Under the pieces are notes generated by a model. That model saw only the letters and a list, made by a program, of their open reading frames with translations, searched no databases and had not been told where the DNA came from. A stretch of DNA of 64,000 nucleotides, from the NCBI GenBank assembly GCA_007121535.1, contig SKKK01000148.1:1-64000 (forward strand), in the 5' to 3' direction. A program made the translations under genes and the position numbers. Below, piece by piece: positions 1-64,000 of the stretch; position 1 is the first letter of the stretch; every line of letters begins with the position of its first letter. Source of the DNA: Planctomycetaceae bacterium. GTDB taxonomy: Bacteria > Planctomycetota > Planctomycetia > Pirellulales > Pirellulaceae.

Positions 1-610
1 CACGGTAGATGGCCCCTTCACGGCCGGTTGCTTCACAGCTCTGTTGCCATCGCTGCGGATCCTGAGCCTGCATGTCCATCACGGTCCCGTCCGCCAGAAC
101 CACCTTGCAAGCCAGCAGATGGTCGATCGTCTTGCCGTAGACCAGCGATCGCGTCCCCGAGGCGTTGTTGCCGATCATCCCGCCAATCGTGGCACGATTG
201 CCCGTCGCCGGGTCCGGCGCTAAGTGCAACCCGAGCGGCGCCAGATTGGCATTCAACCGATCGCGTACAACTCCCGGTTGAACGCGAGCCCAACCCTCCC
301 GGGCATTGACCTCCAAGACTTGATCCATCGATTTCGATGCATCGATCACCATCCCCGAACCGAACGTTTGGCCGGACAAGGACGTTGCCCCGCCACGCGG
401 AATGATCGGCACCCGAAATTCTCCCGCGACTTTGACGGCCGCCACGCAATCATCCTGATCGGCAGGGACCACCACACAGACAGGCATCATCTGATAATGA
501 CTGGCATCGGTCGCGTACATCCCCCGGCTGGCCATATCGAAAAACACATCACCACGCACGGCCGCTCGCAGCGTTCGCTCCAGTTTCGCATGATCGACAT
601 CGATGGACAT
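1..610 (-). CDS. FAD-linked oxidase (GlcD/LldD-like), 5' part only
   Basis: This is the N-terminal ~203 residues of an FAD-binding oxidoreductase of the GlcD/D-lactate dehydrogenase type; the gene runs off the left edge of the window. Reading begins at an ATG complementary to 608-610 (MSIDVDHAKLE). The classical PCMH/FAD_binding_4 signatures are visible: a PRGGATSLSGQ segment (pyrophosphate loop) near residue 90, and further on the GG-IGNNASGTRS-Y segment that holds FAD. Such enzymes oxidise 2-hydroxyacids (glycolate, D-lactate) and often carry a C-terminal Fe-S domain, which would lie outside this window. Substrate cannot be assigned. The N-terminus has no signal peptide, so a cytoplasmic or membrane-peripheral enzyme is likely. 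Confidence 0.85.
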   Translation of the reverse strand, partial: MSIDVDHAKLERTLRAAVRGDVFFDMASRGMYATDASHYQMMPVCVVVPADQDDCVAAVKVAGEFRVPIIPRGGATSLSGQTFGSGMVIDASKSMDQVLEVNAREGWARVQPGVVRDRLNANLAPLGLHLAPDPATGNRATIGGMIGNNASGTRSLVYGKTIDHLLACKVVLADGTVMDMQAQDPQRWQQSCEATGREGAIYR

Positions 611-784
611 GAAGAATGGTGCTTCTGTTTCTTTTGGCTGCCTAAGTTTACCACCATTTAGGCGGTCCATATGATCGGGGTACCCGTTTTGCCGTTACCC
701 GTTGTAAGGCCTGGTTCCAAACAGTAAGATAACAAAAATTCATTGGCGGTCATCGGTCCAGAGGTGAACTGGATCTGATCCTTA

Positions 785-859
785 CGGGGCGTAGCGCAGC
801 TTGGCTAGCGCGCCTGCTTTGGGAGCAGGAGGTCGGGAGTTCGAATCTCCCCGCCCCGA
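785..859 (+). tRNA. tRNA-Pro (anticodon UGG)
   Basis: A 75-nt cloverleaf can be drawn: acceptor CGGGGCG (785-791) pairs with CGCCCCG (852-858), with discriminator A859. The anticodon stem CCTGC/GCAGG encloses the loop TTTGGGA, so the anticodon is TGG. The T-arm contains GTTCGAATC. CCA is not encoded. The 3' side is followed within 11 bases by the tail of a decayed nucleotidyltransferase gene and then repeats, but I see no integrase and no duplicated tRNA 3' end nearby. Confidence 0.95.
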
Positions 860-869
860 CTTGACCCAA

Positions 870-1001
870 TTACGCGACACGGATGATCTCTTTATCGACG
901 GCGGTCCAAGCTTCCGGATTCAGCGCCTTTTGCATCACCAGATCCACACGTGCCTCCAGGAGTTCTGCCAACCGGACCTTCAGGTTCATGTAACCATCGA
1001 A
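870..1001 (-). pseudogene. Remnant of an MNT-type nucleotidyltransferase C-terminus
   Basis: On the minus strand, 43 codons read FDGYMNLKVRLAELLEARVD and on to a stop at 870-872. This matches the C-terminal end of minimal nucleotidyltransferases (MNT/MntA), where an F(D/M)-Y-L-(L)E-LLG-VDLV pattern precedes a short tail ending in a basic helix. The upstream part with the GSRARG and DxD catalytic motifs is missing: an in-frame TGA at 1002-1004 and repeat sequence replace it. MNT proteins usually pair with HEPN proteins; the only HEPN gene in the window is 12.7 kb away at 13.7 kb. The assignment rests on pattern recognition of a short tail. Confidence 0.55.
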
Positions 1002-1045
1002 TCACCGAATTCTCTGGTCCGTCGTCCCCGACATTTCAATGACAT

Positions 1046-1472
1046 GTGTTGCACCCTTTCAGGGTGCTTGGCCCTTTTCGGTTCACCGACCCAGGGTGCG
1101 CGGAGTACCGCGACCCTGGGCTTTGGAATGGCACCCCGTTGGGGTGCGATGTGGATGTTCGCTGCCAAGGTTTTCTCGTAAAGGCTTCCTCCGGTTTACC
1201 GACTTCGCGACTCTGTTCGGCAATCGCCAAAGTCGTTGAACTTCATAGCCTGCTCCAGGGAAATTCGGGTGGTTCAGAAGTTCGCGGGTTCGGCAAACGC
1301 CAAGGGCGTTGAACTCCATAGCCTGCTCCAGGGAAATTCGGGTGGTCCAGAAGTTCGCGGGTTCGGCAAACGCCAAGGGCGTTGAACTCCATAGCCCGGG
1401 GTCGCGGTACTCCGCGCACCCCGGGTTGGCGGTTCACCCGGAAGCGCGCCAAACCCCAACGGGGTTTTACAC
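1046..1472. repeat. Composite repeat: inverted palindromic arms around a 73-bp tandem array
   Basis: Two copies of a ~36-bp palindromic core (GGGTGCGCGGAGTACCGCGA) lie in opposite orientation at about 1091-1127 and 1391-1426. Each is bordered by smaller palindromes (CACCCTTTCAGGGTG at the left; AACCCCAACGGGGTT at the right). Between the arms is a tandem array with exact 73-bp period: units start at GTTGAACT positions 1235, 1308 and 1381 (the third truncated). A related scrap recurs near 12.86-12.90 kb. Any reading frames here are by-products of the repeats. The array abuts the truncated hsdM fragment. Confidence 0.8.
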
Positions 1473-1490
1473 CATCTGGTCGATTGCCAT

Positions 1491-2171
1491 TCATTGCCCC
1501 ACCATGCTTCGAATCGCCATCGTGGCACCCCTCGGGATCCAGATCTTGTGATCGCGCTTGTGGTCCTTTTCGACCAGCTTGGCCGCCGTCGCCTGGCTGC
1601 CGAATTCGGCCGCCAGATTTCCAACCTCGTCCTCGAACACGTCCGACAACCGCTTCAAAAACACCAGCGGCAAAATGTAGTCCTTGAACTTCGGCGCATC
1701 GACCGGGCCACGGATCACGCAAGCCGCTTCCCACAGCCAGTTCTCCAAACGCGGAACGTTCAGCTTGCCGCCGTTGCCATTGGCTGGCTGCAAGGGCCGT
1801 TCCTCCTTAACCCGAGGTTCCGGCTTCGTTGGTTCGACGCTCATCGATCGATTTCGTTTCTCCTCCGTGGCAGCTTCCGAACGGCCGTTGCCCGATAGAA
1901 TCCGCTCGATCAATTCCTCCCGCCGCCCAGTCGCTCGAACGCCGACCGCCGCACAGACAGCTTTCAGCGAATCCTTGCCCAGACACTCCAGCAGCGATTC
2001 CTCCGTCGCCCGGCGGCATGCCCCAAGTGCTGATCGCATTGAATCCGCCGACCGTCGATCGGCGCCGTCCATTTCCAGCAACTCGACAACCTGCCGCAAT
2101 TCCTCCCGCCCCAGGCTGTCGACAATTACCCTCTTCAATCGCATTCCAACCGCCTTTGCTGCCGTCGGCAC
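1491..2171 (-). pseudogene. hsdM: Truncated HsdM (type I restriction-modification methylase), N-terminal part only
   Basis: 226 residues. The first ~105 include a predicted helical SAP-like segment ([20 protein letters not shown]). Residues ~140-215 match the HsdM N-terminal helical domain ([12 protein letters not shown], then [19 protein letters not shown]). The methylase core, with its SAM-binding motif I and NPPF/NPPY, is absent: after [12 protein letters not shown] the protein runs into the repeat block and stops. Functional HsdM proteins are several hundred residues longer, so this is a broken gene. No hsdS or hsdR is present nearby. Start chosen at the first ATG; an internal ATG at residue 10 ([11 protein letters not shown]) is equally good. 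Confidence 0.7.
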
Positions 2172-2259
2172 AGCCCGATTCCACCGGAAATGAAACTACC
2201 AATCTACCAGGCACCCCCAGTCATTCAAGAGGCAAAACCCCGGCAACGGCACGTTCAAG

Positions 2260-2598
2260 ATGTCCCGCCGGGGCACCAACGCCTCGGCCACGGAGTTCAT
2301 CCACGTCGGTTTCGACCACTTCAAAGCCAACGCCGGCCACGTCAGCGTTTCGATCAAGCCCAGCGACCACGACGACCACCTGCACGTCGTCGAATTCCAA
2401 AACACCGGCCCCAACACCGCCATGGTCCCGTCCGCCTTCCTCGCGCTGTGTTCCGCCGTGTTAGGCAAACCCGTCCAGTGGCCGATGGCCAGCGTAACCC
2501 ACATCCCCAGCATCCCTGGCGAACTATTCGCCAAATTCCAAATCAGCTTCTACGCCGACCCAACAGACGCCGCATTCAAGGCGTTGGGGATGGAGTGA
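2260..2598 (+). CDS. Hypothetical protein, 112 aa
   Basis: I do not recognise this family. The 112-residue reading frame has GC-rich third positions like its neighbours and balanced composition (histidine-rich HDDHLHVVEFQNTG stretch, then a mixed hydrophobic C-terminal half), so it is probably coding. The frame stays open upstream of the chosen ATG for about 20 codons without a convincing ribosome-binding site, so the protein may be the C-terminal part of a larger lost gene. No signal peptide or membrane segment is seen. It lies in the decayed block between the hsdM fragment and a Cys/Arg-rich ORF. Confidence 0.4.
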   Translation: MSRRGTNASATEFIHVGFDHFKANAGHVSVSIKPSDHDDHLHVVEFQNTGPNTAMVPSAFLALCSAVLGKPVQWPMASVTHIPSIPGELFAKFQISFYADPTDAAFKALGME

Positions 2599-3221
2599 GG
2601 ACGGAAGCTCCGAACATTCAAATACTTACCGGGCCTGGCAGCGAGATAACGGTGGGTATCGAGGAAAACGGCCGTGCTCCGTGTCGAGGACGCCCGGATG
2701 GTTGCGCGACACACGCCAAAACAGGCTTTTCGCGGACCCGCACCCCGGTGGTCCGCTACGGCACGACGGATCGTACCCGTCACGGCACGCCGCCCGGCAG
2801 AGCCCGGCGACGCCCGCCCAACTGTCGCACCGGCCCACCCGGCGCGAGCCTGCCGCAGACAGAAAAATTTTTCCGGCGGGGCATAGGAATAGCCCTCGCA
2901 ACCTTCCGGAGGGGTGCTTTCTGCGGCCTTGCGCTGGCCAATACGCGTCCGGTAGCGGCGCGACTGCTCGCGTCGTCGCTCTTTGCCTTGCGGACTGGAA
3001 CGATAAGCACGGTTCGCCGTCCGCTGTCGCCAGCGACGGGCGGCCGCCTCGCACTCGGCGCTGCAGTAGCGGCTCAAGGGGTGGCGAGGATGAAAAGCCT
3101 GTTCGCAACCCTTCAACACACAGAGACGCCGTCTTCCCTGACGGGAACCGTCTTGCACTTCGGGCGTTTTTTGATCATCTTCAAGCTGGGTCACGGGGAG
3201 TCGCTGCTCCCTGATGGTCAA
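2550..3221 (-). CDS. Cys/His- and Arg-rich small protein (zinc-ribbon-like), probably decayed
   Basis: The N-terminal part (residues ~32-85, about 2970-3128) has the pattern CVLKGCEQAFHPRHPLSRYC then SAEC, followed by many Arg/Ser/Tyr residues (EQSRRYRTRIGQRK). I know this as a recurrent short ORF type in GC-rich planctomycetes and proteobacteria; it looks like a treble-clef or zinc-ribbon module of unknown function. The second half (beyond the EKFFC segment) loses the expected Cys spacing in this frame, while another frame shows CRAAC-like spacing, so a frameshift is likely. The start is uncertain (TTG at 3221). The tail overlaps the plus-strand hypothetical gene by 49 bp, which also argues for a degraded 3' end. 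Confidence 0.4.
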   Translation of the reverse strand: MTIREQRLPVTQLEDDQKTPEVQDGSRQGRRRLCVLKGCEQAFHPRHPLSRYCSAECEAAARRWRQRTANRAYRSSPQGKERRREQSRRYRTRIGQRKAAESTPPEGCEGYSYAPPEKFFCLRQARAGWAGATVGRASPGSAGRRAVTGTIRRAVADHRGAGPRKACFGVCRATIRASSTRSTAVFLDTHRYLAARPGKYLNVRSFRPHSIPNALNAASVGSA

Positions 3222-3345
3222 GTCTCGCTGCGAAGCGTCAACTTTGCAGCGAGGCGTCTTCTAAAACTGCCAGAACTCCTCCCTGATCGGCACCGATCCT
3301 TCCAGCATAATCAAATCCCCATCCAACCCACCATCGAATCCGCCA

Positions 3346-4578
3346 TCAATCCCTCGCGGAACCACCCAGCCACCCCGCCAAAACGGCCCAGCCATAAACC
3401 GCTACCGACACCGTAGTCAGTAGGATCTGCAGTTCGTCTCGCCAGCTTGCGCAATACCGTCTTGAGCAAACCGCTGAGACGCCAGCGAGAAGCAGCAACA
3501 GCCATGTCCCAAGTGGCATCTTTATCGCCATCGCATAGAGATAATAGTACCACCATCCTCCCAGGCGCCACTCTCCTGCCAGATAGGACCATTGACGCTG
3601 GTCGAACTCGCATTTCTGATAGTCAACTCCCAGAACGCAGTTCTCGGGTAATGGGACAGGAAGAGACCCCCACATGGAATCCCTGAAGCGGTTGCCCGTG
3701 ACCCGAGTCACCTGACCAGACAAAGTGGGGCTTATGAATTCGTAGTCCCCCAGCCGACGTCCCGAACCCTCAAAACCGTATCCCAGATTAAGCACGTACA
3801 AGCCGACGAGGAAAAGCGATATCAACTGGGCCAGCTCCGTTGCGATCTGGCGGGCCGAACATCCTTGACGATTCGCCAACCGAATGGCTACCCACAGCGT
3901 AGGCCAAACCGGGATGAGCACTATCCAGGTGAACTTTGTGAGTAAGGTCAAGCCAAGCATGATACCTACGAGCAGAGCGCGCCCCCACGACGGAACATTC
4001 AGCCACGACCGAAAAAAGTAGCAGGCTGCCAGCCCGACGGCCGTAGCGCCTACGTCTGGGGTTATCAGTTGTGCATGGGCTACGATATTAGGAGAGAAGC
4101 ACCACATTGCACACGCCAAAACGCCGGCGGCTTCGCCGTACAGGGCATGGGCCCACCGATAGCAGAAGTATCCTCCCAGTAATGTGAACGGCAAACATGC
4201 CCATCGCGCCCACGTGAAGAGTTGGAAAGTGCGTAAGCCATTGATCTCAATAAACTCCCTGCCAATCAGGAACTCGGGACGTTCGAACGGGTCAGAGAAA
4301 TGGGCGTGCCACTCCAGCTCAGGATTGCTCAATAGGACCGGTACGGCTGCCACCATCCGTACCAAGGGAGGATTGACCTTGTAGAGCGGGAACTGGCGAA
4401 ACTTCCAATGGCTTATCCCGGCTGGCAGGTGCCCAACTTCGTCCACAGTCGGACTGTGCCGGCAAGCTGCCCAGGCCACCAGCAAGGCATGAAGAGTTAG
4501 AAGTCCGACGACGCACCACTGATGACGCCGGCACCCAGCGGCACCAGTTCGGAGTTCAGTTGCTCGTAGAGACGACAT
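3346..4578 (-). CDS. Multi-spanning membrane glycosyltransferase (PMT/GT39-like), C-terminally shortened
   Basis: 410 residues with about eight hydrophobic helices. Near the first lumenal loop is the motif SPTVDEVGHLPAG, typical of planctomycete dolichyl-phosphate-mannose-protein-mannosyltransferase-like proteins (acidic DE pair after TM1). It should transfer a sugar from a lipid-linked donor on the outer face of the membrane. The protein ends abruptly after one C-terminal helix (GWAVLAGWLGGSARD); relatives usually carry more terminal helices, so the 3' end has probably been lost. Its start ATG lies inside the preceding gene (23-bp overlap), indicating translational coupling in a minus-strand unit. 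Confidence 0.65.
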   Translation of the reverse strand: MSSLRATELRTGAAGCRRHQWCVVGLLTLHALLVAWAACRHSPTVDEVGHLPAGISHWKFRQFPLYKVNPPLVRMVAAVPVLLSNPELEWHAHFSDPFERPEFLIGREFIEINGLRTFQLFTWARWACLPFTLLGGYFCYRWAHALYGEAAGVLACAMWCFSPNIVAHAQLITPDVGATAVGLAACYFFRSWLNVPSWGRALLVGIMLGLTLLTKFTWIVLIPVWPTLWVAIRLANRQGCSARQIATELAQLISLFLVGLYVLNLGYGFEGSGRRLGDYEFISPTLSGQVTRVTGNRFRDSMWGSLPVPLPENCVLGVDYQKCEFDQRQWSYLAGEWRLGGWWYYYLYAMAIKMPLGTWLLLLLAGVSAVCSRRYCASWRDELQILLTTVSVAVYGWAVLAGWLGGSARD

Positions 4579-5578
4579 CGACGGCCACTCGCTTTACTTC
4601 CACTAGAACCCGTTTCTGGAACTCGTTGTCGAAACGATGCTTGCCCCAACCATGGAGATCGAACTCCTTCACCCCTTTCGTATGGTCGATGCCTACGCCT
4701 TCATACACGTGAACCGTGTCAAATGGCCCGACCTTTGCATTCCAGACGGCCAGGGAAAGGCGACTCGTCGGTAGTTCATGCTGTTTCAACTTCTTTCGCA
4801 GTGCATCAGCTTGATTGGCTCGCTGTCCAGGGTGCCGCTCGATCGCGAGTACGAGAAGATTGAGCTTGCATGCATTGTCGGGTTGAAGATAACCTTGTAC
4901 GTAGAATCGAGTGCGCTCGGAGTATCGTGGATCGCCTGCCAGTCTTTCCTCGACCTCTTGGGCATATGCTTCCAATTGGGCCATGTCGTTCAGCAGTGGT
5001 GACAGTCCCTCCATTTTCATCGTCATCCACCAGCAAGCGCACACTGCCATTTTGGTGGCAAGTAGCGACTTACGGCGCCACTCCTCGTGAGCCACACTTG
5101 GATCGAGAGCCAACGCCAACCTCCACTCGATGGTCGCTTGGTGTTCGGCGAGGACTTTCTCCCATAATCGCCGGAGCACGGATACGCGTTCCGCTTCGGG
5201 CGCCTCGCTCAATACCTGCCAGAGCCTGAGCGTGCGCCGACTGCTTAAGCATCGTTGGAGATCCACCTGCCTCCCAATGCCTGGGGCGACAGACGGCAAA
5301 AAATAGACTTGATCATCATTCAAAAGATTGTTGATGAGGTCATCTTGCGACTCAGTTGCGATCCTGTGAATCAGCTCTTTCGTCCTGCGGAGGTGGATTG
5401 GCGAACCAGGGTAGGTCCGCTGGCTCTCGTCCCACCCTCCCTCCACATCGAAGTGTCGAAGCCAAACCACGCCTATAGTTAGAAGAAGCAGTGCAACGAC
5501 GCCCGCCCACGCGAGCCATCGCTCGCGTGGGCGGAAGCCAGAACGCTTGTTGATTTCTCGCAGCATTCGACCACTCAT
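4556..5578 (-). CDS. Hypothetical membrane-anchored protein, 340 aa
   Basis: Not recognised. One N-terminal transmembrane segment (residues ~23-41, WLAWAGVVALLLLTIGVVWL) follows a basic cytoplasmic tail, so the remaining ~300 residues are probably periplasmic. The body is charged and helical, with a Cys-Trp-Trp patch around residue 180 and a beta-like C-terminus (VLVEVKRVAVDVVS). Its ATG overlaps the stop of the upstream reading frame in an ATGA arrangement (5575-5578), and its 3' end overlaps the glycosyltransferase start, so it is translated as part of the same transcript. The context suggests an envelope role; nothing more can be assigned. Confidence 0.6.
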   Translation of the reverse strand: MSGRMLREINKRSGFRPRERWLAWAGVVALLLLTIGVVWLRHFDVEGGWDESQRTYPGSPIHLRRTKELIHRIATESQDDLINNLLNDDQVYFLPSVAPGIGRQVDLQRCLSSRRTLRLWQVLSEAPEAERVSVLRRLWEKVLAEHQATIEWRLALALDPSVAHEEWRRKSLLATKMAVCACWWMTMKMEGLSPLLNDMAQLEAYAQEVEERLAGDPRYSERTRFYVQGYLQPDNACKLNLLVLAIERHPGQRANQADALRKKLKQHELPTSRLSLAVWNAKVGPFDTVHVYEGVGIDHTKGVKEFDLHGWGKHRFDNEFQKRVLVEVKRVAVDVVSTSN

Positions 5579-6203
5579 TTCTTTTTGTAAAGGCTCAAGG
5601 AATCGGGGTACCAGTTATAGAAATAGCCCCAACTTCCCTGATAAACCTTGCTGTGGTTGTTCTTCTCATGGGTCTCACTAACATACTTGTGCCAGTTCCC
5701 CGAAATGCCGGTAACCTTTACCGTATGCCCGCCTTTGCGGTTCATTAGTGGTGTTGGATCCGATCTACTGGCGGGCTCATAATCATCACTAAAGATTCCG
5801 TCGGTCGGTGCGTCGTCAATCCACACATTGAACCCTAGTGCATATCTTTCGAGAGCGGATTATCTATGAGCATGATGTTCTTTGCTTGAATACCCTCGCC
5901 GAAAGCGTCTTTCTGTTCCTCGCCGTGGATACTGCCTCTCTGAGTCGTAATCGTGAGCTTTCCGGGATTCTTTAAGAGGGAAAGGTGTGTCGGAGCATGG
6001 CGGACAGGCTGCCAGTTCAACCCCAGCTTCCCGTCGAAGTCATCGAAGGCGAGAAAACGGAATTTGTCAGACCCTTCTTCGATGCTGTGCTTTGACTCAT
6101 CGGATCGTGGGTATTCGCCGGACGCCGGTACAGTCGCCGAAAAGACCAGTAAGACGGCCACGGCGACAAGGGCACAAGATTTGGGTGAAGCTAGGGTATT
6201 CAT
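5575..6203 (-). pseudogene. Secreted ConA/LamG-like protein interrupted by a frameshift
   Basis: Two abutting reading frames belong together. The first (6203 down to 5835) starts MNTLASPKS with a signal peptide (VAVLLVFSATVPASG) and has the planctomycete LamG/beta-xylosidase-C-like pattern FDDFDGKLGLNWQPVRH and NPGKLTITTQRGSIHG. It stops at 5835-5837 after NPLSKDMH. The second frame reads ERYALGFNVWIDDAPTDG across the same bases and continues to 5575, ending SLYKKK. A 1-base deletion or 2-base insertion near 5845-5860 would restore a single ~209-residue protein. It could be a real mutation or a sequence error. The 3' end couples to the next gene by an ATGA overlap. Confidence 0.6.
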
Positions 6204-6273
6204 CGCGGTTCCTTTTTTCAGAAAAAAGCTTGTTCGACTGGACGTTCCCAATTACCCGGGCGACGCGCGTGAT

Positions 6274-7170
6274 TCAACCTTGGGCGAAGACGTCGTCGCC
6301 AACTTGCTTGCGTAGGAATCGTACTTCCTTGCGGACTCGGCAGACGAGCCGGCGAATAACCGATGCGCTCCCGGTGTTGGATGAGACAAGGCTGAAACCC
6401 ATGCGGGGAAGACAAAGAAGTGACGCTGCAATGATCATGAAGGCCACAAAGTAGATCGTAATCCAGGCAAGATAAATCTCACCGCTCGCGCCCGACAGCA
6501 GTATTGGATACACGCTACCGAACACGGGTGAGACGGCAACGATCAACGCACAGCGTTTGAAGCCGCCACCTTCGGTCATGCCCGCCCAAAGCAAGAGGTA
6601 TATCGCGCCAACGCCGCAAACGGCATGGATCAAAGCTGCGACACAGAAGAAAGCTATGCTCCGAGGCGGATCAAAATACTGTAGGGCGTGGCCCAGACCG
6701 AGTAGTATTCCGACGGCCACAGTTAAGCTGATTATCGCCATGAAGGATAACTGAAAGGGCTGTTTGCGCGAATCGAGCTGAACTCCACGTGGCCGCGGAA
6801 CGATCTCGGCGTAGAACAGGGATACCAGAAATGAGGCCACGGTCAAAACCACAAGTGGAACTATGGCCACGATGGTGAGCTGAATCGACGCCAGCATATT
6901 ACCCCAGTCGCCTGAAACGGTAATCAGAAGCATGGAAAGATAGGCAGCACCAAGGCTCAACAAGACGCACCGTCGGGTGATTGAGAGCCGGGACATGCCA
7001 CACAACAGAGACAGCAGGAGAATGTGGCTTGCGGCGATCCCTTCCACAATAGCTGCGCCCAAGAAGGTTCCCGGGTAGATCGCGGCGAGCACGCACCCAC
7101 AAATCGCCAGGAAGACGTGGGCGACGATTAGACCATAAGAGGGCATGATGCGTAACGTTCTCGCAGGCAT
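6274..7170 (-). CDS. Polytopic membrane protein, unknown function, 298 aa
   Basis: I do not recognise the family. The protein has about eight to nine hydrophobic helices with short loops (for example GLIVAHVFLAICGCVLAAI, then VAVGILLGLGHALQ) and a basic C-terminal tail (RRLVCRVRKEVRFLRKQ), consistent with an inner-membrane protein with the tail inside. The frame is open much further upstream, but that part overlaps the next gene's 3' end in a basic, non-hydrophobic sequence. The start at 7170 is chosen because AGAAAGG lies seven bases upstream of ATGCCTGC; an ATG at 7203 is the alternative. It is the first gene of the minus-strand membrane/secreted unit that continues to 3346. Confidence 0.6.
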   Translation of the reverse strand: MPARTLRIMPSYGLIVAHVFLAICGCVLAAIYPGTFLGAAIVEGIAASHILLLSLLCGMSRLSITRRCVLLSLGAAYLSMLLITVSGDWGNMLASIQLTIVAIVPLVVLTVASFLVSLFYAEIVPRPRGVQLDSRKQPFQLSFMAIISLTVAVGILLGLGHALQYFDPPRSIAFFCVAALIHAVCGVGAIYLLLWAGMTEGGGFKRCALIVAVSPVFGSVYPILLSGASGEIYLAWITIYFVAFMIIAASLLCLPRMGFSLVSSNTGSASVIRRLVCRVRKEVRFLRKQVGDDVFAQG

Positions 7171-7216
7171 GACGGAACCTTTCTTAGATAACGTTGGGTT
7201 CATACGGCAGCAACCG

Positions 7217-8572
7217 CTACTTCGAGTCGCCAGCAACCTCGCGCACGTGTGCTGCATGGAATACGATATTGATCTGGTTAGCGCCGAGTCCGATCGCGGC
7301 GCGATTGGGTAGCCGCCAGTCTGCGGGCACGGCGAGCGAAGCCTCGGGGCCGGACCATCGCAGTAGCGGCTTGGCGTTGAGCCACGCCCTGATGGCGGCG
7401 TTTCTATCCGAAACGCGAACCTGCAGGACCAGGCGATGCCGCTGGCCGTTGGGAATCGCATTGGGACGGCGTAGCGTGGGATTGCCCCAGTCGGCGATAT
7501 TCTTGTCGTCGATCATTTCCAGGCCGCCTTGTCGTCCACCAAGCGCGCTGATGTGCAACGCCGCGTGCCGGCCACCCACGGGAAGGATGAACACGACCGA
7601 ATCGAAACCGCTCGTGCGCGTAAAATCGACGACCAGGTCGTAGTCGCTTTGCATCGTTTCGGGCAGCATAATTCGATTACGGTTCTGACCGGCGGCCGCA
7701 GGCGCGAGGCGGAGGCTTTGTTCGTCGATCAGCCAGCGTCCATGAATGGTTGCCAGCTCCAGGTCCAGCCCAGCGAGCAGGTCTTTCCAACCTGGCTCGG
7801 CCAGATCGATTTCCGGTTCTTTGGGAACCGCTGCTACGGTCGACCCATCGGTCATCGCCCGAAGGGCGAGCGAGTCGAAGCGATAGGTTCCGCCGACAGC
7901 GCCGATCGCCGCGCGATGGGGCTCGGGCAGGTTCAAAACCGGCTGTACGTCGAGGTGGCTGGCGGGTCCGGTCCATGTGAACAGGAGGTTGCCGTCCAGC
8001 GACGCTTGGACGGTGGCCTGATCGCCGTCCAGGCGAACCGCTGTATGAAAGGTGTACCGAACGCCGTTGATCAGCTTCGCGGGTTGAACGCCCGTCGGGT
8101 TGTCAGGGTCTGTGGGGAGCATGCCCTGGATTCGCCCCAGCCCATGCACAGATTGATGCCAACCGCTGTAATAGACACAGCAGATGGTGTTGCCGACCGG
8201 CAGCAGAACATTAGCCGATCCGTCGCCTTCCAGTCGAGTAAAGGCGCCGGAGAACTCGAAATCGCCAGCGATGACCACGGGCAGCAGCAGACGGGAATAG
8301 AAGTCAGGGCCCGTGAAGAGCGCGTTGTCTTGAAGACGCCAATCGCCGCTTACGGCCCACCACTTCGGGCTCAACGCAGGCATCAGGTCCACCCATTCAC
8401 CGCGGGGCAACGCATCACCGACTTTCAATGCGTCGATCTTCAGGGGCTGCTTAGCAGCTTCGTCCCGGGCGTCCACAGTCGCTGGTCCCATCAAGAGCAC
8501 CGCGGCTGCCACGAGTCCCACGATCCAAGCGTTGCTGCCGGGTCGAAGCTGTCTGTCGTTGTCGTTCATCAT
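7217..8572 (-). CDS. Secreted two-domain LamG/DUF1080-like protein, paralogue of the adjacent kinase ectodomain
   Basis: 451 residues: a signal-anchor (AWIVGLVAAAVLLMGPATVDA), then two related jelly-roll-like domains. Domain 1 (about 45-225) contains VSGDW, LFTGPDFYSR, a CC pair and GWHQSVHGLGRIQG. Domain 2 (about 240-445) contains the shorter GRW, VVFILPVGGRHAAL and GGRQGGLEMID pattern. Every landmark of domain 1 is repeated in order in the extracytoplasmic part of the neighbouring kinase (VSGDW, LFTGDQFYSR, CC, GWEQQVHGIG), so the two genes are duplicates. The domain type resembles 3-keto-disaccharide hydrolase/LamG folds that bind carbohydrate. It lies 79 bp downstream of the kinase on the same strand. 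An adjacent ATG at 8569 is an alternative start. Confidence 0.75.
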   Translation of the reverse strand: MMNDNDRQLRPGSNAWIVGLVAAAVLLMGPATVDARDEAAKQPLKIDALKVGDALPRGEWVDLMPALSPKWWAVSGDWRLQDNALFTGPDFYSRLLLPVVIAGDFEFSGAFTRLEGDGSANVLLPVGNTICCVYYSGWHQSVHGLGRIQGMLPTDPDNPTGVQPAKLINGVRYTFHTAVRLDGDQATVQASLDGNLLFTWTGPASHLDVQPVLNLPEPHRAAIGAVGGTYRFDSLALRAMTDGSTVAAVPKEPEIDLAEPGWKDLLAGLDLELATIHGRWLIDEQSLRLAPAAAGQNRNRIMLPETMQSDYDLVVDFTRTSGFDSVVFILPVGGRHAALHISALGGRQGGLEMIDDKNIADWGNPTLRRPNAIPNGQRHRLVLQVRVSDRNAAIRAWLNAKPLLRWSGPEASLAVPADWRLPNRAAIGLGANQINIVFHAAHVREVAGDSK

Positions 8573-8651
8573 CGGTCGGTCCTCCAGAACGCGAATTTGT
8601 CTGTATCGAAACCCTTCGTCAACAGGTATCATGTCGATCGTAGCGTGTTTT

Positions 8652-11405
8652 CTAGTCGGGAGCCGGAAAATCTTCGCCGCTCGGGCGGACGTAGACGCCG
8701 TAGAACGTCGTCGCGCTGGTATCGATTCCCACGGCCGGGCAATCCGGGAGCGAACTTGCCCACGTCGGGTCGACGGCCAAGTGGTCTGCGGGACCTCGCC
8801 AGTGCACCATGGGGCGATCATCAAGCCACACATCCAGCATCGCTTCGCCGTCGTGGGATCGAACGCGTACGTAAACCTCGTGCGGCTGGTCGTTGGAGAT
8901 TTGATTCGGCTGACGACCTGCCGGATTGCGGTTGTCGATCAGCGGCAATCCGTCGACCCGTTCGAGGCCGCCGTAGCTTCCACCGGCGGCGCTTAGGCGA
9001 AGCCCGACAGCCGCGCGGGCGGTCGGCAAAACAAAAGCGACGGTGCCGGTGCCCTCGTGTCGCACGAATTCCGCCCAGAAATCGTAGTTTCCGTCCAGCG
9101 GGCGGTGAGCGGTCACGACATGCGGCTGCTGGTCGGGCCGCGGAACGAGGTGCAGCCGACGGTCCTGTCCGACGTCGGAAGCAGACGTATCCTGCGTGTC
9201 CCGATCAACTGCTGCGAGCAGGTCGCACCACGACGTGTCGGACCGATCGAAAACGGGTGGCGCAGGGCGCGCCGCCATCGTCGCCTGACCGGAGCGCATG
9301 CAAAGCCAAACACCATGGTAACAGATCTCCGCGAAAACGCCGCCAAAAGCCAGCCGATGCGATTCGGGAATCCGTAGCGGAGCTTGCAGGCTCAGCGCAT
9401 CCGTACGGCCTTCCCAACTCACGAGCGGCGTCCCATTGAGCAGCACGTCGATCGAGGCTTGTTCTCGGGCGACGCGGACCGCGACGCGCACTCGATAACG
9501 AACTCCGTCGATCAGTTGGCCCGGGCGGAACGTCGCCGAGGAGGACAGGTCGCGGGGCGAGAGCCCGTGAATCATGCCGATGCCGTGGACCTGCTGTTCC
9601 CAACCGGCCAGGTACAGGCAGCACATCCGCTCGCCGACGGGCAGGATGATGTTCACCGAGCCGGTGCTCGCCTGACGCGTGAAATCGACGACCAAATCGT
9701 AGCTTCCATCGATTCGCACGGGCGCCACGACGCGAGAATAGAACTGATCGCCTGTGAATAACGAGGTGCCTTCGCGGTGCCAGTCGCCGCTGACTGCGTC
9801 CCACTCGGGGTCGACCACTCCCAGCAGATGCACCCATCGCTTGTGAGGCAGTGCCTGGCCTGGTCGCAGCGTGGCAGCGTCGATCGTCGCGGGACCTGGG
9901 TAGGCTGGTGGAACGGACAGCCAGTGAAAGAAGCCGGCGGCGGCCAGCGCGACGCTCACGGTTGCCGCGACGGCAGCAAGAAAGGCTCGGCGCCGACGGC
10001 GGCGCACAGGCGGTTGCTCGTGCCGCGTTGCGGGCGACCAATCGCCGGAGAGAATGGCCAAAAGGACGGAAAGCGCCTCGTCGGCCGAGGCATAGCGATC
10101 TTCGGGCCGCTTCTGCATCAGACGCTCGACGAAATCTTGGACAGCACGGGGCGTCCCCGGCACCTTTTCACCCAACGGCGTCGGCTCGTGGAAGGCGTGC
10201 TGCAGCGCCAAGGATTCGTCTGTCTCGCCGGAAAACGGCGGGCTGCCTGCGAGCATCTCATACAAGATCACGCCGACCGCGTACAAATCGGTCCGTGGGT
10301 CGACCGGTTGGCCGCGTGCTTGTTCCGGGGCAAGATATTGGAGCGTGCCCATGACGAGCCCCGGCGTGGTGTACGAAGTGTCCTGGAATCGACGAACCAA
10401 CCCGAAATCGACCAGGACGACGCGTCCCGAGGCTTCTTCGACCAATAAGTTCCCGGGCTTCACGTCGCGGTGGACGCAGCCGGCCGCGTGTGCATAGGCC
10501 AAAGCCTGTAACGTCTGACGAACGATGTCGAGCGTTTCGTCGATCGGCAACGCGCCTCGGTCTCGCAGCCGCTTGTCGAGCGATACGCCTTCGATTTTCG
10601 GCATGACGAAATAGCTGCGGCCGCCGTCGTCGCCGACCTGCCAGACCGGCACGATGTTGGGATGAGACAGGCGCTGCACAACTGCCGCCTCTTCCCGAAA
10701 TCGCCGCTGCAGCCCCTGGTCGTCGGCACGGTCGGACCGCAGTACCTTGACCGCCACCACGCGTCTTTGTTCGTCAAAACCCTCGTAAATCTCCGCCATT
10801 CCGCCCCGGCCGATTTGTCGTACGAGCCGCACACCTCCGATATGCCCAAGCGATGGTGCCTCGTCTGCGGGTAGTTCCTCCAGCAATTGGTCGATTGCTG
10901 CGAGCACCTGATTGCCTCCGGCAAAGCGCACTTCGGCGCGAAAGCCAAGCAACCGGTCCAAGAGAACAACGGCGGTGGGCGGCACAGCCCTCTTGGCTCG
11001 CGGATCGTACAAATAGGTCTGTATCGGTCGTCCGGTCAGCCACCGATACAGCAGCGTCCCGAGCTGATAAAAATCGATTTGCTCAGGAGCAATCCCAATG
11101 CCTCGCTGTTGAAGCAGCGCCCGCGCCGCGCTGCGTTCGACGGGGACAAACAGCGGCGCGTGCTCTGCCAGCGCAGGCGGGCAGATCTCCGGATCGGCGA
11201 AGCCCAGCTCGAAACGCCGCCCGTCGGTGGCGGGAGGCTGCTGGCCGTCGACGTTCGTGCACTCGGCCGCCTGCAGATGCAGGCGGCCTGCGCGGTGCTG
11301 CTCGAACACCAACGCCGCTCGTCGGCGCAGCCGCATCAAGGCTTCGCGCAGCACTTGCGGTGCATGCGAGTGGGACTGGATGGATGGCGGTTGTTCGATG
11401 TACAT
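8652..11405 (-). CDS. Transmembrane Ser/Thr protein kinase with carbohydrate-binding-like ectodomain
   Basis: 917 residues. Residues ~180-455 are a complete Hanks-type kinase: glycine loop IGRGGMAEIYEG (~198), VAVKVL lysine (~220), HRDVKPGNLL (catalytic Asp ~314), DFG (~333), APEQ (~359). A run of arginines precedes one transmembrane helix (~474-495). The last ~420 residues are extracytoplasmic and consist of two LamG/DUF1080-like domains duplicated in the downstream gene. The first ~170 residues are odd: FYQLGTLLYRWLTGR followed by RLLGF and a RFAGG segment resembles a kinase C-lobe without the catalytic part. It should phosphorylate cytoplasmic targets in response to an external ligand; the sigma factor 123 bp upstream is the obvious candidate. 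The start is uncertain (GTG at 11453 possible). Confidence 0.85.
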   Translation of the reverse strand: MYIEQPPSIQSHSHAPQVLREALMRLRRRAALVFEQHRAGRLHLQAAECTNVDGQQPPATDGRRFELGFADPEICPPALAEHAPLFVPVERSAARALLQQRGIGIAPEQIDFYQLGTLLYRWLTGRPIQTYLYDPRAKRAVPPTAVVLLDRLLGFRAEVRFAGGNQVLAAIDQLLEELPADEAPSLGHIGGVRLVRQIGRGGMAEIYEGFDEQRRVVAVKVLRSDRADDQGLQRRFREEAAVVQRLSHPNIVPVWQVGDDGGRSYFVMPKIEGVSLDKRLRDRGALPIDETLDIVRQTLQALAYAHAAGCVHRDVKPGNLLVEEASGRVVLVDFGLVRRFQDTSYTTPGLVMGTLQYLAPEQARGQPVDPRTDLYAVGVILYEMLAGSPPFSGETDESLALQHAFHEPTPLGEKVPGTPRAVQDFVERLMQKRPEDRYASADEALSVLLAILSGDWSPATRHEQPPVRRRRRRAFLAAVAATVSVALAAAGFFHWLSVPPAYPGPATIDAATLRPGQALPHKRWVHLLGVVDPEWDAVSGDWHREGTSLFTGDQFYSRVVAPVRIDGSYDLVVDFTRQASTGSVNIILPVGERMCCLYLAGWEQQVHGIGMIHGLSPRDLSSSATFRPGQLIDGVRYRVRVAVRVAREQASIDVLLNGTPLVSWEGRTDALSLQAPLRIPESHRLAFGGVFAEICYHGVWLCMRSGQATMAARPAPPVFDRSDTSWCDLLAAVDRDTQDTSASDVGQDRRLHLVPRPDQQPHVVTAHRPLDGNYDFWAEFVRHEGTGTVAFVLPTARAAVGLRLSAAGGSYGGLERVDGLPLIDNRNPAGRQPNQISNDQPHEVYVRVRSHDGEAMLDVWLDDRPMVHWRGPADHLAVDPTWASSLPDCPAVGIDTSATTFYGVYVRPSGEDFPAPD

Positions 11406-11528
11406 CAACTGCGTCCAGACGGGACGATGCCCAGCGAAAGGACAATACTCCACTTGGTTTCATGTCGGACCAGCCCGCAATTCTAGCAAAATTGCCGAAT
11501 TTTTCACGCAGGCTTGAGCCTGGACGTC

Positions 11529-12368
11529 TCAGTCGCTGGACGATGAACCGCCGGGGGAGGCCGACTCGCCAGTACGCATGCGCGTCGACAGACGATCGGC
11601 CGCTTGAGACAGGCGAGCCTGAAACGAGCGACGTTCCATGCGGAAATCATGTTGTTTGGCCACCGCACGCAGCGTCTGCTCCAAACCGCCGTGACGGGCC
11701 AAATGATCTCTCAATCGCGTCCACTCGGCCTCGATTTCATCATCGGCACGTTCCCCGCAATACGCTTCGACGTGGCGCCGAAGCCGCTCGCGCAACCGCT
11801 GACTCAACCTGTGCGTGGCATGACGGTAAAAATAGTCGACGTTGCTGGGCGTCAGATCGAGCAAGCTCGCAGTCTCCTTAATCGTCAAGCCCTCGCACGC
11901 CCGGCCGAACAGGACGCGCACATAGTCCCCCTTGTCTTCGGCATAGTACGAGGCCGCAAGCGATTCGACGGCATGGCGAACCAAGCCGTCGGCCCACGCC
12001 GCATAGAATATGTCGGTGTCGGCCTGCGACAAGGTCGCGTCCAGCACGAGACGTTTTTCGTTCTGAATCACCCGTCGACGAGCGTCTTGCCGGAAACGAT
12101 TCGCCAGGATCTTGCGCACCACGCTGCACAGGAGCGTCCGCAACCGGGCGACCGGAGAAGACGTCCATCGGAAGAGGAGGCGATTTTCCCACAGAACCTC
12201 GAAAGTCTCGGCCGTCACCTCGTCGGCATCTGCTGCGGACGCACCTCGTGACCTGGCAAACCGGTGGACCGGCAGCCAGTATTCCAACAGAAACGCTCGC
12301 CAATCGGCGTCGTTTCCGTACTTGGCCAGACGCTCGACGAAGGAGATTCGCGTTTCGGGAAAGTCCAT
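11529..12368 (-). CDS. ECF-type RNA polymerase sigma factor with long C-terminal extension
   Basis: 279 residues. Region 2 occupies ~25-95 (WRAFLLEYWLPVHRFARSRG, then DADEVTAETFEVLWENRLL). Region 4 lies around 140-195 (FGRACEGLTIKETASLLDLT, then the recognition-helix-like PSNVDYFYRHATHRLSQ). About 80 residues follow region 4, highly charged and ending in a Ser-rich tail. Planctomycetes have ECF groups genetically linked to Ser/Thr kinases, thought to be controlled by phosphorylation instead of a classical anti-sigma factor. Here the kinase gene follows on the same strand, and no anti-sigma gene is seen. Start ATG at 12368. Confidence 0.85.
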   Translation of the reverse strand: MDFPETRISFVERLAKYGNDADWRAFLLEYWLPVHRFARSRGASAADADEVTAETFEVLWENRLLFRWTSSPVARLRTLLCSVVRKILANRFRQDARRRVIQNEKRLVLDATLSQADTDIFYAAWADGLVRHAVESLAASYYAEDKGDYVRVLFGRACEGLTIKETASLLDLTPSNVDYFYRHATHRLSQRLRERLRRHVEAYCGERADDEIEAEWTRLRDHLARHGGLEQTLRAVAKQHDFRMERRSFQARLSQAADRLSTRMRTGESASPGGSSSSD

Positions 12369-13014
12369 CGGAGCCTAACCTTCCAAAGTTCTGCGCAGCG
12401 CCGACTTCGTATAGGCCTTCGTCGGCGCGGGTCAATTGACCGACCGCTGAGTATCTTAAGCCTCGTCCGCCAACATGGCAAGCCTACTTGAATTGCGCCG
12501 GGCTGTTCTCTACCGTTGTTTCCCACTTCTTCGGCTCTCTACCGCCTCTTGGGGTGCGAGCCCCACCGCTATGAGAAACCAGCGAGATTCCAGCAATCTG
12601 CTACCCATGAGCGGCGTCAGCGACCGAATGTCGCGAAATCGGACGAAGTATCGGGAACGACGAGCCCCCCGCAAGAAATACATTGTAACCGCACCGCCCA
12701 TTCTCGCTGCCGAGCGGCGACGAACGTGCCGAATCACGCGATTCGCCGCGGAATTTCGCCGTAGCGGCCCATCATTCCAAGCAAGTCGGTTTCCATCCTG
12801 GAATTGAAACGGCAATCCTTGCAGGTTTGTTTCTATGACAATCCAGAAGCATTGTCGAGCAGTGGGCGACCCTGGGCTATGGAGTGCCACTCGATCGCCA
12901 AAAAATCCTCGTCGCCTGATACGGACGGATTTACCATACATCTCGCCTGCCTATCGCCCGTACCGGGCTTTTGTCCTCGCTACGGTTTTGCGACCAGGGA
13001 TTGGCATCCCTGGC
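12369..13014. other. Gene-poor stretch upstream of the sigma factor
   Basis: I find no convincing gene in this ~650 bp. The open frames are basic, Arg/Ser-rich and lack a protein-like hydrophobic pattern. Near 12860-12900 there is a scrap (CGACCCTGGGCTATGGAGT) related to the palindromic repeat at 1.1-1.4 kb. The part next to 12368 presumably holds the sigma-factor promoter, but no clear -10/-35 pair can be defended. Confidence 0.5.
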
Positions 13015-13086
13015 TACATCCGGTCGTCTTTGCGGAGCTACATCCGGTCGTCCCTACGGGGGTACGTCCGGTCGTCTTTGCGGGAC
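13015..13086. repeat. Three tandem copies of a 24-bp repeat
   Basis: Units start TACATCCGGTCGTC at 13015 and 13039, and TACGTCCGGTCGTC at 13063, each 24 bp with small differences in the second half (TTTGCGGAGC, CCTACGGGGG, TTTGCGGGAC). There are no unique spacers, so this is a simple minisatellite and not a CRISPR. Confidence 0.8.
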
Positions 13087-13141
13087 TTACGGGCGGCAGC
13101 CGTGGTGCGTGCTTTTAATGCAAAGTCAACGGGCGTGCATC

Positions 13142-13484
13142 TTATGAACGAACGCTCGGATCGCAGGCTGTTGCCTCCAGCGGGATATCTGCGGCGGCTA
13201 ACGCGACGGCGCCGTGGACGGGATCGGGCACGGGGACTACGCGAGGCGCCCAGGTCGACGACCATGGCATCGTGCGTGACCAGCGTCCGCCGGGCCAGCT
13301 TTTCACGCTCGGACCATTGCTTCAGCCGCTGTTGATCCTCGGGACGACCATCACCTGAGATGGCCAAGCAAACCGACGCAACTCTGCCAAGCGGTAACGC
13401 CGCTGCCTGGAAGGCCGCCGTGATGGCGCGTTGCAGATTGGTTCGATCGATTTGCTGGCGAATTTCGCCGCAAGTGATTGACAC
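13142..13484 (-). pseudogene. Remnant of a BadF/N-acetylglucosamine-kinase-family ATPase with internal deletion
   Basis: From 13484 the frame reads TNLQRAITAAFQAAALPLGR then VCLAISGDGRPEDQQRL and LARRTLVTHDA, matching the central ATPase segment of BadF/GlcNAc-kinase proteins (LxGxxRPxD, then VxNDA). After THDAMVV the frame becomes Arg-rich nonsense, while another frame supplies RVVPVPDPVHGAVALAAA and a stop at 13142-13144. That is the usual C-terminal pattern (P-P-GAVxLA). So both the N-terminal phosphate loop and most of the second half are gone. The gene belongs to amino-sugar kinases in family terms; it is dead here. Confidence 0.55.
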
Positions 13485-13510
13485 GGCACCCGTTAGCTGT
13501 TCTACTTCGT

Positions 13511-13624
13511 CCTAGTGCGTTGTCCAGGCGAAAAATGCGGATTGTGAGCGGCACGGCGCTAGCCGCTAGCGCCGTGCCGCTCACTTATCGCGACCCCAAG
13601 ATTTCGCCTGGCCAACGCACTAGG
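13511..13624. mobile_element. Palindromic MITE-like element, family 1 (copy a)
   Basis: A 114-bp near-perfect inverted repeat. The left end is CCTAGTGCGTTGTCCAGGCG and the right end its complement (CGCCTGGCCAACGCACTAGG). The centre is a second palindrome, GAGCGGCACGGCGCTAGC against GCTAGCGCCGTGCCGCTC. The same structure recurs at 40769-40894, and the inner palindrome in divergent form at 30.36-30.44 kb and 56.13-56.28 kb. There is no coding capacity, so it is a non-autonomous element. Its right end is 35 bp before the HEPN gene start. Confidence 0.8.
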
Positions 13625-13658
13625 TACCTGCGCGACTTGAGCCACTCGGAGACTCCGG

Positions 13659-13889
13659 TTGAACCGTGCAACATTGCAGCAGCTCTCGGATGAGCGAATC
13701 GGCGACGCCCGGGCATTGCTGGCGGCGAATCAGTGGCTTGGTGCGTATTCCTTGGCTGGTTACGCACTCGAATGCGCACTCAAGTCTTGCGTGTTGGCTT
13801 ACATCGACCAAACTCAGGCGGAAAAACTATTTCACGCACTTACCGACAATACCGATGGAGTACTCCCATGGGTGAAGAACTATTGGTGA
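13659..13889 (+). CDS. HEPN-domain protein (short, possibly truncated)
   Basis: 76 residues with the HEPN signature: DARALLAANQWLGAYSLAGY then ALECALKSCVLAYI, i.e. an amphipathic helix followed by the conserved YLAGYAVECALK-like helix. Typical HEPN proteins are ~120-140 residues, with a third helix bearing the R-x4-6-H motif. Here the sequence after IDQTQAEKLFHAL diverges and ends at WVKNYW, so the C-terminal part seems missing. The start codon is a TTG at 13659, 35 bp after a MITE end; the element may have replaced the original start region. It overlaps the next gene by 22 bp, so the two are co-translated. HEPN proteins are RNases or adenylylation-controlled toxins when paired with MNT proteins. 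Confidence 0.6.
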   Translation: MNRATLQQLSDERIGDARALLAANQWLGAYSLAGYALECALKSCVLAYIDQTQAEKLFHALTDNTDGVLPWVKNYW

Positions 13890-14269
13890 CCGAACGGATC
13901 GACGCAGGCGCGGAGTTTGTCCGTGACTTCAACGATTACGTTACTGTTTCTGTTGCGTTCTGGATCGTTCCCGCAGAATCGGATGATGTCTTCTTGTACG
14001 TCGCGTCTGACGACATCGACGACGAGAACCTTGATGTCGCCTACGGCCAGGCGCTACGAAAACTCAGCGGCAAACGCAATCAGTGGCTTGATCCTTTTCA
14101 AATCAAGTTATTGAATTCGTCAGATCCGATTGCTCAGGATGCCATTCGAATTCGGGACCGTTATCCGGCGCCGCTGGTGACGCGTTACGGTGGGTCGTCG
14201 CTTGGCGGAACAAGCATAGACGGCGCGTGCATTTATCCGCCGACTGCGGCACTCATGGCAACGCCATGA
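13868..14269 (+). CDS. Conserved hypothetical protein, 133 aa
   Basis: A soluble alpha/beta-looking protein with a pattern I have met in planctomycete and proteobacterial hypothetical proteins: VTVSVAFWIVPAESDDVFLY then LYVASDDIDDENLDVAYGQA and the C-terminal RYGGSSLGGTSIDGACIYPP. Function is not known. ATG at 13868 is preceded by GGAG seven bases upstream and lies inside the 3' end of the HEPN gene, so the two form a translationally coupled pair. It converges on the broken TRAP permease gene. It could be an immunity or partner protein for the HEPN protein, but this is only inferred from position. Confidence 0.6.
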   Translation: MGEELLVTERIDAGAEFVRDFNDYVTVSVAFWIVPAESDDVFLYVASDDIDDENLDVAYGQALRKLSGKRNQWLDPFQIKLLNSSDPIAQDAIRIRDRYPAPLVTRYGGSSLGGTSIDGACIYPPTAALMATP

Positions 14270-14329
14270 ATCGACGGTATGCCCGAATTTGCCGGGGCCG
14301 GGGTGAATCGGTCGTGAAGGCAAGGGTAT

Positions 14330-14927
14330 CTACATTCCCAAGACGCTTGGCAGCCAAAGACTGACGGCGGGGATGAAGGTGACGATCAGCAAGGTGACGG
14401 CCAACGGAAAGAGAAATGGCAGGGTTCCGCGCATCACCTCTTGAATCGAACTGCCGGTCACGGATGCCAGGACGTAAAGGACCAATCCCACCGGGGGGCG
14501 CGAGCAAGCCGATTACCAGATTCAAGATCATCACGATGCCCAGATGCAAGGGGTCGATGCCGAATTCGTGGGCCACAGGCAGCAGGACCGGCACGGTGAT
14601 CAATAACGCCGCTACGGGCTCTAACAGCATGCCGATCAGCAACAGCGCCACGTTGATCACCAGGAGAAAGACGTAAGGGTTGTCGGTGATGGCTAACAGA
14701 ACGGCTGCCAATCGCTGCGGGCCTTCTTCCCGCGCAATTACCCAACCAAACAGACTGGCCGCCGCTACGATCAAGATGATCGAACCCGTGGTTCGCGCGG
14801 TCTGGACCAGTACCTGGTAAAGATCGCTTGGCGACAGCGAGCGATAGATCAGACTCAGCAGCAAGACGTACAAGCAAAGCACGGCGGCCAGAACCAGCGC
14901 TGGCAAGGACCGAACGAAAGGTGCCAC
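14330..14927 (-). pseudogene. dctM: TRAP transporter large permease (DctM), 5'-truncated and frameshifted
   Basis: Only the C-terminal half of a DctM subunit is left (the family is ~430 residues, ~12 helices). Visible segments are LYQVLVQTARTTGSIILIVA, FGWVIA, NPYVFLLVINVALLLIGMLL and GIDPLHLGIVMILNLVIGLL, all typical of the dicarboxylate/sialic-acid-type TRAP permease. At 14490-14500 a run of six C residues (minus strand GCGCCCCCCGG) shifts the frame. With five Cs the protein continues APPVGLVLYVLASVTG and ends LWLPSVLGM at 14330. The 5' side stops at a small inverted-repeat element (14920-14987). No DctP or DctQ gene is near, so transport function is lost. Confidence 0.7.
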
Positions 14928-14987
14928 CCACCCAATTTACAAAGAAGAACATAAAAGCTGGGTGGCATTTATTTTATGGGTGGCACC
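14920..14987. repeat. Small inverted-repeat element at the break point of dctM
   Basis: GGTGCCACCCA (14920-14930) and TGGGTGGCACC (14977-14987) are perfect inverted repeats around an A/T-rich 46-bp centre that holds another partial copy (CTGGGTGGCAT). The element lies exactly where the dctM reading frame begins, so it marks the truncation point. It could be the end of a decayed insertion sequence. Confidence 0.6.
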
Positions 14988-15403
14988 TATGCGCTATGCG
15001 GTGGCTTGACCTCGCTTTCGATCTTTCGTCAACTTTGGCGTTTCAAACGCTCTCGGTTGCAGGATCGATGCGGTCTTGTTGGTAAGAATTCGGTCGTCGC
15101 TACGTGACTTGTGTCTTTACGCAACTCCCAACCCATGGGTTGAAACCCACGGCTAATATCACATCGTCGCTACGCGACGTGCGCCGATCGAATTCATTGC
15201 TATATCACGCGTGTCGATCGAAATGAACGCTCAGAAGCCGTAACAAACTGGCTTGGGAGACCTGAGGTCGGCGGTTTCGGCGGGGGCAAAGACCCGCGCC
15301 GAACCGTTTTGTTTCGGCCTCTAAGTATCAGCGTTTCCTCCAAAGGGGCTGCCCCATTTCTTGATAGAGCGTAGCGACTCTGAAGTGTCTGGCAGCAGGA
15401 GGG
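14988..15403. other. Intergenic stretch with repeat scraps
   Basis: No gene is seen. The stretch contains a small palindrome CAACCCATGGGTTG with the phrase AAACCCACGGC (~15127-15152). It also contains a copy of repeat family 2 (15255-15304: GGGAGACCTGAGGTCGGCGG, then GACCCGCGCCGAAC), which recurs at 43.94-44.00 kb and 56.04-56.11 kb. Confidence 0.6.
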
Positions 15404-16699
15404 TTACGGGTCGCGGAAGACAATAAACGCGCAGAACTCGCCGTTTCCAGTGGCCTCTTGGACGGGAATCGGGATGCTGACGGGCCCGCCTTGGTAGGTG
15501 GTCTCGACGACGGGCGAACCGAAGAAGTCGAGCACGTTGACCACTCGGAAACGATCGCCGGATCGCAGCAGCGGGCTCAAGTCGACCTGGACTTCTTTGG
15601 CCCTGTCCCCGTTGAAGATCGCCAGATTGGCGCGATGGCGATCGTACTTGTTCGGGCGCAGGAAAACCCGCCGGGGAATTTCCGGCCGGAGGTCCTGGCG
15701 GGCGATCGTGGTATTGTTCTGCTGGTCGACCGTGCGAAAGTTGTTGATGCTGATCGACGCCCGCGCCACGAAGTTGTCGTGAACGATGCAGTCTTCGTTG
15801 AAGGGAGCGTTATAGCCGATCTGCAGCGGGACTTCGTACAGGATGTTTTCGCGCACGACGATGTCTCTGCTCGGCCTTCCGCCACCGACCAGCACCCGCG
15901 CCCGACCGCCTTCCTTTCGCGGCGCGAAGGAGATATTGCCGATGATGCGGAAACCGTCGACCCAGGCCCGGGAACTGCCGTATGCTTGGATGGTCGTCGA
16001 GTAGTTGCCGAACAGGATGTTGTCGGTGATCCACTTGTTTCCGGTTTGGTTCTGCGTGTAGATCCCCGGGCCGTGGAAACGATCGGGGCCGATCCAACCG
16101 TTGTTGTAGATCAGGCAGCCGTGAATCTCCGCGTCCACCGCGCCGCGCCAAAAGGAAATACCAGTCGAGTTGTTGTGATGCACGACCAGATTGATGAACT
16201 TGTTCTTCCGGCCTCCAAGGATCGTCACGCCGCCCTGCGGCTGAGCGATCGGTGGTCGCGGATGCGATCCGGCCTCGGTCACGCGGCGGTCCCATTCAGC
16301 GGACTCGGAGATGGTGACTTCGAGGTCCCACATCCAGACGTGCTGTGAGTTGGCTTCGACGATCAAGCCTCCGTCGATGGTGACGCGGGCCCCGGGCACC
16401 GGCCGGATGTGAATCGGTGCGTCCTGCTCGCCTGCCAGGCTCAAGCGAAAATTCCCGCCCGTCCATTCGCGCTGCGGGTGGCGATAGACACCGGGCAGCA
16501 TCCAGACCGTCGAGCCCGGCTTGACAGGCTGCTGGCCCGTCCAGGCGGAATCGAGGTCCCAAGGCGAGGCCTCGGTGCCTGCGTTGTCGGCCTTGCCGTT
16601 TGGGGCCACATAGTAGTCGGCCGTCATCGCCGGGACAGCCATGGCGGGAACAATCATCGCGAAAATCGCGACGATGGGGGCGGTGATTTTACGGGACAT
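15404..16699 (-). CDS. Secreted right-handed parallel beta-helix protein (pectate-lyase-like)
   Basis: 431 residues with a signal peptide (ITAPIVAIFAMIVPAMAVPA). The mature N-terminus DYYVAPNGKADNAGTEASPW is the classic opening of PL1/PL9-like and DUF1565-like beta-helix proteins. The body shows repeated short strands ending in N or G (NLVVHHNNSTGISFW, CLIYNNGW, NILFGNYST, GNISFA, ENILYEV), as expected of helix coils. A C-terminal beta domain (VQVDLSPLLRSGDRFRVVNV) follows. Function is probably binding or cleaving acidic polysaccharide; no catalytic residues can be assigned with certainty. Start chosen at 16699 because AGGAG lies eight bases upstream. It is monocistronic in appearance. Confidence 0.75.
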   Translation of the reverse strand: MSRKITAPIVAIFAMIVPAMAVPAMTADYYVAPNGKADNAGTEASPWDLDSAWTGQQPVKPGSTVWMLPGVYRHPQREWTGGNFRLSLAGEQDAPIHIRPVPGARVTIDGGLIVEANSQHVWMWDLEVTISESAEWDRRVTEAGSHPRPPIAQPQGGVTILGGRKNKFINLVVHHNNSTGISFWRGAVDAEIHGCLIYNNGWIGPDRFHGPGIYTQNQTGNKWITDNILFGNYSTTIQAYGSSRAWVDGFRIIGNISFAPRKEGGRARVLVGGGRPSRDIVVRENILYEVPLQIGYNAPFNEDCIVHDNFVARASISINNFRTVDQQNNTTIARQDLRPEIPRRVFLRPNKYDRHRANLAIFNGDRAKEVQVDLSPLLRSGDRFRVVNVLDFFGSPVVETTYQGGPVSIPIPVQEATGNGEFCAFIVFRDP

Positions 16700-16767
16700 C
16701 GTGGACTCCTCGAGGCTTTTCGTCATTAGACGAGCGATCGACCGAAATGTCTAGGCCGGTCGGCGAT

Positions 16768-17091
16768 TCATCTCGCCGCCCGCGCCCTTTCGATGCCCTT
16801 TAGCGCATTGCGGCGGTTGGGCGTGCGTTCAAGGGATTTTTCGAACGCTTCGATTGCTTCCTCCGTGCGGTCGAGCCGCAGCAACATCTCGCCGAGCACT
16901 TCGCGAACGGGCAGCACCTCGCCCGGCGTGGTCGGGTGCTTGTCCATGGAGTCTTCGAGGTCGGCCGCCTCGCGCATGATTGCGAGCGCCTGATCGGTCT
17001 CGCCGCCTTCGAAGAGAATCCATGCTTGGACGGCCTTGCCGAGCGCCTCCGTCATGTATAGAAATCGTAGGCCCGACAGTCGAGGACGCAA
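16768..17091 (-). pseudogene. TPR-protein fragment, truncated at both ends
   Basis: 107 residues with two recognisable helix-turn-helix TPR units (AVQAWILFEGGETDQALAIM, then LGEMLLRLDRTEEAIEAFEK followed by SLERTPNRRNALKG). The intervening DLEDSMDKHPTTPGEVLPVR segment is typical of long planctomycete TPR proteins whose conserved tail this is. The 5' end is lost at the 17.1-kb MITE and the protein stops within a repeat, so only a fragment survives. Confidence 0.6.
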
Positions 17092-17102
17092 CCGCCTGAG
17101 AT

Positions 17103-17211
17103 GGGGTCAGGTCTTGACATTTAACTTTTTCGACGTAGAGACTCACCGCAAAGCTGAATGTCAAGACCCGACCGTAGATTCAACAAAAGTTAAATGTCAA
17201 GACCTGACCCC
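17103..17211. mobile_element. MITE with GGGGTCAGGTCTTGACA ends (copy 1)
   Basis: 109 bp with terminal inverted repeats GGGGTCAGGTCTTGACA and its complement, each extended by TTTAACTTTT. An internal copy (TGAATGTCAAGACCCGAC) lies off centre. A second copy, in the opposite orientation of the asymmetric core, occurs at 54210-54317. It has no coding capacity. The end sequences resemble those around IS200/REP-associated tyrosine transposase elements. The left end borders the TPR fragment. The right end forms the last codons and stop of the HzsA-like gene. Confidence 0.85.
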
Positions 17212-19922
17212 CGTTGCGTCAACGGGCATTCCAGTTGGGGCACGATGTCGCGCCGGGGCGGGCCGCCGTCGGGCGGACGCCGATTGTAGAAGCGGTCGTG
17301 ATAGGGCGCGTTGGCATCGATCCAGGTCACCAGCGTGCGCCACTGCGTGGGGCTCAAACCGACCTCGGCTTGATGCAGTGGATCTTCGCGCAGCACTTGG
17401 ATCAGTCGGCTGCGGTGAGACCCGAACTCCATCGGTTGTGTGACACTCGAATCGCTCAACCGGTTCGAGACCAACACCCAGGGTTTTCCCATCGTGCCGT
17501 CCGGAGCGCGGCCGAACAGCGTCGCAAACGACTGGTAGAATCCGCCGTCGGAGGCCGTATCGCTCAGATCGATCCCGCCGTCCGGGTTCTCGCGACCGTG
17601 ACAGCGAACGCACCGATCATCCAGAATCGGTTGGATTAAAGCTTCGTAGCCCATCAGTTGCGTCGCGCCCCACGGCGGCGGCTCGGGGATGCTGGGCGGA
17701 CGCTGCAAAGCAAGCGAAAACCCCCAACCGGCCTGAGGCGTCTGCAAACGCGATTCGTGACAACCGGTACAGCCCCGCGTCTCGCCAGCTTGCAACGTGA
17801 CGTGGGTGCGCATCCGGCGGATTTCCATGTGCTGGTCGTCCAATGCCTGAAAGTAGATGGCAGCATCTGCCGGAACGACGAATTGGGCGGAACCGTCCTC
17901 TTCGACCGGCACCTCGCCCAGCACGCGGACCGGCGCCCAGCTCCAGTGACCGAACTGATGCGTCCAGGCATCGCCCGGAATGTACCGCATCGCGCCGATA
18001 TCGCTGTCCAGCGGCCAACCCACTCGTTGGGCGATGCGCAGATACTTGACGGCGCCGCGCGGGACTCCGACCAAGCCTTGATAGACGTCGCCCACGTAGC
18101 ACACCGCCGTTTTCGGCACGTCTTCGTCCTCTTGCATCCGGTCGGGCAACTGCGGCGGACGCTGTCGCGGCTTCAGCGGCATGGGGAACGAGCACGAGTA
18201 GATCAGGTCGCGAGCCAGCAGTTCCTTGTTGCCGTACACGTCGACCAGATAGACCGCAAAGCCGGTGGCCGTCAAGCTGCTCGAGTAGCTGTACGAGGCC
18301 AGGAAGCAGGTTTCGGACAAGGCCCAAGGCGTCTTGTAGACGCCGCCGCGGTCAGGCGGCCCGCCGGATGCAACCGGTCGCCCGGCCATCGGACCTTCTT
18401 GCGGTTTCACTCGCGGCGTGACGATCTCCAGGCTGTCCGCGTTGTTGATCCCATGCCGCGCGTCGATCAGTACGATCGGGCCGTAGGCCAGCGTATGATG
18501 TCCCGTGGCGATTGAGACCAGTTTCTGGCTGTCCGGGACGCTGCGGGTGTCACGCAGCCCGTACGGGGGCCGCAGGTGCTGGTTGAACACCGCGTCGGCC
18601 ATCGTGCCGTCCGGCCGGATCGTCCAGACCGAGTGCGTCTCGAAGAAATGCCGCTCCTGGTAGTCCCAGCGCGTGTAGGCGATCTGGCCGTTGTCCAGGC
18701 TGTGCGGATACCGGTCGATGTCCTTGTTGTCGTTCAACCGCATCACGCGGCCCGTCTCGGGGAACACACGGTAGAGATTGATCACCGTGTGGTCCGCGCT
18801 GAACTTTCCGCACTCGCTGCTGCGGCCCGAGCGATCCGAGGCAAAGACGACCGAATCATCGGCACAGTAGGTCGGTTCGAAATCGCTCCAGTATTCATGC
18901 CCCGTCAACTGGCGCAGCCCGTTGCCGTCCAAGCCGATCTCGTAAAGATGCGTCGGCGGCTGATGACCGCGCAGCAGGAACACGTAATCGCCGCTGATCG
19001 TATCCCAGGGGGGCGGCCAGTCCGGTTGCCGCGCGTAACCGAACACGACGCGATCGGCATCCCAACCCAGATCGATTCCGTGGACGTGTCCGGGGCCCAG
19101 TTGCCCGTCCAGGACCGGGCGTCTTGCACTGCCGGGTTCGAGGCCCTGCTGGACGTAGATATCGCCACCCGGCTTGTGCGACCAGGGATACTGCGAGCCC
19201 GTGATGTTCGCAAACAGGGCGACGTGGCGTTGGATGTACACCAGCCGCTCGAAATCGACCGCCGGATTGGCCAGCACGATACGGCGCGCGGCGCGGCGGG
19301 CTTCCAGCCACAAACGCCGCTGCGACGTCAGATCGCCCGGCGCGTTCTCGATCCGACGCGCCAACTGCGCTCGGATCGCTTGCACGTGCTCGAAATTCGC
19401 CCTCGCGGCTTGCTGATCCGCGCGTGAAATGCCGGAACGCTTGATTTCGTCCAGCGTCCCCGAGGCACGCTGCAAAATCAGATCGACCGACCCGAGCATC
19501 GACGCCGGCTGATGATGGATGCCCCACCCGGCGCCTTGCCGGACGTAATCGGCGGTCAAGAGGAAATCGCCGTCCAAAGCCATCCAGCGACGATACCAAT
19601 CGGGCGAGTCGTTTCTTGGCCAACGCACCTCTTGGCCGTTGTTCTCCAGATTCACCTTGGTGGCCAACGCCCATTCCGCGATCCCCTGGACGAACGGGTC
19701 AGCATCGTCCAACAGCGACGCGGCTTCGCCGGCCAATTCGTCGCTCAATTCGCGTTGTTGAGCCAAAGCCAGCAACTGTTCGGCCCGTCCGATCGCGGAT
19801 TTGTGGGTTGCCGACGAGGGGATTCCCATCGAGTTCGGATCTTCCGCCGCGCCAACGGACGACCATCCAGCGGCCAGCAGCATCAACGCGGCCCACGCCC
19901 AGGGGAAGGAAACGAGCTTCAT
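17190..19922 (-). CDS. HzsA-like secreted beta-propeller protein with two c-type haem sites
   Basis: 910 residues with signal peptide (AWAALMLLAAGWSSVGAAED). An N-terminal helical part (to ~260) is followed by WD40/PD40-like propeller blades (LDGNGLRQLTGHEYWSDFEP, SVVFASDRSGR, VWTIRPDGTM). The C-terminal third carries CTGCH and CVRCH haem-c motifs. The architecture corresponds to the family that includes the hydrazine synthase alpha-subunit middle domain; outside anammox bacteria its role is unknown, probably periplasmic redox or substrate binding. The ATG at 19922 has GGAAG upstream. The final residues (about RGSGLDI) and the stop are encoded by the MITE at 17103-17211, so the natural C-terminus has been replaced. 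It is divergent from the multihaem cytochrome gene. Confidence 0.75.
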   Translation of the reverse strand: MKLVSFPWAWAALMLLAAGWSSVGAAEDPNSMGIPSSATHKSAIGRAEQLLALAQQRELSDELAGEAASLLDDADPFVQGIAEWALATKVNLENNGQEVRWPRNDSPDWYRRWMALDGDFLLTADYVRQGAGWGIHHQPASMLGSVDLILQRASGTLDEIKRSGISRADQQAARANFEHVQAIRAQLARRIENAPGDLTSQRRLWLEARRAARRIVLANPAVDFERLVYIQRHVALFANITGSQYPWSHKPGGDIYVQQGLEPGSARRPVLDGQLGPGHVHGIDLGWDADRVVFGYARQPDWPPPWDTISGDYVFLLRGHQPPTHLYEIGLDGNGLRQLTGHEYWSDFEPTYCADDSVVFASDRSGRSSECGKFSADHTVINLYRVFPETGRVMRLNDNKDIDRYPHSLDNGQIAYTRWDYQERHFFETHSVWTIRPDGTMADAVFNQHLRPPYGLRDTRSVPDSQKLVSIATGHHTLAYGPIVLIDARHGINNADSLEIVTPRVKPQEGPMAGRPVASGGPPDRGGVYKTPWALSETCFLASYSYSSSLTATGFAVYLVDVYGNKELLARDLIYSCSFPMPLKPRQRPPQLPDRMQEDEDVPKTAVCYVGDVYQGLVGVPRGAVKYLRIAQRVGWPLDSDIGAMRYIPGDAWTHQFGHWSWAPVRVLGEVPVEEDGSAQFVVPADAAIYFQALDDQHMEIRRMRTHVTLQAGETRGCTGCHESRLQTPQAGWGFSLALQRPPSIPEPPPWGATQLMGYEALIQPILDDRCVRCHGRENPDGGIDLSDTASDGGFYQSFATLFGRAPDGTMGKPWVLVSNRLSDSSVTQPMEFGSHRSRLIQVLREDPLHQAEVGLSPTQWRTLVTWIDANAPYHDRFYNRRPPDGGPPRRDIVPQLECPLTQRGSGLDI

Positions 19923-20663
19923 CGGTGTGCTTCCTTTTTCACGGGGAAGGATATCGACAGGCAAGCCGGACTCTTGGATTATATTGGCAATAAATCCAAA
20001 AAAAAGAGGGGATTGCCAACCGAGGCAGCGTATCGTTTCGACAACGCCGCAAAATCTTGGATTGACTGGGGGTGGGGGTGGACTGTCAGGAGCGGTTGGT
20101 TGGGTGCGGCCGGCATGGGACCGGGAAGACGGGCTGGCAGCGACCAGTTCAGCCGAAGCTCTATGTTCTGGGTGGTCGAACGGGCGGCAAGGTTTCACGC
20201 CAAGTGCGGCAACGGCCTGGCGTGGACTGCAGCACAGTTGTTCGGTGTTGGATAGCCGGTCATGGGATCTTCTTGGAGTTGCTGTCGGCAGATGGCCGCC
20301 AAGCCGTCGATACCTCTGCGGACTTCATCACATGCATCGTTCATCCTCCGTTTCGAGTCAAGGATCGACCGACGATTTACCTGATCCCGACTTCACGCAC
20401 GCTTGCCGAAAGGACACCACCATCCTTTATCCGGTGTGCCCATGACGCCAAGGGTGTCGTCACCAAAACAAGACAAAGACGGCGGAACCCGAGACGGCCG
20501 GCATCTACGGCTGGGATTTGGCGTTTCGAATTCTGCGTTGCCTTACAAAGCACGAAGCTCCAAGCACCACGAATTGACACACGCCCCGTTGATTCTCATC
20601 GGACCTAAAGGTAGACTTTGGGCATTTGTTGACCCTGAAATTCCAGATCGTGGAGACTCCTCG
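19923..20663. other. Long intergenic region between divergent cytochrome genes
   Basis: No gene is supported in these 741 bp; the open frames are Arg/Ser/Pro-rich shadows. The region presumably holds two divergent promoters. A G-run (GGGGGTGGGGGTGG, ~20068-20081) is the only notable feature. No operator or riboswitch can be defended. Confidence 0.4.
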
Positions 20664-22685
20664 ATGAAATGGTATACGTTTTGCCTTCTCAGTCTGTCTG
20701 CCAGCTTAGGCTTCCCGGCGGCCGCGGCGGGCCAGGGATCGCGGTTCGCCGTGACCAATAGCCGCAGTGAATACGCCCATTGGATCGATCTGTACGACGC
20801 GAACAATCGCCGCATCGATCCGACCGATCCCGATGCGGCGCCCTATTCGCCGAGGATCACGTGCGGGCGTTGTCACGATTACGAAAGTATGGCCAGCGGC
20901 CATCACTTCAACGCCATGCACAGCAGCCTGCCGGCGGGTCGTCCCGGTGAACCGTGGATTTGGACCGACGAGCGAACGGGGACGCAAATCCCGCTGTCTT
21001 ATCGTCGTTGGGAGGGGACTTATCATCCTGACGACTTGGACATTTCGCCATGGGATTTCATCTTGAAGTTCGGTCGCCACTTGCCCGGCGGCGGACCGGG
21101 GGAAGCGCCCGCTCGGAAGCCGGCAACGGACGGCGAACCTTCGGACGGTGACCAGCAGCCGACTCCGGCGGTCGCGGATCGCTGGCGCTTGTCGGGGATG
21201 CTGGAAATCGATTGCATGTTCTGCCACAGCAACGATCTGGCGTACAGCCCGGAGACCTGGTGGAACCAGATCCGCGACCAGAATTTCGCTTGGGCACCGG
21301 CGGCCGCAGCCGGGCTGGCGTCGATCGAGGGCAGGGTCGCGGCGCTGGCCGACGATTTCGATCCGGCCGACGCGGCGCCGGGAGGACGGAACCGGTTGCC
21401 TGTGACCACCTACAATTCGTTGCGGATGAACGCGGATAACAAGGTGTTCTTCGACGTGGTGCGAACTCCGGACGACCGCACTTGTTACTACTGTCACACC
21501 GCGCACACCGTCGGCGACCATGCGGTACCGTTTTGGAATCAGGACGTGGACGTGCACTTGCGGGCGGGCATGTCGTGCAGCGATTGCCACCCGAACGACA
21601 TCGGGCATCATACGGTGCGTGGTTACGAGGGCGAGGTGCACCCGACGGGCGAATCGGTGGCGTCGCTGTCGTGCCGAGGATGTCACATGGACAGCGAGGA
21701 CGGCATGGGCGGTCGGATGGGCGCGCCCAAGCCGCTGCACGGCGGGTTGCCACCGCTGCACTTCGAAAAGCTTTCCTGTACTGCTTGCCATTCCGGACCG
21801 GCGCCCATCGAGGATGCCCAACCGGTCCATACGGCGATGGCCCATGGATTGGGTCTGCCCTCCCTTGATTACACCAGCGACTTGGAACCTGGCATCGTGG
21901 CGCCGGTCCTGCTTCAAGACGAAGGCGTGCTGTACCCTCATCGGATGACTTGGCCAGCATTCTGGGGCCGTTTGGTCGACGGCCAGATCACACCGTTGAA
22001 CCCCGACGACGTGCAGGAGACATTGCGACGCATTCTTCGAGTCCGCCGCGGGGCCAGCTTGATGGAGACCGTTTCCGCGATCAAGCTGACCGCAGAAGAC
22101 AAGGCCGGCGTCTTGGGCGAGGAGCGGGCATCGATCGACGAAGAACTGTGGACGCAGGAGGAACAAGAGGCGATCGCCGCTCTGGAACTGGCCAAGGCCA
22201 AGCAGGCGTGGGACGAACTGCTGGCAGCCGCGCTGACGACGCTGCAAGAGAGCTTCGAAGACGATGGCGTGGCCGTGTATGTGGGCGGCGGACGGGCGTA
22301 TCGCTTGGGCGAAGACGGCCAACCCGAAGCGTTCGAGCATGCGGTGGCCGAGCCGTATGCCTGGAAACTGGGCCACGACGTGCGACCGACGCGTTTTTCG
22401 ACGGGAATCACCGGCTGCTACGAATGCCATGCCGACGGCGCACCAATTTTCGAGGGCCGGGTGACAGCGGTCGCGGCCGTGCCGGACGACCAGCCGTTGG
22501 CCCATTCCATGTGGGAACTGGCCGGGTACGACAAGCAGTTGTTGGACGCCTGGAACCAGTCGTTCCAGGGCCGAACGATGTTCAAGTACGCCGGTTTCGC
22601 CGCCATGGGCATCGTCGGGCTGATTCTGCTGACGTATCTTATTCAGGGAACCTACGGTCTGTTCGCGAGTTTTCGTCGGATTTGA
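20664..22685 (+). CDS. Heptahaem cytochrome c with C-terminal membrane anchor
   Basis: 673 residues: signal peptide (FCLLSLSASLGFPAAAAG), then seven CxxCH motifs in the order CGRCH, CMFCH, CYYCH, CSDCH, CRGCH, CTACH, CYECH, and one C-terminal transmembrane helix (MGIVGLILLTYLI). A helical segment rich in Glu/Lys/Ala (about 455-510) separates haem 6 from haem 7. Numerous additional His residues can serve as distal ligands. It should be a periplasmic electron-transfer protein anchored in the cytoplasmic membrane. The following gene, 32 bp downstream, encodes a His-containing four-helix membrane protein, so the two probably form a quinol-to-cytochrome or related module. ATG at 20664 has GGAG upstream. 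Confidence 0.85.
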   Translation: MKWYTFCLLSLSASLGFPAAAAGQGSRFAVTNSRSEYAHWIDLYDANNRRIDPTDPDAAPYSPRITCGRCHDYESMASGHHFNAMHSSLPAGRPGEPWIWTDERTGTQIPLSYRRWEGTYHPDDLDISPWDFILKFGRHLPGGGPGEAPARKPATDGEPSDGDQQPTPAVADRWRLSGMLEIDCMFCHSNDLAYSPETWWNQIRDQNFAWAPAAAAGLASIEGRVAALADDFDPADAAPGGRNRLPVTTYNSLRMNADNKVFFDVVRTPDDRTCYYCHTAHTVGDHAVPFWNQDVDVHLRAGMSCSDCHPNDIGHHTVRGYEGEVHPTGESVASLSCRGCHMDSEDGMGGRMGAPKPLHGGLPPLHFEKLSCTACHSGPAPIEDAQPVHTAMAHGLGLPSLDYTSDLEPGIVAPVLLQDEGVLYPHRMTWPAFWGRLVDGQITPLNPDDVQETLRRILRVRRGASLMETVSAIKLTAEDKAGVLGEERASIDEELWTQEEQEAIAALELAKAKQAWDELLAAALTTLQESFEDDGVAVYVGGGRAYRLGEDGQPEAFEHAVAEPYAWKLGHDVRPTRFSTGITGCYECHADGAPIFEGRVTAVAAVPDDQPLAHSMWELAGYDKQLLDAWNQSFQGRTMFKYAGFAAMGIVGLILLTYLIQGTYGLFASFRRI

Positions 22686-22717
22686 TCGAATCGAGAGAAT
22701 GATGCGGGAGACAACTT

Positions 22718-23329
22718 ATGTTCGCCGAGGGAAATAATTCGTTCGTCCTGATCGTCGCCCACGGGGGCGAGCAGTTCAATCAGGCGCTGCCCTATCTGCT
22801 GGTCGCGACGGCGCTGATCGTCGGAGTTTACGTGGTGCTGAGCATCACCAGGCCGAGAAGCGTCGAGCCGAAATCGAAATGGAGCCCCTGGGAGTGGGCC
22901 GTCTATGCCGCCACGTTGCTGAGCGTTGGTGTCCTGGCCGCCACGTCGTTCGGCGCCGTGTTGAGCGTGGGCGTTCTGAACGGTTGGGCCCTGCTGGCTC
23001 ACATGGTGGGCGCCGGGATGTTTGTCTTTGTGCTGCCGGTCCTGGCGATCACCTGGTGCGAGCCCAGCCGTTTCGATCTGCGGCGGTACGGCCAACGCGA
23101 GCAGACGGGATCGCAACGTTTCTACTGGTTTCCCAAACTGACTTTCTGGTTGTTGTTGGCATCGGGCTGGGTGGTCGCGATGACGATGTTGGTCAGCATG
23201 ATTCCGTGGATGGGAACCGATGAATTGGAAAGCATGCTGGAACTGCATCGTTGGAGCGGCTTGCTGGTGGTCGTCGCCGCAGCGCTGCACGTCAGCGGCA
23301 TTGTGATGCAGCGGTTCGGCAAACGCTAA
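22718..23329 (+). CDS. Cytochrome-b-like integral membrane protein
   Basis: 203 residues with about four or five transmembrane helices. Histidines sit at helix positions suited to haem ligation: GWALLAHMVGAG, LELHRWSGLL and AAALHVSGI. The HRWSG-x2-LVVVAA-LHV arrangement is typical of cytochrome b561/DUF4405-type di-haem proteins. It follows the heptahaem cytochrome by 32 bp and precedes the Lon-like gene by 8 bp. Most likely it is the membrane partner that exchanges electrons between quinone and the periplasmic cytochrome. Haem binding is inferred from sequence only. Confidence 0.65.
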   Translation: MFAEGNNSFVLIVAHGGEQFNQALPYLLVATALIVGVYVVLSITRPRSVEPKSKWSPWEWAVYAATLLSVGVLAATSFGAVLSVGVLNGWALLAHMVGAGMFVFVLPVLAITWCEPSRFDLRRYGQREQTGSQRFYWFPKLTFWLLLASGWVVAMTMLVSMIPWMGTDELESMLELHRWSGLLVVVAAALHVSGIVMQRFGKR

Positions 23330-23337
23330 GGGGACGC

Positions 23338-25809
23338 ATGGAACCTTTATCTTCGTTACCCGCATCGGAACTGGGCTGGACTTGCGATCCGGAGCAATTA
23401 CCCTTCCAGACGACGGACGATCTGGACGATCTGCAAGAATTCCTGGGCCAGGCTCGAGCCTTGAACGCCGTTCGATTCGGCATCAGCATCCGCCGCGATG
23501 GCTATAACCTGTACGTATTGGGGCCGCCCGGAGTTGGCAAGCGGACGATCGTCCAGTCGTTCCTGGAGCAAAAGGCCGCCAACGACCCTCGGCCCGGTGA
23601 CTGGTGCTACGTCCAGAATTTCGAAGAGCCTCACCGGCCGCGAGTGCTGCGATTTCCACCGGGGCGCGGCGCAAAATTTGTGACCGACATGGAAAATCTG
23701 GTCGAGGATCTGCGCGTCTCGATCCCGGGAGCCCTGGAAACCGAAGAACACAAGACCCAGATCCAACAGATCGAACAGGAGACCAGAGACGTCCAGAACC
23801 GGGCCTTTCAAGAATTGACGGATCAGGCCCAGAAGCAGGGAATTCAGGTGATCCGTACCCACGCGGGATTCGCCCTGGCTCCCAGCCGCGATGGCAAAGT
23901 CCTGGAACCCGAGCAATTCGATCGGTTGCCCGAGGCCGAACGCAACAAGATCCACGAGCAGATCGAACGGTTGCAGGAGCAATTGCAGACGCTGGTGGCC
24001 AAGCTGCCTCGCTGGCGGCGCGAGGCGCGTGAGCGGATCAAACAGGCCAACCGGGACGCGGCCCGTTTCGCCTTGGAACATCTGATGAATCCGCTGCTGG
24101 ACGAGTACCGCGATCTGGACGACGTGGTGCGTTATCTGCGCGCCATGGAAGAAGACGTGATCGCCAATACGGACGAGTTCCAAGCGTCGTCGGAGGAGAG
24201 TTCGGAGATGCCGCTGCTGTTGCTGAAACGGCAGCGCAGCGCGTTGGACGAATACCAGGTCAATCTGATCGTCGACCACGAATCTTCCGATGGCGCGCCG
24301 GTTGTCTACGAAGAGCATCCCAGCTTTCAAAATCTGCTGGGACGCATCGAGCACCAAGCGCACATGGGAACCTTGGAAACCCATTTTACGCTGATCAAGC
24401 CCGGCTCGATCCATCGCGCCAACGGCGGGTATCTGGTGGTCGAAGCTCTGCGGCTGTTTCAGCAGCCTTATGCTTGGGAGGGTTTGAAACGCTGCCTGTA
24501 CGCGGGGCACGTGAAGATCGAGTCGCTGGCCGAATCGCTCGGCTTGATCAGCACCGTGTCGCTTGAACCGGAACCCATCCCGTTGGACGTTAAAGTCGTG
24601 CTGCTGGGCGATCGGATGCTGTACTATCTGCTGCACCAGTACGATCGGGACTTCGCCGAGTTGTTCAAGGTGGCCGCCGACTTCGAAGAGAAGATGGATC
24701 GTAGTGACGCCAGTTGCCTGCTGTACGCCCAATTGATCGCCACGCTGGTCCGGCGTGAACGTCATCGACGTTTCGATCGCACGGCCGTCGCGCGGATCTT
24801 GGAACACAGTGCCCGCGTCGCCGCCGACTCGGAAAAACTGACCACGCACATGCGGACCATCACCGATCTGATCCGCGAAGCCGATTACTGGTGCGCTGAC
24901 AATGGCCAGGAAACGGTGACGGTCCAACACGTGGATCAAGCGATCGACCAACAGATCCATCGTGCGGATCGCGTGCGAGATCGGGTGCAGGAGCAAATTT
25001 TGCGAGGCACGCTGCTGATCGATACGCACGGCAGTCAAGTAGGGCAGGTGAACGGGCTGAGCGTCCTGGATCTGGGCAATTTCTCTTTCGGTCGGCCCGC
25101 GCGCATCACGGCCACGGTTCGACTGGGGAAAGGGGACGTGGTCGATATCGAACGCGAAGTCGAATTGGGCGGGCCCATCCATTCCAAGGGCGTCTTGATC
25201 CTCGGATCGCTGCTGGCCGCCCGTTACGCCCAGGATCACCCGCTGTCGCTGGGCGCCAGTGTGGTGTTCGAACAATCGTATGGCATGGTCGACGGCGACA
25301 GTGCGTCCGTGGCCGAATTTTGCGCCTTGGTTTCGGCGCTGTCGAACATCCCCATCCGCCAGTCGTTGGCGGTGACCGGATCGGTCAATCAACTTGGCCG
25401 AGTCCAGGCGATCGGAGGCGTGAACGAAAAGATCGAAGGCTTCTACGATATCTGTCAACACCGTGGTTTGACCGGCGACCAGGGAGTCTTGATCCCGGCC
25501 GCGAACGTCCCTCACCTGATGCTGCGGCGGGATGTCATCGCGGCCGTCCGGCAAGGACGATTCCATATCTACCCGATCGCGGATGTCGATCAGGCCATCG
25601 CCCTGTTGACCGACTCGACGGCCGGTGACCCGGACGAGCAGGGGAGATTTCCGGATGGAACGGTCAATCACGCGGTCGCCGAACGATTGCAGAAGATGTT
25701 CCGATTGCGTCGAGAAAGCATGCTGCCGGAAAAAGCGATCGGAAACGCGGAAACTTCGGCAACGCAGGAAGAATCGGCCTCATTTCCCGACGCGGACGCG
25801 GATAGCTGA
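23338..25809 (+). CDS. Lon-like ATP-dependent protease (AAA_32/LonB-C type)
   Basis: 823 residues. A P-loop GPPGVGKRT (63-70) lies near the N-terminus, followed by a long helical insertion (~130-290) and the rest of an AAA+-like module (GGYLVVEALRLF; VVLLGDRMLYYLL). The C-terminal S16 protease domain has Ser655 in DGDSAS and Lys698 in GGVNEKIEGF, exactly 43 residues apart as in classical Lon, so it should be active. The GKR in place of GKT/S in the Walker A is usual for this subfamily. It lacks the LAN domain of housekeeping Lon. Role: cytoplasmic quality control. The ATG at 23338 lies 8 bp after the membrane gene, so it may be co-transcribed. Confidence 0.85.
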   Translation: MEPLSSLPASELGWTCDPEQLPFQTTDDLDDLQEFLGQARALNAVRFGISIRRDGYNLYVLGPPGVGKRTIVQSFLEQKAANDPRPGDWCYVQNFEEPHRPRVLRFPPGRGAKFVTDMENLVEDLRVSIPGALETEEHKTQIQQIEQETRDVQNRAFQELTDQAQKQGIQVIRTHAGFALAPSRDGKVLEPEQFDRLPEAERNKIHEQIERLQEQLQTLVAKLPRWRREARERIKQANRDAARFALEHLMNPLLDEYRDLDDVVRYLRAMEEDVIANTDEFQASSEESSEMPLLLLKRQRSALDEYQVNLIVDHESSDGAPVVYEEHPSFQNLLGRIEHQAHMGTLETHFTLIKPGSIHRANGGYLVVEALRLFQQPYAWEGLKRCLYAGHVKIESLAESLGLISTVSLEPEPIPLDVKVVLLGDRMLYYLLHQYDRDFAELFKVAADFEEKMDRSDASCLLYAQLIATLVRRERHRRFDRTAVARILEHSARVAADSEKLTTHMRTITDLIREADYWCADNGQETVTVQHVDQAIDQQIHRADRVRDRVQEQILRGTLLIDTHGSQVGQVNGLSVLDLGNFSFGRPARITATVRLGKGDVVDIEREVELGGPIHSKGVLILGSLLAARYAQDHPLSLGASVVFEQSYGMVDGDSASVAEFCALVSALSNIPIRQSLAVTGSVNQLGRVQAIGGVNEKIEGFYDICQHRGLTGDQGVLIPAANVPHLMLRRDVIAAVRQGRFHIYPIADVDQAIALLTDSTAGDPDEQGRFPDGTVNHAVAERLQKMFRLRRESMLPEKAIGNAETSATQEESASFPDADADS

Positions 25810-25892
25810 TACGGGGACTTGCCCGGCCAGCGCCCTGATTCCACAATAAAGGGAAGCGCTCGATCACCAGTTTCTTGTACGTCTGATATCCC

Positions 25893-26954
25893 ATGAATTC
25901 GAACACTGCTGTGAAAAAATCAACCCGTTCGGGGCGATTGCTGGATGTGCTCGAGCCCTTCGACAGCTCGCTGATCATCACCCATGACAATCCGGATCCG
26001 GACGCGATCGCTTCCGGTTGGGCGCTTGCCTGCTTGATCGACGAAAGACTCGGGCATCCGGTCCGTCTGGTCGGCGGCGGTGGGATCGTCCGCGCCGAGA
26101 ACCGGCACATGGTTCATTTGTTGCAGCCGCCCATCGAATTGATCGACCATGTCCAGGTCTTCGGTAGGACGGCGGCGGTGCTGGTCGACTGCGACATTTC
26201 GGCGGGCAACCATCTGCTGGCCAGCACCGCGCTGCGGCCCGTCGCGGTGATCGATCATCATTTGAGTCATGGCCCGCGTCATCGGATCCCTTTTCGCGAC
26301 GTTCGGCCTCACGTAGCCGCGTCGGCCAGCATCGTGGCCAGTTATCTACGCGAGCAGCATCTGCAGGTCGATTGGAAACTGGCGACCGCTCTGTTGTACG
26401 CCATCCGCACAGAGACGTTGGGCGGCGAAACGCATCACTCTCGACTGGATAAACAGATCCTGGCCTGGCTCAGCGCACGCGCCGATCCGAAGACGCTGGC
26501 CGAGATCGAGAACGCGCCGCTGTCGGCCGCCTATTTCTCCGATCTGGTGCTGGCGCTGCAGAGCACCTTTATCTACGACGATGCCGCGCTGTGCTTCTTG
26601 CCCAAAGCGCAGGGCGCGGAAATCATCGGCGAAGTCGCCGATCTGTTGATTCGTCACGTGGGTGTCAAGCGGGTCCTGTGCGCCGCGGTGATCGGTGACG
26701 ATCTTCTGCTGTCCGTGCGGACCGAGCGTGGTTGCGGCGATGCCTCGGATCTGGCTCGTCGCACGGTCCAGGATCTGGGCCAGGGCGGGGGGCACCAGCA
26801 TCGAGCCGGGGGAAAGATCCCTCGTGCCCAATGTCCGTGCTCGAGCGATGAACTGTGCGACGAACTTCGTAACCGCTGGCTGAACGCCTGCCAGGTCGAT
26901 CGACAGCGAGGGACTCGGCTGGTCGCCAAACGCGAGATTGTTCGAAACTTGTGA
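25893..26954 (+). CDS. DHH/DHHA1 phosphoesterase (NrnA-like)
   Basis: 353 residues. Metal-binding motifs of the DHH superfamily are present: ITHDNPDPDA (motif I), VLVDCD (II), VIDHHLSHG (III) and the DHHA1-type GQGGGHQHRAGG near the C-terminus. NrnA-type enzymes hydrolyse nano-RNAs, pGpG/pApA or 3'-phosphoadenosine phosphate. Longer than Bacillus NrnA by a short C-terminal tail (VDRQRGTRLVAKREI). It lies 83 bp downstream of the Lon-like gene and is followed by an atypical kinase. Cytoplasmic; substrate cannot be decided from sequence. Confidence 0.8.
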   Translation: MNSNTAVKKSTRSGRLLDVLEPFDSSLIITHDNPDPDAIASGWALACLIDERLGHPVRLVGGGGIVRAENRHMVHLLQPPIELIDHVQVFGRTAAVLVDCDISAGNHLLASTALRPVAVIDHHLSHGPRHRIPFRDVRPHVAASASIVASYLREQHLQVDWKLATALLYAIRTETLGGETHHSRLDKQILAWLSARADPKTLAEIENAPLSAAYFSDLVLALQSTFIYDDAALCFLPKAQGAEIIGEVADLLIRHVGVKRVLCAAVIGDDLLLSVRTERGCGDASDLARRTVQDLGQGGGHQHRAGGKIPRAQCPCSSDELCDELRNRWLNACQVDRQRGTRLVAKREIVRNL

Positions 26955-27008
26955 TTCACCCAACGCACCGCGCGCCGTCCACGCTGCAGCGGTCGACGAG
27001 TATCTTCC

Positions 27009-27866
27009 ATGGACGCGAGCCCCGAAGCCCCCTCGATCATCCGCTGGCCTCAGACCGGCGAAGTGATCGAGCACGGTCCGAATCGATACCTGATCGGTGA
27101 AGGCCTGGGCCGCGGCAGCTACGGAGCCACCTATGCCTGTACCGATCAGTGGAGCAACGCACTGGTCGTCAAGGTGCTGGTGCCGAACCGACAAACGTAC
27201 GAACAGGTTCGCGTGAACTGGCAACGCGAGATCACGTCGCTGCTGACGCTCCGACACCCCAACATCACCTACGTCTACGACGCTTTCGAGCTGTCCCATA
27301 CGTTTCACATCGTCATGGAACGCTGCGGCGGCAGCGTGACCGAACTGTTCTCCTTGCCCGACTATGATGGCGACGATTGGCTGCTGCCCATCGCCCGCTG
27401 CGTGCTGCAGGCGATCGGATACATGCACGATCACGGCTACGTGCACAAGGACATTCATCTGCGCAACGTCTTTTGGACGTACGTCCGCAACGAGTTGATG
27501 CCGCACCACAGTCAATCGGTCACTTTCAAGATCGGTGATTTGGGCGTCAGTCGGCTGGAAGGGGAACTTCGCGACGATCGGCCCACCATTCCCTGGATGG
27601 TAGCCCCGGAAGTTTTGGACCCCGAGCGTTTTGGCCCCGCCGGAAGACAGACCGACATTTACCATGCCGGACTCGTGCTGCTGGCGATCGCCATGGGAAT
27701 CGAACCGTCGTTTACCGCCGAGGAAATCCAGAATGCGGTACCACAGAAGACGGCCGAGCAGTTGCCCCCGCCGATCGGACCGGCAATCGGCTGGGCATTG
27801 CAGCCCCACGTCGACCAACGCAAGCTGACCGCATTCGACTTCTGGCGCTCGCTGTCGTTGCGCTGA
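27009..27866 (+). CDS. Small soluble protein kinase with atypical active-site motifs
   Basis: 285 residues, one kinase domain with no transmembrane helix. Glycine loop GEGLGRGSYGATYA (~30-43), VVK lysine at 55, catalytic loop VHKDIHLRNVF (Asp148; HKD instead of HRD, and HxxN kept), DLG instead of DFG (Asp177), and an APEVL segment after VSRLEG. All key catalytic residues (K, D, N, D) are there, so activity is plausible despite the K and L replacements. Position 54 bp after the phosphoesterase suggests the same operon, followed by a decayed propeller gene. Confidence 0.75.
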   Translation: MDASPEAPSIIRWPQTGEVIEHGPNRYLIGEGLGRGSYGATYACTDQWSNALVVKVLVPNRQTYEQVRVNWQREITSLLTLRHPNITYVYDAFELSHTFHIVMERCGGSVTELFSLPDYDGDDWLLPIARCVLQAIGYMHDHGYVHKDIHLRNVFWTYVRNELMPHHSQSVTFKIGDLGVSRLEGELRDDRPTIPWMVAPEVLDPERFGPAGRQTDIYHAGLVLLAIAMGIEPSFTAEEIQNAVPQKTAEQLPPPIGPAIGWALQPHVDQRKLTAFDFWRSLSLR

Positions 27867-27871
27867 ACCGC

Positions 27872-28427
27872 ATGACTCGTCACCCGAAGCGTACGTTCCC
27901 GGCTCGGCGCGAGCGCGCCGACATCGCCAGCCGCAAATTCGAGCAACGCGTCGAAGTCGGCGTGCGCATCCACGGAGTCTGCGCATCGGAAGAACGAGTT
28001 TTCGCCGCCTGCGCCGATGGTCTGGTTCGCGTCTTTGACGTCGACCTGTCGCCGCTGGGCCAATGGTCCGCGCCCGCCCCGGGCGAAATGGCCCTCGACG
28101 GCAGCGGAAACTTGTGGATCATCGATTCCGCCGACCGCGTCGTGCGTCGATTTACGCCGGGGAAAGCCGCTGCCGCAGGTCGTGCGATTCCCCGAGAACG
28201 TCGTGGTGCTGGACAAACGCGATAGCACCCAGCTCGGTCACTTCCAGCCGACCGGCACTCGCACCGGCGACGTGCCGATGGACGCCTTGCAAGACATCGT
28301 CCACAGCATCAACGCCTTCCGCCGCGCCGACGGCGAGTACCTCATCTTCATCGAAGACGACGGCTACACAAAAAACATGCTGTACCGTTGGAGACCTGAA
28401 GATACCTCATCACGAGCCGGTACATGA
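27872..28427 (+). pseudogene. Frameshifted NHL/beta-propeller protein remnant
   Basis: The first frame (27872 on) reads VEVGVRIHGVCASEERVFAA, then GEMALDGSGNLWIIDSADRV, a typical NHL-repeat pattern. At ~28160 it turns into Ala/Arg nonsense, and the next frame takes over with GKPLPQVVRFPENVVVLDK and later FRRADGEYLIFIEDDGY. A single-base shift near 28158-28162 therefore breaks the gene. The second part ends at 28427 after only two blades; complete relatives have several more. Probably a fossil of a secreted propeller protein. Confidence 0.55.
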
Positions 28428-28525
28428 TCCGCAGAATGGCATCGAGCGGATGGCGACAAAGGGATGGTTCGACGCGTGTGGCTATGTCCCTTCGATGAAA
28501 CGCGGTACGGATTCATCGTCCGATC

Positions 28526-29983
28526 CTAGGTTAACACGGGGCAGGTATCGAACCACTGGCGGCCTTGGCGTTGCATCCAGGAGGTCGCGTCGACGGGGCC
28601 CCAGTTTCCCGGTTCGTAGGTGGCCAGCGGCGGATCGTCGGACGTGTCCCAGACGGTTTGGATCGGGTCGATCAGACGCCACGAGGCTTCGACTTCGTCG
28701 CTGCGGGCGAACAGACTGGCGTCGCCCAGCATGGCGTCCAGCAGCAGACGTTGATAGGCGTCCGGCAGCTCGCGCGCAAATCGGCCGCGGAAGTTGAAAT
28801 CCAACTCGACCAGTTGCTGCTGCATGCCGGCGTCGGGCACCTTGCTTTGAAAATGCAGTTGGATGCCTTCGGCGGGCTGAATCTGCAGCACCAGCCGATT
28901 CGCCTGGTGGTGGTCCGACGTACCGTTGCCAAAGATCATGTGCGGTGGCGGCCGGAACTGGATCACGATCTGGGTGGTCCGGCAGGACATGGCCTTGCCG
29001 GACCGCAGATAGAACGGGACGCCTTGCCAACGCCAATTATCCACGTGCATGGTGATCGCGCCGAACGTGGCCGTACGGCTTTCGGGCCGCACACCGGGTT
29101 CGTCCCGGTACCCGCGATATTGCCCGCGAAGCGTCCAGCGATCGATTTGGTCCTGCTCCAAGGGTCGGACGCAACGCAACACTTTCACTTTTTCATCGCG
29201 CACGGCATCCGCATGGAATCGAGCCGGACATTCCATGGCCGTCAGGGTAAATAGTTGCATCAGATGGTTTTGGAACATGTCTCGCAGCACGCCGGCCGTT
29301 TCGTAGAAACCCGCGCGATGGCCGATCGTCACCTCTTCGGCAGCGGTGATCTGCACGTGATCCACGTAATTGCGGTTCCAGATCGGTTCGAAAATCGTGT
29401 TGGCGAATCGCAGCACCAGCAGATTGCTGACCGTCTCTTTGCCCAAATAGTGGTCGATGCGGTAGATCTGCGATTCCGCGAACACTCGATGCACGATATC
29501 ATTCAACTGATGGGCACTGGCCAGATCCGTACCGAACGGTTTTTCGATGACGACTCGCCGTTCCGCGCAATCTTCGCAGGTCATCCCGGCCTGACCCAAG
29601 TTGACGATGACTGGTTCATAGAATCGAGGAGCGGTGGACAGGTAGTAGACCCGCGTCGTCGGTGCTTGCGATTCCAGTTGGTCCAGAAACCGGCCCAGCG
29701 AAACGACATCGTCCGGCTGAGTCACATCTCCGGCGTGATAATAGATCGAGGATGCGAAGTCATCCCACACGCTGCGGTCGAACCGCTGGCCCAAATGCTC
29801 TGCCGTCGAATCGGCCAGTCGATCGCGCCACGCCTCGTGGCTGAACGGCGTGCGGGATGAACCGACGATCCGAGTCCCGGCGGGCAATCGCTGCTTGCGA
29901 TGCAGTTCATACAAGGCCGGGATCAGCTTGCGGCTGGTCAAATCGCCCGACGCTCCGAAAATAATCATCGTGTGATTCATCAT
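28526..29983 (-). CDS. zwf: Glucose-6-phosphate 1-dehydrogenase
   Basis: 485 residues, the usual length for bacterial Zwf. N-terminal NADP-binding motif GASGDLTSRKLIPAL, EKPFGTDL (147-154) and the substrate-binding RIDHYLGKE (175-183) are intact. It oxidises glucose-6-phosphate to 6-phosphogluconolactone with NADP+, feeding the oxidative pentose-phosphate branch. Two adjacent ATG codons are at the start (MMNHTMIIFG). It is not flanked by pgl or gnd and appears to be transcribed alone. Cytoplasmic. Confidence 0.95.
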   Translation of the reverse strand: MMNHTMIIFGASGDLTSRKLIPALYELHRKQRLPAGTRIVGSSRTPFSHEAWRDRLADSTAEHLGQRFDRSVWDDFASSIYYHAGDVTQPDDVVSLGRFLDQLESQAPTTRVYYLSTAPRFYEPVIVNLGQAGMTCEDCAERRVVIEKPFGTDLASAHQLNDIVHRVFAESQIYRIDHYLGKETVSNLLVLRFANTIFEPIWNRNYVDHVQITAAEEVTIGHRAGFYETAGVLRDMFQNHLMQLFTLTAMECPARFHADAVRDEKVKVLRCVRPLEQDQIDRWTLRGQYRGYRDEPGVRPESRTATFGAITMHVDNWRWQGVPFYLRSGKAMSCRTTQIVIQFRPPPHMIFGNGTSDHHQANRLVLQIQPAEGIQLHFQSKVPDAGMQQQLVELDFNFRGRFARELPDAYQRLLLDAMLGDASLFARSDEVEASWRLIDPIQTVWDTSDDPPLATYEPGNWGPVDATSWMQRQGRQWFDTCPVLT

Positions 29984-30169
29984 CTCTCTCGTCTGACATG
30001 AACGTGTTCAGCAACCCTCTTCCGTCCGATCGCATGCGGGACAGATGCGTCATTGTATCGCGAACCCTCTTGGCCGACGATGGCACGCGTGGAATGGGTG
30101 ACTTGACCGGTGTTCGTTTCTGCCTGATACTAAGCATACGACCAGGTATTTCTTGGTGGAATCGGGCGA

Positions 30170-30300
30170 AAGGGGTCGGGAGTCGTTTTCGGGTGCTGCG
30201 TTTCTCATGTGGCCCCCGAGCGCCGAGCGGTGGTCCCGTCGGGTCCCGCTCGGCGCTCGGGACCCACACGATCGTTGGCCCAAAGCGACTCCCGACCCCC
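30170..30300. mobile_element. MITE-like element, family 3 (copy a)
   Basis: 131 bp with ends AGGGGTCGGGAGTCG and CGACTCCCGACCCCC as inverted repeats, and a central palindrome GAGCGCCGAGCG...CGCTCGGCGCTCG. Related copies lie at 45252-45381 (same length, near identical layout), 32026-32107 (partial) and 54329-54397 (short form). It is non-coding and lies between zwf and the sulfatase. Confidence 0.75.
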
Positions 30301-30354
30301 TTGCGTCCCCATGTGCAAGGCAACCTTAGCACCATTCGGGAAACAACTGATCGG

Positions 30355-30440
30355 AATGGCGCTAGCCACCGGCTTGAGCGGCACGGCGCTAGCCGCCGGT
30401 TCCCACGAAGACCGGAGGCTAGCGCCTTGCCGCTCACACG
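30355..30440. repeat. Partial family-1 palindromic repeat (copy b)
   Basis: Contains GGCGCTAGCCACCGGC and GAGCGGCACGGCGCTAGCCG followed by GGAGGCTAGCGCCTTGCCGC, i.e. the inner palindrome of the family-1 element without the GCGTTGTCCAGG outer ends. Confidence 0.65.
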
Positions 30441-30523
30441 AGTTCCTGGCCGGGTACTATGAAGGGATACATGATCGCCGTTAAGACAAGGCGGGGATGC
30501 GTGAAGAAAACGAGGGTGTTTTG

Positions 30524-31948
30524 ATGAGGTACCGAAGAATGACCGTATTGACAACCAGTTCTTGCTCCCATCGTCTTCCACGGTTTTTGACGGTGATGTG
30601 TGTGCTTGCTGCGTTGCTGGCGTTAGTTGCAGGGAAGAAGGGGCCGATGAGTTTCGCCGTCGAGCGGCCAACGGATCGAGGCCCCAACTTCTTGCTGATT
30701 TTCACCGATGACCAAGGTTACAGCGACGTTTCGACGTATCTGCCGACCGACGTTCAGACGCCGCATATCGATCGGATCGCCACCGAAGGCATGCTGTTTA
30801 CCACCATGCGAGCCAACTGTACGGTCTGCTCGCCTTCGCGCGCGGCGCTATTGACCGGTCGTTACGCGGACCGAGTCGGCGTGCCGGGTGTGATCCGCAC
30901 GCACCCCGAGAACTCCTGGGGTTTTTTCGCGCCTTCGGTTCCGACGCTGGCCGATGAGTTGAAACAAGTCGGGTATCACACGGCGATCGTCGGAAAATGG
31001 CACCTGGGCCTCGAATCCCCCAATACGCCGAACGAGCGGGGGTTCGATTTCTTCCATGGGTTCCTGGGCGACATGATGGACAGCTATACGACGCATCTGC
31101 GCCATGGAAACAACTACATGCGCCGCGATGGACAGGTCATCGAGCCGCAGGGGCATGCCACCGATCTGTTCACCGACTGGGCGATCGACTACGTGCGCCA
31201 GCGGGCTCGTCAGCCGGATCAACCGTTCTTTCTTTATCTGGCTTACAACGCGCCTCATTTCCCGATCGAACCGCCGGAAGATTGGCTCGAGCGTATCCGG
31301 CAGCGTGATCCCCAGTTGCCGGAGAAGCGGGCGCTGAACGTGGCTTTTGTCGAGCACCTGGATGACCGGATTGGCCGCGTGTTGGCCGCTTTGGACGAGA
31401 CGGGACTGGCTGACAACACGATGGTCGTCTTCACCTGTGACAATGGTGGTTCGCTACCCCACGCTCAAAACAACGATCCGTGGCGCGATGGGAAGCAGAG
31501 TCACTATGATGGCGGGCTCCGCGTCCCGTTTATGGCTCGATGGCCCGAGCGTATCGCGGCCGGGTCGCGCAGCGATTACGCCGGTTTGATTTTCGATTTG
31601 TTCCCCACCTTCCTGGAACTGGCGGGCGCACCGCTGTGCGAGGATCTGGATGCGGTCAGTCTCGTTCCGATCCTGGACGGCGGGACAATCGACGAGGCTC
31701 GCGAGCTGTATTTTGTGCGGCGCGAGGGCGGGCCAGCCTATGGCGGCAAAAGTTACGAGGCGTTGATCCGCGGCGAATGGAAGTTGTTGCAGAACGACCC
31801 TTACAGCCCGCTGGAACTGTACAATTTGCAGGACGACCCGCAGGAGCAAAACAATCTGGCGGCCAAACGGCCGCAGATCGTACGGGAGATGTCTGCCGCG
31901 TTGCGGCGGCACATCCAGCGCGGCGGCTCTGTGCCCTGGCAACCGTGA
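30524..31948 (+). CDS. Formylglycine-dependent sulfatase, secreted
   Basis: 474 residues. An N-terminal hydrophobic segment (FLTVMCVLAALLALVAG) exports the protein. Motif FTDDQGYSD binds Ca2+ through the Asp pair. CSPSRAALLTGR (Cys ~102) is the C-x-P-S-R site that anaerobic- or FGE-type maturation converts to formylglycine. GKWHLG, HFP and FTCDNGG are the further active-site segments. This is the S1 arylsulfatase family, removing sulfate esters from polysaccharides. No FGE or anaerobic maturase is in the window. Start 30524 is preferred because GAGGG lies seven bases upstream; ATG at 30497 is the alternative. Confidence 0.9.
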   Translation: MRYRRMTVLTTSSCSHRLPRFLTVMCVLAALLALVAGKKGPMSFAVERPTDRGPNFLLIFTDDQGYSDVSTYLPTDVQTPHIDRIATEGMLFTTMRANCTVCSPSRAALLTGRYADRVGVPGVIRTHPENSWGFFAPSVPTLADELKQVGYHTAIVGKWHLGLESPNTPNERGFDFFHGFLGDMMDSYTTHLRHGNNYMRRDGQVIEPQGHATDLFTDWAIDYVRQRARQPDQPFFLYLAYNAPHFPIEPPEDWLERIRQRDPQLPEKRALNVAFVEHLDDRIGRVLAALDETGLADNTMVVFTCDNGGSLPHAQNNDPWRDGKQSHYDGGLRVPFMARWPERIAAGSRSDYAGLIFDLFPTFLELAGAPLCEDLDAVSLVPILDGGTIDEARELYFVRREGGPAYGGKSYEALIRGEWKLLQNDPYSPLELYNLQDDPQEQNNLAAKRPQIVREMSAALRRHIQRGGSVPWQP

Positions 31949-32025
31949 TTTTCGTGAGTGTTTGCGGAATTGGGTTCCTCGGGCATGAGATACGGTTTGT
32001 TTCGTAACAAGTCGTGCTCGTGATC

Positions 32026-32107
32026 GGATCCGACGGGACCCCCGCTCGGCGCTCGGCGGCCACATGGGAAGCGGGTTACCTGAAAACGACTCCCGACCCC
32101 TTTCCCC
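32026..32107. repeat. Partial family-3 repeat (copy b)
   Basis: Reads GATCCGACGGGACCCCCGCT then CGGCGCTCGGCGGCCACATG and ends AAAACGACTCCCGACCCC, matching one half of the family-3 element in inverse order. Located at the 3' ends of the convergent sulfatase and GTPase genes. Confidence 0.6.
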
Positions 32108-32126
32108 CGATTCGAGAAGAAAGAGG

Positions 32127-33995
32127 TCATGAGGGCGAAGCGACTGAAGGGCCAGTTTCCGGCAGAGGGCTCCTGACATTTTGCTCCAGGCTGGGGCGGA
32201 CGGTCGAGGCTGAGGGGATTTCTTGATCCAGCTCGCGACGCAACTGGTTCAGCGTCGATCGCAGCGACGTGGTCTCGCGCAGAAACTCGCTCAATCGCTC
32301 ACGAACGGTCCGCACCGGGGTGGTCGCCAGGGGATGTTGCACGCTGTCGACCAGCGTGCGAGGCTCGAGCGCCGCACATGCGCGACGCATGCGCCAGGCC
32401 AGCAGCAGGTAGCCGGGCAACAGGCTGACCAGCAGCAGCGAAATCGCCATGCCGTAGAAGGCCGCCGGTAGGTATTCGGCCTCCAGCCAGGCTTTGCCGA
32501 TCCGGAACAGGGCGTGCGCGGCAAAAGCGGTCGGGATGATGTTGGTCACCACGGCCAGCGGCCACGGCCCGACCTGCTTAGCCGTCTGCTGGCCCAGGTT
32601 GTCCAGGTCGGTCTGCAGATGCTCCAGCTCCTGCCCTTCGCCACCTTCCCACAAAGATTGGTACAACCATTGAGGCCAATCCTGCGACTTGCTTTGCCGA
32701 CCGGCGTCCTCTCCATCGGCCGAACCATCGGTCGGATCGATGCTGGTCGTACCGTGCAGCGCCGTAGGGGCGAAGCCGGTCAATTGTTGGTCCTCTAAGA
32801 ACCTTTGGGCGTCGGCTTGGATGCTGCGGATTTCTTCACGGTATTTCGGCCCCATCGCGGTCAGGATACGTTGCAGCGGCACCATGCCTCGCAACATGGC
32901 ATGCAGGACCGACACTCCGGCTCGCGCCAATCCGATCAGGTTCCAACGGCCCAACCCCAGACGGGCGACATGGAACGAGGCGTTCAGTGCCGAGACGCGC
33001 GCTCGCAACCACACCGCCAGCCCCATCAACCAACCAATCCGCTCGCCCAGATAACGCCAAGCCAACTCGCGAACCACCATCCGAAAAGCGTGTCGAGCCA
33101 AAGGCTGGTCCAGGCTGTCGCGGTAGACCTGCCGGATGCGATCGTTCAACTGGGCTTCGTATGCGATCACCGTCTCCAGCCGCTGGTGCAAGGCTTCGAC
33201 CACCTGGTCGGACAATGCATGCGACGTGTAACCCAAGAACCCGTCGGCCCGAAGTTTCTCCACGCTTTCCACCAGGCGGGTATTGAACAACGACTGACGC
33301 ATCCGTGAAAAGTCGTATCGTCCCTGATCCGTCGCACTGACCACGAAGCGCACCCCGTCATGCGGCTCGAATCCCAGATCCCGCAGACGGCCATCGAAAT
33401 CGGCACGCACCTGGTCGATCACTCGCGGCACCTGATCGGCCTTGTTCAGCACGAAGTACCAGCGTTTCAACGAGGCCCAGGCGAGCAGTTCCTGATGCAC
33501 CTGGAATTCCGAGCGACGGTCCGGCATGGTCACGTACACCACGATATCCGCCCGGCGCACGATCGCTCGGGTGACGTGCCAGTTCTCGCGCAACGCACCG
33601 TCGATATCGGGAGTGTCGATCAGCGCGATGCCGCCCAGATCGACCTCGATGTATTGAGGGTCCAACTCGGCAGGCAGATTCAACAAGGGACGATCTTGAG
33701 CCGACACGGCGACAAACGGCTTCTGGGTGAAACAGCGTACGTCGTCCGAGGTGGGACTGGCCTGGGACCGCCCGATCAAGGCATTGAAAAGGGCGCTCTT
33801 GCCAACCCCCGTCCCGCCCAGCAAGACGACTCGCACCACCGGGACCGTCGGGTCATCGCTCTCCAGACGCCGCAGCGCCTCGCCCAAGCGCAGCGACATC
33901 CGCATCGCCGCGTCCAAGCTGCCGGCGCGTTGAGCCATCCCATCGAGCCGCTCGACTCGCTGGACGAATCCGGGAAGAAATGTGGCCTTGCTCAC
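32127..33995 (-). CDS. Membrane-associated GTPase (dynamin/Era-like), second of a coupled pair
   Basis: 622 residues. G1 GGTGVGKSALFNAL (~60), G3 DTPDIDG, G4 VLNKADQ and G5 VSATDQ are all intact, so it should bind and hydrolyse GTP. A long helical middle (~260-440) follows, then a Ser/Gly/Asp-rich linker and two hydrophobic helices near residues 490-550 (ISLLLVSLLPGYLLLAW), and a coiled-coil tail (LREL-x-TTSLRSTLNQLRREL). The layout recalls bacterial dynamin-like GTPases. The start is taken as the GTG at 33995, which overlaps the stop of the upstream GTPase as GTGA, a tight translational coupling. The frame is open further upstream only inside the other gene. Confidence 0.75.
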   Translation of the reverse strand: MSKATFLPGFVQRVERLDGMAQRAGSLDAAMRMSLRLGEALRRLESDDPTVPVVRVVLLGGTGVGKSALFNALIGRSQASPTSDDVRCFTQKPFVAVSAQDRPLLNLPAELDPQYIEVDLGGIALIDTPDIDGALRENWHVTRAIVRRADIVVYVTMPDRRSEFQVHQELLAWASLKRWYFVLNKADQVPRVIDQVRADFDGRLRDLGFEPHDGVRFVVSATDQGRYDFSRMRQSLFNTRLVESVEKLRADGFLGYTSHALSDQVVEALHQRLETVIAYEAQLNDRIRQVYRDSLDQPLARHAFRMVVRELAWRYLGERIGWLMGLAVWLRARVSALNASFHVARLGLGRWNLIGLARAGVSVLHAMLRGMVPLQRILTAMGPKYREEIRSIQADAQRFLEDQQLTGFAPTALHGTTSIDPTDGSADGEDAGRQSKSQDWPQWLYQSLWEGGEGQELEHLQTDLDNLGQQTAKQVGPWPLAVVTNIIPTAFAAHALFRIGKAWLEAEYLPAAFYGMAISLLLVSLLPGYLLLAWRMRRACAALEPRTLVDSVQHPLATTPVRTVRERLSEFLRETTSLRSTLNQLRRELDQEIPSASTVRPSLEQNVRSPLPETGPSVASPS

Positions 33996-35851
33996 CGGTG
34001 AACCCCCAAATGTTTCGCCAATTCGGTCAACTCGGCACAAGCCGCCGCACAGCTATCGATGGTCGCTTCGTCCAATCGCTCCAGGCAGCAGTGCCACGAT
34101 TCGAATAACGGGCCGACGAAATGCGTCTGCAGGTGATCGGCCAGCTCCTGACGACGCTGATCCCGCCACGTGTCGTAAGCCTGTTCTGCGATCCGCTTCA
34201 ATCGCAAATGGTCGAAACGATCCAGAATCCGGCCGGCCACGACGCTGCCGGCCCCCGCCATTGCCGGCAATCCCAATGTACCGACGATGCCACCCGTGGT
34301 GCCTAGATCGATAACGATTGCGGCGGCCCCGGCTGCCATCATGACATCGCCCGAGATCACCAAAAGATGCGCCAGCCAGCGATTCTCTTGACACCACTGA
34401 GCCAGCGCCAGGCGGACCACCTGTTCCCAGTCCTTGGTTGGGGGAGGCAACGGTTGTTCCAAGAACGCGTCTCGCACGGCACCGCAACGGACGTGGTCCA
34501 AAATCCCGCCGGGGACCGCCTGTTGGGGATACAAGGACCGAAAACGGTCGATCAGCCGCTCGGCGAATTCATGCAGCCGGTCGCGTTCCAGATCGGGACG
34601 TTGTCGCACCTCGTCCGGATCCGGATTCTCTAACAACCAGCCCATCAGCCGGCGCACGGCCGCTTTGCTCTGTCGAGCCATCAGTGCGATCGGATAGCGA
34701 ACCAGGCGTGCCGACCAGTGGAGATTCTTTCGCGACACGTCGATTGCCAATTCGACCAAACGGCCGGCCGGGAATTGGCTGGCAGCCACCGTCCCAGCCG
34801 TCGTCTGCACCTCTTCCGCCACGCGCTGCAGGGCTTGCTGGCAGGCTGTGCGGCGCGAGCGCGCCAGATCCAGCAGATCGCGGCATCCGGCGATCGCCTG
34901 GTCCGTGGACTCCAGCAAACCGGTCAAAACGATCCGCACCGCATCCTGGCCCCGCAAGAGGGAATCCAACGGCGGCGCCGTCGATCGCAAAGGGACAATG
35001 TCCGACAATTGCGGCTCGTCGCTCAGCGGGCTGCTGTAGGCATCGCAACCGGCCAGGAATGCGTGCAACGTCCGGCCGTCATTTCGAGATTGCCGGAACG
35101 ATTCGAAACGCTGGACGGTCTCCAGCAGATCCTTCCATTTGGCCGCTGCGGCCGCAGGGGTGGTTTTCGTAAACAGGTAGACCAGAAACCCCGCTTTGCG
35201 GCAACAGCGGGCCAGTTCGCTGACCACGCGGTCGTCCTTGTAACCATCGCCGAAAACCACGAACACCACCACCTCGGCGCGATCCAGCATCCGATCCGCC
35301 TTGTCCCAATTCGCTTTTTCCACCGTGTTGAAATCCGGGACATCCACCAGGATCAACGGCAGCGATTCAGCAGGATTGCGGTCGGCATAGGTGACGTACA
35401 GCAAGCGATTGGCATCAGTGCCCGGCTGGCACAGTTCGTCCATGTGCTGCAGCGGCTGCAAAACGAATCCCGGGAACAGACGGCCCAGCCGCTGGGGATC
35501 GTTCAAATCCGTCGGGATGGCCATAGCGCAGACGTGCGTCATCGGCCGCAACACGTGCCCGGAGGGTACGTCGACCCCCGTCAATTGGCGAAACCAAGCG
35601 CTTTTGCCAGCACCGCTGGGACCATACAACGTGGCGACCATCATCGGTTCAGCGCCTTGCTGCTGGAACGCCTGGTAGCGCAGTTGCATCGATTGCCATC
35701 CATCCAGGGAGACCTGCTCACCCTGATCGACCAATGCTTGCTCGATGCCCGGAACCTGATCCATCAGCAGTTGGACGCAATCCCGGTAACGCCGAAAGAT
35801 CTCTCGATCCAGTCTTGATGGCAGCGGCTTCGTAGGCAAGTCCTGAATCAT
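33992..35851 (-). CDS. Membrane-associated P-loop GTPase-like protein, first of a coupled pair
   Basis: 619 residues. G1/Walker A YGPSGAGKSAW (76-86), G3 LVDVPDFN, while the G4 position reads LFTKTTP instead of NKxD, so guanine specificity may be weakened or lost. A helical region follows, then a hydrophobic stretch around 510-560 (MMAAGAAAIVIDLG, GTLGLPAMAGAGSVV) that could insert into membrane. Sequence outside the G motifs is unlike its partner. The gene pair is co-translated through a GTGA overlap, so the proteins probably act as a heteromeric unit, as found for paired bacterial dynamins. It is divergent from a small gene with a long leader. Confidence 0.7.
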   Translation of the reverse strand: MIQDLPTKPLPSRLDREIFRRYRDCVQLLMDQVPGIEQALVDQGEQVSLDGWQSMQLRYQAFQQQGAEPMMVATLYGPSGAGKSAWFRQLTGVDVPSGHVLRPMTHVCAMAIPTDLNDPQRLGRLFPGFVLQPLQHMDELCQPGTDANRLLYVTYADRNPAESLPLILVDVPDFNTVEKANWDKADRMLDRAEVVVFVVFGDGYKDDRVVSELARCCRKAGFLVYLFTKTTPAAAAAKWKDLLETVQRFESFRQSRNDGRTLHAFLAGCDAYSSPLSDEPQLSDIVPLRSTAPPLDSLLRGQDAVRIVLTGLLESTDQAIAGCRDLLDLARSRRTACQQALQRVAEEVQTTAGTVAASQFPAGRLVELAIDVSRKNLHWSARLVRYPIALMARQSKAAVRRLMGWLLENPDPDEVRQRPDLERDRLHEFAERLIDRFRSLYPQQAVPGGILDHVRCGAVRDAFLEQPLPPPTKDWEQVVRLALAQWCQENRWLAHLLVISGDVMMAAGAAAIVIDLGTTGGIVGTLGLPAMAGAGSVVAGRILDRFDHLRLKRIAEQAYDTWRDQRRQELADHLQTHFVGPLFESWHCCLERLDEATIDSCAAACAELTELAKHLGVHR

Positions 35852-35877
35852 CAGCGGTCACTTGTAAAGACATCGAT

Positions 35878-35900
35878 GAAAAACTTTGATTATAATTGTG
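35878..35900. promoter_or_regulatory. Possible bidirectional AT-rich promoter
   Basis: In the gap between divergent genes, TTGATTATAATTG contains a TATAAT (35891-35896) that is nearly palindromic and reads as a -10 on both strands. On the minus strand a weak -35 (CTGCCT) lies 17 bases upstream, giving a ~30-base leader for the GTPase gene. On the plus strand no good -35 is seen. Confidence 0.3.
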
Positions 35901-36036
35901 AATCGATGGAAAGGCAGCTAGTTCTGCTGCCTTAAATCGTTTTTCGAACGGATTTGGCCTTGTCTTGAAGCGGGCGTCTCCGATAGTCTAATAGAACCTC
36001 CGAAAAAAGCGCTGAACTTGATGTTCGCCTTTCGCA

Positions 36037-36113
36037 GAGACCCAACCGGTCTCTCACGGCGGCTTGTCCTCTCTCGGGAGCCGCCAGAATCCGGATGAAA
36101 AAGCCGGGATTCG
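36037..36113 (+). promoter_or_regulatory. Run of three hairpins in the leader of the 36.2-kb gene
   Basis: GAGACC/GGTCTC (36037-36053), GGCGGCT/AGCCGCC (36058-36085) and GAATCC/GGATTC (~36087-36113) can fold consecutively within ~80 bases upstream of the small gene at 36200. No U-tract follows, so they do not look like terminators. They could form a structured 5' leader or small RNA. Confidence 0.35.
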
Positions 36114-36199
36114 GTATGCCTAGACCCCGCTCGCGAGCAGACGAGCTGAACGCGAGGCGGCTGAAGATTCAAATTTTACGAACCAAAGGAGTTGAAACC

Positions 36200-36511
36200 A
36201 TGCAACGACGAATCAACGAAATCCCCTTCGAAGCCCTGATTACCACCGAGCACGATCTTGTCAATGGCCTGCTGGGTGAAACGAAGCAGTTGTTGGACAG
36301 CGCGGACGTCGTCTACGCGGTCGACGGACGCGATGACCGTGATATCCTGATCTACGGCAGAGAGAAACTGCGACGGATCGCCGAATCGGACGTTCCTGAG
36401 GGAGCGCGGGTGGTCCGCGTACGAATCCGCTCGGGCCAAAACGAACTGGAAAGCCTGCTGGAACTCGTGCGCCAAAGCAAAGGCTACCACGACTACGCGG
36501 AATCAGCCTGA
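36200..36511 (+). CDS. Small conserved-looking hypothetical protein, 103 aa
   Basis: Not recognised. ATG at 36200 is preceded by AAGGAG nine bases upstream. The protein is soluble, acidic, with an N-terminal IPFEALITTEHDLVNGLLGE segment, a DGRDDRDILIYG centre and a C-terminal RIRSGQNELESLLELVRQ helix. It resembles a small sensor or regulatory protein in composition only. The frame is open upstream to 36095 but without a start supported by a ribosome-binding site. It converges with the glycogen-synthase-like gene 37 bp away. Confidence 0.55.
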   Translation: MQRRINEIPFEALITTEHDLVNGLLGETKQLLDSADVVYAVDGRDDRDILIYGREKLRRIAESDVPEGARVVRVRIRSGQNELESLLELVRQSKGYHDYAESA

Positions 36512-36548
36512 TCAAGCTCGGCGCCCTTTTTCTTCAACCACTCGATGC

Positions 36549-38336
36549 TCAGTCGGCCGAGGCTCGGTCGTACCATGCGGTGTACTCGGCTGCCGATCGA
36601 TCCCAGGAGAACGTCAGCGCTTGATCGTACAGCCGTCCCAGCATCCGTCCGTATTCGGCGGGCCGGTTGCGGAACAGATCGAGTGCCTGGTGCAACGCCG
36701 TCGTCAGACCGTTGACCAACGAAACATATAGCCTGCTGTGCATGCGACCGGCAGCCGTCGGCGATTCCAAGATCTGTTGCCATTGCGACCCCAGATCGAT
36801 GATCGAGCCACGGCACGCAGGCTCGTACAAAATCCCCGTCGCCTGGCTCGGGTTCCGACCATGATCTACCACTTGTTGGATCAACCCTCCGGTCGCTGCC
36901 GCCACGACGGGAGTACCCCGCAGATACGGTTCGGTGGCCGCGCCAAAGGGCTCGTGAAACGAAGGCATGACACAGAAGGTCGCGCCCGCCATCAGCGTCT
37001 CATACGGCTCGACTCGCCCCGTGTAAACGACCACGTCACCGGGCCGTGAACAGGCCACCTGGCGCCATTGGTCCAGATGGGCATCGACGCCGGAAGGTAC
37101 CATCGGGCAGATGACGAACTTGACCTGATTCGCGGGCAGGCGTCGAATGGCTTGAGCCAATACGTCGAATCCCTTCTGAGCCGGATCCAGGCGGCCGAAC
37201 ATCATCAACACGGGCACCTGGTCGGGCAATCTTGTCAAGTCCCAACCGCCCTGATACCGCAGAAATCCCAAACGTTGCGCAGGGCGAAAGTCGGATAATG
37301 CCCGCAGCATCTTCTGCCGCCTTTCCGCCTTCTCCCGCAAGATGGCCCCCACGTCCCCGCAAGCAGCATGGTGGATCGCCGTCTGAGAAAAGGGCGAACG
37401 AGCGGCCAGGAACAGACCGTTGTCGATCCCGACCAATCCCTGGCGATGCAAGACCTGTTGGAGATGGTCGGCGAAATGGACGGTCAGTAGAGGATGGGAC
37501 ACGAGATCCCGAGCGTACTGGCGGCTGACCGTCGACACGGGTGCATCGGTCAGCGGCATCATACATTCGTAGACGGTCGCACGCCGAGGTTCCGCAGGAT
37601 CATCGAGCATCGCTTGGGGCGTCCGCGCCCATTGCGCGTCGTCCGTGCGATCGGTCAACGCCGACAAGGCCTCACGGCTCAACCCGCAATCGTACGGATT
37701 GTGCGATGTCAGCACGACGGCCGCGGTTTTCACGCGGCCGTCCAACACGCCTTGCTTGACGGTCAATGCCGTGGCTGCCATTTGCCAATCCTGAGCGTGG
37801 ACGATCACGTTTTCCGTGAGATCGACGCCGCGCATCGCCAGGATGCTGGGTACCGCAGCAGATGCGAACAAGCCGTTTCGCAAAAGCTGGTCGTTCGGCT
37901 GGTTATAGGGGCTGCCGCCTTGCGCCTGAAAGAATCCTTGGGCGTGAAAGAGAATCCAATCGATCCCTTCGCTGCGATATCGATACACGTCCGTTCGCCA
38001 GTCCTTGCCGTCGAAGCTGACGGAAACATGGCCCAAAAGGTCACCGGGGACTCGCGGTGCTTTGTTCAGTTCGGGGTGGAACGGGCTGAGCACCACTACG
38101 CGATGATTCCTGCGGGATAACTGTGGTGGCAGGTGCCTGGCAACGGCGAAAATCCCGCCACCGCGAGCGAAATGATTCTCGTAAACCAAATAAACGACTG
38201 TCCGCCGTTTGACGTCGATGCCGCATCGCGATTCGCGGAGCTTGGTGATCTCGTCCGCGCGGAATAGCTGTTGGAGCGCCCCGTCGTCGCGCGACCAAGT
38301 ATTCAAAAACGACAAAAATGATTCGTCGATGTTCAT
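36549..38336 (-). CDS. Glycogen/starch-synthase-like glycosyltransferase (GT5/GT4 fold)
   Basis: 595 residues of GT-B fold. The N-terminal lobe has VYLVYENHFARGGGIFAVAR in place of the usual KxGGL donor loop, and NVIVHAQDWQMA. The C-terminal lobe has FGRLDPAQKGFDVL and the E-x7-E-like segment FHEPFGAATEPYLRGTPVVA, then ATGGL. This fits ADP/UDP-glucose-dependent glycogen-synthase relatives, but the ~80 extra N-terminal residues and altered loop make the exact acceptor uncertain. It lies 97 bp downstream of the ThiS-like gene and could be the last gene of the arrestin/ubiquitin-like operon. Confidence 0.75.
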   Translation of the reverse strand: MNIDESFLSFLNTWSRDDGALQQLFRADEITKLRESRCGIDVKRRTVVYLVYENHFARGGGIFAVARHLPPQLSRRNHRVVVLSPFHPELNKAPRVPGDLLGHVSVSFDGKDWRTDVYRYRSEGIDWILFHAQGFFQAQGGSPYNQPNDQLLRNGLFASAAVPSILAMRGVDLTENVIVHAQDWQMAATALTVKQGVLDGRVKTAAVVLTSHNPYDCGLSREALSALTDRTDDAQWARTPQAMLDDPAEPRRATVYECMMPLTDAPVSTVSRQYARDLVSHPLLTVHFADHLQQVLHRQGLVGIDNGLFLAARSPFSQTAIHHAACGDVGAILREKAERRQKMLRALSDFRPAQRLGFLRYQGGWDLTRLPDQVPVLMMFGRLDPAQKGFDVLAQAIRRLPANQVKFVICPMVPSGVDAHLDQWRQVACSRPGDVVVYTGRVEPYETLMAGATFCVMPSFHEPFGAATEPYLRGTPVVAAATGGLIQQVVDHGRNPSQATGILYEPACRGSIIDLGSQWQQILESPTAAGRMHSRLYVSLVNGLTTALHQALDLFRNRPAEYGRMLGRLYDQALTFSWDRSAAEYTAWYDRASAD

Positions 38337-38433
38337 CGCGTCAGCCCTTCTCCTCCCAGACGAAGCACCAGCATGTTGCGGAAAACTGCCCGCATTCTAA
38401 CTCGCAGTACGTTCCGATGTAACGCGGCTACCG

Positions 38434-38667
38434 TCAGCCGCCACCGATCGCCGAAAACAGATCGATCCGCTCGCCGCCATCCAGAACGTGATCCATACCG
38501 GCGGCCCGATGATCGACGAAGATGATCCGCGTTTGCTCGGGAGGGATCCCCAGACGGTCGATCACCATCCGGATCGTCGCCCCCTTCGGCAAATCCAGTG
38601 GCAACGTCGATCGGCCGTCGGTATAGTCGCGTAGATTGGCGTAAACACTGACGGTCACCGTGGGCAT
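38434..38667 (-). CDS. Ubiquitin-like beta-grasp protein (ThiS/MoaD family) ending in Gly-Gly-Gly
   Basis: 77 residues. The pattern VSVYANLRDYTDGRSTLPLD, then GATIRMVIDRLGIP and IIFVDHR-A, ending DLFSAIGGG, is that of the MoaD/ThiS beta-grasp fold with an exposed C-terminal diglycine for adenylation. No ThiF/MoeB-type E1, MoaE, ThiG or tungsten-enzyme gene is next to it, so a canonical cofactor role is not supported by context. ATG at 38667 lies inside the 3' end of the ATPase gene (13-bp overlap), so it is translationally coupled. It could be a sulfur carrier or a protein modifier for the operon. Confidence 0.8.
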   Translation of the reverse strand: MPTVTVSVYANLRDYTDGRSTLPLDLPKGATIRMVIDRLGIPPEQTRIIFVDHRAAGMDHVLDGGERIDLFSAIGGG

Positions 38668-39305
38668 CGTGTTGCTCCTGATCGATTCTCGCACACATCG
38701 TACAATCGAAACCAAATCTCTCGCAAATTTCCGCGACAAGCGTGGAATGCATCCGAAACAACGTCGTCGCAGATCGCCCGACAATCGTCCGGTGGCAAAA
38801 GTTGGCGGACCAGTTGTCGAGCCAAGGGGATCGTAGTCTCGGTGCTCCACAAATGCGGCAGTCGGCAGTCCCGATGAGCGGTCACCAGCAAGCCCCATTG
38901 TTTGCGACGACAGCATCTTCGCCATCGAAACCGCTCGAGCCAATTCAGTTGTTCGTAGCCATCGATCACGACCACAGTTCGAGCGTTGCCGCCGGCGCTT
39001 TCTGGACGCGGCATGCGTGGCCGCCGATCTCCCGAGTGAAACTCGAACCATGGGACCGATCTGCCCGCCGCGAGCAATGCAGGCTCCAGCGTGCACAGCA
39101 GCGTCGATTTGCCGCTGCCATGAGGCCCGATAATCTGGCCCCACCAGCCTTGGCGACGCAATCGGCCGATCAGCTCAATAACACCCGCTCCCGGCGGAAA
39201 CAGAAAAGGCAACGCGCCGGGACGTACAAAACGAGTGGAAAACGGATTGGAAACGCTTCCCGATCCGTGCCCGCCGGGTTGTGTCGCGAACTCATCCCAC
39301 GCCAT
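38655..39305 (-). CDS. P-loop ATPase of the arrestin/ubiquitin-like operon
   Basis: 216 residues. Walker A IGPHGSGKSTLL (~59-70), Walker B RTVVVIDGYEQL and a sensor-1-like LLVTAHRD are clear. The N-terminal FSTRFVRPGALPFLFPPG and GWWGQI segments look planctomycete-specific. It resembles small AAA/STAND-like NTPases without extra domains. ATG 39305 overlaps the stop of the arrestin-like gene (39292) by 14 bp, and its own 3' end overlaps the ThiS-like gene, so the four genes form one polycistron. Possible role: ATP-driven loading or remodelling of the partners; this is inference. Confidence 0.7.
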   Translation of the reverse strand: MAWDEFATQPGGHGSGSVSNPFSTRFVRPGALPFLFPPGAGVIELIGRLRRQGWWGQIIGPHGSGKSTLLCTLEPALLAAGRSVPWFEFHSGDRRPRMPRPESAGGNARTVVVIDGYEQLNWLERFRWRRCCRRKQWGLLVTAHRDCRLPHLWSTETTIPLARQLVRQLLPPDDCRAICDDVVSDAFHACRGNLREIWFRLYDVCENRSGATRCPR

Positions 39306-39708
39306 ACTCGTCTCGTCGAGGCAGTAATTGGAATAATCGATCCGCACATATGTCTTTTCCCCGCCGTCGCACCAGCCGGATGCGAACACACCAGTGGATT
39401 TTCACGATCGTTCCGTGATACGTCAGCGGACTGGGTGGCATTTGGCACGTCAATCGCTGCAACGGACGCAGGTCGCCATCGACCACGTCGCTGGGGCGGG
39501 ATCTTTCAAAGAAATGAACCCCGAAATCCTCTTCGCCCTTGCCCTCTGTAAACCAAATCACCGAAACCTCGATCGCCCGAATGTCACGAGGTTCGATCGC
39601 GTCGATCTGGTATTCGAACTCCAACACTTCGCCAGGATGGAAAGTACTGCTAGGACGGCAGATTTTGAGCGAGATCAGCGGTTCGGTGATGGTCTTGCTT
39701 GCCGTCAT
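39292..39708 (-). CDS. Soluble arrestin-like beta-sandwich protein, 138 aa
   Basis: All-beta composition with arrestin-fold hallmarks: FHPGEVLEFEYQID (first sandwich strands), IEVSVIWFTEGKG-ED, and the signature C-terminal PLTYHGTIVKIHWCVRIRL (arrestin-type Y-G-xxV-IxW-VRV strand pair). A single domain of ~130 residues is half of a eukaryotic arrestin. The ATG at 39708 lies within the 3' end of the membrane gene (59-bp overlap). It probably binds a partner or the membrane protein; no catalytic motif is seen. Confidence 0.6.
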   Translation of the reverse strand: MTASKTITEPLISLKICRPSSTFHPGEVLEFEYQIDAIEPRDIRAIEVSVIWFTEGKGEEDFGVHFFERSRPSDVVDGDLRPLQRLTCQMPPSPLTYHGTIVKIHWCVRIRLVRRRGKDICADRLFQLLPRRDEYGVG

Positions 39709-40741
39709 AACGGGGGTAAACAATGATGGGGAAACAACGCTCGAACGATGGCCAGGCACCCGCCTCGCCGTGGATCACCAGCTTCCAGTTTATCGCGTTG
39801 TGCTCGGATTGGAACGAGTGCATCGCGTCCGTGGGGATTTCGAGCCGCGTCTCCAGCTCCAACGGCTCGTCAGGCGTGATGCGAAAGTCGGTGCGCCGAT
39901 CGATCTGACGGTTAAAGACGCGCTTCTGTTCGATGCGTATGTCCGTCCCCTGGCGAAAAGTCGCACATTCTTCGCACACCAGATGGACCGCCAATGCCTT
40001 CATCGTCACGCGGCCACTTTGCGAGACGTAAACCCAATACTTGCCACCAGGCTTTAACGGGTGGTCGGAGATCTCGACGTGCGTCGGACCGACCCCCGCG
40101 TAAACAGACCACTGGCGAAGCATGTCCCGAATCGACCATCCACTGATCACCAAAAACGGAATCGCAAAGATGGCCAAGAAATACTCCGGTTGCCCCTTAA
40201 CAAAACTGAGCACCGCCATACCCGATAATAGGGCAGCACTGGCCGTCCAGATGATGCAAAAGACCATGGCCAAGATCAAACGCCAAGCCGGCGATTGAAC
40301 TTCGGGCAACCGGTAACGCTGCTTGACTCCGGGGCTGTTGGTCAGATTGGCGTCGCTGGGAATGCACGGCAGTTGAAGCTGTTGGGGAGCCGTCGTGGTT
40401 TTCGGGCCGATCGCAGCCGCGCGCTTCGCCAACGCCGACCGCCGTTCGGGCGAGGTGCCCGCGTTCAACCATGTCCAGAGCACGCCGCCGCCACCCAGCA
40501 GCATGAAGGAACTCAACACGATCACCATCACCCAGAAGCCGAACCCCGGCGGGAAGGGATGCTCGATCGGCAACGCCCGCAAGACCAGCAGTGCGGTCAG
40601 CGAGACCCCACCCAGCACGAACAGCGTCGCGGAAAACAGAGCCTCGCCCAACGTGCCCACCAGCTTCGAGCCCGTCCGCCGCGTCCCCCGCTTCTTTTCC
40701 CAAACTCTCAGCCAGCGAGCCAACCAATCGTCCCCCCGCAC
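39650..40741 (-). CDS. Four-helix membrane protein with arrestin-like C-terminal domain
   Basis: 363 residues. Transmembrane helices at ~33-56, 69-92, 154-178 and 186-203; a 60-residue basic loop separates the pairs. Residues ~220-343 form a beta-rich domain with a Vps26/arrestin-like pattern: HPLKPGGKYWVYVSQSGRV, LAVHLVCEECATFRQGTD, and AMHSFQSEHNAINWKLVIHG near the end. The start is a GTG at 40741; no ATG precedes it, and a MITE lies 27 bp upstream. First gene of the overlapping four-gene unit. It probably recruits the soluble arrestin-like protein to the membrane. Confidence 0.65.
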   Translation of the reverse strand: MRGDDWLARWLRVWEKKRGTRRTGSKLVGTLGEALFSATLFVLGGVSLTALLVLRALPIEHPFPPGFGFWVMVIVLSSFMLLGGGGVLWTWLNAGTSPERRSALAKRAAAIGPKTTTAPQQLQLPCIPSDANLTNSPGVKQRYRLPEVQSPAWRLILAMVFCIIWTASAALLSGMAVLSFVKGQPEYFLAIFAIPFLVISGWSIRDMLRQWSVYAGVGPTHVEISDHPLKPGGKYWVYVSQSGRVTMKALAVHLVCEECATFRQGTDIRIEQKRVFNRQIDRRTDFRITPDEPLELETRLEIPTDAMHSFQSEHNAINWKLVIHGEAGAWPSFERCFPIIVYPRYDGKQDHHRTADLAQNLPS

Positions 40742-40768
40742 GAAACCGATGCCGATGCAAACCCTACG

Positions 40769-40894
40769 GCGTTGTCTAGGCGAAAAATGCGGATTGTGAG
40801 CGGCACGGCGCTAGCCGCCGGTTCTGCACGCCACCGGCGGCTAGCGCCGTGCCGCTCAGTCATCGCGACCCCAAAGATTTCGCCTGGACAACGC
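40769..40894. mobile_element. Palindromic MITE-like element, family 1 (copy c)
   Basis: Ends GCGTTGTCTAGGCGAAA and TTTCGCCTGGACAACGC are inverted repeats around the inner palindrome GAGCGGCACGGCGCTAGCCG / CGGCTAGCGCCGTGCCGCTC. It is flanked on both sides by CCTACG (40763-40768 and 40895-40900), the expected appearance of a 6-bp target-site duplication. It is inserted 27 bp upstream of the GTG of the arrestin-like operon. Confidence 0.8.
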
Positions 40895-41036
40895 CCTACG
40901 CTTGAGTATGGTGTGCCCAGGAATGTTCGGCAAGAGAGGGGCCGTCAAGGCCCGGCCAACGGATTCATGTCACGTTTGGCGGGGTGGCCCGGGTTCCTGA
41001 AAACCTTCGGTCCGCGGAGTGGCTCGCTCAGAGTAG

Positions 41037-41217
41037 CTTAACCCAGATTATCCATCAAGCTGGCGTGTGTCTCCCTAAGTGTTTTGATGCCAACGTGTTA
41101 CGGCAATCTTGCCCAACGCGCCGCGCAGATCAGCCGAGACGCCTTAGCGTCCGGTTGGTGCAGCCGTTACGGTAACCGGGGCTAGTGCCCTGCGGCTGAT
41201 GAATAATCCGGGTTAAG
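41037..41217. mobile_element. 181-bp element with CTTAACCC inverted ends
   Basis: The left end CTTAACCCAGATTATCCATC and the right end (complement CTTAACCCGGATTATTCATC) match at 19 of 21 positions including the final A. The centre has no coding potential; it contains GCCGTTACGGTAACCGGGGC. A related end (GAATAACCCGGGCTAAG) occurs at 52439-52455. This is a candidate non-autonomous transposable element downstream of lpxA. Confidence 0.65.
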
Positions 41218-41248
41218 CATCCGGCCGGCATGGGCACGGCACGAAACC

Positions 41249-42106
41249 CTACCCGGCCTTGCGACGGGACTGGTTCTGTACGTCTTCTTCACCTGCCGAG
41301 TGGATCCGCAGCGTTGGTTGAACTTGGCAACGACGTTCCCGCACGATGCCGCGTTTTACGCCCTGGAAGAACTCGAAATAGGTAGCCGCCGGTCCTGTGG
41401 GGAACGAATCCCGCAATTCCTGCAACATATCGTCCCAGCTCAGACCGCTTCGAAAGATGATCCGATAAGCCGATTTCAGGTCCAGAATCTCCTTGTCGGT
41501 GTAACCGTTTCGCCGCAGTCCCACCCGATTCAACCCGACAACTCGGTGCGAGATCCCGTCGACGATCACAAAAGGGGGAATATCCTGGCTGATGTGAGAT
41601 TGGCCGCCGACCATCGCCAATTGGCCCACCCGGCAGAACTGATGCACCCCGGCCGCTCCTGAAATGTAAACCCGATCCTCGACCGTCACATGGCCCGCGA
41701 TCATCACATTGTTTGCCAGGATCACATGATTGCCGATCCGGCAGTCGTGCGCAACGTGAGCATTGACCATGATCATATTGTTGTCGCCCACGATAGTTCT
41801 ATCGTGCTCGCCCAACCCGCAATGAATGGTGGCATTCTCGCGGATCATATTGCCGGATCCGATCGTTAGACCGCCCACCTGTTGTCCAGCTCGAAGATGC
41901 TGAGGCCTGCCACCCAACACGACCCCTTCGTGAATGTGGTTGCCTTTTCCCAGATGCGTAGACCGCTTCACCGTGACTCGACTTGCAAGCTCACATCCCG
42001 AATCGATGACCACGTCTTCTTCCACCACGCAGAAGGGCCCGATCGTCACGTCAGCAGCGATTTCGGCACGACGGTCTACGACCGCGGCAGGATGTATATT
42101 GGACAC
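41249..42106 (-). CDS. lpxA: UDP-N-acetylglucosamine O-acyltransferase
   Basis: 285 residues of left-handed beta-helix hexapeptide repeats (VTIGPFCVVEEDVVIDSG, HDCRIGNHVILANNV). The catalytic-type His lies in MVNAHVAHDCRIG, and HQFCRVGQLAMVGGQSHIS is followed by a C-terminal helical domain. It transfers a 3-hydroxyacyl chain from ACP to UDP-GlcNAc, the first step of lipid A biosynthesis, in the cytoplasm. A GTG start at 42106 is preferred because AGAGGA lies just upstream; an in-frame ATG at 42127 is the alternative. lpxC, lpxD and fabZ are not adjacent. Confidence 0.9.
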   Translation of the reverse strand: MSNIHPAAVVDRRAEIAADVTIGPFCVVEEDVVIDSGCELASRVTVKRSTHLGKGNHIHEGVVLGGRPQHLRAGQQVGGLTIGSGNMIRENATIHCGLGEHDRTIVGDNNMIMVNAHVAHDCRIGNHVILANNVMIAGHVTVEDRVYISGAAGVHQFCRVGQLAMVGGQSHISQDIPPFVIVDGISHRVVGLNRVGLRRNGYTDKEILDLKSAYRIIFRSGLSWDDMLQELRDSFPTGPAATYFEFFQGVKRGIVRERRCQVQPTLRIHSAGEEDVQNQSRRKAG

Positions 42107-42332
42107 GATTGTCCTCTTTCTATCCAACAGGTTTGGATCAGAAAAACTAAGTTACTCCTAGCCACAGATCGGCAGGAGGGGTGGTTCCGATTGAGCCGAT
42201 TTCGAGGATTGTGATACCTTTTGGCCCCCTGCAAGAGAAACGGAAAGCTGATAGACTGTGCTGGGCGTTTTAGGGACTGCTTTTACGAAGAAACGGATAT
42301 TTTGGTCAATACCAGTCGAGGAGATTTGTCGG

Positions 42333-42674
42333 ATGGCTGAAAACGCACACGACTTGTACAACCAAGGCGAGAAACTGAAGGACGAGGGCAAGTTGCCCGA
42401 GGCGATTGAAAAATTCGAGCAAGCCGTTGCGGCAGATGAATCGTTCGCTCTGGCCCACTTTGCTTTAGGTGTGGCCTACGGCAAGGTCGGCCAGCACGAT
42501 CTGGCGGTAAAGCACGCGGAACGGGCTTGCCAATTGGAACCGCAAGACCCGTTTTCTTACACAGCGCTAAGTGTGACCTATCAACGGGCCTTTGCCGGAA
42601 CCCAGGATCGACGATATATTCACATGGCCGAGGATGCCATGGCTCGGGCACATGCACTGCAAGCCGGCATGTAA
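42333..42674 (+). CDS. Small tetratricopeptide-repeat protein
   Basis: 113 residues made of about three TPR units (AHDLYNQGEKLKDEGKLPEA, AHFALGVAYGKVGQHDLAVK, then FSYTALSVTYQRAFAGTQDR). ATG at 42333 has GGAG twelve bases upstream. Soluble, with no signal peptide. It lies 205 bp from the divergent lpxA and upstream of two small genes on the same strand, so it is probably the first gene of a short operon with the B12-binding protein. TPR proteins act as protein-protein adaptors; the partner is unknown. Confidence 0.75.
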   Translation: MAENAHDLYNQGEKLKDEGKLPEAIEKFEQAVAADESFALAHFALGVAYGKVGQHDLAVKHAERACQLEPQDPFSYTALSVTYQRAFAGTQDRRYIHMAEDAMARAHALQAGM

Positions 42675-42705
42675 TCCAGGTTTTTGTCGAACATCAGCAG
42701 GAGTT

Positions 42706-42897
42706 GTGAACGTGGGAAGCAGTGAACGTCAGCGAGAATTGAGGCGACGACGGCACCGTCGCGTGAAAGTGCGGTACATCAAGCGAAAAGCCGCCAAAGC
42801 CAGCGTATCGGAGAAGGTCCAACTGGCGGAAAAGCTCCGCAGCCTGACCCCCGGTGCCGAAGAGATCATCAGCCGCCTGGAATTACAAGAACGCTGA
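42706..42897 (+). CDS. Small basic protein, 63 aa (planctomycete-conserved type)
   Basis: Starts at a GTG at 42706 with AGGAG five bases upstream. The sequence begins VNVGSSERQRELRRRRHRRV and continues with Lys/Ala-rich helix, ending ISRLELQER. The SSERQRELRRRR opening is a recurrent small planctomycete protein of unknown function (I believe the DUF6800 type). Very basic N-terminal half suggests RNA or ribosome contact. 31 bp downstream of the TPR gene. Confidence 0.65.
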   Translation: MNVGSSERQRELRRRRHRRVKVRYIKRKAAKASVSEKVQLAEKLRSLTPGAEEIISRLELQER

Positions 42898-42934
42898 TCG
42901 AAAGCGAACTTTTCGATTCCGAGCAGATCCATTG

Positions 42935-43489
42935 ATGAACGAGGATGTCGAATATGGCCGTTACTTCGACGCGCTGGTGGCAGGCGAGCGCGAGGTGTGC
43001 CACGAAATCTTCGTCAAATGGTTGAACTCGGGGATCGATTTGCGAACGCTGTACGAGCAGCGCATTTGACGTTCCCTGTACGAAATCGGTGATCTTTGGG
43101 AGCGAGGTCGTGTCTCCGTCGCGACCGAACACTTGGCTACGGCGATCACAGAGAGTCTGTTGACGCTGGTTTATCCACGATTGTTCGCCCAGCCGCGAGT
43201 CAAACGCAGCGCAGTCGTGACATGCGCGGCCAACGAATACCACCAAATCGGAGGTAGAATGGTCGCAGACCTTTTCGAACTTCACGGTTGGCGCGGCTAT
43301 TTCTTGGGTGCCAACGCACCACTGAACGATGTGTTGAAGCTGATCGACCAGAAGCGACCGCATGCCGTAGCATTGTCGGTTACCGTCACCTTTGCCCTGC
43401 ACGAGGTCCTGGACGCGGCTCGAAGAATCCACGAGGCGTTTCCGAAGGTACCTATTTTGGTTGGTGGCGAAGCATGGCCCCGATCCTAG
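42935..43489 (+). pseudogene. B12-binding-domain regulator interrupted by an in-frame TGA and 3'-truncated
   Basis: The reading frame MNEDVEYGRYFDALVAGERE runs to TGA at 43067-43069 and continues in the same frame with RSLYEIGDLWERGRVSVATE, HLATAITESLL and EYHQIGGRMVADLFELHGWR. This is the helical cap (B12-binding 2) plus cobalamin-binding Rossmann domain, with E-x-H-x-x-G as the Co-ligand region. The TGA stands where relatives have a polar residue (a C-to-T change of CGA would produce it). After PILVGGEAW the frame runs into foreign sequence, so the end is lost as well. Relatives are light- or B12-sensing transcription regulators or methyltransferase activators. Confidence 0.65.
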
Positions 43490-43550
43490 CCTTTCGCTTG
43501 CATGCGTCTCAGATCGTCCTGGATGCCAACTGGCTTGCGAGACGTATTTT

Positions 43551-43685
43551 CGGCTCGGGAGTATTCACGAAGCGGCGGAACGATCCGCCGCGATCACCCG
43601 GCAGTTACTCGCCATTGCTCGCAAGCAGATCATCTCGCCCCGGCCCCTCGATCTGAATCAAACGGTCGAAGGAACGCTGAACATG
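43551..43685 (+). pseudogene. Scrap of a sensor histidine kinase (between H-box and ATPase)
   Basis: 45 codons read EAAERSAAITRQLLAIARKQ then PLDLNQTVEGTLNM. This matches the second dimerisation helix and linker of hybrid histidine kinases (AAERAAxLTRQLLAFSRKQ, then LDLN-V). Neither the phosphoryl-accepting His nor the HATPase domain is present. The 5' side joins the truncated B12 gene and the 3' side joins a transposase fragment on the other strand. Confidence 0.55.
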
Positions 43686-43689
43686 CCGC

Positions 43690-43880
43690 TCTCGGGCCAC
43701 GCGCACCACGGAATCAAAGATTTGGCGGAAACCATCTGTGCCCAGGCGTCCCCGAAAGTAACACAACGAACTGGGATCCGGCAGCTTCCATTGCACCGGA
43801 TACTGCAAGAACCAACGGAACGCCATATCTGTTCCAGCGCGATTGATGACATCACGATCTGAGAGGTTATGATGATCCAT
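43690..43880 (-). mobile_element. Transposase N-terminal fragment (IS1182/IS5-type DUF772)
   Basis: The minus strand reads LSDRDVINRAGTDMAFRWFL, then LPDPSSLCYFRGRLGTDGFR and QIFDSVVRVARE. This is the helix-turn-helix part of DUF772 transposases (DxxFRWF, P-D-SSL-FR-RLG). The DDE catalytic domain is absent; the fragment fuses to the histidine-kinase scrap at ~43690 and to family-2 repeat upstream. A dead insertion-sequence remnant. Confidence 0.65.
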
Positions 43881-43935
43881 TGGGCGAGCCGGTGGGATTC
43901 GGGGGTTGTTGAGCGCACTTTTTCAGCAGTCTCCC

Positions 43936-44002
43936 AAGGTCTCCAGGATCGCGGGAGACCTTCGGTCGGCGGGTTCGGCGGGGTCAGAGACCCGCGCCGA
44001 GC
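43936..44002. repeat. Family-2 repeat (copy b)
   Basis: AAGGTCTCCAGGATCGCGGG, then AGACCTTCGGTCGGCGGGTT and GACCCGCGCCGAGC. The first part (GGTCTCC / GGAGACC) is a hairpin. The same unit occurs at 15255-15304 and, in the best-preserved form, at 56041-56112. It lies between the transposase remnant and the DUF1207 gene. Confidence 0.7.
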
Positions 44003-44089
44003 GTGAGTCCGGTTTCGGCCCGACCACTCGCGGCGAGCGGCAATTGGTGGTTGATCGATCTTGCTTTCAATCATCAGGTTCGCTAAGTA

Positions 44090-45217
44090 ATGACCTGGAC
44101 TTTCGAACTCGTAACGAAGCGATGTGACATTAGCGGAGCAGAAATACTGGTGTTGCATTTTTCCCGGCAGGGCATCTGGATCGTCGCCACCGCTGTCTTG
44201 TGGGTTGTCAGCGGTGATAGCACGTGGGGCCAATCCTATTTGGGGATCGTCTCCAGCCTCACTGGCGGAGCGATCGCACAGCAGCCGCCCGAATCGGAGC
44301 TGATCCTGCCTGTGACGTCCATCGAGCCGATCGCGGCAGACCATCGTCGGTTTTCCCGACGGCACGTTGACCGCTCCTGCCACTGGAACCAGCATCCATC
44401 ACTGGAGGATGCCTGGCCCGAAGATCAGTCACCCGTTTGGCAATGGTTTCCCAACGGATTGATCTACCGATCTTACCTGGGCAGCCAGCGGGAATCTCGA
44501 TTCGCCAGTGTCTTGTCCAAGGACGAGCATCTAGGGTGGCTTTGGGATGTCTCGCTCGGTGGTCGAGTCGGGTTGTTTCGCTATGGCAACGGTCCCGACT
44601 TCTGGCCCGATGGCTGGCAGTTGGACATGGAAGGCGCGGCCTTTCCACGTCTGGACCCTTGGGGACGCAGCACCCCGCTGCTCAGCACGGATTTCCGCTT
44701 CGGCTTTCCAATCACCTACGGCCAGGGGCCTTGGCGTTTCAAGACGGGGTATTATCACATCAGTTCCCATTTGGGGGACGAGTACATGATCAACACCCCC
44801 GATTACACTCGATACAATTACAGTCGAGACGCATTCATCCTGGCGCTCAGCTACTACTTTGGACGCACCCCTGCAACGCGATACGATTGGCGTTGCTACG
44901 CGGAAGTCACGTGGGCAGATTGGGCGAAGAGCCGAGGCGGGGTCGCCGAACCGTGGGAGTTTTTGTTCGGAATCGAGTACAGTCCGGCATTGGAGTTTCG
45001 ACGCGGTGCTCCCTTCGCTGCCATCCATGCGCATCTGCGCGAAGAAGCTCGATTCGGGGGGCATTTCGCCGTGCAAGCCGGTTGGCAACTGGAGCGGGGC
45101 CCCAGCGGCGCTTTGTTCCGGTTTGGCGGCGAGTACATCAACGGCAAGAGCACTCAAGGCAGCTTCTTCAAGGAATACGAGAATCGCATCGGCGTGGGGC
45201 TCTGGTACGACTTCTAA
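44090..45217 (+). CDS. DUF1207 outer-membrane-associated protein
   Basis: 375 residues. After a hydrophobic N-terminal segment (IWIVATAVLWVVSGDSTWGQ, probably the signal peptide) comes the DUF1207 pattern: WQWFPNGLIYRSYLGSQRES, GWLWDVSLGGRVGLFRYGNG, then amphipathic beta strands (FKTGYYHISSHLGDEY; YNYSRDAFILALSYYFG) and the terminal RIGVGLWYDF. The alternating strands and aromatic C-terminus suggest an outer-membrane beta-barrel. The true start may be downstream of 44090, e.g. a GTG before the hydrophobic segment, because the first codons follow a repeat. Confidence 0.75.
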   Translation: MTWTFELVTKRCDISGAEILVLHFSRQGIWIVATAVLWVVSGDSTWGQSYLGIVSSLTGGAIAQQPPESELILPVTSIEPIAADHRRFSRRHVDRSCHWNQHPSLEDAWPEDQSPVWQWFPNGLIYRSYLGSQRESRFASVLSKDEHLGWLWDVSLGGRVGLFRYGNGPDFWPDGWQLDMEGAAFPRLDPWGRSTPLLSTDFRFGFPITYGQGPWRFKTGYYHISSHLGDEYMINTPDYTRYNYSRDAFILALSYYFGRTPATRYDWRCYAEVTWADWAKSRGGVAEPWEFLFGIEYSPALEFRRGAPFAAIHAHLREEARFGGHFAVQAGWQLERGPSGALFRFGGEYINGKSTQGSFFKEYENRIGVGLWYDF

Positions 45218-45251
45218 CAAACGGCCTGTTGTCCTCATAAGCGACATGCGG

Positions 45252-45381
45252 AAGGGGTCGGGAGTCGTTTTCGGTTGTCGCGTTTCTCATGTGGCCCCCG
45301 AGCGCCGAGCGGGGTCCGGTCGGGTCGCGCTCAGCGCGCGGGACCCACACAATCGTTGACCGAAAACGCCTCCCGACCCCG
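45252..45381. mobile_element. MITE-like element, family 3 (copy c)
   Basis: Begins AAGGGGTCGGGAGTCGTTTT and ends CGAAAACGCCTCCCGACCCC, with a central GAGCGCCGAGCG/CGCTCAGCGCGCG palindrome. It has the same length and order of motifs as 30170-30300 and lies 35 bp after the DUF1207 stop codon. Confidence 0.75.
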
Positions 45382-45405
45382 TTGCGTCCCCGCAAGCCGC
45401 GCATC

Positions 45406-45456
45406 GTAACCCGAAGCGTAAACGAGGAGAATGCCCTCGCTCACGCTTCGGGTTAC
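45406..45456. repeat. 51-bp palindrome (GTAACCCGAAGCGT type)
   Basis: GTAACCCGAAGCGTAAACGA pairs with TCGCTCACGCTTCGGGTTAC around a short loop. It sits exactly between the ends of two convergent genes and could work as a bidirectional terminator. A degenerate relative (GTAACCCGAAGTGTAATCGC) starts at ~52279. Confidence 0.65.
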
Positions 45457-47663
45457 AAGTTATCCGGGTCATTCTCCCATGCTTCTTCCTCGATGGTTAC
45501 CACCTCGAACAATTCGCCTCGCGCGGGGTCCATTTCCAAGGGAACCGGACGCAGAACTCCCTGTTGCCGCACCAGTTCGTTCCAAATCAGATCACGGGTC
45601 ACCCAGTCGCTGAAACCATAGTTTCCCGGGCTGCGGTAACGGGCGATCTCGCCCCAATCAAAATAGACGTGCGATATTTGTTGTCGCCGCAGCTTCGCAC
45701 GTCGCTGTTCCGCCGAGCGGTCGCGCATCCAAAGCTCGAAGTTGCACGGATCAAAGCACGTGGCATACACGGCGGGGACCTCCAAATCGAAGGGCTGGGC
45801 GTCGCCGACCAACAGCACGCGTTTGCCCTCGGGTACGGTCCGATTCAGGAAGCGATGGACGAACGATACCCGGGATGGTTCGTCGGGCTGTGCTGGCTCG
45901 TCCCATCGCAACGTCTCGAGCGATACCAGCAGCCGCCGGTCGTAATGGCCGCTGGCGACGAAGTACAGAAGATTGAACGTCACGCCGACGATCAGCACCG
46001 CCCATGCCACGCGGCGCCAAGAACGATCGCCGGACCAGACGAATCCGACGCCTGCCAGGCCGGCAGCCCAGGGTAGGATGGGCACGAGAAACCGATCGAC
46101 GCGATGCGTCGCCAACCACCAGACCAGCAGCACCCAAAGGATCAGCAGCGAAAGCATGACGACCAGTCGCCGATGCCGCCGACTGAGCCAAGCCAATGCG
46201 GCCAGAGGCAAAACCAAAGGACTGATCCAGGGACTTTCCCACGCCAACAAGGCGATGGAATCGGCCGCTTGCGACGCGGTGTAACGTCGGCCCTGATGAT
46301 CCAGCGGCACCTGATGGGCTCGATTCCAGCGTTCCATCAATTCGGGAGTTCGCGTCGCGCCGCCAAAGACCAGCGGGTAGAAGGGATTTCCCGTGAACGC
46401 CACGTTTTTGGCGTACCACGGACCGGTCGTTACCAGGGCTGCCAGCAGAAAGACGGCGACGGATTTCAGCCGCACATCCCAGCGAGCAAGAATCGGTGAC
46501 TTCCACTCGATGCCGGCCCAAACCGTCAGAGGAACGACGACGAATAACAACGCCGGGTATTTGCACGCGGCTGCCGAACCGGCGAACAAACCGGCCAGGA
46601 ACAAGATGCCTGTGCCGGACCGGGACTCGCCCGAACGTACTTGGTCCTGCCAGATCAGCATGGCCGCGACCGCCATCAGCGCGTAACAACCGACCGCGCC
46701 CTCGTTCAGCCCCGTGATCGACACGTAGACCACCCAGGGGACCGATAGGTAAACGACCGCTGAGGTACCAGCGGCCAGCGTCGACACGTAGCGGCGAAGC
46801 AGGGCGAACAGGCCCAAGGCCGTCAGCGGCGCAAAACTGGCCATAACCGTCTTGCCAACCAACGCGCCCCACCACCAATCCGCCCACGGGGCGGTCAGGA
46901 TCATGCCCAACACCACGTGCATCTCCGCACCCAACGGCATGTTGCCGTAGACATTATGAGGCAAAAACTGGACGCGGCCGGCTAGATACCACTCTTTGGG
47001 AACCTGCAAATGGTATTCGCGGACGTCGAACTCCCAAGGCGGCATCATCCCGCCCAGCAGGATCAGGACAAGAAACGGGGCGGCCAACAGCCAGAAAACC
47101 CAGCAGTGATCCGGTGAACTGCCGACTTCGCTCCCGCTGTCTTCCGCCATCGGTTCCCCGACATTCTCGGCACCTTTCTCGTGAGCAACACCATTGGTGC
47201 TCCGGCGTGCCGCGATACGATGGACCATGTGCTTCGCAATTCCGATTCCCATCAGAGCCAGTACAAGCCACATCCAATGGTGGTAACCACCGGCCAGCCC
47301 GATTAGCAAGGTGACGAGAGACAGTTCGCTGAGCCCCATCGAGATGGAGAAGACGGATTCTTCCATACGCGTAAGAGGTACCCCGCGGATCGTCAGACTG
47401 AGCGTCTGCCGTCCGATTCCCCATGCCAGCAGCAGGATGAAACCCGCGAAGCCAGCGACGAACAACCGGTCGAGCAAACCGATATTCCCCAAGTCCCCAT
47501 CGATCCATGACAACAAGACCTGGTCGGGAATCACGGCGATCAGCAAAGCCTGCCCCCTCTGGGCGACCGCTCGAAAGAAAACCACCCCGTACAAAACGAG
47601 CAACACAACAAAAATGGATGCAGCCGTTTTGGGGGATATGTTCGACTTGTGTTCAGTTACCAT
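45453..47663 (-). CDS. Large polytopic membrane protein, PMT/ArnT-like glycosyltransferase
   Basis: 736 residues with about 13 hydrophobic helices and a soluble C-terminal part of ~150 residues. The lumenal segment PPWEFDVREYHLQVPKEWYL has the acidic D-x-x-E/Y-H arrangement of GT-C enzymes that use polyprenyl-linked sugars, and AACKYPALLFVVV and THRVDRFLVPILPWAAG are typical downstream signatures. The tail contains VLLVGDAQPFDLEVP and a Cys pair (TCFDPCNFELW). The gene belongs to envelope or extracellular polysaccharide synthesis in general terms. It is convergent with the DUF1207 gene and divergent from the sulfotransferase gene. Confidence 0.65.
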   Translation of the reverse strand: MVTEHKSNISPKTAASIFVVLLVLYGVVFFRAVAQRGQALLIAVIPDQVLLSWIDGDLGNIGLLDRLFVAGFAGFILLLAWGIGRQTLSLTIRGVPLTRMEESVFSISMGLSELSLVTLLIGLAGGYHHWMWLVLALMGIGIAKHMVHRIAARRSTNGVAHEKGAENVGEPMAEDSGSEVGSSPDHCWVFWLLAAPFLVLILLGGMMPPWEFDVREYHLQVPKEWYLAGRVQFLPHNVYGNMPLGAEMHVVLGMILTAPWADWWWGALVGKTVMASFAPLTALGLFALLRRYVSTLAAGTSAVVYLSVPWVVYVSITGLNEGAVGCYALMAVAAMLIWQDQVRSGESRSGTGILFLAGLFAGSAAACKYPALLFVVVPLTVWAGIEWKSPILARWDVRLKSVAVFLLAALVTTGPWYAKNVAFTGNPFYPLVFGGATRTPELMERWNRAHQVPLDHQGRRYTASQAADSIALLAWESPWISPLVLPLAALAWLSRRHRRLVVMLSLLILWVLLVWWLATHRVDRFLVPILPWAAGLAGVGFVWSGDRSWRRVAWAVLIVGVTFNLLYFVASGHYDRRLLVSLETLRWDEPAQPDEPSRVSFVHRFLNRTVPEGKRVLLVGDAQPFDLEVPAVYATCFDPCNFELWMRDRSAEQRRAKLRRQQISHVYFDWGEIARYRSPGNYGFSDWVTRDLIWNELVRQQGVLRPVPLEMDPARGELFEVVTIEEEAWENDPDNL

Positions 47664-47797
47664 GGTGGATGTTCTGGATTGCTATCGGCACGTTCCGGTC
47701 GGGTCGTTAGAATCAAGGATAGGGTGTCGGAAACCACTTGGCTTCCGTCTGGCCGCACAGCAAGCACTTAGGAAAACCGCCGAAATCCGCAAGGGGC

Positions 47798-48964
47798 ATG
47801 ATGTCGAACCCGACCGAATCGAGTAAATCCAAGTCTCGTAAATTAACCCATCACAGCTATCCATTCTGGTCGCCCCGGTTCTGGCACGGCATGTTGATCG
47901 GCGATTGGGTACGCATGCTGGTCCAGTATCGGTTCCATGTCCATCCGCTACGTGTGCCGATGGCTTTTATGGTCAGCGGTTGTACCGTATTCAATTCGAC
48001 TTTGCACCTGTTCCAGCGATGGAGATACGCAAAACGGGTGGACCAAGTCCAAGTCGACCCGCCTCCGGTATTCATCATCGGTCATTGGCGCAGCGGTACG
48101 ACCATGCTGCACGAGTTACTGGTACGCGACCCGCAATTCGCCTATCCGACCACCTACGAGTGTTTCGCACCCAGTCACTTTTTGGTCAGCGAGTGGATCG
48201 TTCCCAAAGTGGTAGGTTTTCTATTGCCCAAAAAACGGCCGATGGACAATATGAGTGCGGGCTTCGATTATCCACAAGAGGACGAATTCGCTCTAGTTAA
48301 TATGGGCTGTCCCAGTCCGTATTTGAAGATCGCCTTTCCCAACGACCCGGCCCAGCACATGGAACTGCTGGACATGCAAGACGTGGCCGGCCAGGTTCTG
48401 GATCGCTGGCAGCACGATATGATGGCTTTCGCCAAGGCATTAACGTTCGCTCACGGCAAACGGCTGGTGTTGAAGAGTCCGCCGCACACGGGGCGAGTCG
48501 AAGTGCTGTCGCGTCTGTTTCCGGGGGCGAAGTTCATCCATATCTCGCGGCACCCGGAGGATCTTTTCGCGTCCAGCCGCCGGTTGTGGAAGACGCTGTG
48601 GAAGGTCCAAGCATTGCAGATCCCGAATTGCGTCGGGTTGGACGAATACATTTTCGAGTGTTTCGAACGGATGTACGCCGGATTCCTGCGGCAGCGGGAT
48701 TCGCTGCCGGATGGCCACCTGTACGACGTCAAGTACGAAGATCTAGTGCGCGATCCGGTCAGCGAAATCGCCCAGATGTATCGCCAGTTGGATTTAGGGG
48801 ATTTCGAGACGATGCGCCCGGAATTGGAATCATTGTTGCAGCAGCGCAAAGGTTACCAGCCCAACCGCCATGAAGAGCTGGAGCCGGAGATCCTGGAACA
48901 GATCCAGCAGCGGTGGGCCGAGTATTACGAGATGTACGACTATTCAAGTGGATCGCTGGTGTGA
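47798..48964 (+). CDS. Sulfotransferase family protein
   Basis: 388 residues. The PAPS-binding P-loop-like 5'-PSB motif is FIIGHWRSGTTMLHELL (~92-108) and the 3'-PB segment is FPGAKFIHISRHPEDLFASS. This is the bacterial branch of the Sulfotransfer_3 family, transferring sulfate from PAPS to a hydroxyl of a glycan or lipid. An N-terminal hydrophobic patch (MAFMVSGCTVFNS) may make membrane contact. Start at the first of two tandem ATGs after AAGGGG. Its stop codon overlaps the start of lnt (GTGTGA), so the two are co-translated. Confidence 0.8.
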   Translation: MMSNPTESSKSKSRKLTHHSYPFWSPRFWHGMLIGDWVRMLVQYRFHVHPLRVPMAFMVSGCTVFNSTLHLFQRWRYAKRVDQVQVDPPPVFIIGHWRSGTTMLHELLVRDPQFAYPTTYECFAPSHFLVSEWIVPKVVGFLLPKKRPMDNMSAGFDYPQEDEFALVNMGCPSPYLKIAFPNDPAQHMELLDMQDVAGQVLDRWQHDMMAFAKALTFAHGKRLVLKSPPHTGRVEVLSRLFPGAKFIHISRHPEDLFASSRRLWKTLWKVQALQIPNCVGLDEYIFECFERMYAGFLRQRDSLPDGHLYDVKYEDLVRDPVSEIAQMYRQLDLGDFETMRPELESLLQQRKGYQPNRHEELEPEILEQIQQRWAEYYEMYDYSSGSLV

Positions 48965-50802
48965 AACAGACGACGCTTCCCCGCCGACGAAAATCGCAGA
49001 ACACGGCAGTGCTCGCGGAGTCGAATCACGCAACGCGAGACGTCGAAGGTCGCTCGGCCGATTGCCAGCCGGGGTGGTTCTCGTGGCGTGGACCGCTGGC
49101 TTTCGCGTCGCTCAGCGGTTTGCTTCTGTGGGCGGCGTTTCCCCCGTGGGGTTGGTGGCCTTTGGTCTGGATCGCGCCGATTGGCTGGTTGTATCTGATC
49201 CAATTGCCGAAGCTGCCGGGCAAGCGTCCGTATCTGGCGATTTGGCTGGTCGGTTTGATCCATTGGGCAGCCTTGGTTGAGGGCATTCGGCTGGCACATC
49301 CGGCTCTTTATCTGGGCTGGCTCAGTCTATCGGGCTATTTGGCCGTGTACTTGCTGCTGTTTATCGGGTTGACCCGTGTGGCTGTGCATCGCCTGGGGAT
49401 CTCGATCGTCTGGGCCGCTCCGATCGTATGGACCGGGTTGGAATTGCTGCGAGGTCACGCGCTGACCGGTTTTTCCATGGCGTTGTTGGGGCATGTCTTG
49501 TACCGGCAACCCACGTTGATCCAGATCTCGGACCTTGGCGGCGCCTATGCGGTCAGTTTTCTGATCATGTTCGTCGCGGCCGCCGTGACTCGCACCTGTC
49601 AGCTTTGGTTGCAGCCCCCTGCACCGCTTGGTTCGGTCGGTCGATCTTGGCCCGTGGCAACCGCTGCCGCGTTGGTATTGGCCACCGTCGTGTACGGACA
49701 AATCACGCTTCGCAAGTACGACGCACGCCTGGCAGCCGATCCTCAGCACGCTGTCCAGGTGAATGTAGCTTTGATCCAGCATTCGTTTGACACCATCTTC
49801 CAGTTCGATCCGCAACGCGAGCGGGAGATCTTTGCTAGCTACCTGCAGCTCAGTCGCGAAGCCGTAATGCAGCAACCGGATCTGGATCTGATCGTCTGGC
49901 CCGAGTCCGTTTACAGCGGCACGCTGGGGGAACTGCTGGCCGAGCCGCCGTTGATCGCTCCGCCAGATGCATCGATGACCGACGATGAATTCCGCGAGAC
50001 CGTCCAGGCTTGGGAGACGGCCGTGCACGAAAAAAACCGCGACGTCGCCGGCAGTCTTAACGCTCTGGCTGGAACCCCGGCGGATTCGACCGGCGGCATC
50101 TGGTTGATCGCCGGAACGGACTCACAACGGATCGTCGCCGGCGATATGGACCGATTCAATTCGGCCCTGTTGATCGATCCCAGGGGCCACGTGGCCGCAC
50201 GCTATTTCAAGATGCATCTGGTCATGTTTGGCGAATATATTCCTTTCGGCCGTTTGATACCCTGGCTGTATCAAATCACACCTATCACTACCGGATTCAC
50301 ACCCGGCGATCGAGTGGTTCCCTTTTCGATGCCTCAAGCGACCCTCGCGCCCAGCATCTGCTTCGAGAGCACCGTACCGCATTTGATCCGATCCCAAGTC
50401 GCCGCTCTGCGCAACGAAGGCACCCCGCCCGATATGCTGGTAAACGTTACCAATGACGGTTGGTTTTGGGGCTCGAGCATGCTGGACCATCACTTGGCTT
50501 GCGGGGTTTTCCGAGCCGTCGAAAACAGACTGCCTTTCTTGGTGGCCGCCAATACAGGTTTGTCGGCAAGTATCGGTCAGGACGGTCGCATCGACCAAGT
50601 GGGGCCTCGGCGGCAGCCAGCGGTGCTTTTCACTCGCGCTCGGTCGTTGCCTTGGTCGAACGGGTATGCGTGGTGGGGCGACGTTCCCGCGGGTATCTGC
50701 CTGACGTTCTGTTTCGCTGTGTCGATTGTAGGTGCCGCGGACGCGATTCGTCGACGCAAACAGCGAAAAGTCCGGAATAAGGTCAGCGTGGCTGAACGAT
50801 AA
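48961..50802 (+). CDS. lnt: Apolipoprotein N-acyltransferase
   Basis: 613 residues with GTG start overlapping the sulfotransferase stop by four bases (GTGA). The N-terminal half has six to seven transmembrane helices (FASLSGLLLWAAFPPWGWWP) and the C-terminal half is a nitrilase domain whose triad is visible as Glu in DLIVWPESVYSG, Lys in FKMHLVMFGEYIPFG and Cys in SICFEST. It N-acylates the terminal cysteine of lipoproteins in the inner membrane. An ~60-residue insertion follows the Glu motif (SMTDDEFRETVQAWETAVHE), as seen in planctomycetes. Coupling to a sulfotransferase is unusual. Confidence 0.9.
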   Translation: MKQTTLPRRRKSQNTAVLAESNHATRDVEGRSADCQPGWFSWRGPLAFASLSGLLLWAAFPPWGWWPLVWIAPIGWLYLIQLPKLPGKRPYLAIWLVGLIHWAALVEGIRLAHPALYLGWLSLSGYLAVYLLLFIGLTRVAVHRLGISIVWAAPIVWTGLELLRGHALTGFSMALLGHVLYRQPTLIQISDLGGAYAVSFLIMFVAAAVTRTCQLWLQPPAPLGSVGRSWPVATAAALVLATVVYGQITLRKYDARLAADPQHAVQVNVALIQHSFDTIFQFDPQREREIFASYLQLSREAVMQQPDLDLIVWPESVYSGTLGELLAEPPLIAPPDASMTDDEFRETVQAWETAVHEKNRDVAGSLNALAGTPADSTGGIWLIAGTDSQRIVAGDMDRFNSALLIDPRGHVAARYFKMHLVMFGEYIPFGRLIPWLYQITPITTGFTPGDRVVPFSMPQATLAPSICFESTVPHLIRSQVAALRNEGTPPDMLVNVTNDGWFWGSSMLDHHLACGVFRAVENRLPFLVAANTGLSASIGQDGRIDQVGPRRQPAVLFTRARSLPWSNGYAWWGDVPAGICLTFCFAVSIVGAADAIRRRKQRKVRNKVSVAER

Positions 50803-51026
50803 TAGATCAGGCGGTCATCGGACCGTCGCCAATAGAAGCCAATCGACCGGAGCAGTCCTCCATTTGACCTAAAAAGTAACTCTGTAGTGGTGGGTTGTGC
50901 CGGACAGAAGGGTATTGCAGGCTTCTTATTTCCCCTATCTTGAAATATCTTGGTTGACACAGGGTTTTGCGCAGAAATATACTAGGCTTGAATGTTTACT
51001 GACAGAATTCGACGAGGTGCAGGACC

Positions 51027-51896
51027 ATGACACTGTTGGGGAAGATTTTCACCGGACTGATTTTGATCATGAGCCTGGTGTTCATGTCGTTCTCGGTGGT
51101 CGTTTTCGCAACCCACAAGAATTGGAAGATGCTGGTCAACAATCCAGAGCCGACGGAAAAGTATGGGCTGGGGTTGGTGCAGCAGTTGGAACGCAAGAGC
51201 GAGACAAATAGGAACTTGCGGCGGGAACTGGATGAACTGAAGACGCAAAACGCCTTCGAAAAGGCTGCTCGACGCCATGCGATCGGCACGCTGGAGACGA
51301 GATTGACCAGCGTCCAGCAGACGTTGACGGAAAAGGAAAGCCAACTGCGCACGTTGCAGGCGACCGAAAGCGAAGCGGCGGCCGCCTTGAAGGTGGCCGT
51401 GCAGACCGCCGAGGCGTTGCGGGCGGCCGTGGAAGAGTTGCGAGGCGAAGTGCGCTCGACTCAGGAAGCTCGCGATGTCCAGTTCGCTCGGGTCGTTCAG
51501 TTGACGGATCAACTGCAAGGCTCGTTGGGCACGCAACGCATCTTGCAAGAGCGGGCTCAGCAAATGGTCACCACGATCTCGGACATGAAGCGGGTGATCG
51601 AGGCGGCTGGCGTCGATATGGACATCGATACGGACGCGGTGCCCCCGGTGTTGGACGGAATCGTCTTGGCCGTGGGGGAAAGCAACTTGATCGAAGTTTC
51701 TTTGGGCACGGATGATGGTTTGCGAGTTGGTCACCGTATCGAAGTGTTTCGTGACAACACGTACCTGGGGCATGCGATCATCCTGAAGACCGATCCGAAT
51801 CGTGCTGTGGCTCAGGTGGACGATAGGACTCAGCGTGGACTGATAAGGGTGAGAGACCGTGTGGCGACGAAAATCGACCGGACAAGAACAGGCTGA
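51027..51896 (+). CDS. Membrane-anchored coiled-coil protein with MreC-like beta domain
   Basis: 289 residues: an N-terminal transmembrane helix (FTGLILIMSLVFMSFSVVVF), a long coiled coil (~55-190, heptads such as LERKSETNRNLRRELDELKT), then a compact beta domain (~210-285) with GIVLAVGESNLIEVSLGTDD, GLRVGHRIEVFR and AVAQVDDRTQRGLIRV. The layout (TM, coiled coil, beta) is that of MreC-like scaffolds, but the family is different and, to my knowledge, planctomycete-restricted. ATG with GAGG nine bases upstream. Overlaps the next gene by 38 bp. Probably an envelope-spanning structural protein. Confidence 0.6.
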   Translation: MTLLGKIFTGLILIMSLVFMSFSVVVFATHKNWKMLVNNPEPTEKYGLGLVQQLERKSETNRNLRRELDELKTQNAFEKAARRHAIGTLETRLTSVQQTLTEKESQLRTLQATESEAAAALKVAVQTAEALRAAVEELRGEVRSTQEARDVQFARVVQLTDQLQGSLGTQRILQERAQQMVTTISDMKRVIEAAGVDMDIDTDAVPPVLDGIVLAVGESNLIEVSLGTDDGLRVGHRIEVFRDNTYLGHAIILKTDPNRAVAQVDDRTQRGLIRVRDRVATKIDRTRTG

Positions 51897-52209
51897 GGCT
51901 CCGGCCAAAGCAAAGGCAAAAAAAGCGCCCAAGCCGGCGAAGAAGAAACCGGCAAAGCCTGCGGCGAAAGTTCTGCCCGAGCAGAAGCAGCAGTTCAATG
52001 TCTATACCGTGATGCTGATTATCTCGTTTGTCGCGACCTGCATCGCTTGTACGCTGCTGTACATGGAGTTGCAGGAATACGCGCCCGAGTACTGGGGAAC
52101 CGGAGGCATTTCACCAGCCGGGACCTCTCAGATAGCACCCGACCTGGCGCCCAGTCACCCGGCTTTCGCCCTGGGGGATTCGCGGCACGGTCTTGGCCAC
52201 GAAGCCTAA
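51859..52209 (+). CDS. Lys/Ala-rich single-pass membrane protein, 116 aa
   Basis: GTG start at 51859, 38 bp inside the previous gene, with AAGGGTGAG upstream. Residues 12-45 are Lys/Ala/Pro repeats (KAKKAPKPAKKKPAKPAAK) resembling histone-H1-like tails, followed by one transmembrane helix (VYTVMLIISFVATCIACTLL) and a short polar periplasmic tail. It is translationally coupled to the coiled-coil protein, so the two are likely partners; the basic tail could touch DNA or ribosomes on the cytoplasmic side. Confidence 0.6.
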   Translation: MWRRKSTGQEQAEAPAKAKAKKAPKPAKKKPAKPAAKVLPEQKQQFNVYTVMLIISFVATCIACTLLYMELQEYAPEYWGTGGISPAGTSQIAPDLAPSHPAFALGDSRHGLGHEA

Positions 52210-52579
52210 AAGCACTCGCCCAGCGGCCGGGCTTCAGCACGCCATCCAGGCCAAAACATCGTTGCGCCGGCGATCGTAACCCGAAGTGTAATCGCGGAGA
52301 TGTACCCGGGTTTCCTTGCCCAAGCTTCGAGGCGATGAAAAAATCGGACGGGCTCAGAGCCGAAAACCCCCGAAACCGTGAAAAACTTAGGTCGCCCAGG
52401 GTGCCTGTCCCAATTCTTTCACAGCCTCTTCCGGTTACGAATAACCCGGGCTAAGCCCTCAGTGAGAAGGGATCAGCCCCCCCTGCTCGCCATTGTGCTA
52501 TGCAGGGATGTACTTGCATGAGCACCGGTCTTCCTTATACGCTAATATTGAACAAGCCTCTAATAAAACGGAGTTGCGT
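52210..52579. other. Intergenic region with repeat relics
   Basis: No gene is seen in these 370 bp. A degenerate copy of the GTAACCCGAAG palindrome starts at ~52279, and an element end (GAATAACCCGGGCTAAG, 52439-52455) matches the ends of the 41.0-kb element. The last ~100 bp are A/T-richer and should hold the promoter of the PQQ-propeller gene. Confidence 0.5.
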
Positions 52580-53851
52580 ATGATGATACGGTGCCCAATG
52601 GTGATGGCGACGTGCATGCTGGTTCTGTGCATCACTTGGCTGGATGGCGGCAAGACGAGAGCAGAAGATTGGCCTGAGTTTCGCGGGCCTGGAGGACAGG
52701 GTCACTCAAGCGCGCATTCTCTACCCGTGCACTGGGATTTGGAAACCGACGTGCGTTGGAAGGTGGTTTTGCCGGGCCACGGGTGGTCGTCGCCGATCGT
52801 TCAGGATGGGCGGATTTTTGTGACGACGGCGGTCGGCGTTCCGCACGATGCTTCGAACAGCCAATCGTTGCGCGCGCTCAGTCTGGATGCCGCAACGGGC
52901 GAGATGCTGTGGAACGTGGAGGTCTTTGTCAAGACGCCCGGGCCGGACGAATCGATCCATCCCAAGAATTCGTTTGCCAGTTCGACGCCCATCACGGACG
53001 GTCAACACGTGTACGTCCACTTCGGTCCGATTGGGACCGCGTGCCTTGATTACGAGGGTCGATTGATCTGGGCCAACGATGGTTTGCCGTATGATTCGGT
53101 GTATGGTGCTGGCGGATCGCCCATCTTTTCCGGATCGCGACTGGTTTTTCTCTCCGACGGAGCGGAAGATCCCTTTGTCGCGGCGCTAGAGCGGGATTCG
53201 GGGCATCTGGCTTGGCGGACACCTCGACCGCCGATGCCATCGCCCAGGTGGTCGTTTGCGACGCCGCTGGAAATCGAAGTGGCCGGTAGGCGGCAGCTTA
53301 TCTGTCCGGCCGCCCACGTGGTAGGCAGTTACGATCCGGAGACGGGTGACGAGTTATGGCGAGTCCGCTATCCGAACCGGTGGTCGATCGTTCCGCGTCC
53401 CGTGTTTTCGCACGGACTGGTCTTCGTTTCCACCGGTTTTACCGGCCCGCCGGAGTTGCTGGCGATCCGACCGACAGGCACTGGCGACGTGACCGATTCC
53501 CACGTCGCTTGGCGCACCGATAGCGGCGTTCCGCACACCCCGTCCCTTCTGGTCGTTGGGGACGAACTGTTCATGATCAACGATCAGGGCATCGCATCGT
53601 GTCGTGATATCCGGACGGGAGCATTGCACTGGCGACAGCGAATTGGCGGAACCTTCTCGGCGTCGCCACTGTACGCAGACGGCCGCATCTACTTGGTCAG
53701 CGAGCAGGGGGTCTGCACGGTGATCGCTGCGGCGACGGAATTCCAGGAACTGGCCAGAAACGATCTGGCCGAACCGACGCTCGCATCGTTCGCCGTCTTC
53801 GAACAATCGATCATCGTTCGCACCCAACAGCACCTGTATCGCATTCAGTGA
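52580..53851 (+). CDS. Secreted PQQ-like beta-propeller protein
   Basis: 423 residues with signal peptide (MVMATCMLVLCITWLDGG) and the planctomycete start of the mature protein EDWPEFRGPGGQGHSSAHSL. Propeller blades show the W-xxx-G-x-S/T-P pattern: GHGWSSPIVQDGRIFV, SLDAATGEMLWN, NSFASSTPITDGQHVY, SYDPETGDELWRVRYP, GGTFSASPLYADGRIY. This is the PQQ_2/BamB-like fold, but without any quinoprotein catalytic residues; in planctomycetes such proteins are abundant, secreted and of unknown function. Start at the first ATG of a pair after GGAG. Confidence 0.8.
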   Translation: MMIRCPMVMATCMLVLCITWLDGGKTRAEDWPEFRGPGGQGHSSAHSLPVHWDLETDVRWKVVLPGHGWSSPIVQDGRIFVTTAVGVPHDASNSQSLRALSLDAATGEMLWNVEVFVKTPGPDESIHPKNSFASSTPITDGQHVYVHFGPIGTACLDYEGRLIWANDGLPYDSVYGAGGSPIFSGSRLVFLSDGAEDPFVAALERDSGHLAWRTPRPPMPSPRWSFATPLEIEVAGRRQLICPAAHVVGSYDPETGDELWRVRYPNRWSIVPRPVFSHGLVFVSTGFTGPPELLAIRPTGTGDVTDSHVAWRTDSGVPHTPSLLVVGDELFMINDQGIASCRDIRTGALHWRQRIGGTFSASPLYADGRIYLVSEQGVCTVIAAATEFQELARNDLAEPTLASFAVFEQSIIVRTQQHLYRIQ

Positions 53852-54209
53852 TGATAGATGCCACCCATCTATCGCAGGGCGACTTGCCAGTGATAAGGCA
53901 GTAGACGCACAAACCGACCTATAGGGAGGGCCGATCGACCACTTTCATGGATGTGCCAGGACCACTCGTCACCGAGTTATGGCCAAGGGGGGTAACGGGT
54001 GATAACTGCCCGCCGTCTGTAGCGATCAGATATCGAATGAGCGCCACAGCGCCACCAACCAATCAGAGAAGAGGCATCTACCAATGAAGATCGCCTGAAA
54101 ATTACGACCTATTTATTGGTCATAATACCCGCCAGGACGCAGTGGACGCTCTTTTCCCGCCGCAGTGCATTGCAACACCCGCCAAAAAGGCGATACATGT
54201 TCTGTAGCC
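53852..54209. other. Non-coding stretch downstream of the propeller gene
   Basis: I see no gene, RNA or clear terminator in these 358 bp. The segment ATAGATGCCACCCATCTAT (53855-53873) is a small hairpin directly after the stop codon and could terminate transcription, but it lacks a T-run. Confidence 0.4.
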
Positions 54210-54317
54210 GGGGTCAGGTCTTGACATTTAACTTTTGTTGGGTCTATAGTCGGGTCTTGACATTCAGCTTTGTGGCGAATCTCTCTGCCGAAAAGTTAAA
54301 TGTCAAGACCTGACCCC
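54210..54317. mobile_element. MITE with GGGGTCAGGTCTTGACA ends (copy 2)
   Basis: 108 bp, inverse orientation of the 17.1-kb copy: ends GGGGTCAGGTCTTGACA and its complement with TTTAACTTTT extensions. The internal TCTATAGTCGGGTCTTGACA part corresponds to the off-centre internal copy. It is followed after 11 bp by a short family-3 repeat. Confidence 0.85.
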
Positions 54318-54328
54318 AACTCCGCACT

Positions 54329-54397
54329 GGGAGTCGTTTTCGGGCAACGACCAACCAGATGGTACATGCTTTCTCCGAAAACGACTCCCGACCCCTT
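54329..54397. repeat. Short family-3 repeat (copy d)
   Basis: GGGAGTCGTTTTCGG at the left and CCGAAAACGACTCCCGACCC at the right are inverted repeats around a 30-bp centre that differs from the longer copies. It lies between the MITE and the end of glpK and could form a terminator-like hairpin. Confidence 0.65.
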
Positions 54398-54426
54398 CCA
54401 GCAACGGAGCGTTTTTCGGTACAGGA

Positions 54427-55920
54427 TCAGGGCTCTTCCCATGCCAGGGAACGTTGGACGGCTCGTTTCCAGCGGGCGTAGCGACGCTCGCGGTCGTCGG
54501 ATTCCATTTGGGGCGAGAATTGGCGATCCAGGGCCCAACGCTGAGCGATTTCCTGCTGGTCGTTCCAGTATCCCACGGCCAGGCCCGCCAGGTAGGCGGC
54601 GCCCAAGGCGGTGGTTTCCGCTACGACAGGGCGCTGGACGCAGGTTCCCAGCGAATCGGCTTGCATTTGCAGCAAGAGGTTGTTGACCGAGGCGCCGCCG
54701 TCGACCCGCAGTTCGTTCATCGGAATACCGGCGTCGGCCTGCATCGCCTGGACCAGATCCCGCGTCTGCCATACCATCGATTCCAGTGCGGCACGAGCCA
54801 GATGGGCGGCCGAAGTACCGCGGCTGATGCCCAGGATCGTGCCGCGAGCGTAGGCGTCCCAGTGCGGAGCGCCCAAGCCGGTGAACGCGGGAACCATGAC
54901 CACGCCATCGCTGTCCTCGACCGACGCGGCCAAAGCCTCGATCTCCGAAGACTGTTCGATCAGTCCCAGTCCATCGCGCAGCCACTGGACCACCGCCCCC
55001 GAAACGAACACCGAGCCCTCCAAGCAGTAGGTGATCCGCCCATCAATGCCCCAACCGATCGTGGTCAACAGTTTGTTCTTCGAAACCGTCGGACGCTCGC
55101 CCGTGTTGAGCAACAAGAAGCTGCCGGTCCCGTACGTATTCTTTGCGGATCCCACGTCGAAACAGGCCTGGCCGAACGTCGCGGCTTGTTGATCGCCCGC
55201 CGCACCGGCGATTGGGATGCGCCGTCCCAGCCAATCCTCGCGGGTCTCGCCAAACAGCCCGCTGGACGGCAGGACTTCGGGCAGCATGGCGCGAGGCACA
55301 TCCAAGATCTCCAGCAACTGGTCGTCCCAATCCAAGGTATGCAGATTGTACAGCAGCGTCCGGCTGGCGTTGCTGTAATCGGTGACGTGTCGAGCGCCCC
55401 CGGTCAAACGCCAGATGAGGAACGAATCGACGGTGCCGAACAAGACTTCGCCCTTCGCGGCTCGCTGCCGCAAATCGGGGTTCTGGTCCAGGAAATGCTT
55501 GATTTTCGATCCGGAGAAGTAGGCGTCGATCACAAGACCCGTCTTTTCCTGAAATAGCGGTTCCAGGCCATCGGCTCTCAGACGATCGCAGATTCCCGCG
55601 CTAACGCGACTCTGCCATACGATCGCATTGCCGACCGGGCGGCCCGTGTCGCGTTCCCAGAATACGGCCGTTTCCCGCTGGTTGGCGACGCCGATCGCGA
55701 CGATATCCTCGACAGCGATGGCGGCGTCTTGCAGCACCTGACGTGCCACGGCCGATTGCGATTCCCAGATGGCTTCCGGATCGTGTTCGACGATCCCCGG
55801 CCGCGGCAGGATCTGCTCGAATTCCTGCTGCGCCGCCGCGACGATCTGGCCGTCGTGATCGAACAGGATGGCGCGGCTGGAGGTCGTACCCTGGTCCAAC
55901 GCCATAATCAGTTTCGTCAT
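54427..55920 (-). CDS. glpK: Glycerol kinase
   Basis: 497 residues, standard length for FGGY-family GlpK. N-terminal phosphate loop [13 protein letters not shown], the adenosine/substrate segments NQRETAVFW and [13 protein letters not shown], the [13 protein letters not shown] motif and the C-terminal [20 protein letters not shown] are all present. It phosphorylates glycerol to glycerol-3-phosphate in the cytoplasm. No glpF or glpD lies next to it, and it appears to be transcribed alone. Confidence 0.95.
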
Positions 55921-56040
55921 GGTTTGCTCCCAAGTTAGTTTTTCAGTGGGTTGTTGTTACGGGTGCGGCGACGCGGCGGACGCCGTTGTGGCCGGTGGCC
56001 ACGTTGTTGTGGCCGGTCCCTGACCGAGCCACGTCGTTGA

Positions 56041-56112
56041 CCGAAGGTCTCCAGTATCGCGGGAGACCTTCGGTCGGCGTTTTCGGCGGGGTCGAAGACC
56101 CGCGCCGAACAG
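56041..56112. repeat. Family-2 repeat (copy c)
   Basis: CCGAAGGTCTCCAGTATCGC then GGGAGACCTTCGGTCGG form a 12-bp-stem hairpin, followed by CGGCGGGGTCGAAGACCCGC. It corresponds to the copies at 15.26 and 43.94 kb. Confidence 0.7.
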
Positions 56113-56124
56113 TTGCACGGTTTT

Positions 56125-56279
56125 CAGTGAGCGGCACGGCGCTAGCCGCCGGTCTTTTCCCGTCGCCTGGGGACCGGTGGCTAGCGCCATTCCGCTCAGT
56201 TGGTCCCCGGGACGTCCGAAGGCCGGTGGCTAGCGCCATTCCGCTCACTATAGCCGGTGGCTAGCGCCATTCCGCTGAG
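56125..56279. repeat. Family-1 palindromic repeat array (copy d)
   Basis: One inverted pair (GAGCGGCACGGCGCTAGCCG / GGTGGCTAGCGCCATTCCGC) followed by two further direct copies of GCCGGTGGCTAGCGCCATTC. The last copy ends at the stop codon of the alkaline phosphatase gene. Confidence 0.7.
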
Positions 56280-57698
56280 TTAGTTCTTGGGCCGTCCTAA
56301 GGCTTTTGCCATTATGTGAAAGATATCGGTATTGTCCAAATAGGGTCCATACACCGGATCGGTATGAACGGCTAGTTCCACCAACCAGGCAGCGCCTTGG
56401 CCCTTGGCGAACACAGGGACCAGAGAATTGGTGTGCTCTGTCGACAGGAACCGGAATCGCGGCATCTGACCCGGCCCTTGATCCTGGATCGGCTGAAACC
56501 GGTGCTCTTCTTCGTCGGAATCCGGCCCCCAGACCAGCCCGGTTTCGTGATCTGCGGTCAGGATCAGAAGCGTTTCGTCCCAGTTGCTGTTCGCTTCGAC
56601 CCATTGCACCGCCGCTTCGATGGCTTCGACGAATTCGATCTGCTCCTCGATCATCCGGGCGCCCTGGTTGTCGTGCCCCGCCCAGTCGATCGCACCGCCT
56701 TCGACCATCAGCCATAATCCGCGTGGGTTCTGCCCCAATACGTTCAACGCCCCGTTGGTCATCTGCGCCAGTGTGGGGACGTTCGTCAAGCGAGGAGTCT
56801 GGTAGGGTTCTTCGTCGTCCGTTCGACCCTGTCGCGAATACTGCAAGGTGGTGGCCACCTGGGCCGTTCCCAAAACTCGTCGAGGCGTCTGGCCCGAAAG
56901 CAGCGATTGAAACTCGGCGTTCGTCGAGATCGGCCTGAGTCCGTGATAGGTGCCATCGGGAGTGGCTCGTGCCGCTTCGATGGCCTCCCACGTCTCTTTC
57001 CCCCCGACGAACCGGTAAGAAGGTTCCTCCGTGACCGGCTGGCCATCGTTGTCGAAATAGGGATGGCCGGCGCCCATGATCACGTCCAAGATCCCATCTT
57101 GGATCATTTGGTTGGCGATGGTTTCGTAGTCGTTGCGTCTGGCGGCGCGAGCGCCTCCCAGGGCTGCGGGAGTTGCGTGCGACCATTGGACGCTGGCGAC
57201 CACTCCTGCTGATCGCCCGGATTCCGCGGCGACGTGGGCGATCGTGGGCAGGATAGGACGGTCCAGATCGCTCCAGTTGATGGCGTTGTTGTAGGTCTTC
57301 ACGCCCGTCGCCAAGGCCGTCCCCGCAGCCGCCGAATCGGTGAAGGTGCGATTCAGCCAATCGTAGCCCGTTTCTCGATCCCAGGCCTGTACCGGGTCAT
57401 AAATCAGTTGCGGATCCTGCTCGCCCGTTTTCTGCGGTGTTCTCGACAGATTCAACGGGTGGGTACTGCAACCCACTTCGATCCATCCGTCGCCATCGTA
57501 CACCTGGGTGCTTTGGCCGCGCTCGGCATCCCAACGCCCTTGGTACATGCTGCCCGCAATCCAATGGTTATATCCCGCCCCGTCCCCGACCATCAGGATG
57601 ACGTTCTTGACCTCGCCCATCACGAAACCGGGCGAAAGGGCAACAAGGCAAAGGACGGATAAGCCGACAAGCCAAATCTTCGTTCTTCGAATAGGCAT
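56280..57698 (-). CDS. Alkaline phosphatase (PhoA-type fold)
   Basis: 472 residues. Signal peptide (WLVGLSVLCLVALSPGFVMG), metal-binding VILMVGDGAGYNHW, the nucleophile Ser ~122 in TFTDSAAAGTALATG, and the later metal ligands in IDWAGHDNQ, LLILTADHETGL and STEHTNSLVPVFA. This is a secreted, zinc/magnesium-dependent phosphomonoesterase. Start at 57698 after AGAAGAGAAG; the upstream open frame is not signal-like. The stop codon abuts the family-1 repeat array. Confidence 0.9.
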   Translation of the reverse strand: MPIRRTKIWLVGLSVLCLVALSPGFVMGEVKNVILMVGDGAGYNHWIAGSMYQGRWDAERGQSTQVYDGDGWIEVGCSTHPLNLSRTPQKTGEQDPQLIYDPVQAWDRETGYDWLNRTFTDSAAAGTALATGVKTYNNAINWSDLDRPILPTIAHVAAESGRSAGVVASVQWSHATPAALGGARAARRNDYETIANQMIQDGILDVIMGAGHPYFDNDGQPVTEEPSYRFVGGKETWEAIEAARATPDGTYHGLRPISTNAEFQSLLSGQTPRRVLGTAQVATTLQYSRQGRTDDEEPYQTPRLTNVPTLAQMTNGALNVLGQNPRGLWLMVEGGAIDWAGHDNQGARMIEEQIEFVEAIEAAVQWVEANSNWDETLLILTADHETGLVWGPDSDEEEHRFQPIQDQGPGQMPRFRFLSTEHTNSLVPVFAKGQGAAWLVELAVHTDPVYGPYLDNTDIFHIMAKALGRPKN

Positions 57699-57774
57699 AA
57701 TCTTCTCTTCTTGAAAGGTCGAATCGTGTGATGAAAAGCCTGGCCAAACCGTCGCCCAGGCTTGGGGTTTCGTC

Positions 57775-60123
57775 TCAATCGCGTACGGGGGTCGAATAGG
57801 GATGGGTCGTTCGACCCATGTAGATCGGATCACCCGGCTGACGCAGGGTGGGTACCGGCGGAAAGGTCAGTGCCTGTGGCAGCGTGCTGGCCGGAGTCGT
57901 GTGTCGCGGCTCGTGACAGCCGATACAGCCTTTGGTCTCGCCCGGCCGCACATAGTTGAATTCGGTTTCGTGAACCAGCACCCGGTGGTCTTCGTCCAGC
58001 AATTCGAAACGCAAAGGCACATCGGCGGGGACCTCGACGTAAAACGAGCCGTCGGGCAGTAGCGGCGTCGTGCCTAACGTGCGCGTGCGCCACGCGGCGT
58101 TGGCGTTGATCGAAAGCCCCATCTGCAGCGCTTCGATCACACGGACGTACTTGGCCGCCGCCTGGTCAAACGGCAGATCGGTATGAAACACGGAATTGCA
58201 GTAGATCCGACCCGTCGCGGGACGATCTTCGGGCAACGTTGAAGCCATGGTTTGCGGCGCCGCGCGCGGGGCGATCGCGACCGGATGCACCACGCTGAGC
58301 GACGGGTCTCGGTATACCATACGCATTTCTCTTGTAGGCAAATGAAACAGCACCAAATCATACGCGGAACCTCGCAGGTCGTGCCACGGGGCGTGCGAGA
58401 CCAGAATCCATTCGTCGTCCAGCGGCCAAGGACTGGTGAAGCGGCCAACTGGATTTTTGGCGTCATAAGTGTGGATATAAACCTCTTCGCCGCCGGCCAG
58501 GTTGACCACTTCCGGGAACAGCGGTACCTCGCTGTCCAACGGCCCGCTTTCCAGGTCCACCAGCGTCAATCCGGCTGGCGTGATGCAGATCACTTGACCG
58601 TTGGGCATCTCGCGAGCCTGGCTGACCGCGACGCCCACGTGGTATCCGCGTCGATGCCAGCCGGAACGTTGATCGCTGAACGGCATCGGGCGCAAGGGCG
58701 AGTAGAACGAGCCTCGCATGGCGCCGTAGAGCGGTTGGTCGCCCGAACCGTCGGGCAGGATCACGCGCAGCACCGTCTCGATTCGGCTCAGACCGTACGA
58801 TTCGCCTCGAACCGGACCGGGGCTGCCGTCCTGAGCGTAGAATCGGTAACTGGCGTACATCACTCGACCATCTTGCAACACGTAGGGCTCGTAGTCCTGA
58901 TTGGGATTGAACGTCACTTGTTCGATCTGCCCGGTATCGGGGTCCAACACGTACAACGCTCGCGACCGCTCCTGATGATAGTACTCTTGATAGCCGGCTC
59001 GATCCGACGAAAAGATGATCTTGCCGTCCGGCAGATAGGCGGGATCGACATCGTTGCAATTGCCCGAGGTCAGTTGCCGCAGGTTCGAGCCATCGACGTC
59101 GATCTCGTACAGGTGAAAGCCCCCTTGATCGGCCTGGGGTCGCATCGAGAACAGGATGCGCGTGCCGTCGTACGAGACCTGCGGACCCTGGACCAATCCG
59201 TTTTCCAGTCGGGTCAGGTTTCTGAGTTCACCGTCCGGTGCGGGCGGCGTCAGGGTGTACAGATTCTCTCCCCAGCCGTACCAGGGTGTTCTGGGGAAGA
59301 AATACGATTCGCGAAATCCGAGATTCGAGTCGCTACGGTTCGGCGTCTTGATGAACGCGACCGCCGGGGGCAGCGACGGCTCCGGGATGGGCTCCGGCGG
59401 AATCCCTTGCAGATCGCGAAGCGCGCGTCGCGCGGCTTCGCGAACCAGTCGCACGGGATCGTCGGCTGCCATACGGGTTAAGATGGGCGTCGCGGGCGAG
59501 TGGTGCATCCGCGCCAAACCGCGGACGGCGCCGTAACGGATCAGATACTGGTCGTTCTGCAACGCCTGCAGCAGGGTCTGGGCGGCTCGATCGCCGCCCA
59601 GTTCGCCCAGCGATTCCATGGCCGCATAGGCAACTCGCAGGTTCGGCATCCAGTCGGGCGCCGGGACCGCCATCCGCTGGCCGCGGACATTGATGTCGGT
59701 CAAGCGGGGAATGCCTTGTGAGACCAATTCCCAGAAACCGAGCCGCTCGTCCGGTAACAAGGCGGCCAAGGCATCGACATTCTGATCGTCGTTCTGGAGT
59801 CGACCCAAGGCACGGGCGGCCCAATATCCGGCGACTTGATCCGATTGCCACAGCAGACCTCGCAGGCGGCTGGCCGCTTCCGGCGCCGGATGCTGCTCCA
59901 ATGCCCAAGCGCATAACGCGGCGATTCGACCGCCCGCATCCAGGCCACGCAGCAAGTACGGCACCGCCGCCTGTCCGTGCCCGGCCAACTCCATGACGCT
60001 GGCTGCGTCGTGATCGGTGACGACGCGACCGTACAGATCGGCCAGTTGACGATCGTCGTCGCTCGACCCGCTGCGTCCGATCAGCATCAGGGCGCATGTC
60101 ACCAGTATGATTCGAGATCCCAC
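57775..60123 (-). CDS. HEAT-repeat plus beta-propeller protein with one c-type haem site (HzsA-like)
   Basis: 782 residues with a short signal peptide. Residues ~45-240 are HEAT-like helical repeats (AAVPYLLRGLDAGGRIAALC; RYGAVRGLARMHH). PD40/TolB-like blades follow (ILFSMRPQADQGGFHLYEID; KIIFSSDRAGYQEYY; LYVLDPDTGQIEQVTF). Near the C-terminus CIGCHEPRHTTPAS is a haem c site. It resembles the 910-residue protein at 17-20 kb from the propeller onward, so the two are paralogues with different N-termini. It is coupled to the upstream CBM9 gene (1-bp gap) and should act in the periplasm. Confidence 0.7.
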   Translation of the reverse strand: MGSRIILVTCALMLIGRSGSSDDDRQLADLYGRVVTDHDAASVMELAGHGQAAVPYLLRGLDAGGRIAALCAWALEQHPAPEAASRLRGLLWQSDQVAGYWAARALGRLQNDDQNVDALAALLPDERLGFWELVSQGIPRLTDINVRGQRMAVPAPDWMPNLRVAYAAMESLGELGGDRAAQTLLQALQNDQYLIRYGAVRGLARMHHSPATPILTRMAADDPVRLVREAARRALRDLQGIPPEPIPEPSLPPAVAFIKTPNRSDSNLGFRESYFFPRTPWYGWGENLYTLTPPAPDGELRNLTRLENGLVQGPQVSYDGTRILFSMRPQADQGGFHLYEIDVDGSNLRQLTSGNCNDVDPAYLPDGKIIFSSDRAGYQEYYHQERSRALYVLDPDTGQIEQVTFNPNQDYEPYVLQDGRVMYASYRFYAQDGSPGPVRGESYGLSRIETVLRVILPDGSGDQPLYGAMRGSFYSPLRPMPFSDQRSGWHRRGYHVGVAVSQAREMPNGQVICITPAGLTLVDLESGPLDSEVPLFPEVVNLAGGEEVYIHTYDAKNPVGRFTSPWPLDDEWILVSHAPWHDLRGSAYDLVLFHLPTREMRMVYRDPSLSVVHPVAIAPRAAPQTMASTLPEDRPATGRIYCNSVFHTDLPFDQAAAKYVRVIEALQMGLSINANAAWRTRTLGTTPLLPDGSFYVEVPADVPLRFELLDEDHRVLVHETEFNYVRPGETKGCIGCHEPRHTTPASTLPQALTFPPVPTLRQPGDPIYMGRTTHPYSTPVRD

Positions 60124-60124
60124 G

Positions 60125-62188
60125 TCAATCCTCCTTCAAATCCACCGTGACCCGGTCGTAACGAATGATGGTGTGACCCTTCGATTGCGCGGAACGGGCC
60201 GGAATCAATATGATACCACCTTGTCGCCGAGACGGAAGGTCCAGATGCGCGTCGTCGACCACGTCGAATAACGGCTGGCCGTCCAACATGCCCACCAGCC
60301 GGTTCCCGACCGCTTCCATACGCACCGTGTGCCACGTATCGCTGGGGTTCCAAGAGCCTTGTGCCAGACTGTTATGGGCGCGCGTCGCGACGCCGAAGGT
60401 TGTCTTGTGAAGCTGCCAGTTGCTCGCGCCCAGTTGCAAAGCGTAGCCATCGCCGTCGGGGTTGCAGCGCACGGCGAACCAGGGACCATCCAGGGGTGCG
60501 GAACCCCGATCCTCGATGCGGAACCGCACCTCCAAGCTGTAATCACGCCAGCGGTCGTCGCCGCGCATCGCGCCCTGCAGTCGGCTCCAGTCTCCGCTGG
60601 CATTCTGTCCCCATAGGCTGTCCTGCTCGATCCGCCAGGTCCCATCCAGATACGTCCACCCGTCGCTGCCGTCGGCTCCCGGCGGGTAGCCGGTAAAATC
60701 GTCGGACGAAGGGTGGGGGTCGAACACAAGTTCCCCCCAGAGGTCGATGGACAAGGGATCACGGCCCGGGGACCAGACGTCAGGTTGTTGGTCCGATGCG
60801 GGCCCGGACGTTGTCTCTTCGTGGTGAACTCGCCGGGTCATCTGAAGACGCTGGCGATCGCCGAATCTGCGCGGCTCCAGCGTAGTTTCGAAGGCCTCCA
60901 GGGGAATGGCGATTTCGGCGGTCCAATGACCCGCGTCACGTCGGACGGCACTTCGGATCGACGGATCGACGTTCGCCGCAGCTTCGGTAACCTCGTCGGT
61001 CGATACGATCCTGCGGACCTCCAGCCCGTTGTCCGCATCCAGCGTCAGATGCAGCCCGGGTGAAGCATGGTCATCCGCTGCTACCCAGATCTCGACCACG
61101 TCGCGTTCCGTCTGTCGATGGGGCTGTTGGCATCGCACAGCCAGATAGATGGCCGAATCATCCCAACAGGCCTGGATCGCCGTCGCATATCGGGCCGGAC
61201 GCAACGGCGGGCCGCCGCCGTCGAGCAGACGCGTTGCAGGAGCGGTTCGCCAAACGGCTTCATCCAAGTGGCCGTCGATCAGCGGGGGTTCGGGTGTCCG
61301 CAGACACGCCAGTTGCGGCCGAGGCGGGGTGAGGTCCTGCAAGGCGTAACGCAGGGTGGTCAGCAAGATGGTTTGTCGAGTCGCATCGCAGGCCATCAAG
61401 GAACACCAAACGTAGACGACGCGGGCTCCCGATGCCAGTTCGATGGCCGCCGCGCCATGGCCGTACGTCCGTCCTGTCTCGTCGTACAAAGCGATCCATG
61501 GCCGGTACACGGCCCCTTCCCCGACCGCGCCGCTGATCGGACGCCAACGTTGGTCGGCTTCGTACGGCATCGGGAAACGAAGCGTCTCGGGCAGCGAATC
61601 CGGGACCGTCAAGTCTTCCAAGCGATGAAAGGTCAAAGTCCGGCCTTCCGGGGCCGCTTGCAGATTGCCGATGCCCAGACGCATCCCGAATTTCCCCGCC
61701 GACCCAACGTGGGCATTCTTCTGGTCGTAGAAGAAAGGCAGCGGACCGTAGGGCAGGACCAGCAATCGTCCGCCGGCGTCCAAGTGCCGCTGTAGCGCCG
61801 CATCGCCGTCGTTGGCGTCGCGAACCGTCTGCCAATAACGTTCCCCGCCCAAGTACAGGGCAACGGGAAAGTTCGCGGCATTGAAGTACGACGGATCGAT
61901 CATCTGCTCGGGCGTCAAGTACACCACGTGGCGGTCCATCTGCCAGGCGGCGAGCGTCTGGCCGATCGGAGTGCGACGCAAATCACGCTGAGCCGGATCG
62001 GGCAGGATGGCGATTCGCCCGGAGAACAAGGGGATAGGGAAAAAGTCGACAAAGCTGTCGTCGCCATCAAAGTGGCCTGCCATGGCCCGGTCCGATGAAT
62101 CGATCGCAACACAAAGGATCGCCATTGCTAACAGGCAGATCCCCATCCGGGAAACGGTTTGTCCGCCGCACCGCTTGGACCGCGGCAT
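60125..62188 (-). CDS. Secreted CBM9 / LamG-like multidomain protein
   Basis: 687 residues with signal peptide (MGICLLAMAILCVAIDSSDR). The N-terminal ~270 residues resemble a class I glutamine-amidotransferase-like Rossmann domain (GGRLLVLPYGPLPFFY), without a clear catalytic Cys. Residues ~300-480 are a carbohydrate-binding CBM9/DOMON module (PPLIDGHLDEAVWRTAPATR; AIQACWDDSAIYLAVRCQ; HWTAEIAIPLEAF). The last ~180 residues are a LamG/DUF1080-like jelly roll (YLDGTWRIEQDSLWGQNASG; WFAVRCNPDGDGYALQLG). Probably binds polysaccharide. The start at 62188 avoids the palindrome at 62232-62280 that interrupts the open upstream frame. Confidence 0.65.
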   Translation of the reverse strand: MPRSKRCGGQTVSRMGICLLAMAILCVAIDSSDRAMAGHFDGDDSFVDFFPIPLFSGRIAILPDPAQRDLRRTPIGQTLAAWQMDRHVVYLTPEQMIDPSYFNAANFPVALYLGGERYWQTVRDANDGDAALQRHLDAGGRLLVLPYGPLPFFYDQKNAHVGSAGKFGMRLGIGNLQAAPEGRTLTFHRLEDLTVPDSLPETLRFPMPYEADQRWRPISGAVGEGAVYRPWIALYDETGRTYGHGAAAIELASGARVVYVWCSLMACDATRQTILLTTLRYALQDLTPPRPQLACLRTPEPPLIDGHLDEAVWRTAPATRLLDGGGPPLRPARYATAIQACWDDSAIYLAVRCQQPHRQTERDVVEIWVAADDHASPGLHLTLDADNGLEVRRIVSTDEVTEAAANVDPSIRSAVRRDAGHWTAEIAIPLEAFETTLEPRRFGDRQRLQMTRRVHHEETTSGPASDQQPDVWSPGRDPLSIDLWGELVFDPHPSSDDFTGYPPGADGSDGWTYLDGTWRIEQDSLWGQNASGDWSRLQGAMRGDDRWRDYSLEVRFRIEDRGSAPLDGPWFAVRCNPDGDGYALQLGASNWQLHKTTFGVATRAHNSLAQGSWNPSDTWHTVRMEAVGNRLVGMLDGQPLFDVVDDAHLDLPSRRQGGIILIPARSAQSKGHTIIRYDRVTVDLKED

Positions 62189-62231
62189 AGAGTCTTCAGT
62201 CGTAACATGCGCGCACGGTGCGCGCATCTTT

Positions 62232-62280
62232 GTAGGTTGGGACTCTGTCCCGACCGGGTCGGGTCGGAGACCCAACCTAC
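62232..62280. repeat. 49-bp palindrome (GTAGGTTGGG type)
   Basis: GTAGGTTGGG at 62232 pairs with CCCAACCTAC at 62271-62280; inside, ACTCTGTCCCGACC and GGTCGGGTCGGAGA almost pair as well. It is a REP-like hairpin immediately upstream of the CBM9 gene. The open reading frame through it is accidental. Confidence 0.7.
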
Positions 62281-62439
62281 GTCGGTTGCGAGAGAGCGTG
62301 GACGGGGTGATGCCGAATGCGAATTTCATCGTATTCATGCCGGATTCATCTTTCTTCAGGCGGGAAGGTGGATTGGGCAGGGGGGCAAGCTGGTGGGCCG
62401 GTCGAGCGACGCACGGGCGCACATTGCCGGCGAATGGGT

Positions 62440-64000
62440 CTACAGGGGTTCGGCACGAATCTTGATCTGGATGTCTTCGATCGCAAGCCGAGCGGTATCG
62501 CGAACCATCCACAGCAGATCCTGCTGAGCGATCTGGTTTAGCACGGGCAGCGATTCGGGCGATCCGATCTCACCGAGCCCAACCACCGCGCCGAAACGGA
62601 TGTCACGGAATTGATTCGGGTCGGCAGCCAGTTCTTCCAATATCAGACGGGCCTGTGGGCTGCCCATTCGGCCCAACGCCATGCATAAGAAGCCTCGCCA
62701 ACGGACCGTTTGACTTTGATCGAAATGCTTGCCCGACACCAATGTGGCCGCATCCGAAAAATCGTAGCTTTCGCGGATGATCCCGACGATTTCCGGCAAC
62801 GCTTCCATCGCATTCAAGTTCGCCAGCGTCATCGCCACGTAAATCCGCACGACAAAAGCCGGGTGATGCAACAGCGGGATCAGGCGATCGGCCAGCGCCG
62901 GGTCGTCGGCGACCAACGACAGGGCCGTCAGCGGTTGCGACGTGGTGACGCCGTCGTTGCGGACGAATCCCGGGCCAAGCTCCTCGCGGAACCGCACCAT
63001 CAGCTCCCTCAAATGCTCGGGGGGTTCGGGGGCGGGGCGCGGGTTGTCCGGGTCGGCCGTAGCTTCCAGTTCGGCCAGGATCGCTTCGATCAACTCAGGC
63101 CCGGCGCCACTGCGGCGGATCAAGTTCGCCGCGACTCGTTGAAACGGCGTCGGCGGTGCGTGCAGGTCGTCGGGTTGGCTGCGGTAGGTGACCAACCCCA
63201 TGCGCGGGACCAGTCTCGGTACGAAGGGACCGCACTTCTCGGAATGCAGCCGGTCCAGGTTCATCAAGACGGGCAACGTCAACGGAAAGGTCAACAGCCC
63301 CTGTTCGGCTTGCTCGCCGCCGATGCGACCCAACGCCCACGCAGCCGCATCGCGGCGCTGTCGCACCAGCACCGGTACGGCGCGCGGGCTGCCAATCCGC
63401 TCCAGCACCTCGATGGTATAGCGCCGTTCGTCCTCGGACAGCCGCGGCTGCGGCGGTGTGTCCAGCAGACGGACGATCGCCGATTCGGCCGACGCATCCG
63501 CCAGATGGACCAACGCTCGCAAGGCAGCCGTCCGCGTGGGCTGAGAATCCGGGTCGTTGGCATCGGTCGTCAAAGCGGCCAGCAGCTCCGACTGCCGGGA
63601 TTCGGAAGTGCCCGTATCCCACCATGCCTGCCATGCCTGGCGTTGGTCGCCCAGATCGCGAGCCGTCATGCGTTGCAGAGCCAAGTGAACTCGACGTTTG
63701 GTATGCCATTGCGGGTGATCCATCAGTCGGATCAAATGAGGCACCGAGCGAGTCGTACCCAGGCGGCACAATGCGTCCACCGCCGCACATCGCACCGCCT
63801 CGGACGGATCCCGCAGCCGCCCGATCAAGGCCTCTTCCGCCGGCCAATGTTTCAAGTGCGACAAACCTTGAATCCCTTCGATCCGCAGTTCGGCGACGTA
63901 ACTGGTCACCAGCCGTTCGAACCGGGCCACGTCCTGGCTGTAAACATCGGGCAGCGAGCTATCGGAAGCCTGTGACGTGGCGGTCGCCAGGGCCAAGATT
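62440..64000 (-). CDS. HEAT-repeat protein, secreted, 5' end outside the window
   Basis: At least 518 residues; the open frame reaches the right edge with ILALATATSQASDSS, which looks like the end of a signal peptide, so the true start lies just beyond. The body is made of HEAT/armadillo-type helix pairs (AVRCAAVDALCRLGTTRSVP; RRYTIEVLERIGSPRAVPVL; RFGAVVGLGEIGSPESLPVL). The repeated R/D-A-L-G-x-P pattern indicates a periplasmic scaffold. It is followed on the same strand by the CBM9 and HEAT-propeller genes, so the three probably form a secreted complex or processing unit. Confidence 0.75.
   Translation of the reverse strand, partial: ILALATATSQASDSSLPDVYSQDVARFERLVTSYVAELRIEGIQGLSHLKHWPAEEALIGRLRDPSEAVRCAAVDALCRLGTTRSVPHLIRLMDHPQWHTKRRVHLALQRMTARDLGDQRQAWQAWWDTGTSESRQSELLAALTTDANDPDSQPTRTAALRALVHLADASAESAIVRLLDTPPQPRLSEDERRYTIEVLERIGSPRAVPVLVRQRRDAAAWALGRIGGEQAEQGLLTFPLTLPVLMNLDRLHSEKCGPFVPRLVPRMGLVTYRSQPDDLHAPPTPFQRVAANLIRRSGAGPELIEAILAELEATADPDNPRPAPEPPEHLRELMVRFREELGPGFVRNDGVTTSQPLTALSLVADDPALADRLIPLLHHPAFVVRIYVAMTLANLNAMEALPEIVGIIRESYDFSDAATLVSGKHFDQSQTVRWRGFLCMALGRMGSPQARLILEELAADPNQFRDIRFGAVVGLGEIGSPESLPVLNQIAQQDLLWMVRDTARLAIEDIQIKIRAEPL

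Follow-up and report, generated by a model that had tools for sequence, protein, structure and literature searches.

A conserved planctomycete operon of two arrestin-like proteins and a P-loop ATPase, probably joined late by a ubiquitin-like passenger gene

Our results suggest that a locus in a planctomycete genome is a conserved three-gene operon followed by a passenger gene for a ubiquitin-like protein (UBL), and that the trio may encode a membrane-anchored arrestin, split over two proteins and switched by an ATPase; we put the probability of this reading at roughly 55%. The locus lies in a window of 64,000 nucleotides, the whole stretch of DNA that was analysed, and consists of four overlapping minus-strand open reading frames found where the original prediction had placed them (Table 1). 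Each gene does start inside the preceding one, as had been claimed, when overlaps are counted from the starts of Arr2, the ATPase and the UBL that are backed by relatives. The four genes are flanked upstream by an LpxA-type acyltransferase gene on the same strand and downstream by a gene for a glycogen-synthase-like protein. Adaptors with the arrestin fold are familiar chiefly from the sorting of receptors in eukaryotes. A membrane-anchored two-gene arrestin with its own ATPase would provide a concrete bacterial system for arrestin roles outside eukaryotic trafficking.

Table 1. Genes of the locus, in order of transcription, with positions in the window
Gene	Coordinates	Strand	Product	Start	Overlap with next gene
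memArr	39650..40741	-	363-aa membrane protein with C-terminal arrestin-like domain	GTG 40741 or TTG ~40723	59 nt (Arr2 ATG 39708 vs memArr stop 39650)
Arr2	39292..39708	-	138-aa soluble single-lobe arrestin-like protein	ATG 39708; ORF open to GTG 39759	14 nt (ATPase ATG 39305 vs Arr2 stop 39292)
ATPase	38655..39305	-	~216-aa P-loop NTPase	ATG 39305; ORF open to GTG 39389	13 nt (UBL ATG 38667 vs ATPase stop 38655)
UBL	38434..38667	-	77-aa ThiS/MoaD-type beta-grasp protein with C-terminal GGG	ATG 38667	

The AlphaFold model of Arr2, built with 35 sequences, has a mean pLDDT of 94, and its leading Foldseek matches in the PDB are ARRDC3, beta-arrestin, Vps26C and Spo0M. Four long helices are predicted in memArr (residues 25-56, 67-94, 151-181 and 187-217), and its model, built with 18 sequences, ends in a beta domain (220-340, pLDDT about 90) for which the N-lobe of ARRDC3 is the best match (1.6e-8); Spo0M (5.7e-8), TXNIP, ARRD-6, beta-arrestin and Vps26 are also matched. 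Arr2 and the memArr C-terminal domain are both arrestin beta-sandwich lobes by this measure, with arrestin-clan structures on top. The soluble protein is thus arrestin-like, as originally predicted; for the membrane protein, which had been described as arrestin/Vps26-like, the arrestin fold holds, while Vps26 is one of several matches and not the best.

At the level of sequence, a profile of Arr2 compared with the PDB matched ARRD-6, Vps26B (3e-4) and TXNIP with E values of 1e-4 to 1e-3; the memArr profile matched nothing relevant there. In Pfam, Arr2 gave a weak Arrestin_C match (E 0.0021, 18.8 bits vs a cut-off of 27.7) and memArr matched neither Arrestin_N nor Arrestin_C, so that neither protein passes a curated cut-off; the Spo0M family was not matched by the window proteins. 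Direct profile comparison of the memArr and Arr2 lobes gave no significant similarity, and the case for homology is therefore built on the fold and on fused relatives. The loop W-x-T-E-G-K-G-[DE]-E-D is among the most conserved stretches of Arr2. In memArr, basic residues outnumber acidic ones by 8 to 3 in residues 1-24, and likewise in 95-150, and residues 57-66 contain no basic residue; by the positive-inside rule, these charge counts place the C-terminal domain, as a prediction from sequence, in the cytoplasm. Longer relatives of memArr (L067, L075 and L082) carry DUF3592 above the Pfam cut-off.

Conservation of the trio was examined in draft genomes, all from the window's phylum. A memArr homologue is present in 20 of 20 members of the order, the window's own genome included, and in each of them the memArr and Arr2 genes are adjacent on the same strand. 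In 17 of the 20 the ATPase gene comes immediately after Arr2 (by profile or tblastn); in an eighteenth, G041 (L047), the next gene clusters by BLAST with the divergent ATPase of L086. Of 294 genomes sampled from the phylum, 34 gave a memArr match and 31 an Arr2 match. The loci fetched from this sample comprised 22 separate adjacent pairs, one memArr-Arr2 fusion (L079) and nine Arr2-memArr fusions, L084 and L098 being from one genome. Among the loci with split genes and L079, 19 have an ATPase gene as the following gene on that strand; in two others (L086 and L089) it is directly upstream of the fused gene. The gene order that had been proposed for planctomycetes was therefore recovered for memArr, Arr2 and the ATPase, but the position of the UBL was not kept outside the genus. 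The original prediction had staked itself on an arrestin fold and on a gene order shared with relatives; as the predicted structures contain the fold and the order of the trio extends through the phylum, it failed on neither.

Natural fusions bring the two lobes together. At L079 (3228-5405), the memArr-Arr2 fusion follows the operon order and is succeeded by the ATPase gene. In the nine Arr2-memArr fusions the soluble-type lobe comes first and the membrane-type hairpin and lobe follow; in the window, by contrast, memArr and Arr2 are separate proteins. The Pfam cut-off for Arrestin_N is passed by the fused proteins of L083, L084, L086, L087, L089 and L090, and that for Arrestin_C also by those of L083, L084, L087 and L089; L084 and L087 pass the Spo0M cut-off as well, more weakly than that for Arrestin_N. 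A profile of the nine fused sequences matches the N-lobe of TXNIP in the PDB at 8e-11 and Spo0M at 6e-4. Its W-x-T-H-G-R-G segment aligns with L-W-M-Q-G of TXNIP and corresponds to W-x-T-E-G-K-G-D-E-D of Arr2. Because the fused relatives exceed the Arrestin cut-offs and share this corresponding segment, we read memArr and Arr2 as separated arrestin lobes. Two distant genomes (L088 and L090) each have two arrestin-like genes in tandem.

The small ATPase has the P-loop that had been ascribed to it: its Walker A sequence is GPHGSGKST and its Walker B aspartate is invariant, in the motif string NPF...GPHGSGKST...VVVIDGYEQL...TAH...RGNLRE.W.RLYD. Across its family, the Walker A motif GxxGxGK[ST] is present (G60, G63, G65 and K66 are invariant), N-P-F close to the start is invariant, T-x-H is conserved, and a segment G-[ND]-x-R-E...L-Y-D is found as well. 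Profile matches to RarA and RFC2 at about 1e-6, which cover most of the domain (profile positions 48/59-202), suggest a relative of the AAA+ ATPases; stronger matches span mainly the P-loop. The residue after the invariant D115 is G in 25 of 29 sequences (the window's included), R in one and E in three, and the acidic D-E pair of AAA+ proteins is absent from the window ATPase. Hence, we class the protein only as a P-loop ATPase related to AAA+, and with D-G in place of D-E in 25 of 29 sequences its hydrolysis of ATP is uncertain.

We propose that memArr and Arr2 each supply one arrestin-like lobe and that the two together probably form an arrestin scaffold anchored to the inner membrane at its cytoplasmic face. 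This proposed pairing is based on gene fusion and gene order. The ATPase probably binds the two-lobed scaffold, and ATP binding or hydrolysis would switch the scaffold's hold on a membrane-protein partner, or release it, a grip modelled by analogy on eukaryotic arrestins and on Vps26 gripping receptors. Among the neighbour genes of the loci, none for a cargo, a kinase or a coat partner is found repeatedly beside the trio. In one distant phylum relative (L086, 3-5199), genes for a Ser/Thr kinase, the ATPase and a fused two-lobe arrestin lie almost without gaps on one strand; the kinase gene directly before the other two, seen at this one locus, is a lead only.

It is improbable, in our estimation, that the trio serves prokaryotes as a machine for sorting membrane proteins, in which a membrane-anchored split arrestin, driven by a dedicated ATPase, would capture specific inner-membrane proteins and would be related to, or convergent with, eukaryotic arrestin/retromer sorting. 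It is also possible, although somewhat unlikely, that the three genes form an envelope-maintenance or stress-response unit, with the arrestin-like domains only as assembly modules that recognize no cargo and the ATPase as regulator, comparable to Spo0M. The presence of Spo0M among the best fold matches of memArr and Arr2 would fit such a unit, and neither DUF3592 in the longer relatives nor the surroundings of the trio, where trafficking partners are missing, lends support to sorting; however, the fused relatives are nearer to the alpha-arrestin TXNIP than to Spo0M (8e-11 vs 6e-4).

Comparison with known systems places the proposed split arrestin apart from each of them. The alpha-arrestins ARRDC3 and TXNIP share the lobe fold (the ARRDC3 N-lobe is the best PDB match of memArr and of Arr2, and the fused relatives match that of TXNIP and pass Arrestin_N, some of them Arrestin_C), but here each lobe has a protein of its own, one of the two being in the membrane, and an ATPase is added. 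Spo0M, which acts in the control of sporulation in Bacillus, is a single soluble arrestin-fold protein with no membrane anchor and no linked ATPase (cf. entry 5cl2). Its bacterial arrestin-like fold ranks high for both window proteins, whereas one of these is membrane-anchored, an ATPase is linked to them, and neither has a Pfam match to Spo0M. Vps26 of retromer and retriever is likewise of arrestin fold, and the Arr2 profile matches Vps26B, but no Vps35- or Vps29-like partner was found among the scanned locus neighbours and there was no sign of coat formation. The paper on arrestin origins includes only the Spo0M family as bacterial arrestins (PMC2515105). Our searches of the literature on arrestins in bacteria, planctomycetes and prokaryotes found no such module described, and the single paper that names DUF3592, judged by its title, is unrelated to it.

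The UBL is probably a lineage-specific addition to the locus, a latecomer or passenger outside the trio. It is, as had been noted from its sequence, a ThiS/MoaD-type protein with a GGG end: it passes the Pfam cut-offs for ThiS (PF02597, 26 bits vs a cut-off of 22.5) and Ub-Mut7C with similar scores, and this ThiS-family beta-grasp protein carries its C-terminal Gly-Gly within an IGGG terminus found in 5 of 5 aligned homologues. Among 60 genomes, the window's own included, a close UBL occurs only in the four genus members (G000-G003) and in G026, the nearest relative from another genus. In 4 of 4 genus members the gene lies behind the trio, overlapping it or nearly so; no order member examined from outside the genus has it there. 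A search of genome contigs with the UBL returned only two loci, in the same genus, both from Planctomycetaceae MAGs.

Most likely, on the comparative evidence, the UBL carries sulfur for the pterin cofactor of an aldehyde:ferredoxin oxidoreductase (AOR) whose gene lies at another place in the genome. In G026 the UBL gene is directly 3' of an AOR gene, and a second, weaker UBL homologue in the same genome also adjoins one; the closest relatives outside the genus, in G026 and G203, are both beside AORs. Of 15 further, distant matches from the sampled phylum genomes, 5 adjoin an AOR and 10 do not. In the window's genome the UBL gene is not adjacent to an AOR gene, and the AOR of the same clade lies on another contig with no UBL beside it. 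The matching AOR clade (76-100% identity) was found only in G000, G002, G003 and G026, the copies in the last three being 76-93% identical to the window genome's own; thus 4 of the 5 genomes that have a close UBL also have this AOR clade, against 0 of 55 others examined, a co-occurrence that is suggestive but not conclusive as it is limited to two related lineages. In the remaining genome, G001, no AOR was detected, possibly because its assembly is fragmented. In 2006 Iyer et al. described MoaD genes as strict neighbours of AOR genes and proposed a role in the tungsten cofactor (PMC1779556). The UBL resembles these AOR-linked MoaD proteins in being a small beta-grasp protein with a Gly-Gly end, beside an AOR in relatives, but in the window's genus its gene comes last in the arrestin operon, away from the AOR.

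That the UBL carries sulfur for a different pathway (thiamine, tRNA thiolation or general molybdopterin) is quite unlikely, although the similar ThiS and Ub-Mut7C scores, the 10 distant relatives away from AORs and the UBL of G001 would agree with it; the AOR neighbours in G026 and G203, and an AOR clade that accompanies the UBL in four of the five genomes, argue against it. We regard as very unlikely the idea with which the analysis began, that the four genes are a prokaryotic arrestin and ubiquitin-like tagging or membrane-remodelling module. The position of the UBL behind the trio in all four genus members, overlapping or nearly so, and its GGG end speak for it, as do the ThiF/E1-family genes in the genome. 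However, none of the order members examined from outside the genus has a UBL with its trio, the closest UBL from a different genus adjoins an AOR, and no E1, E2 or JAB gene is present at the locus, so the UBL could not be upheld as a partner of the arrestin genes. The absence of an E1-like enzyme had been pointed out originally; the genome contains two further ThiS-family genes as well as eight ThiF/MoeB-family matches, seven of them above the cut-off, and as such genes are needed by a sulfur carrier too, the lack of an E1 in the window decides nothing. Protein tagging by the UBL is unlikely given the known AOR-linked MoaD proteins. Removing the UBL from the account of the split arrestin averts a tempting, and probably false, claim of a bacterial arrestin-ubiquitin system.

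Other leads on the locus were followed and set aside. No PADLOC match was obtained for the four proteins or two relatives, so a defence system was rejected, and plasmid carriage was rejected with no match to Arr2 in a plasmid collection. The neighbouring genes (LpxA, glycogen-synthase-like, BamB-like propeller, UvrD and DNA polymerase beta/PHP) were discarded as functional clues; they are kept with the trio in close relatives only, which suggests ordinary synteny. Elsewhere in the window, two adjacent minus-strand GTPase-like genes occupy 32127-35851, of which the first exceeds the cut-off for MMR_HSR1 and has weak matches of dynamin/IIGP type and the second has weak P-loop matches only; between them and the glycogen-synthase-like gene is a plus-strand ORF of 138 aa (36095-36511) with no Pfam match. 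A REP-like palindromic repeat, CCGGCGGCTAGCGCCGTGCCGCT, is found at 40799-40856 and also at 13547-13581, 30377-30434 and 56130-56276. Its 10 copies in the window compare with 0 expected in shuffles, and against none for a reversed control the genome holds 660 copies at <=2 mismatches.
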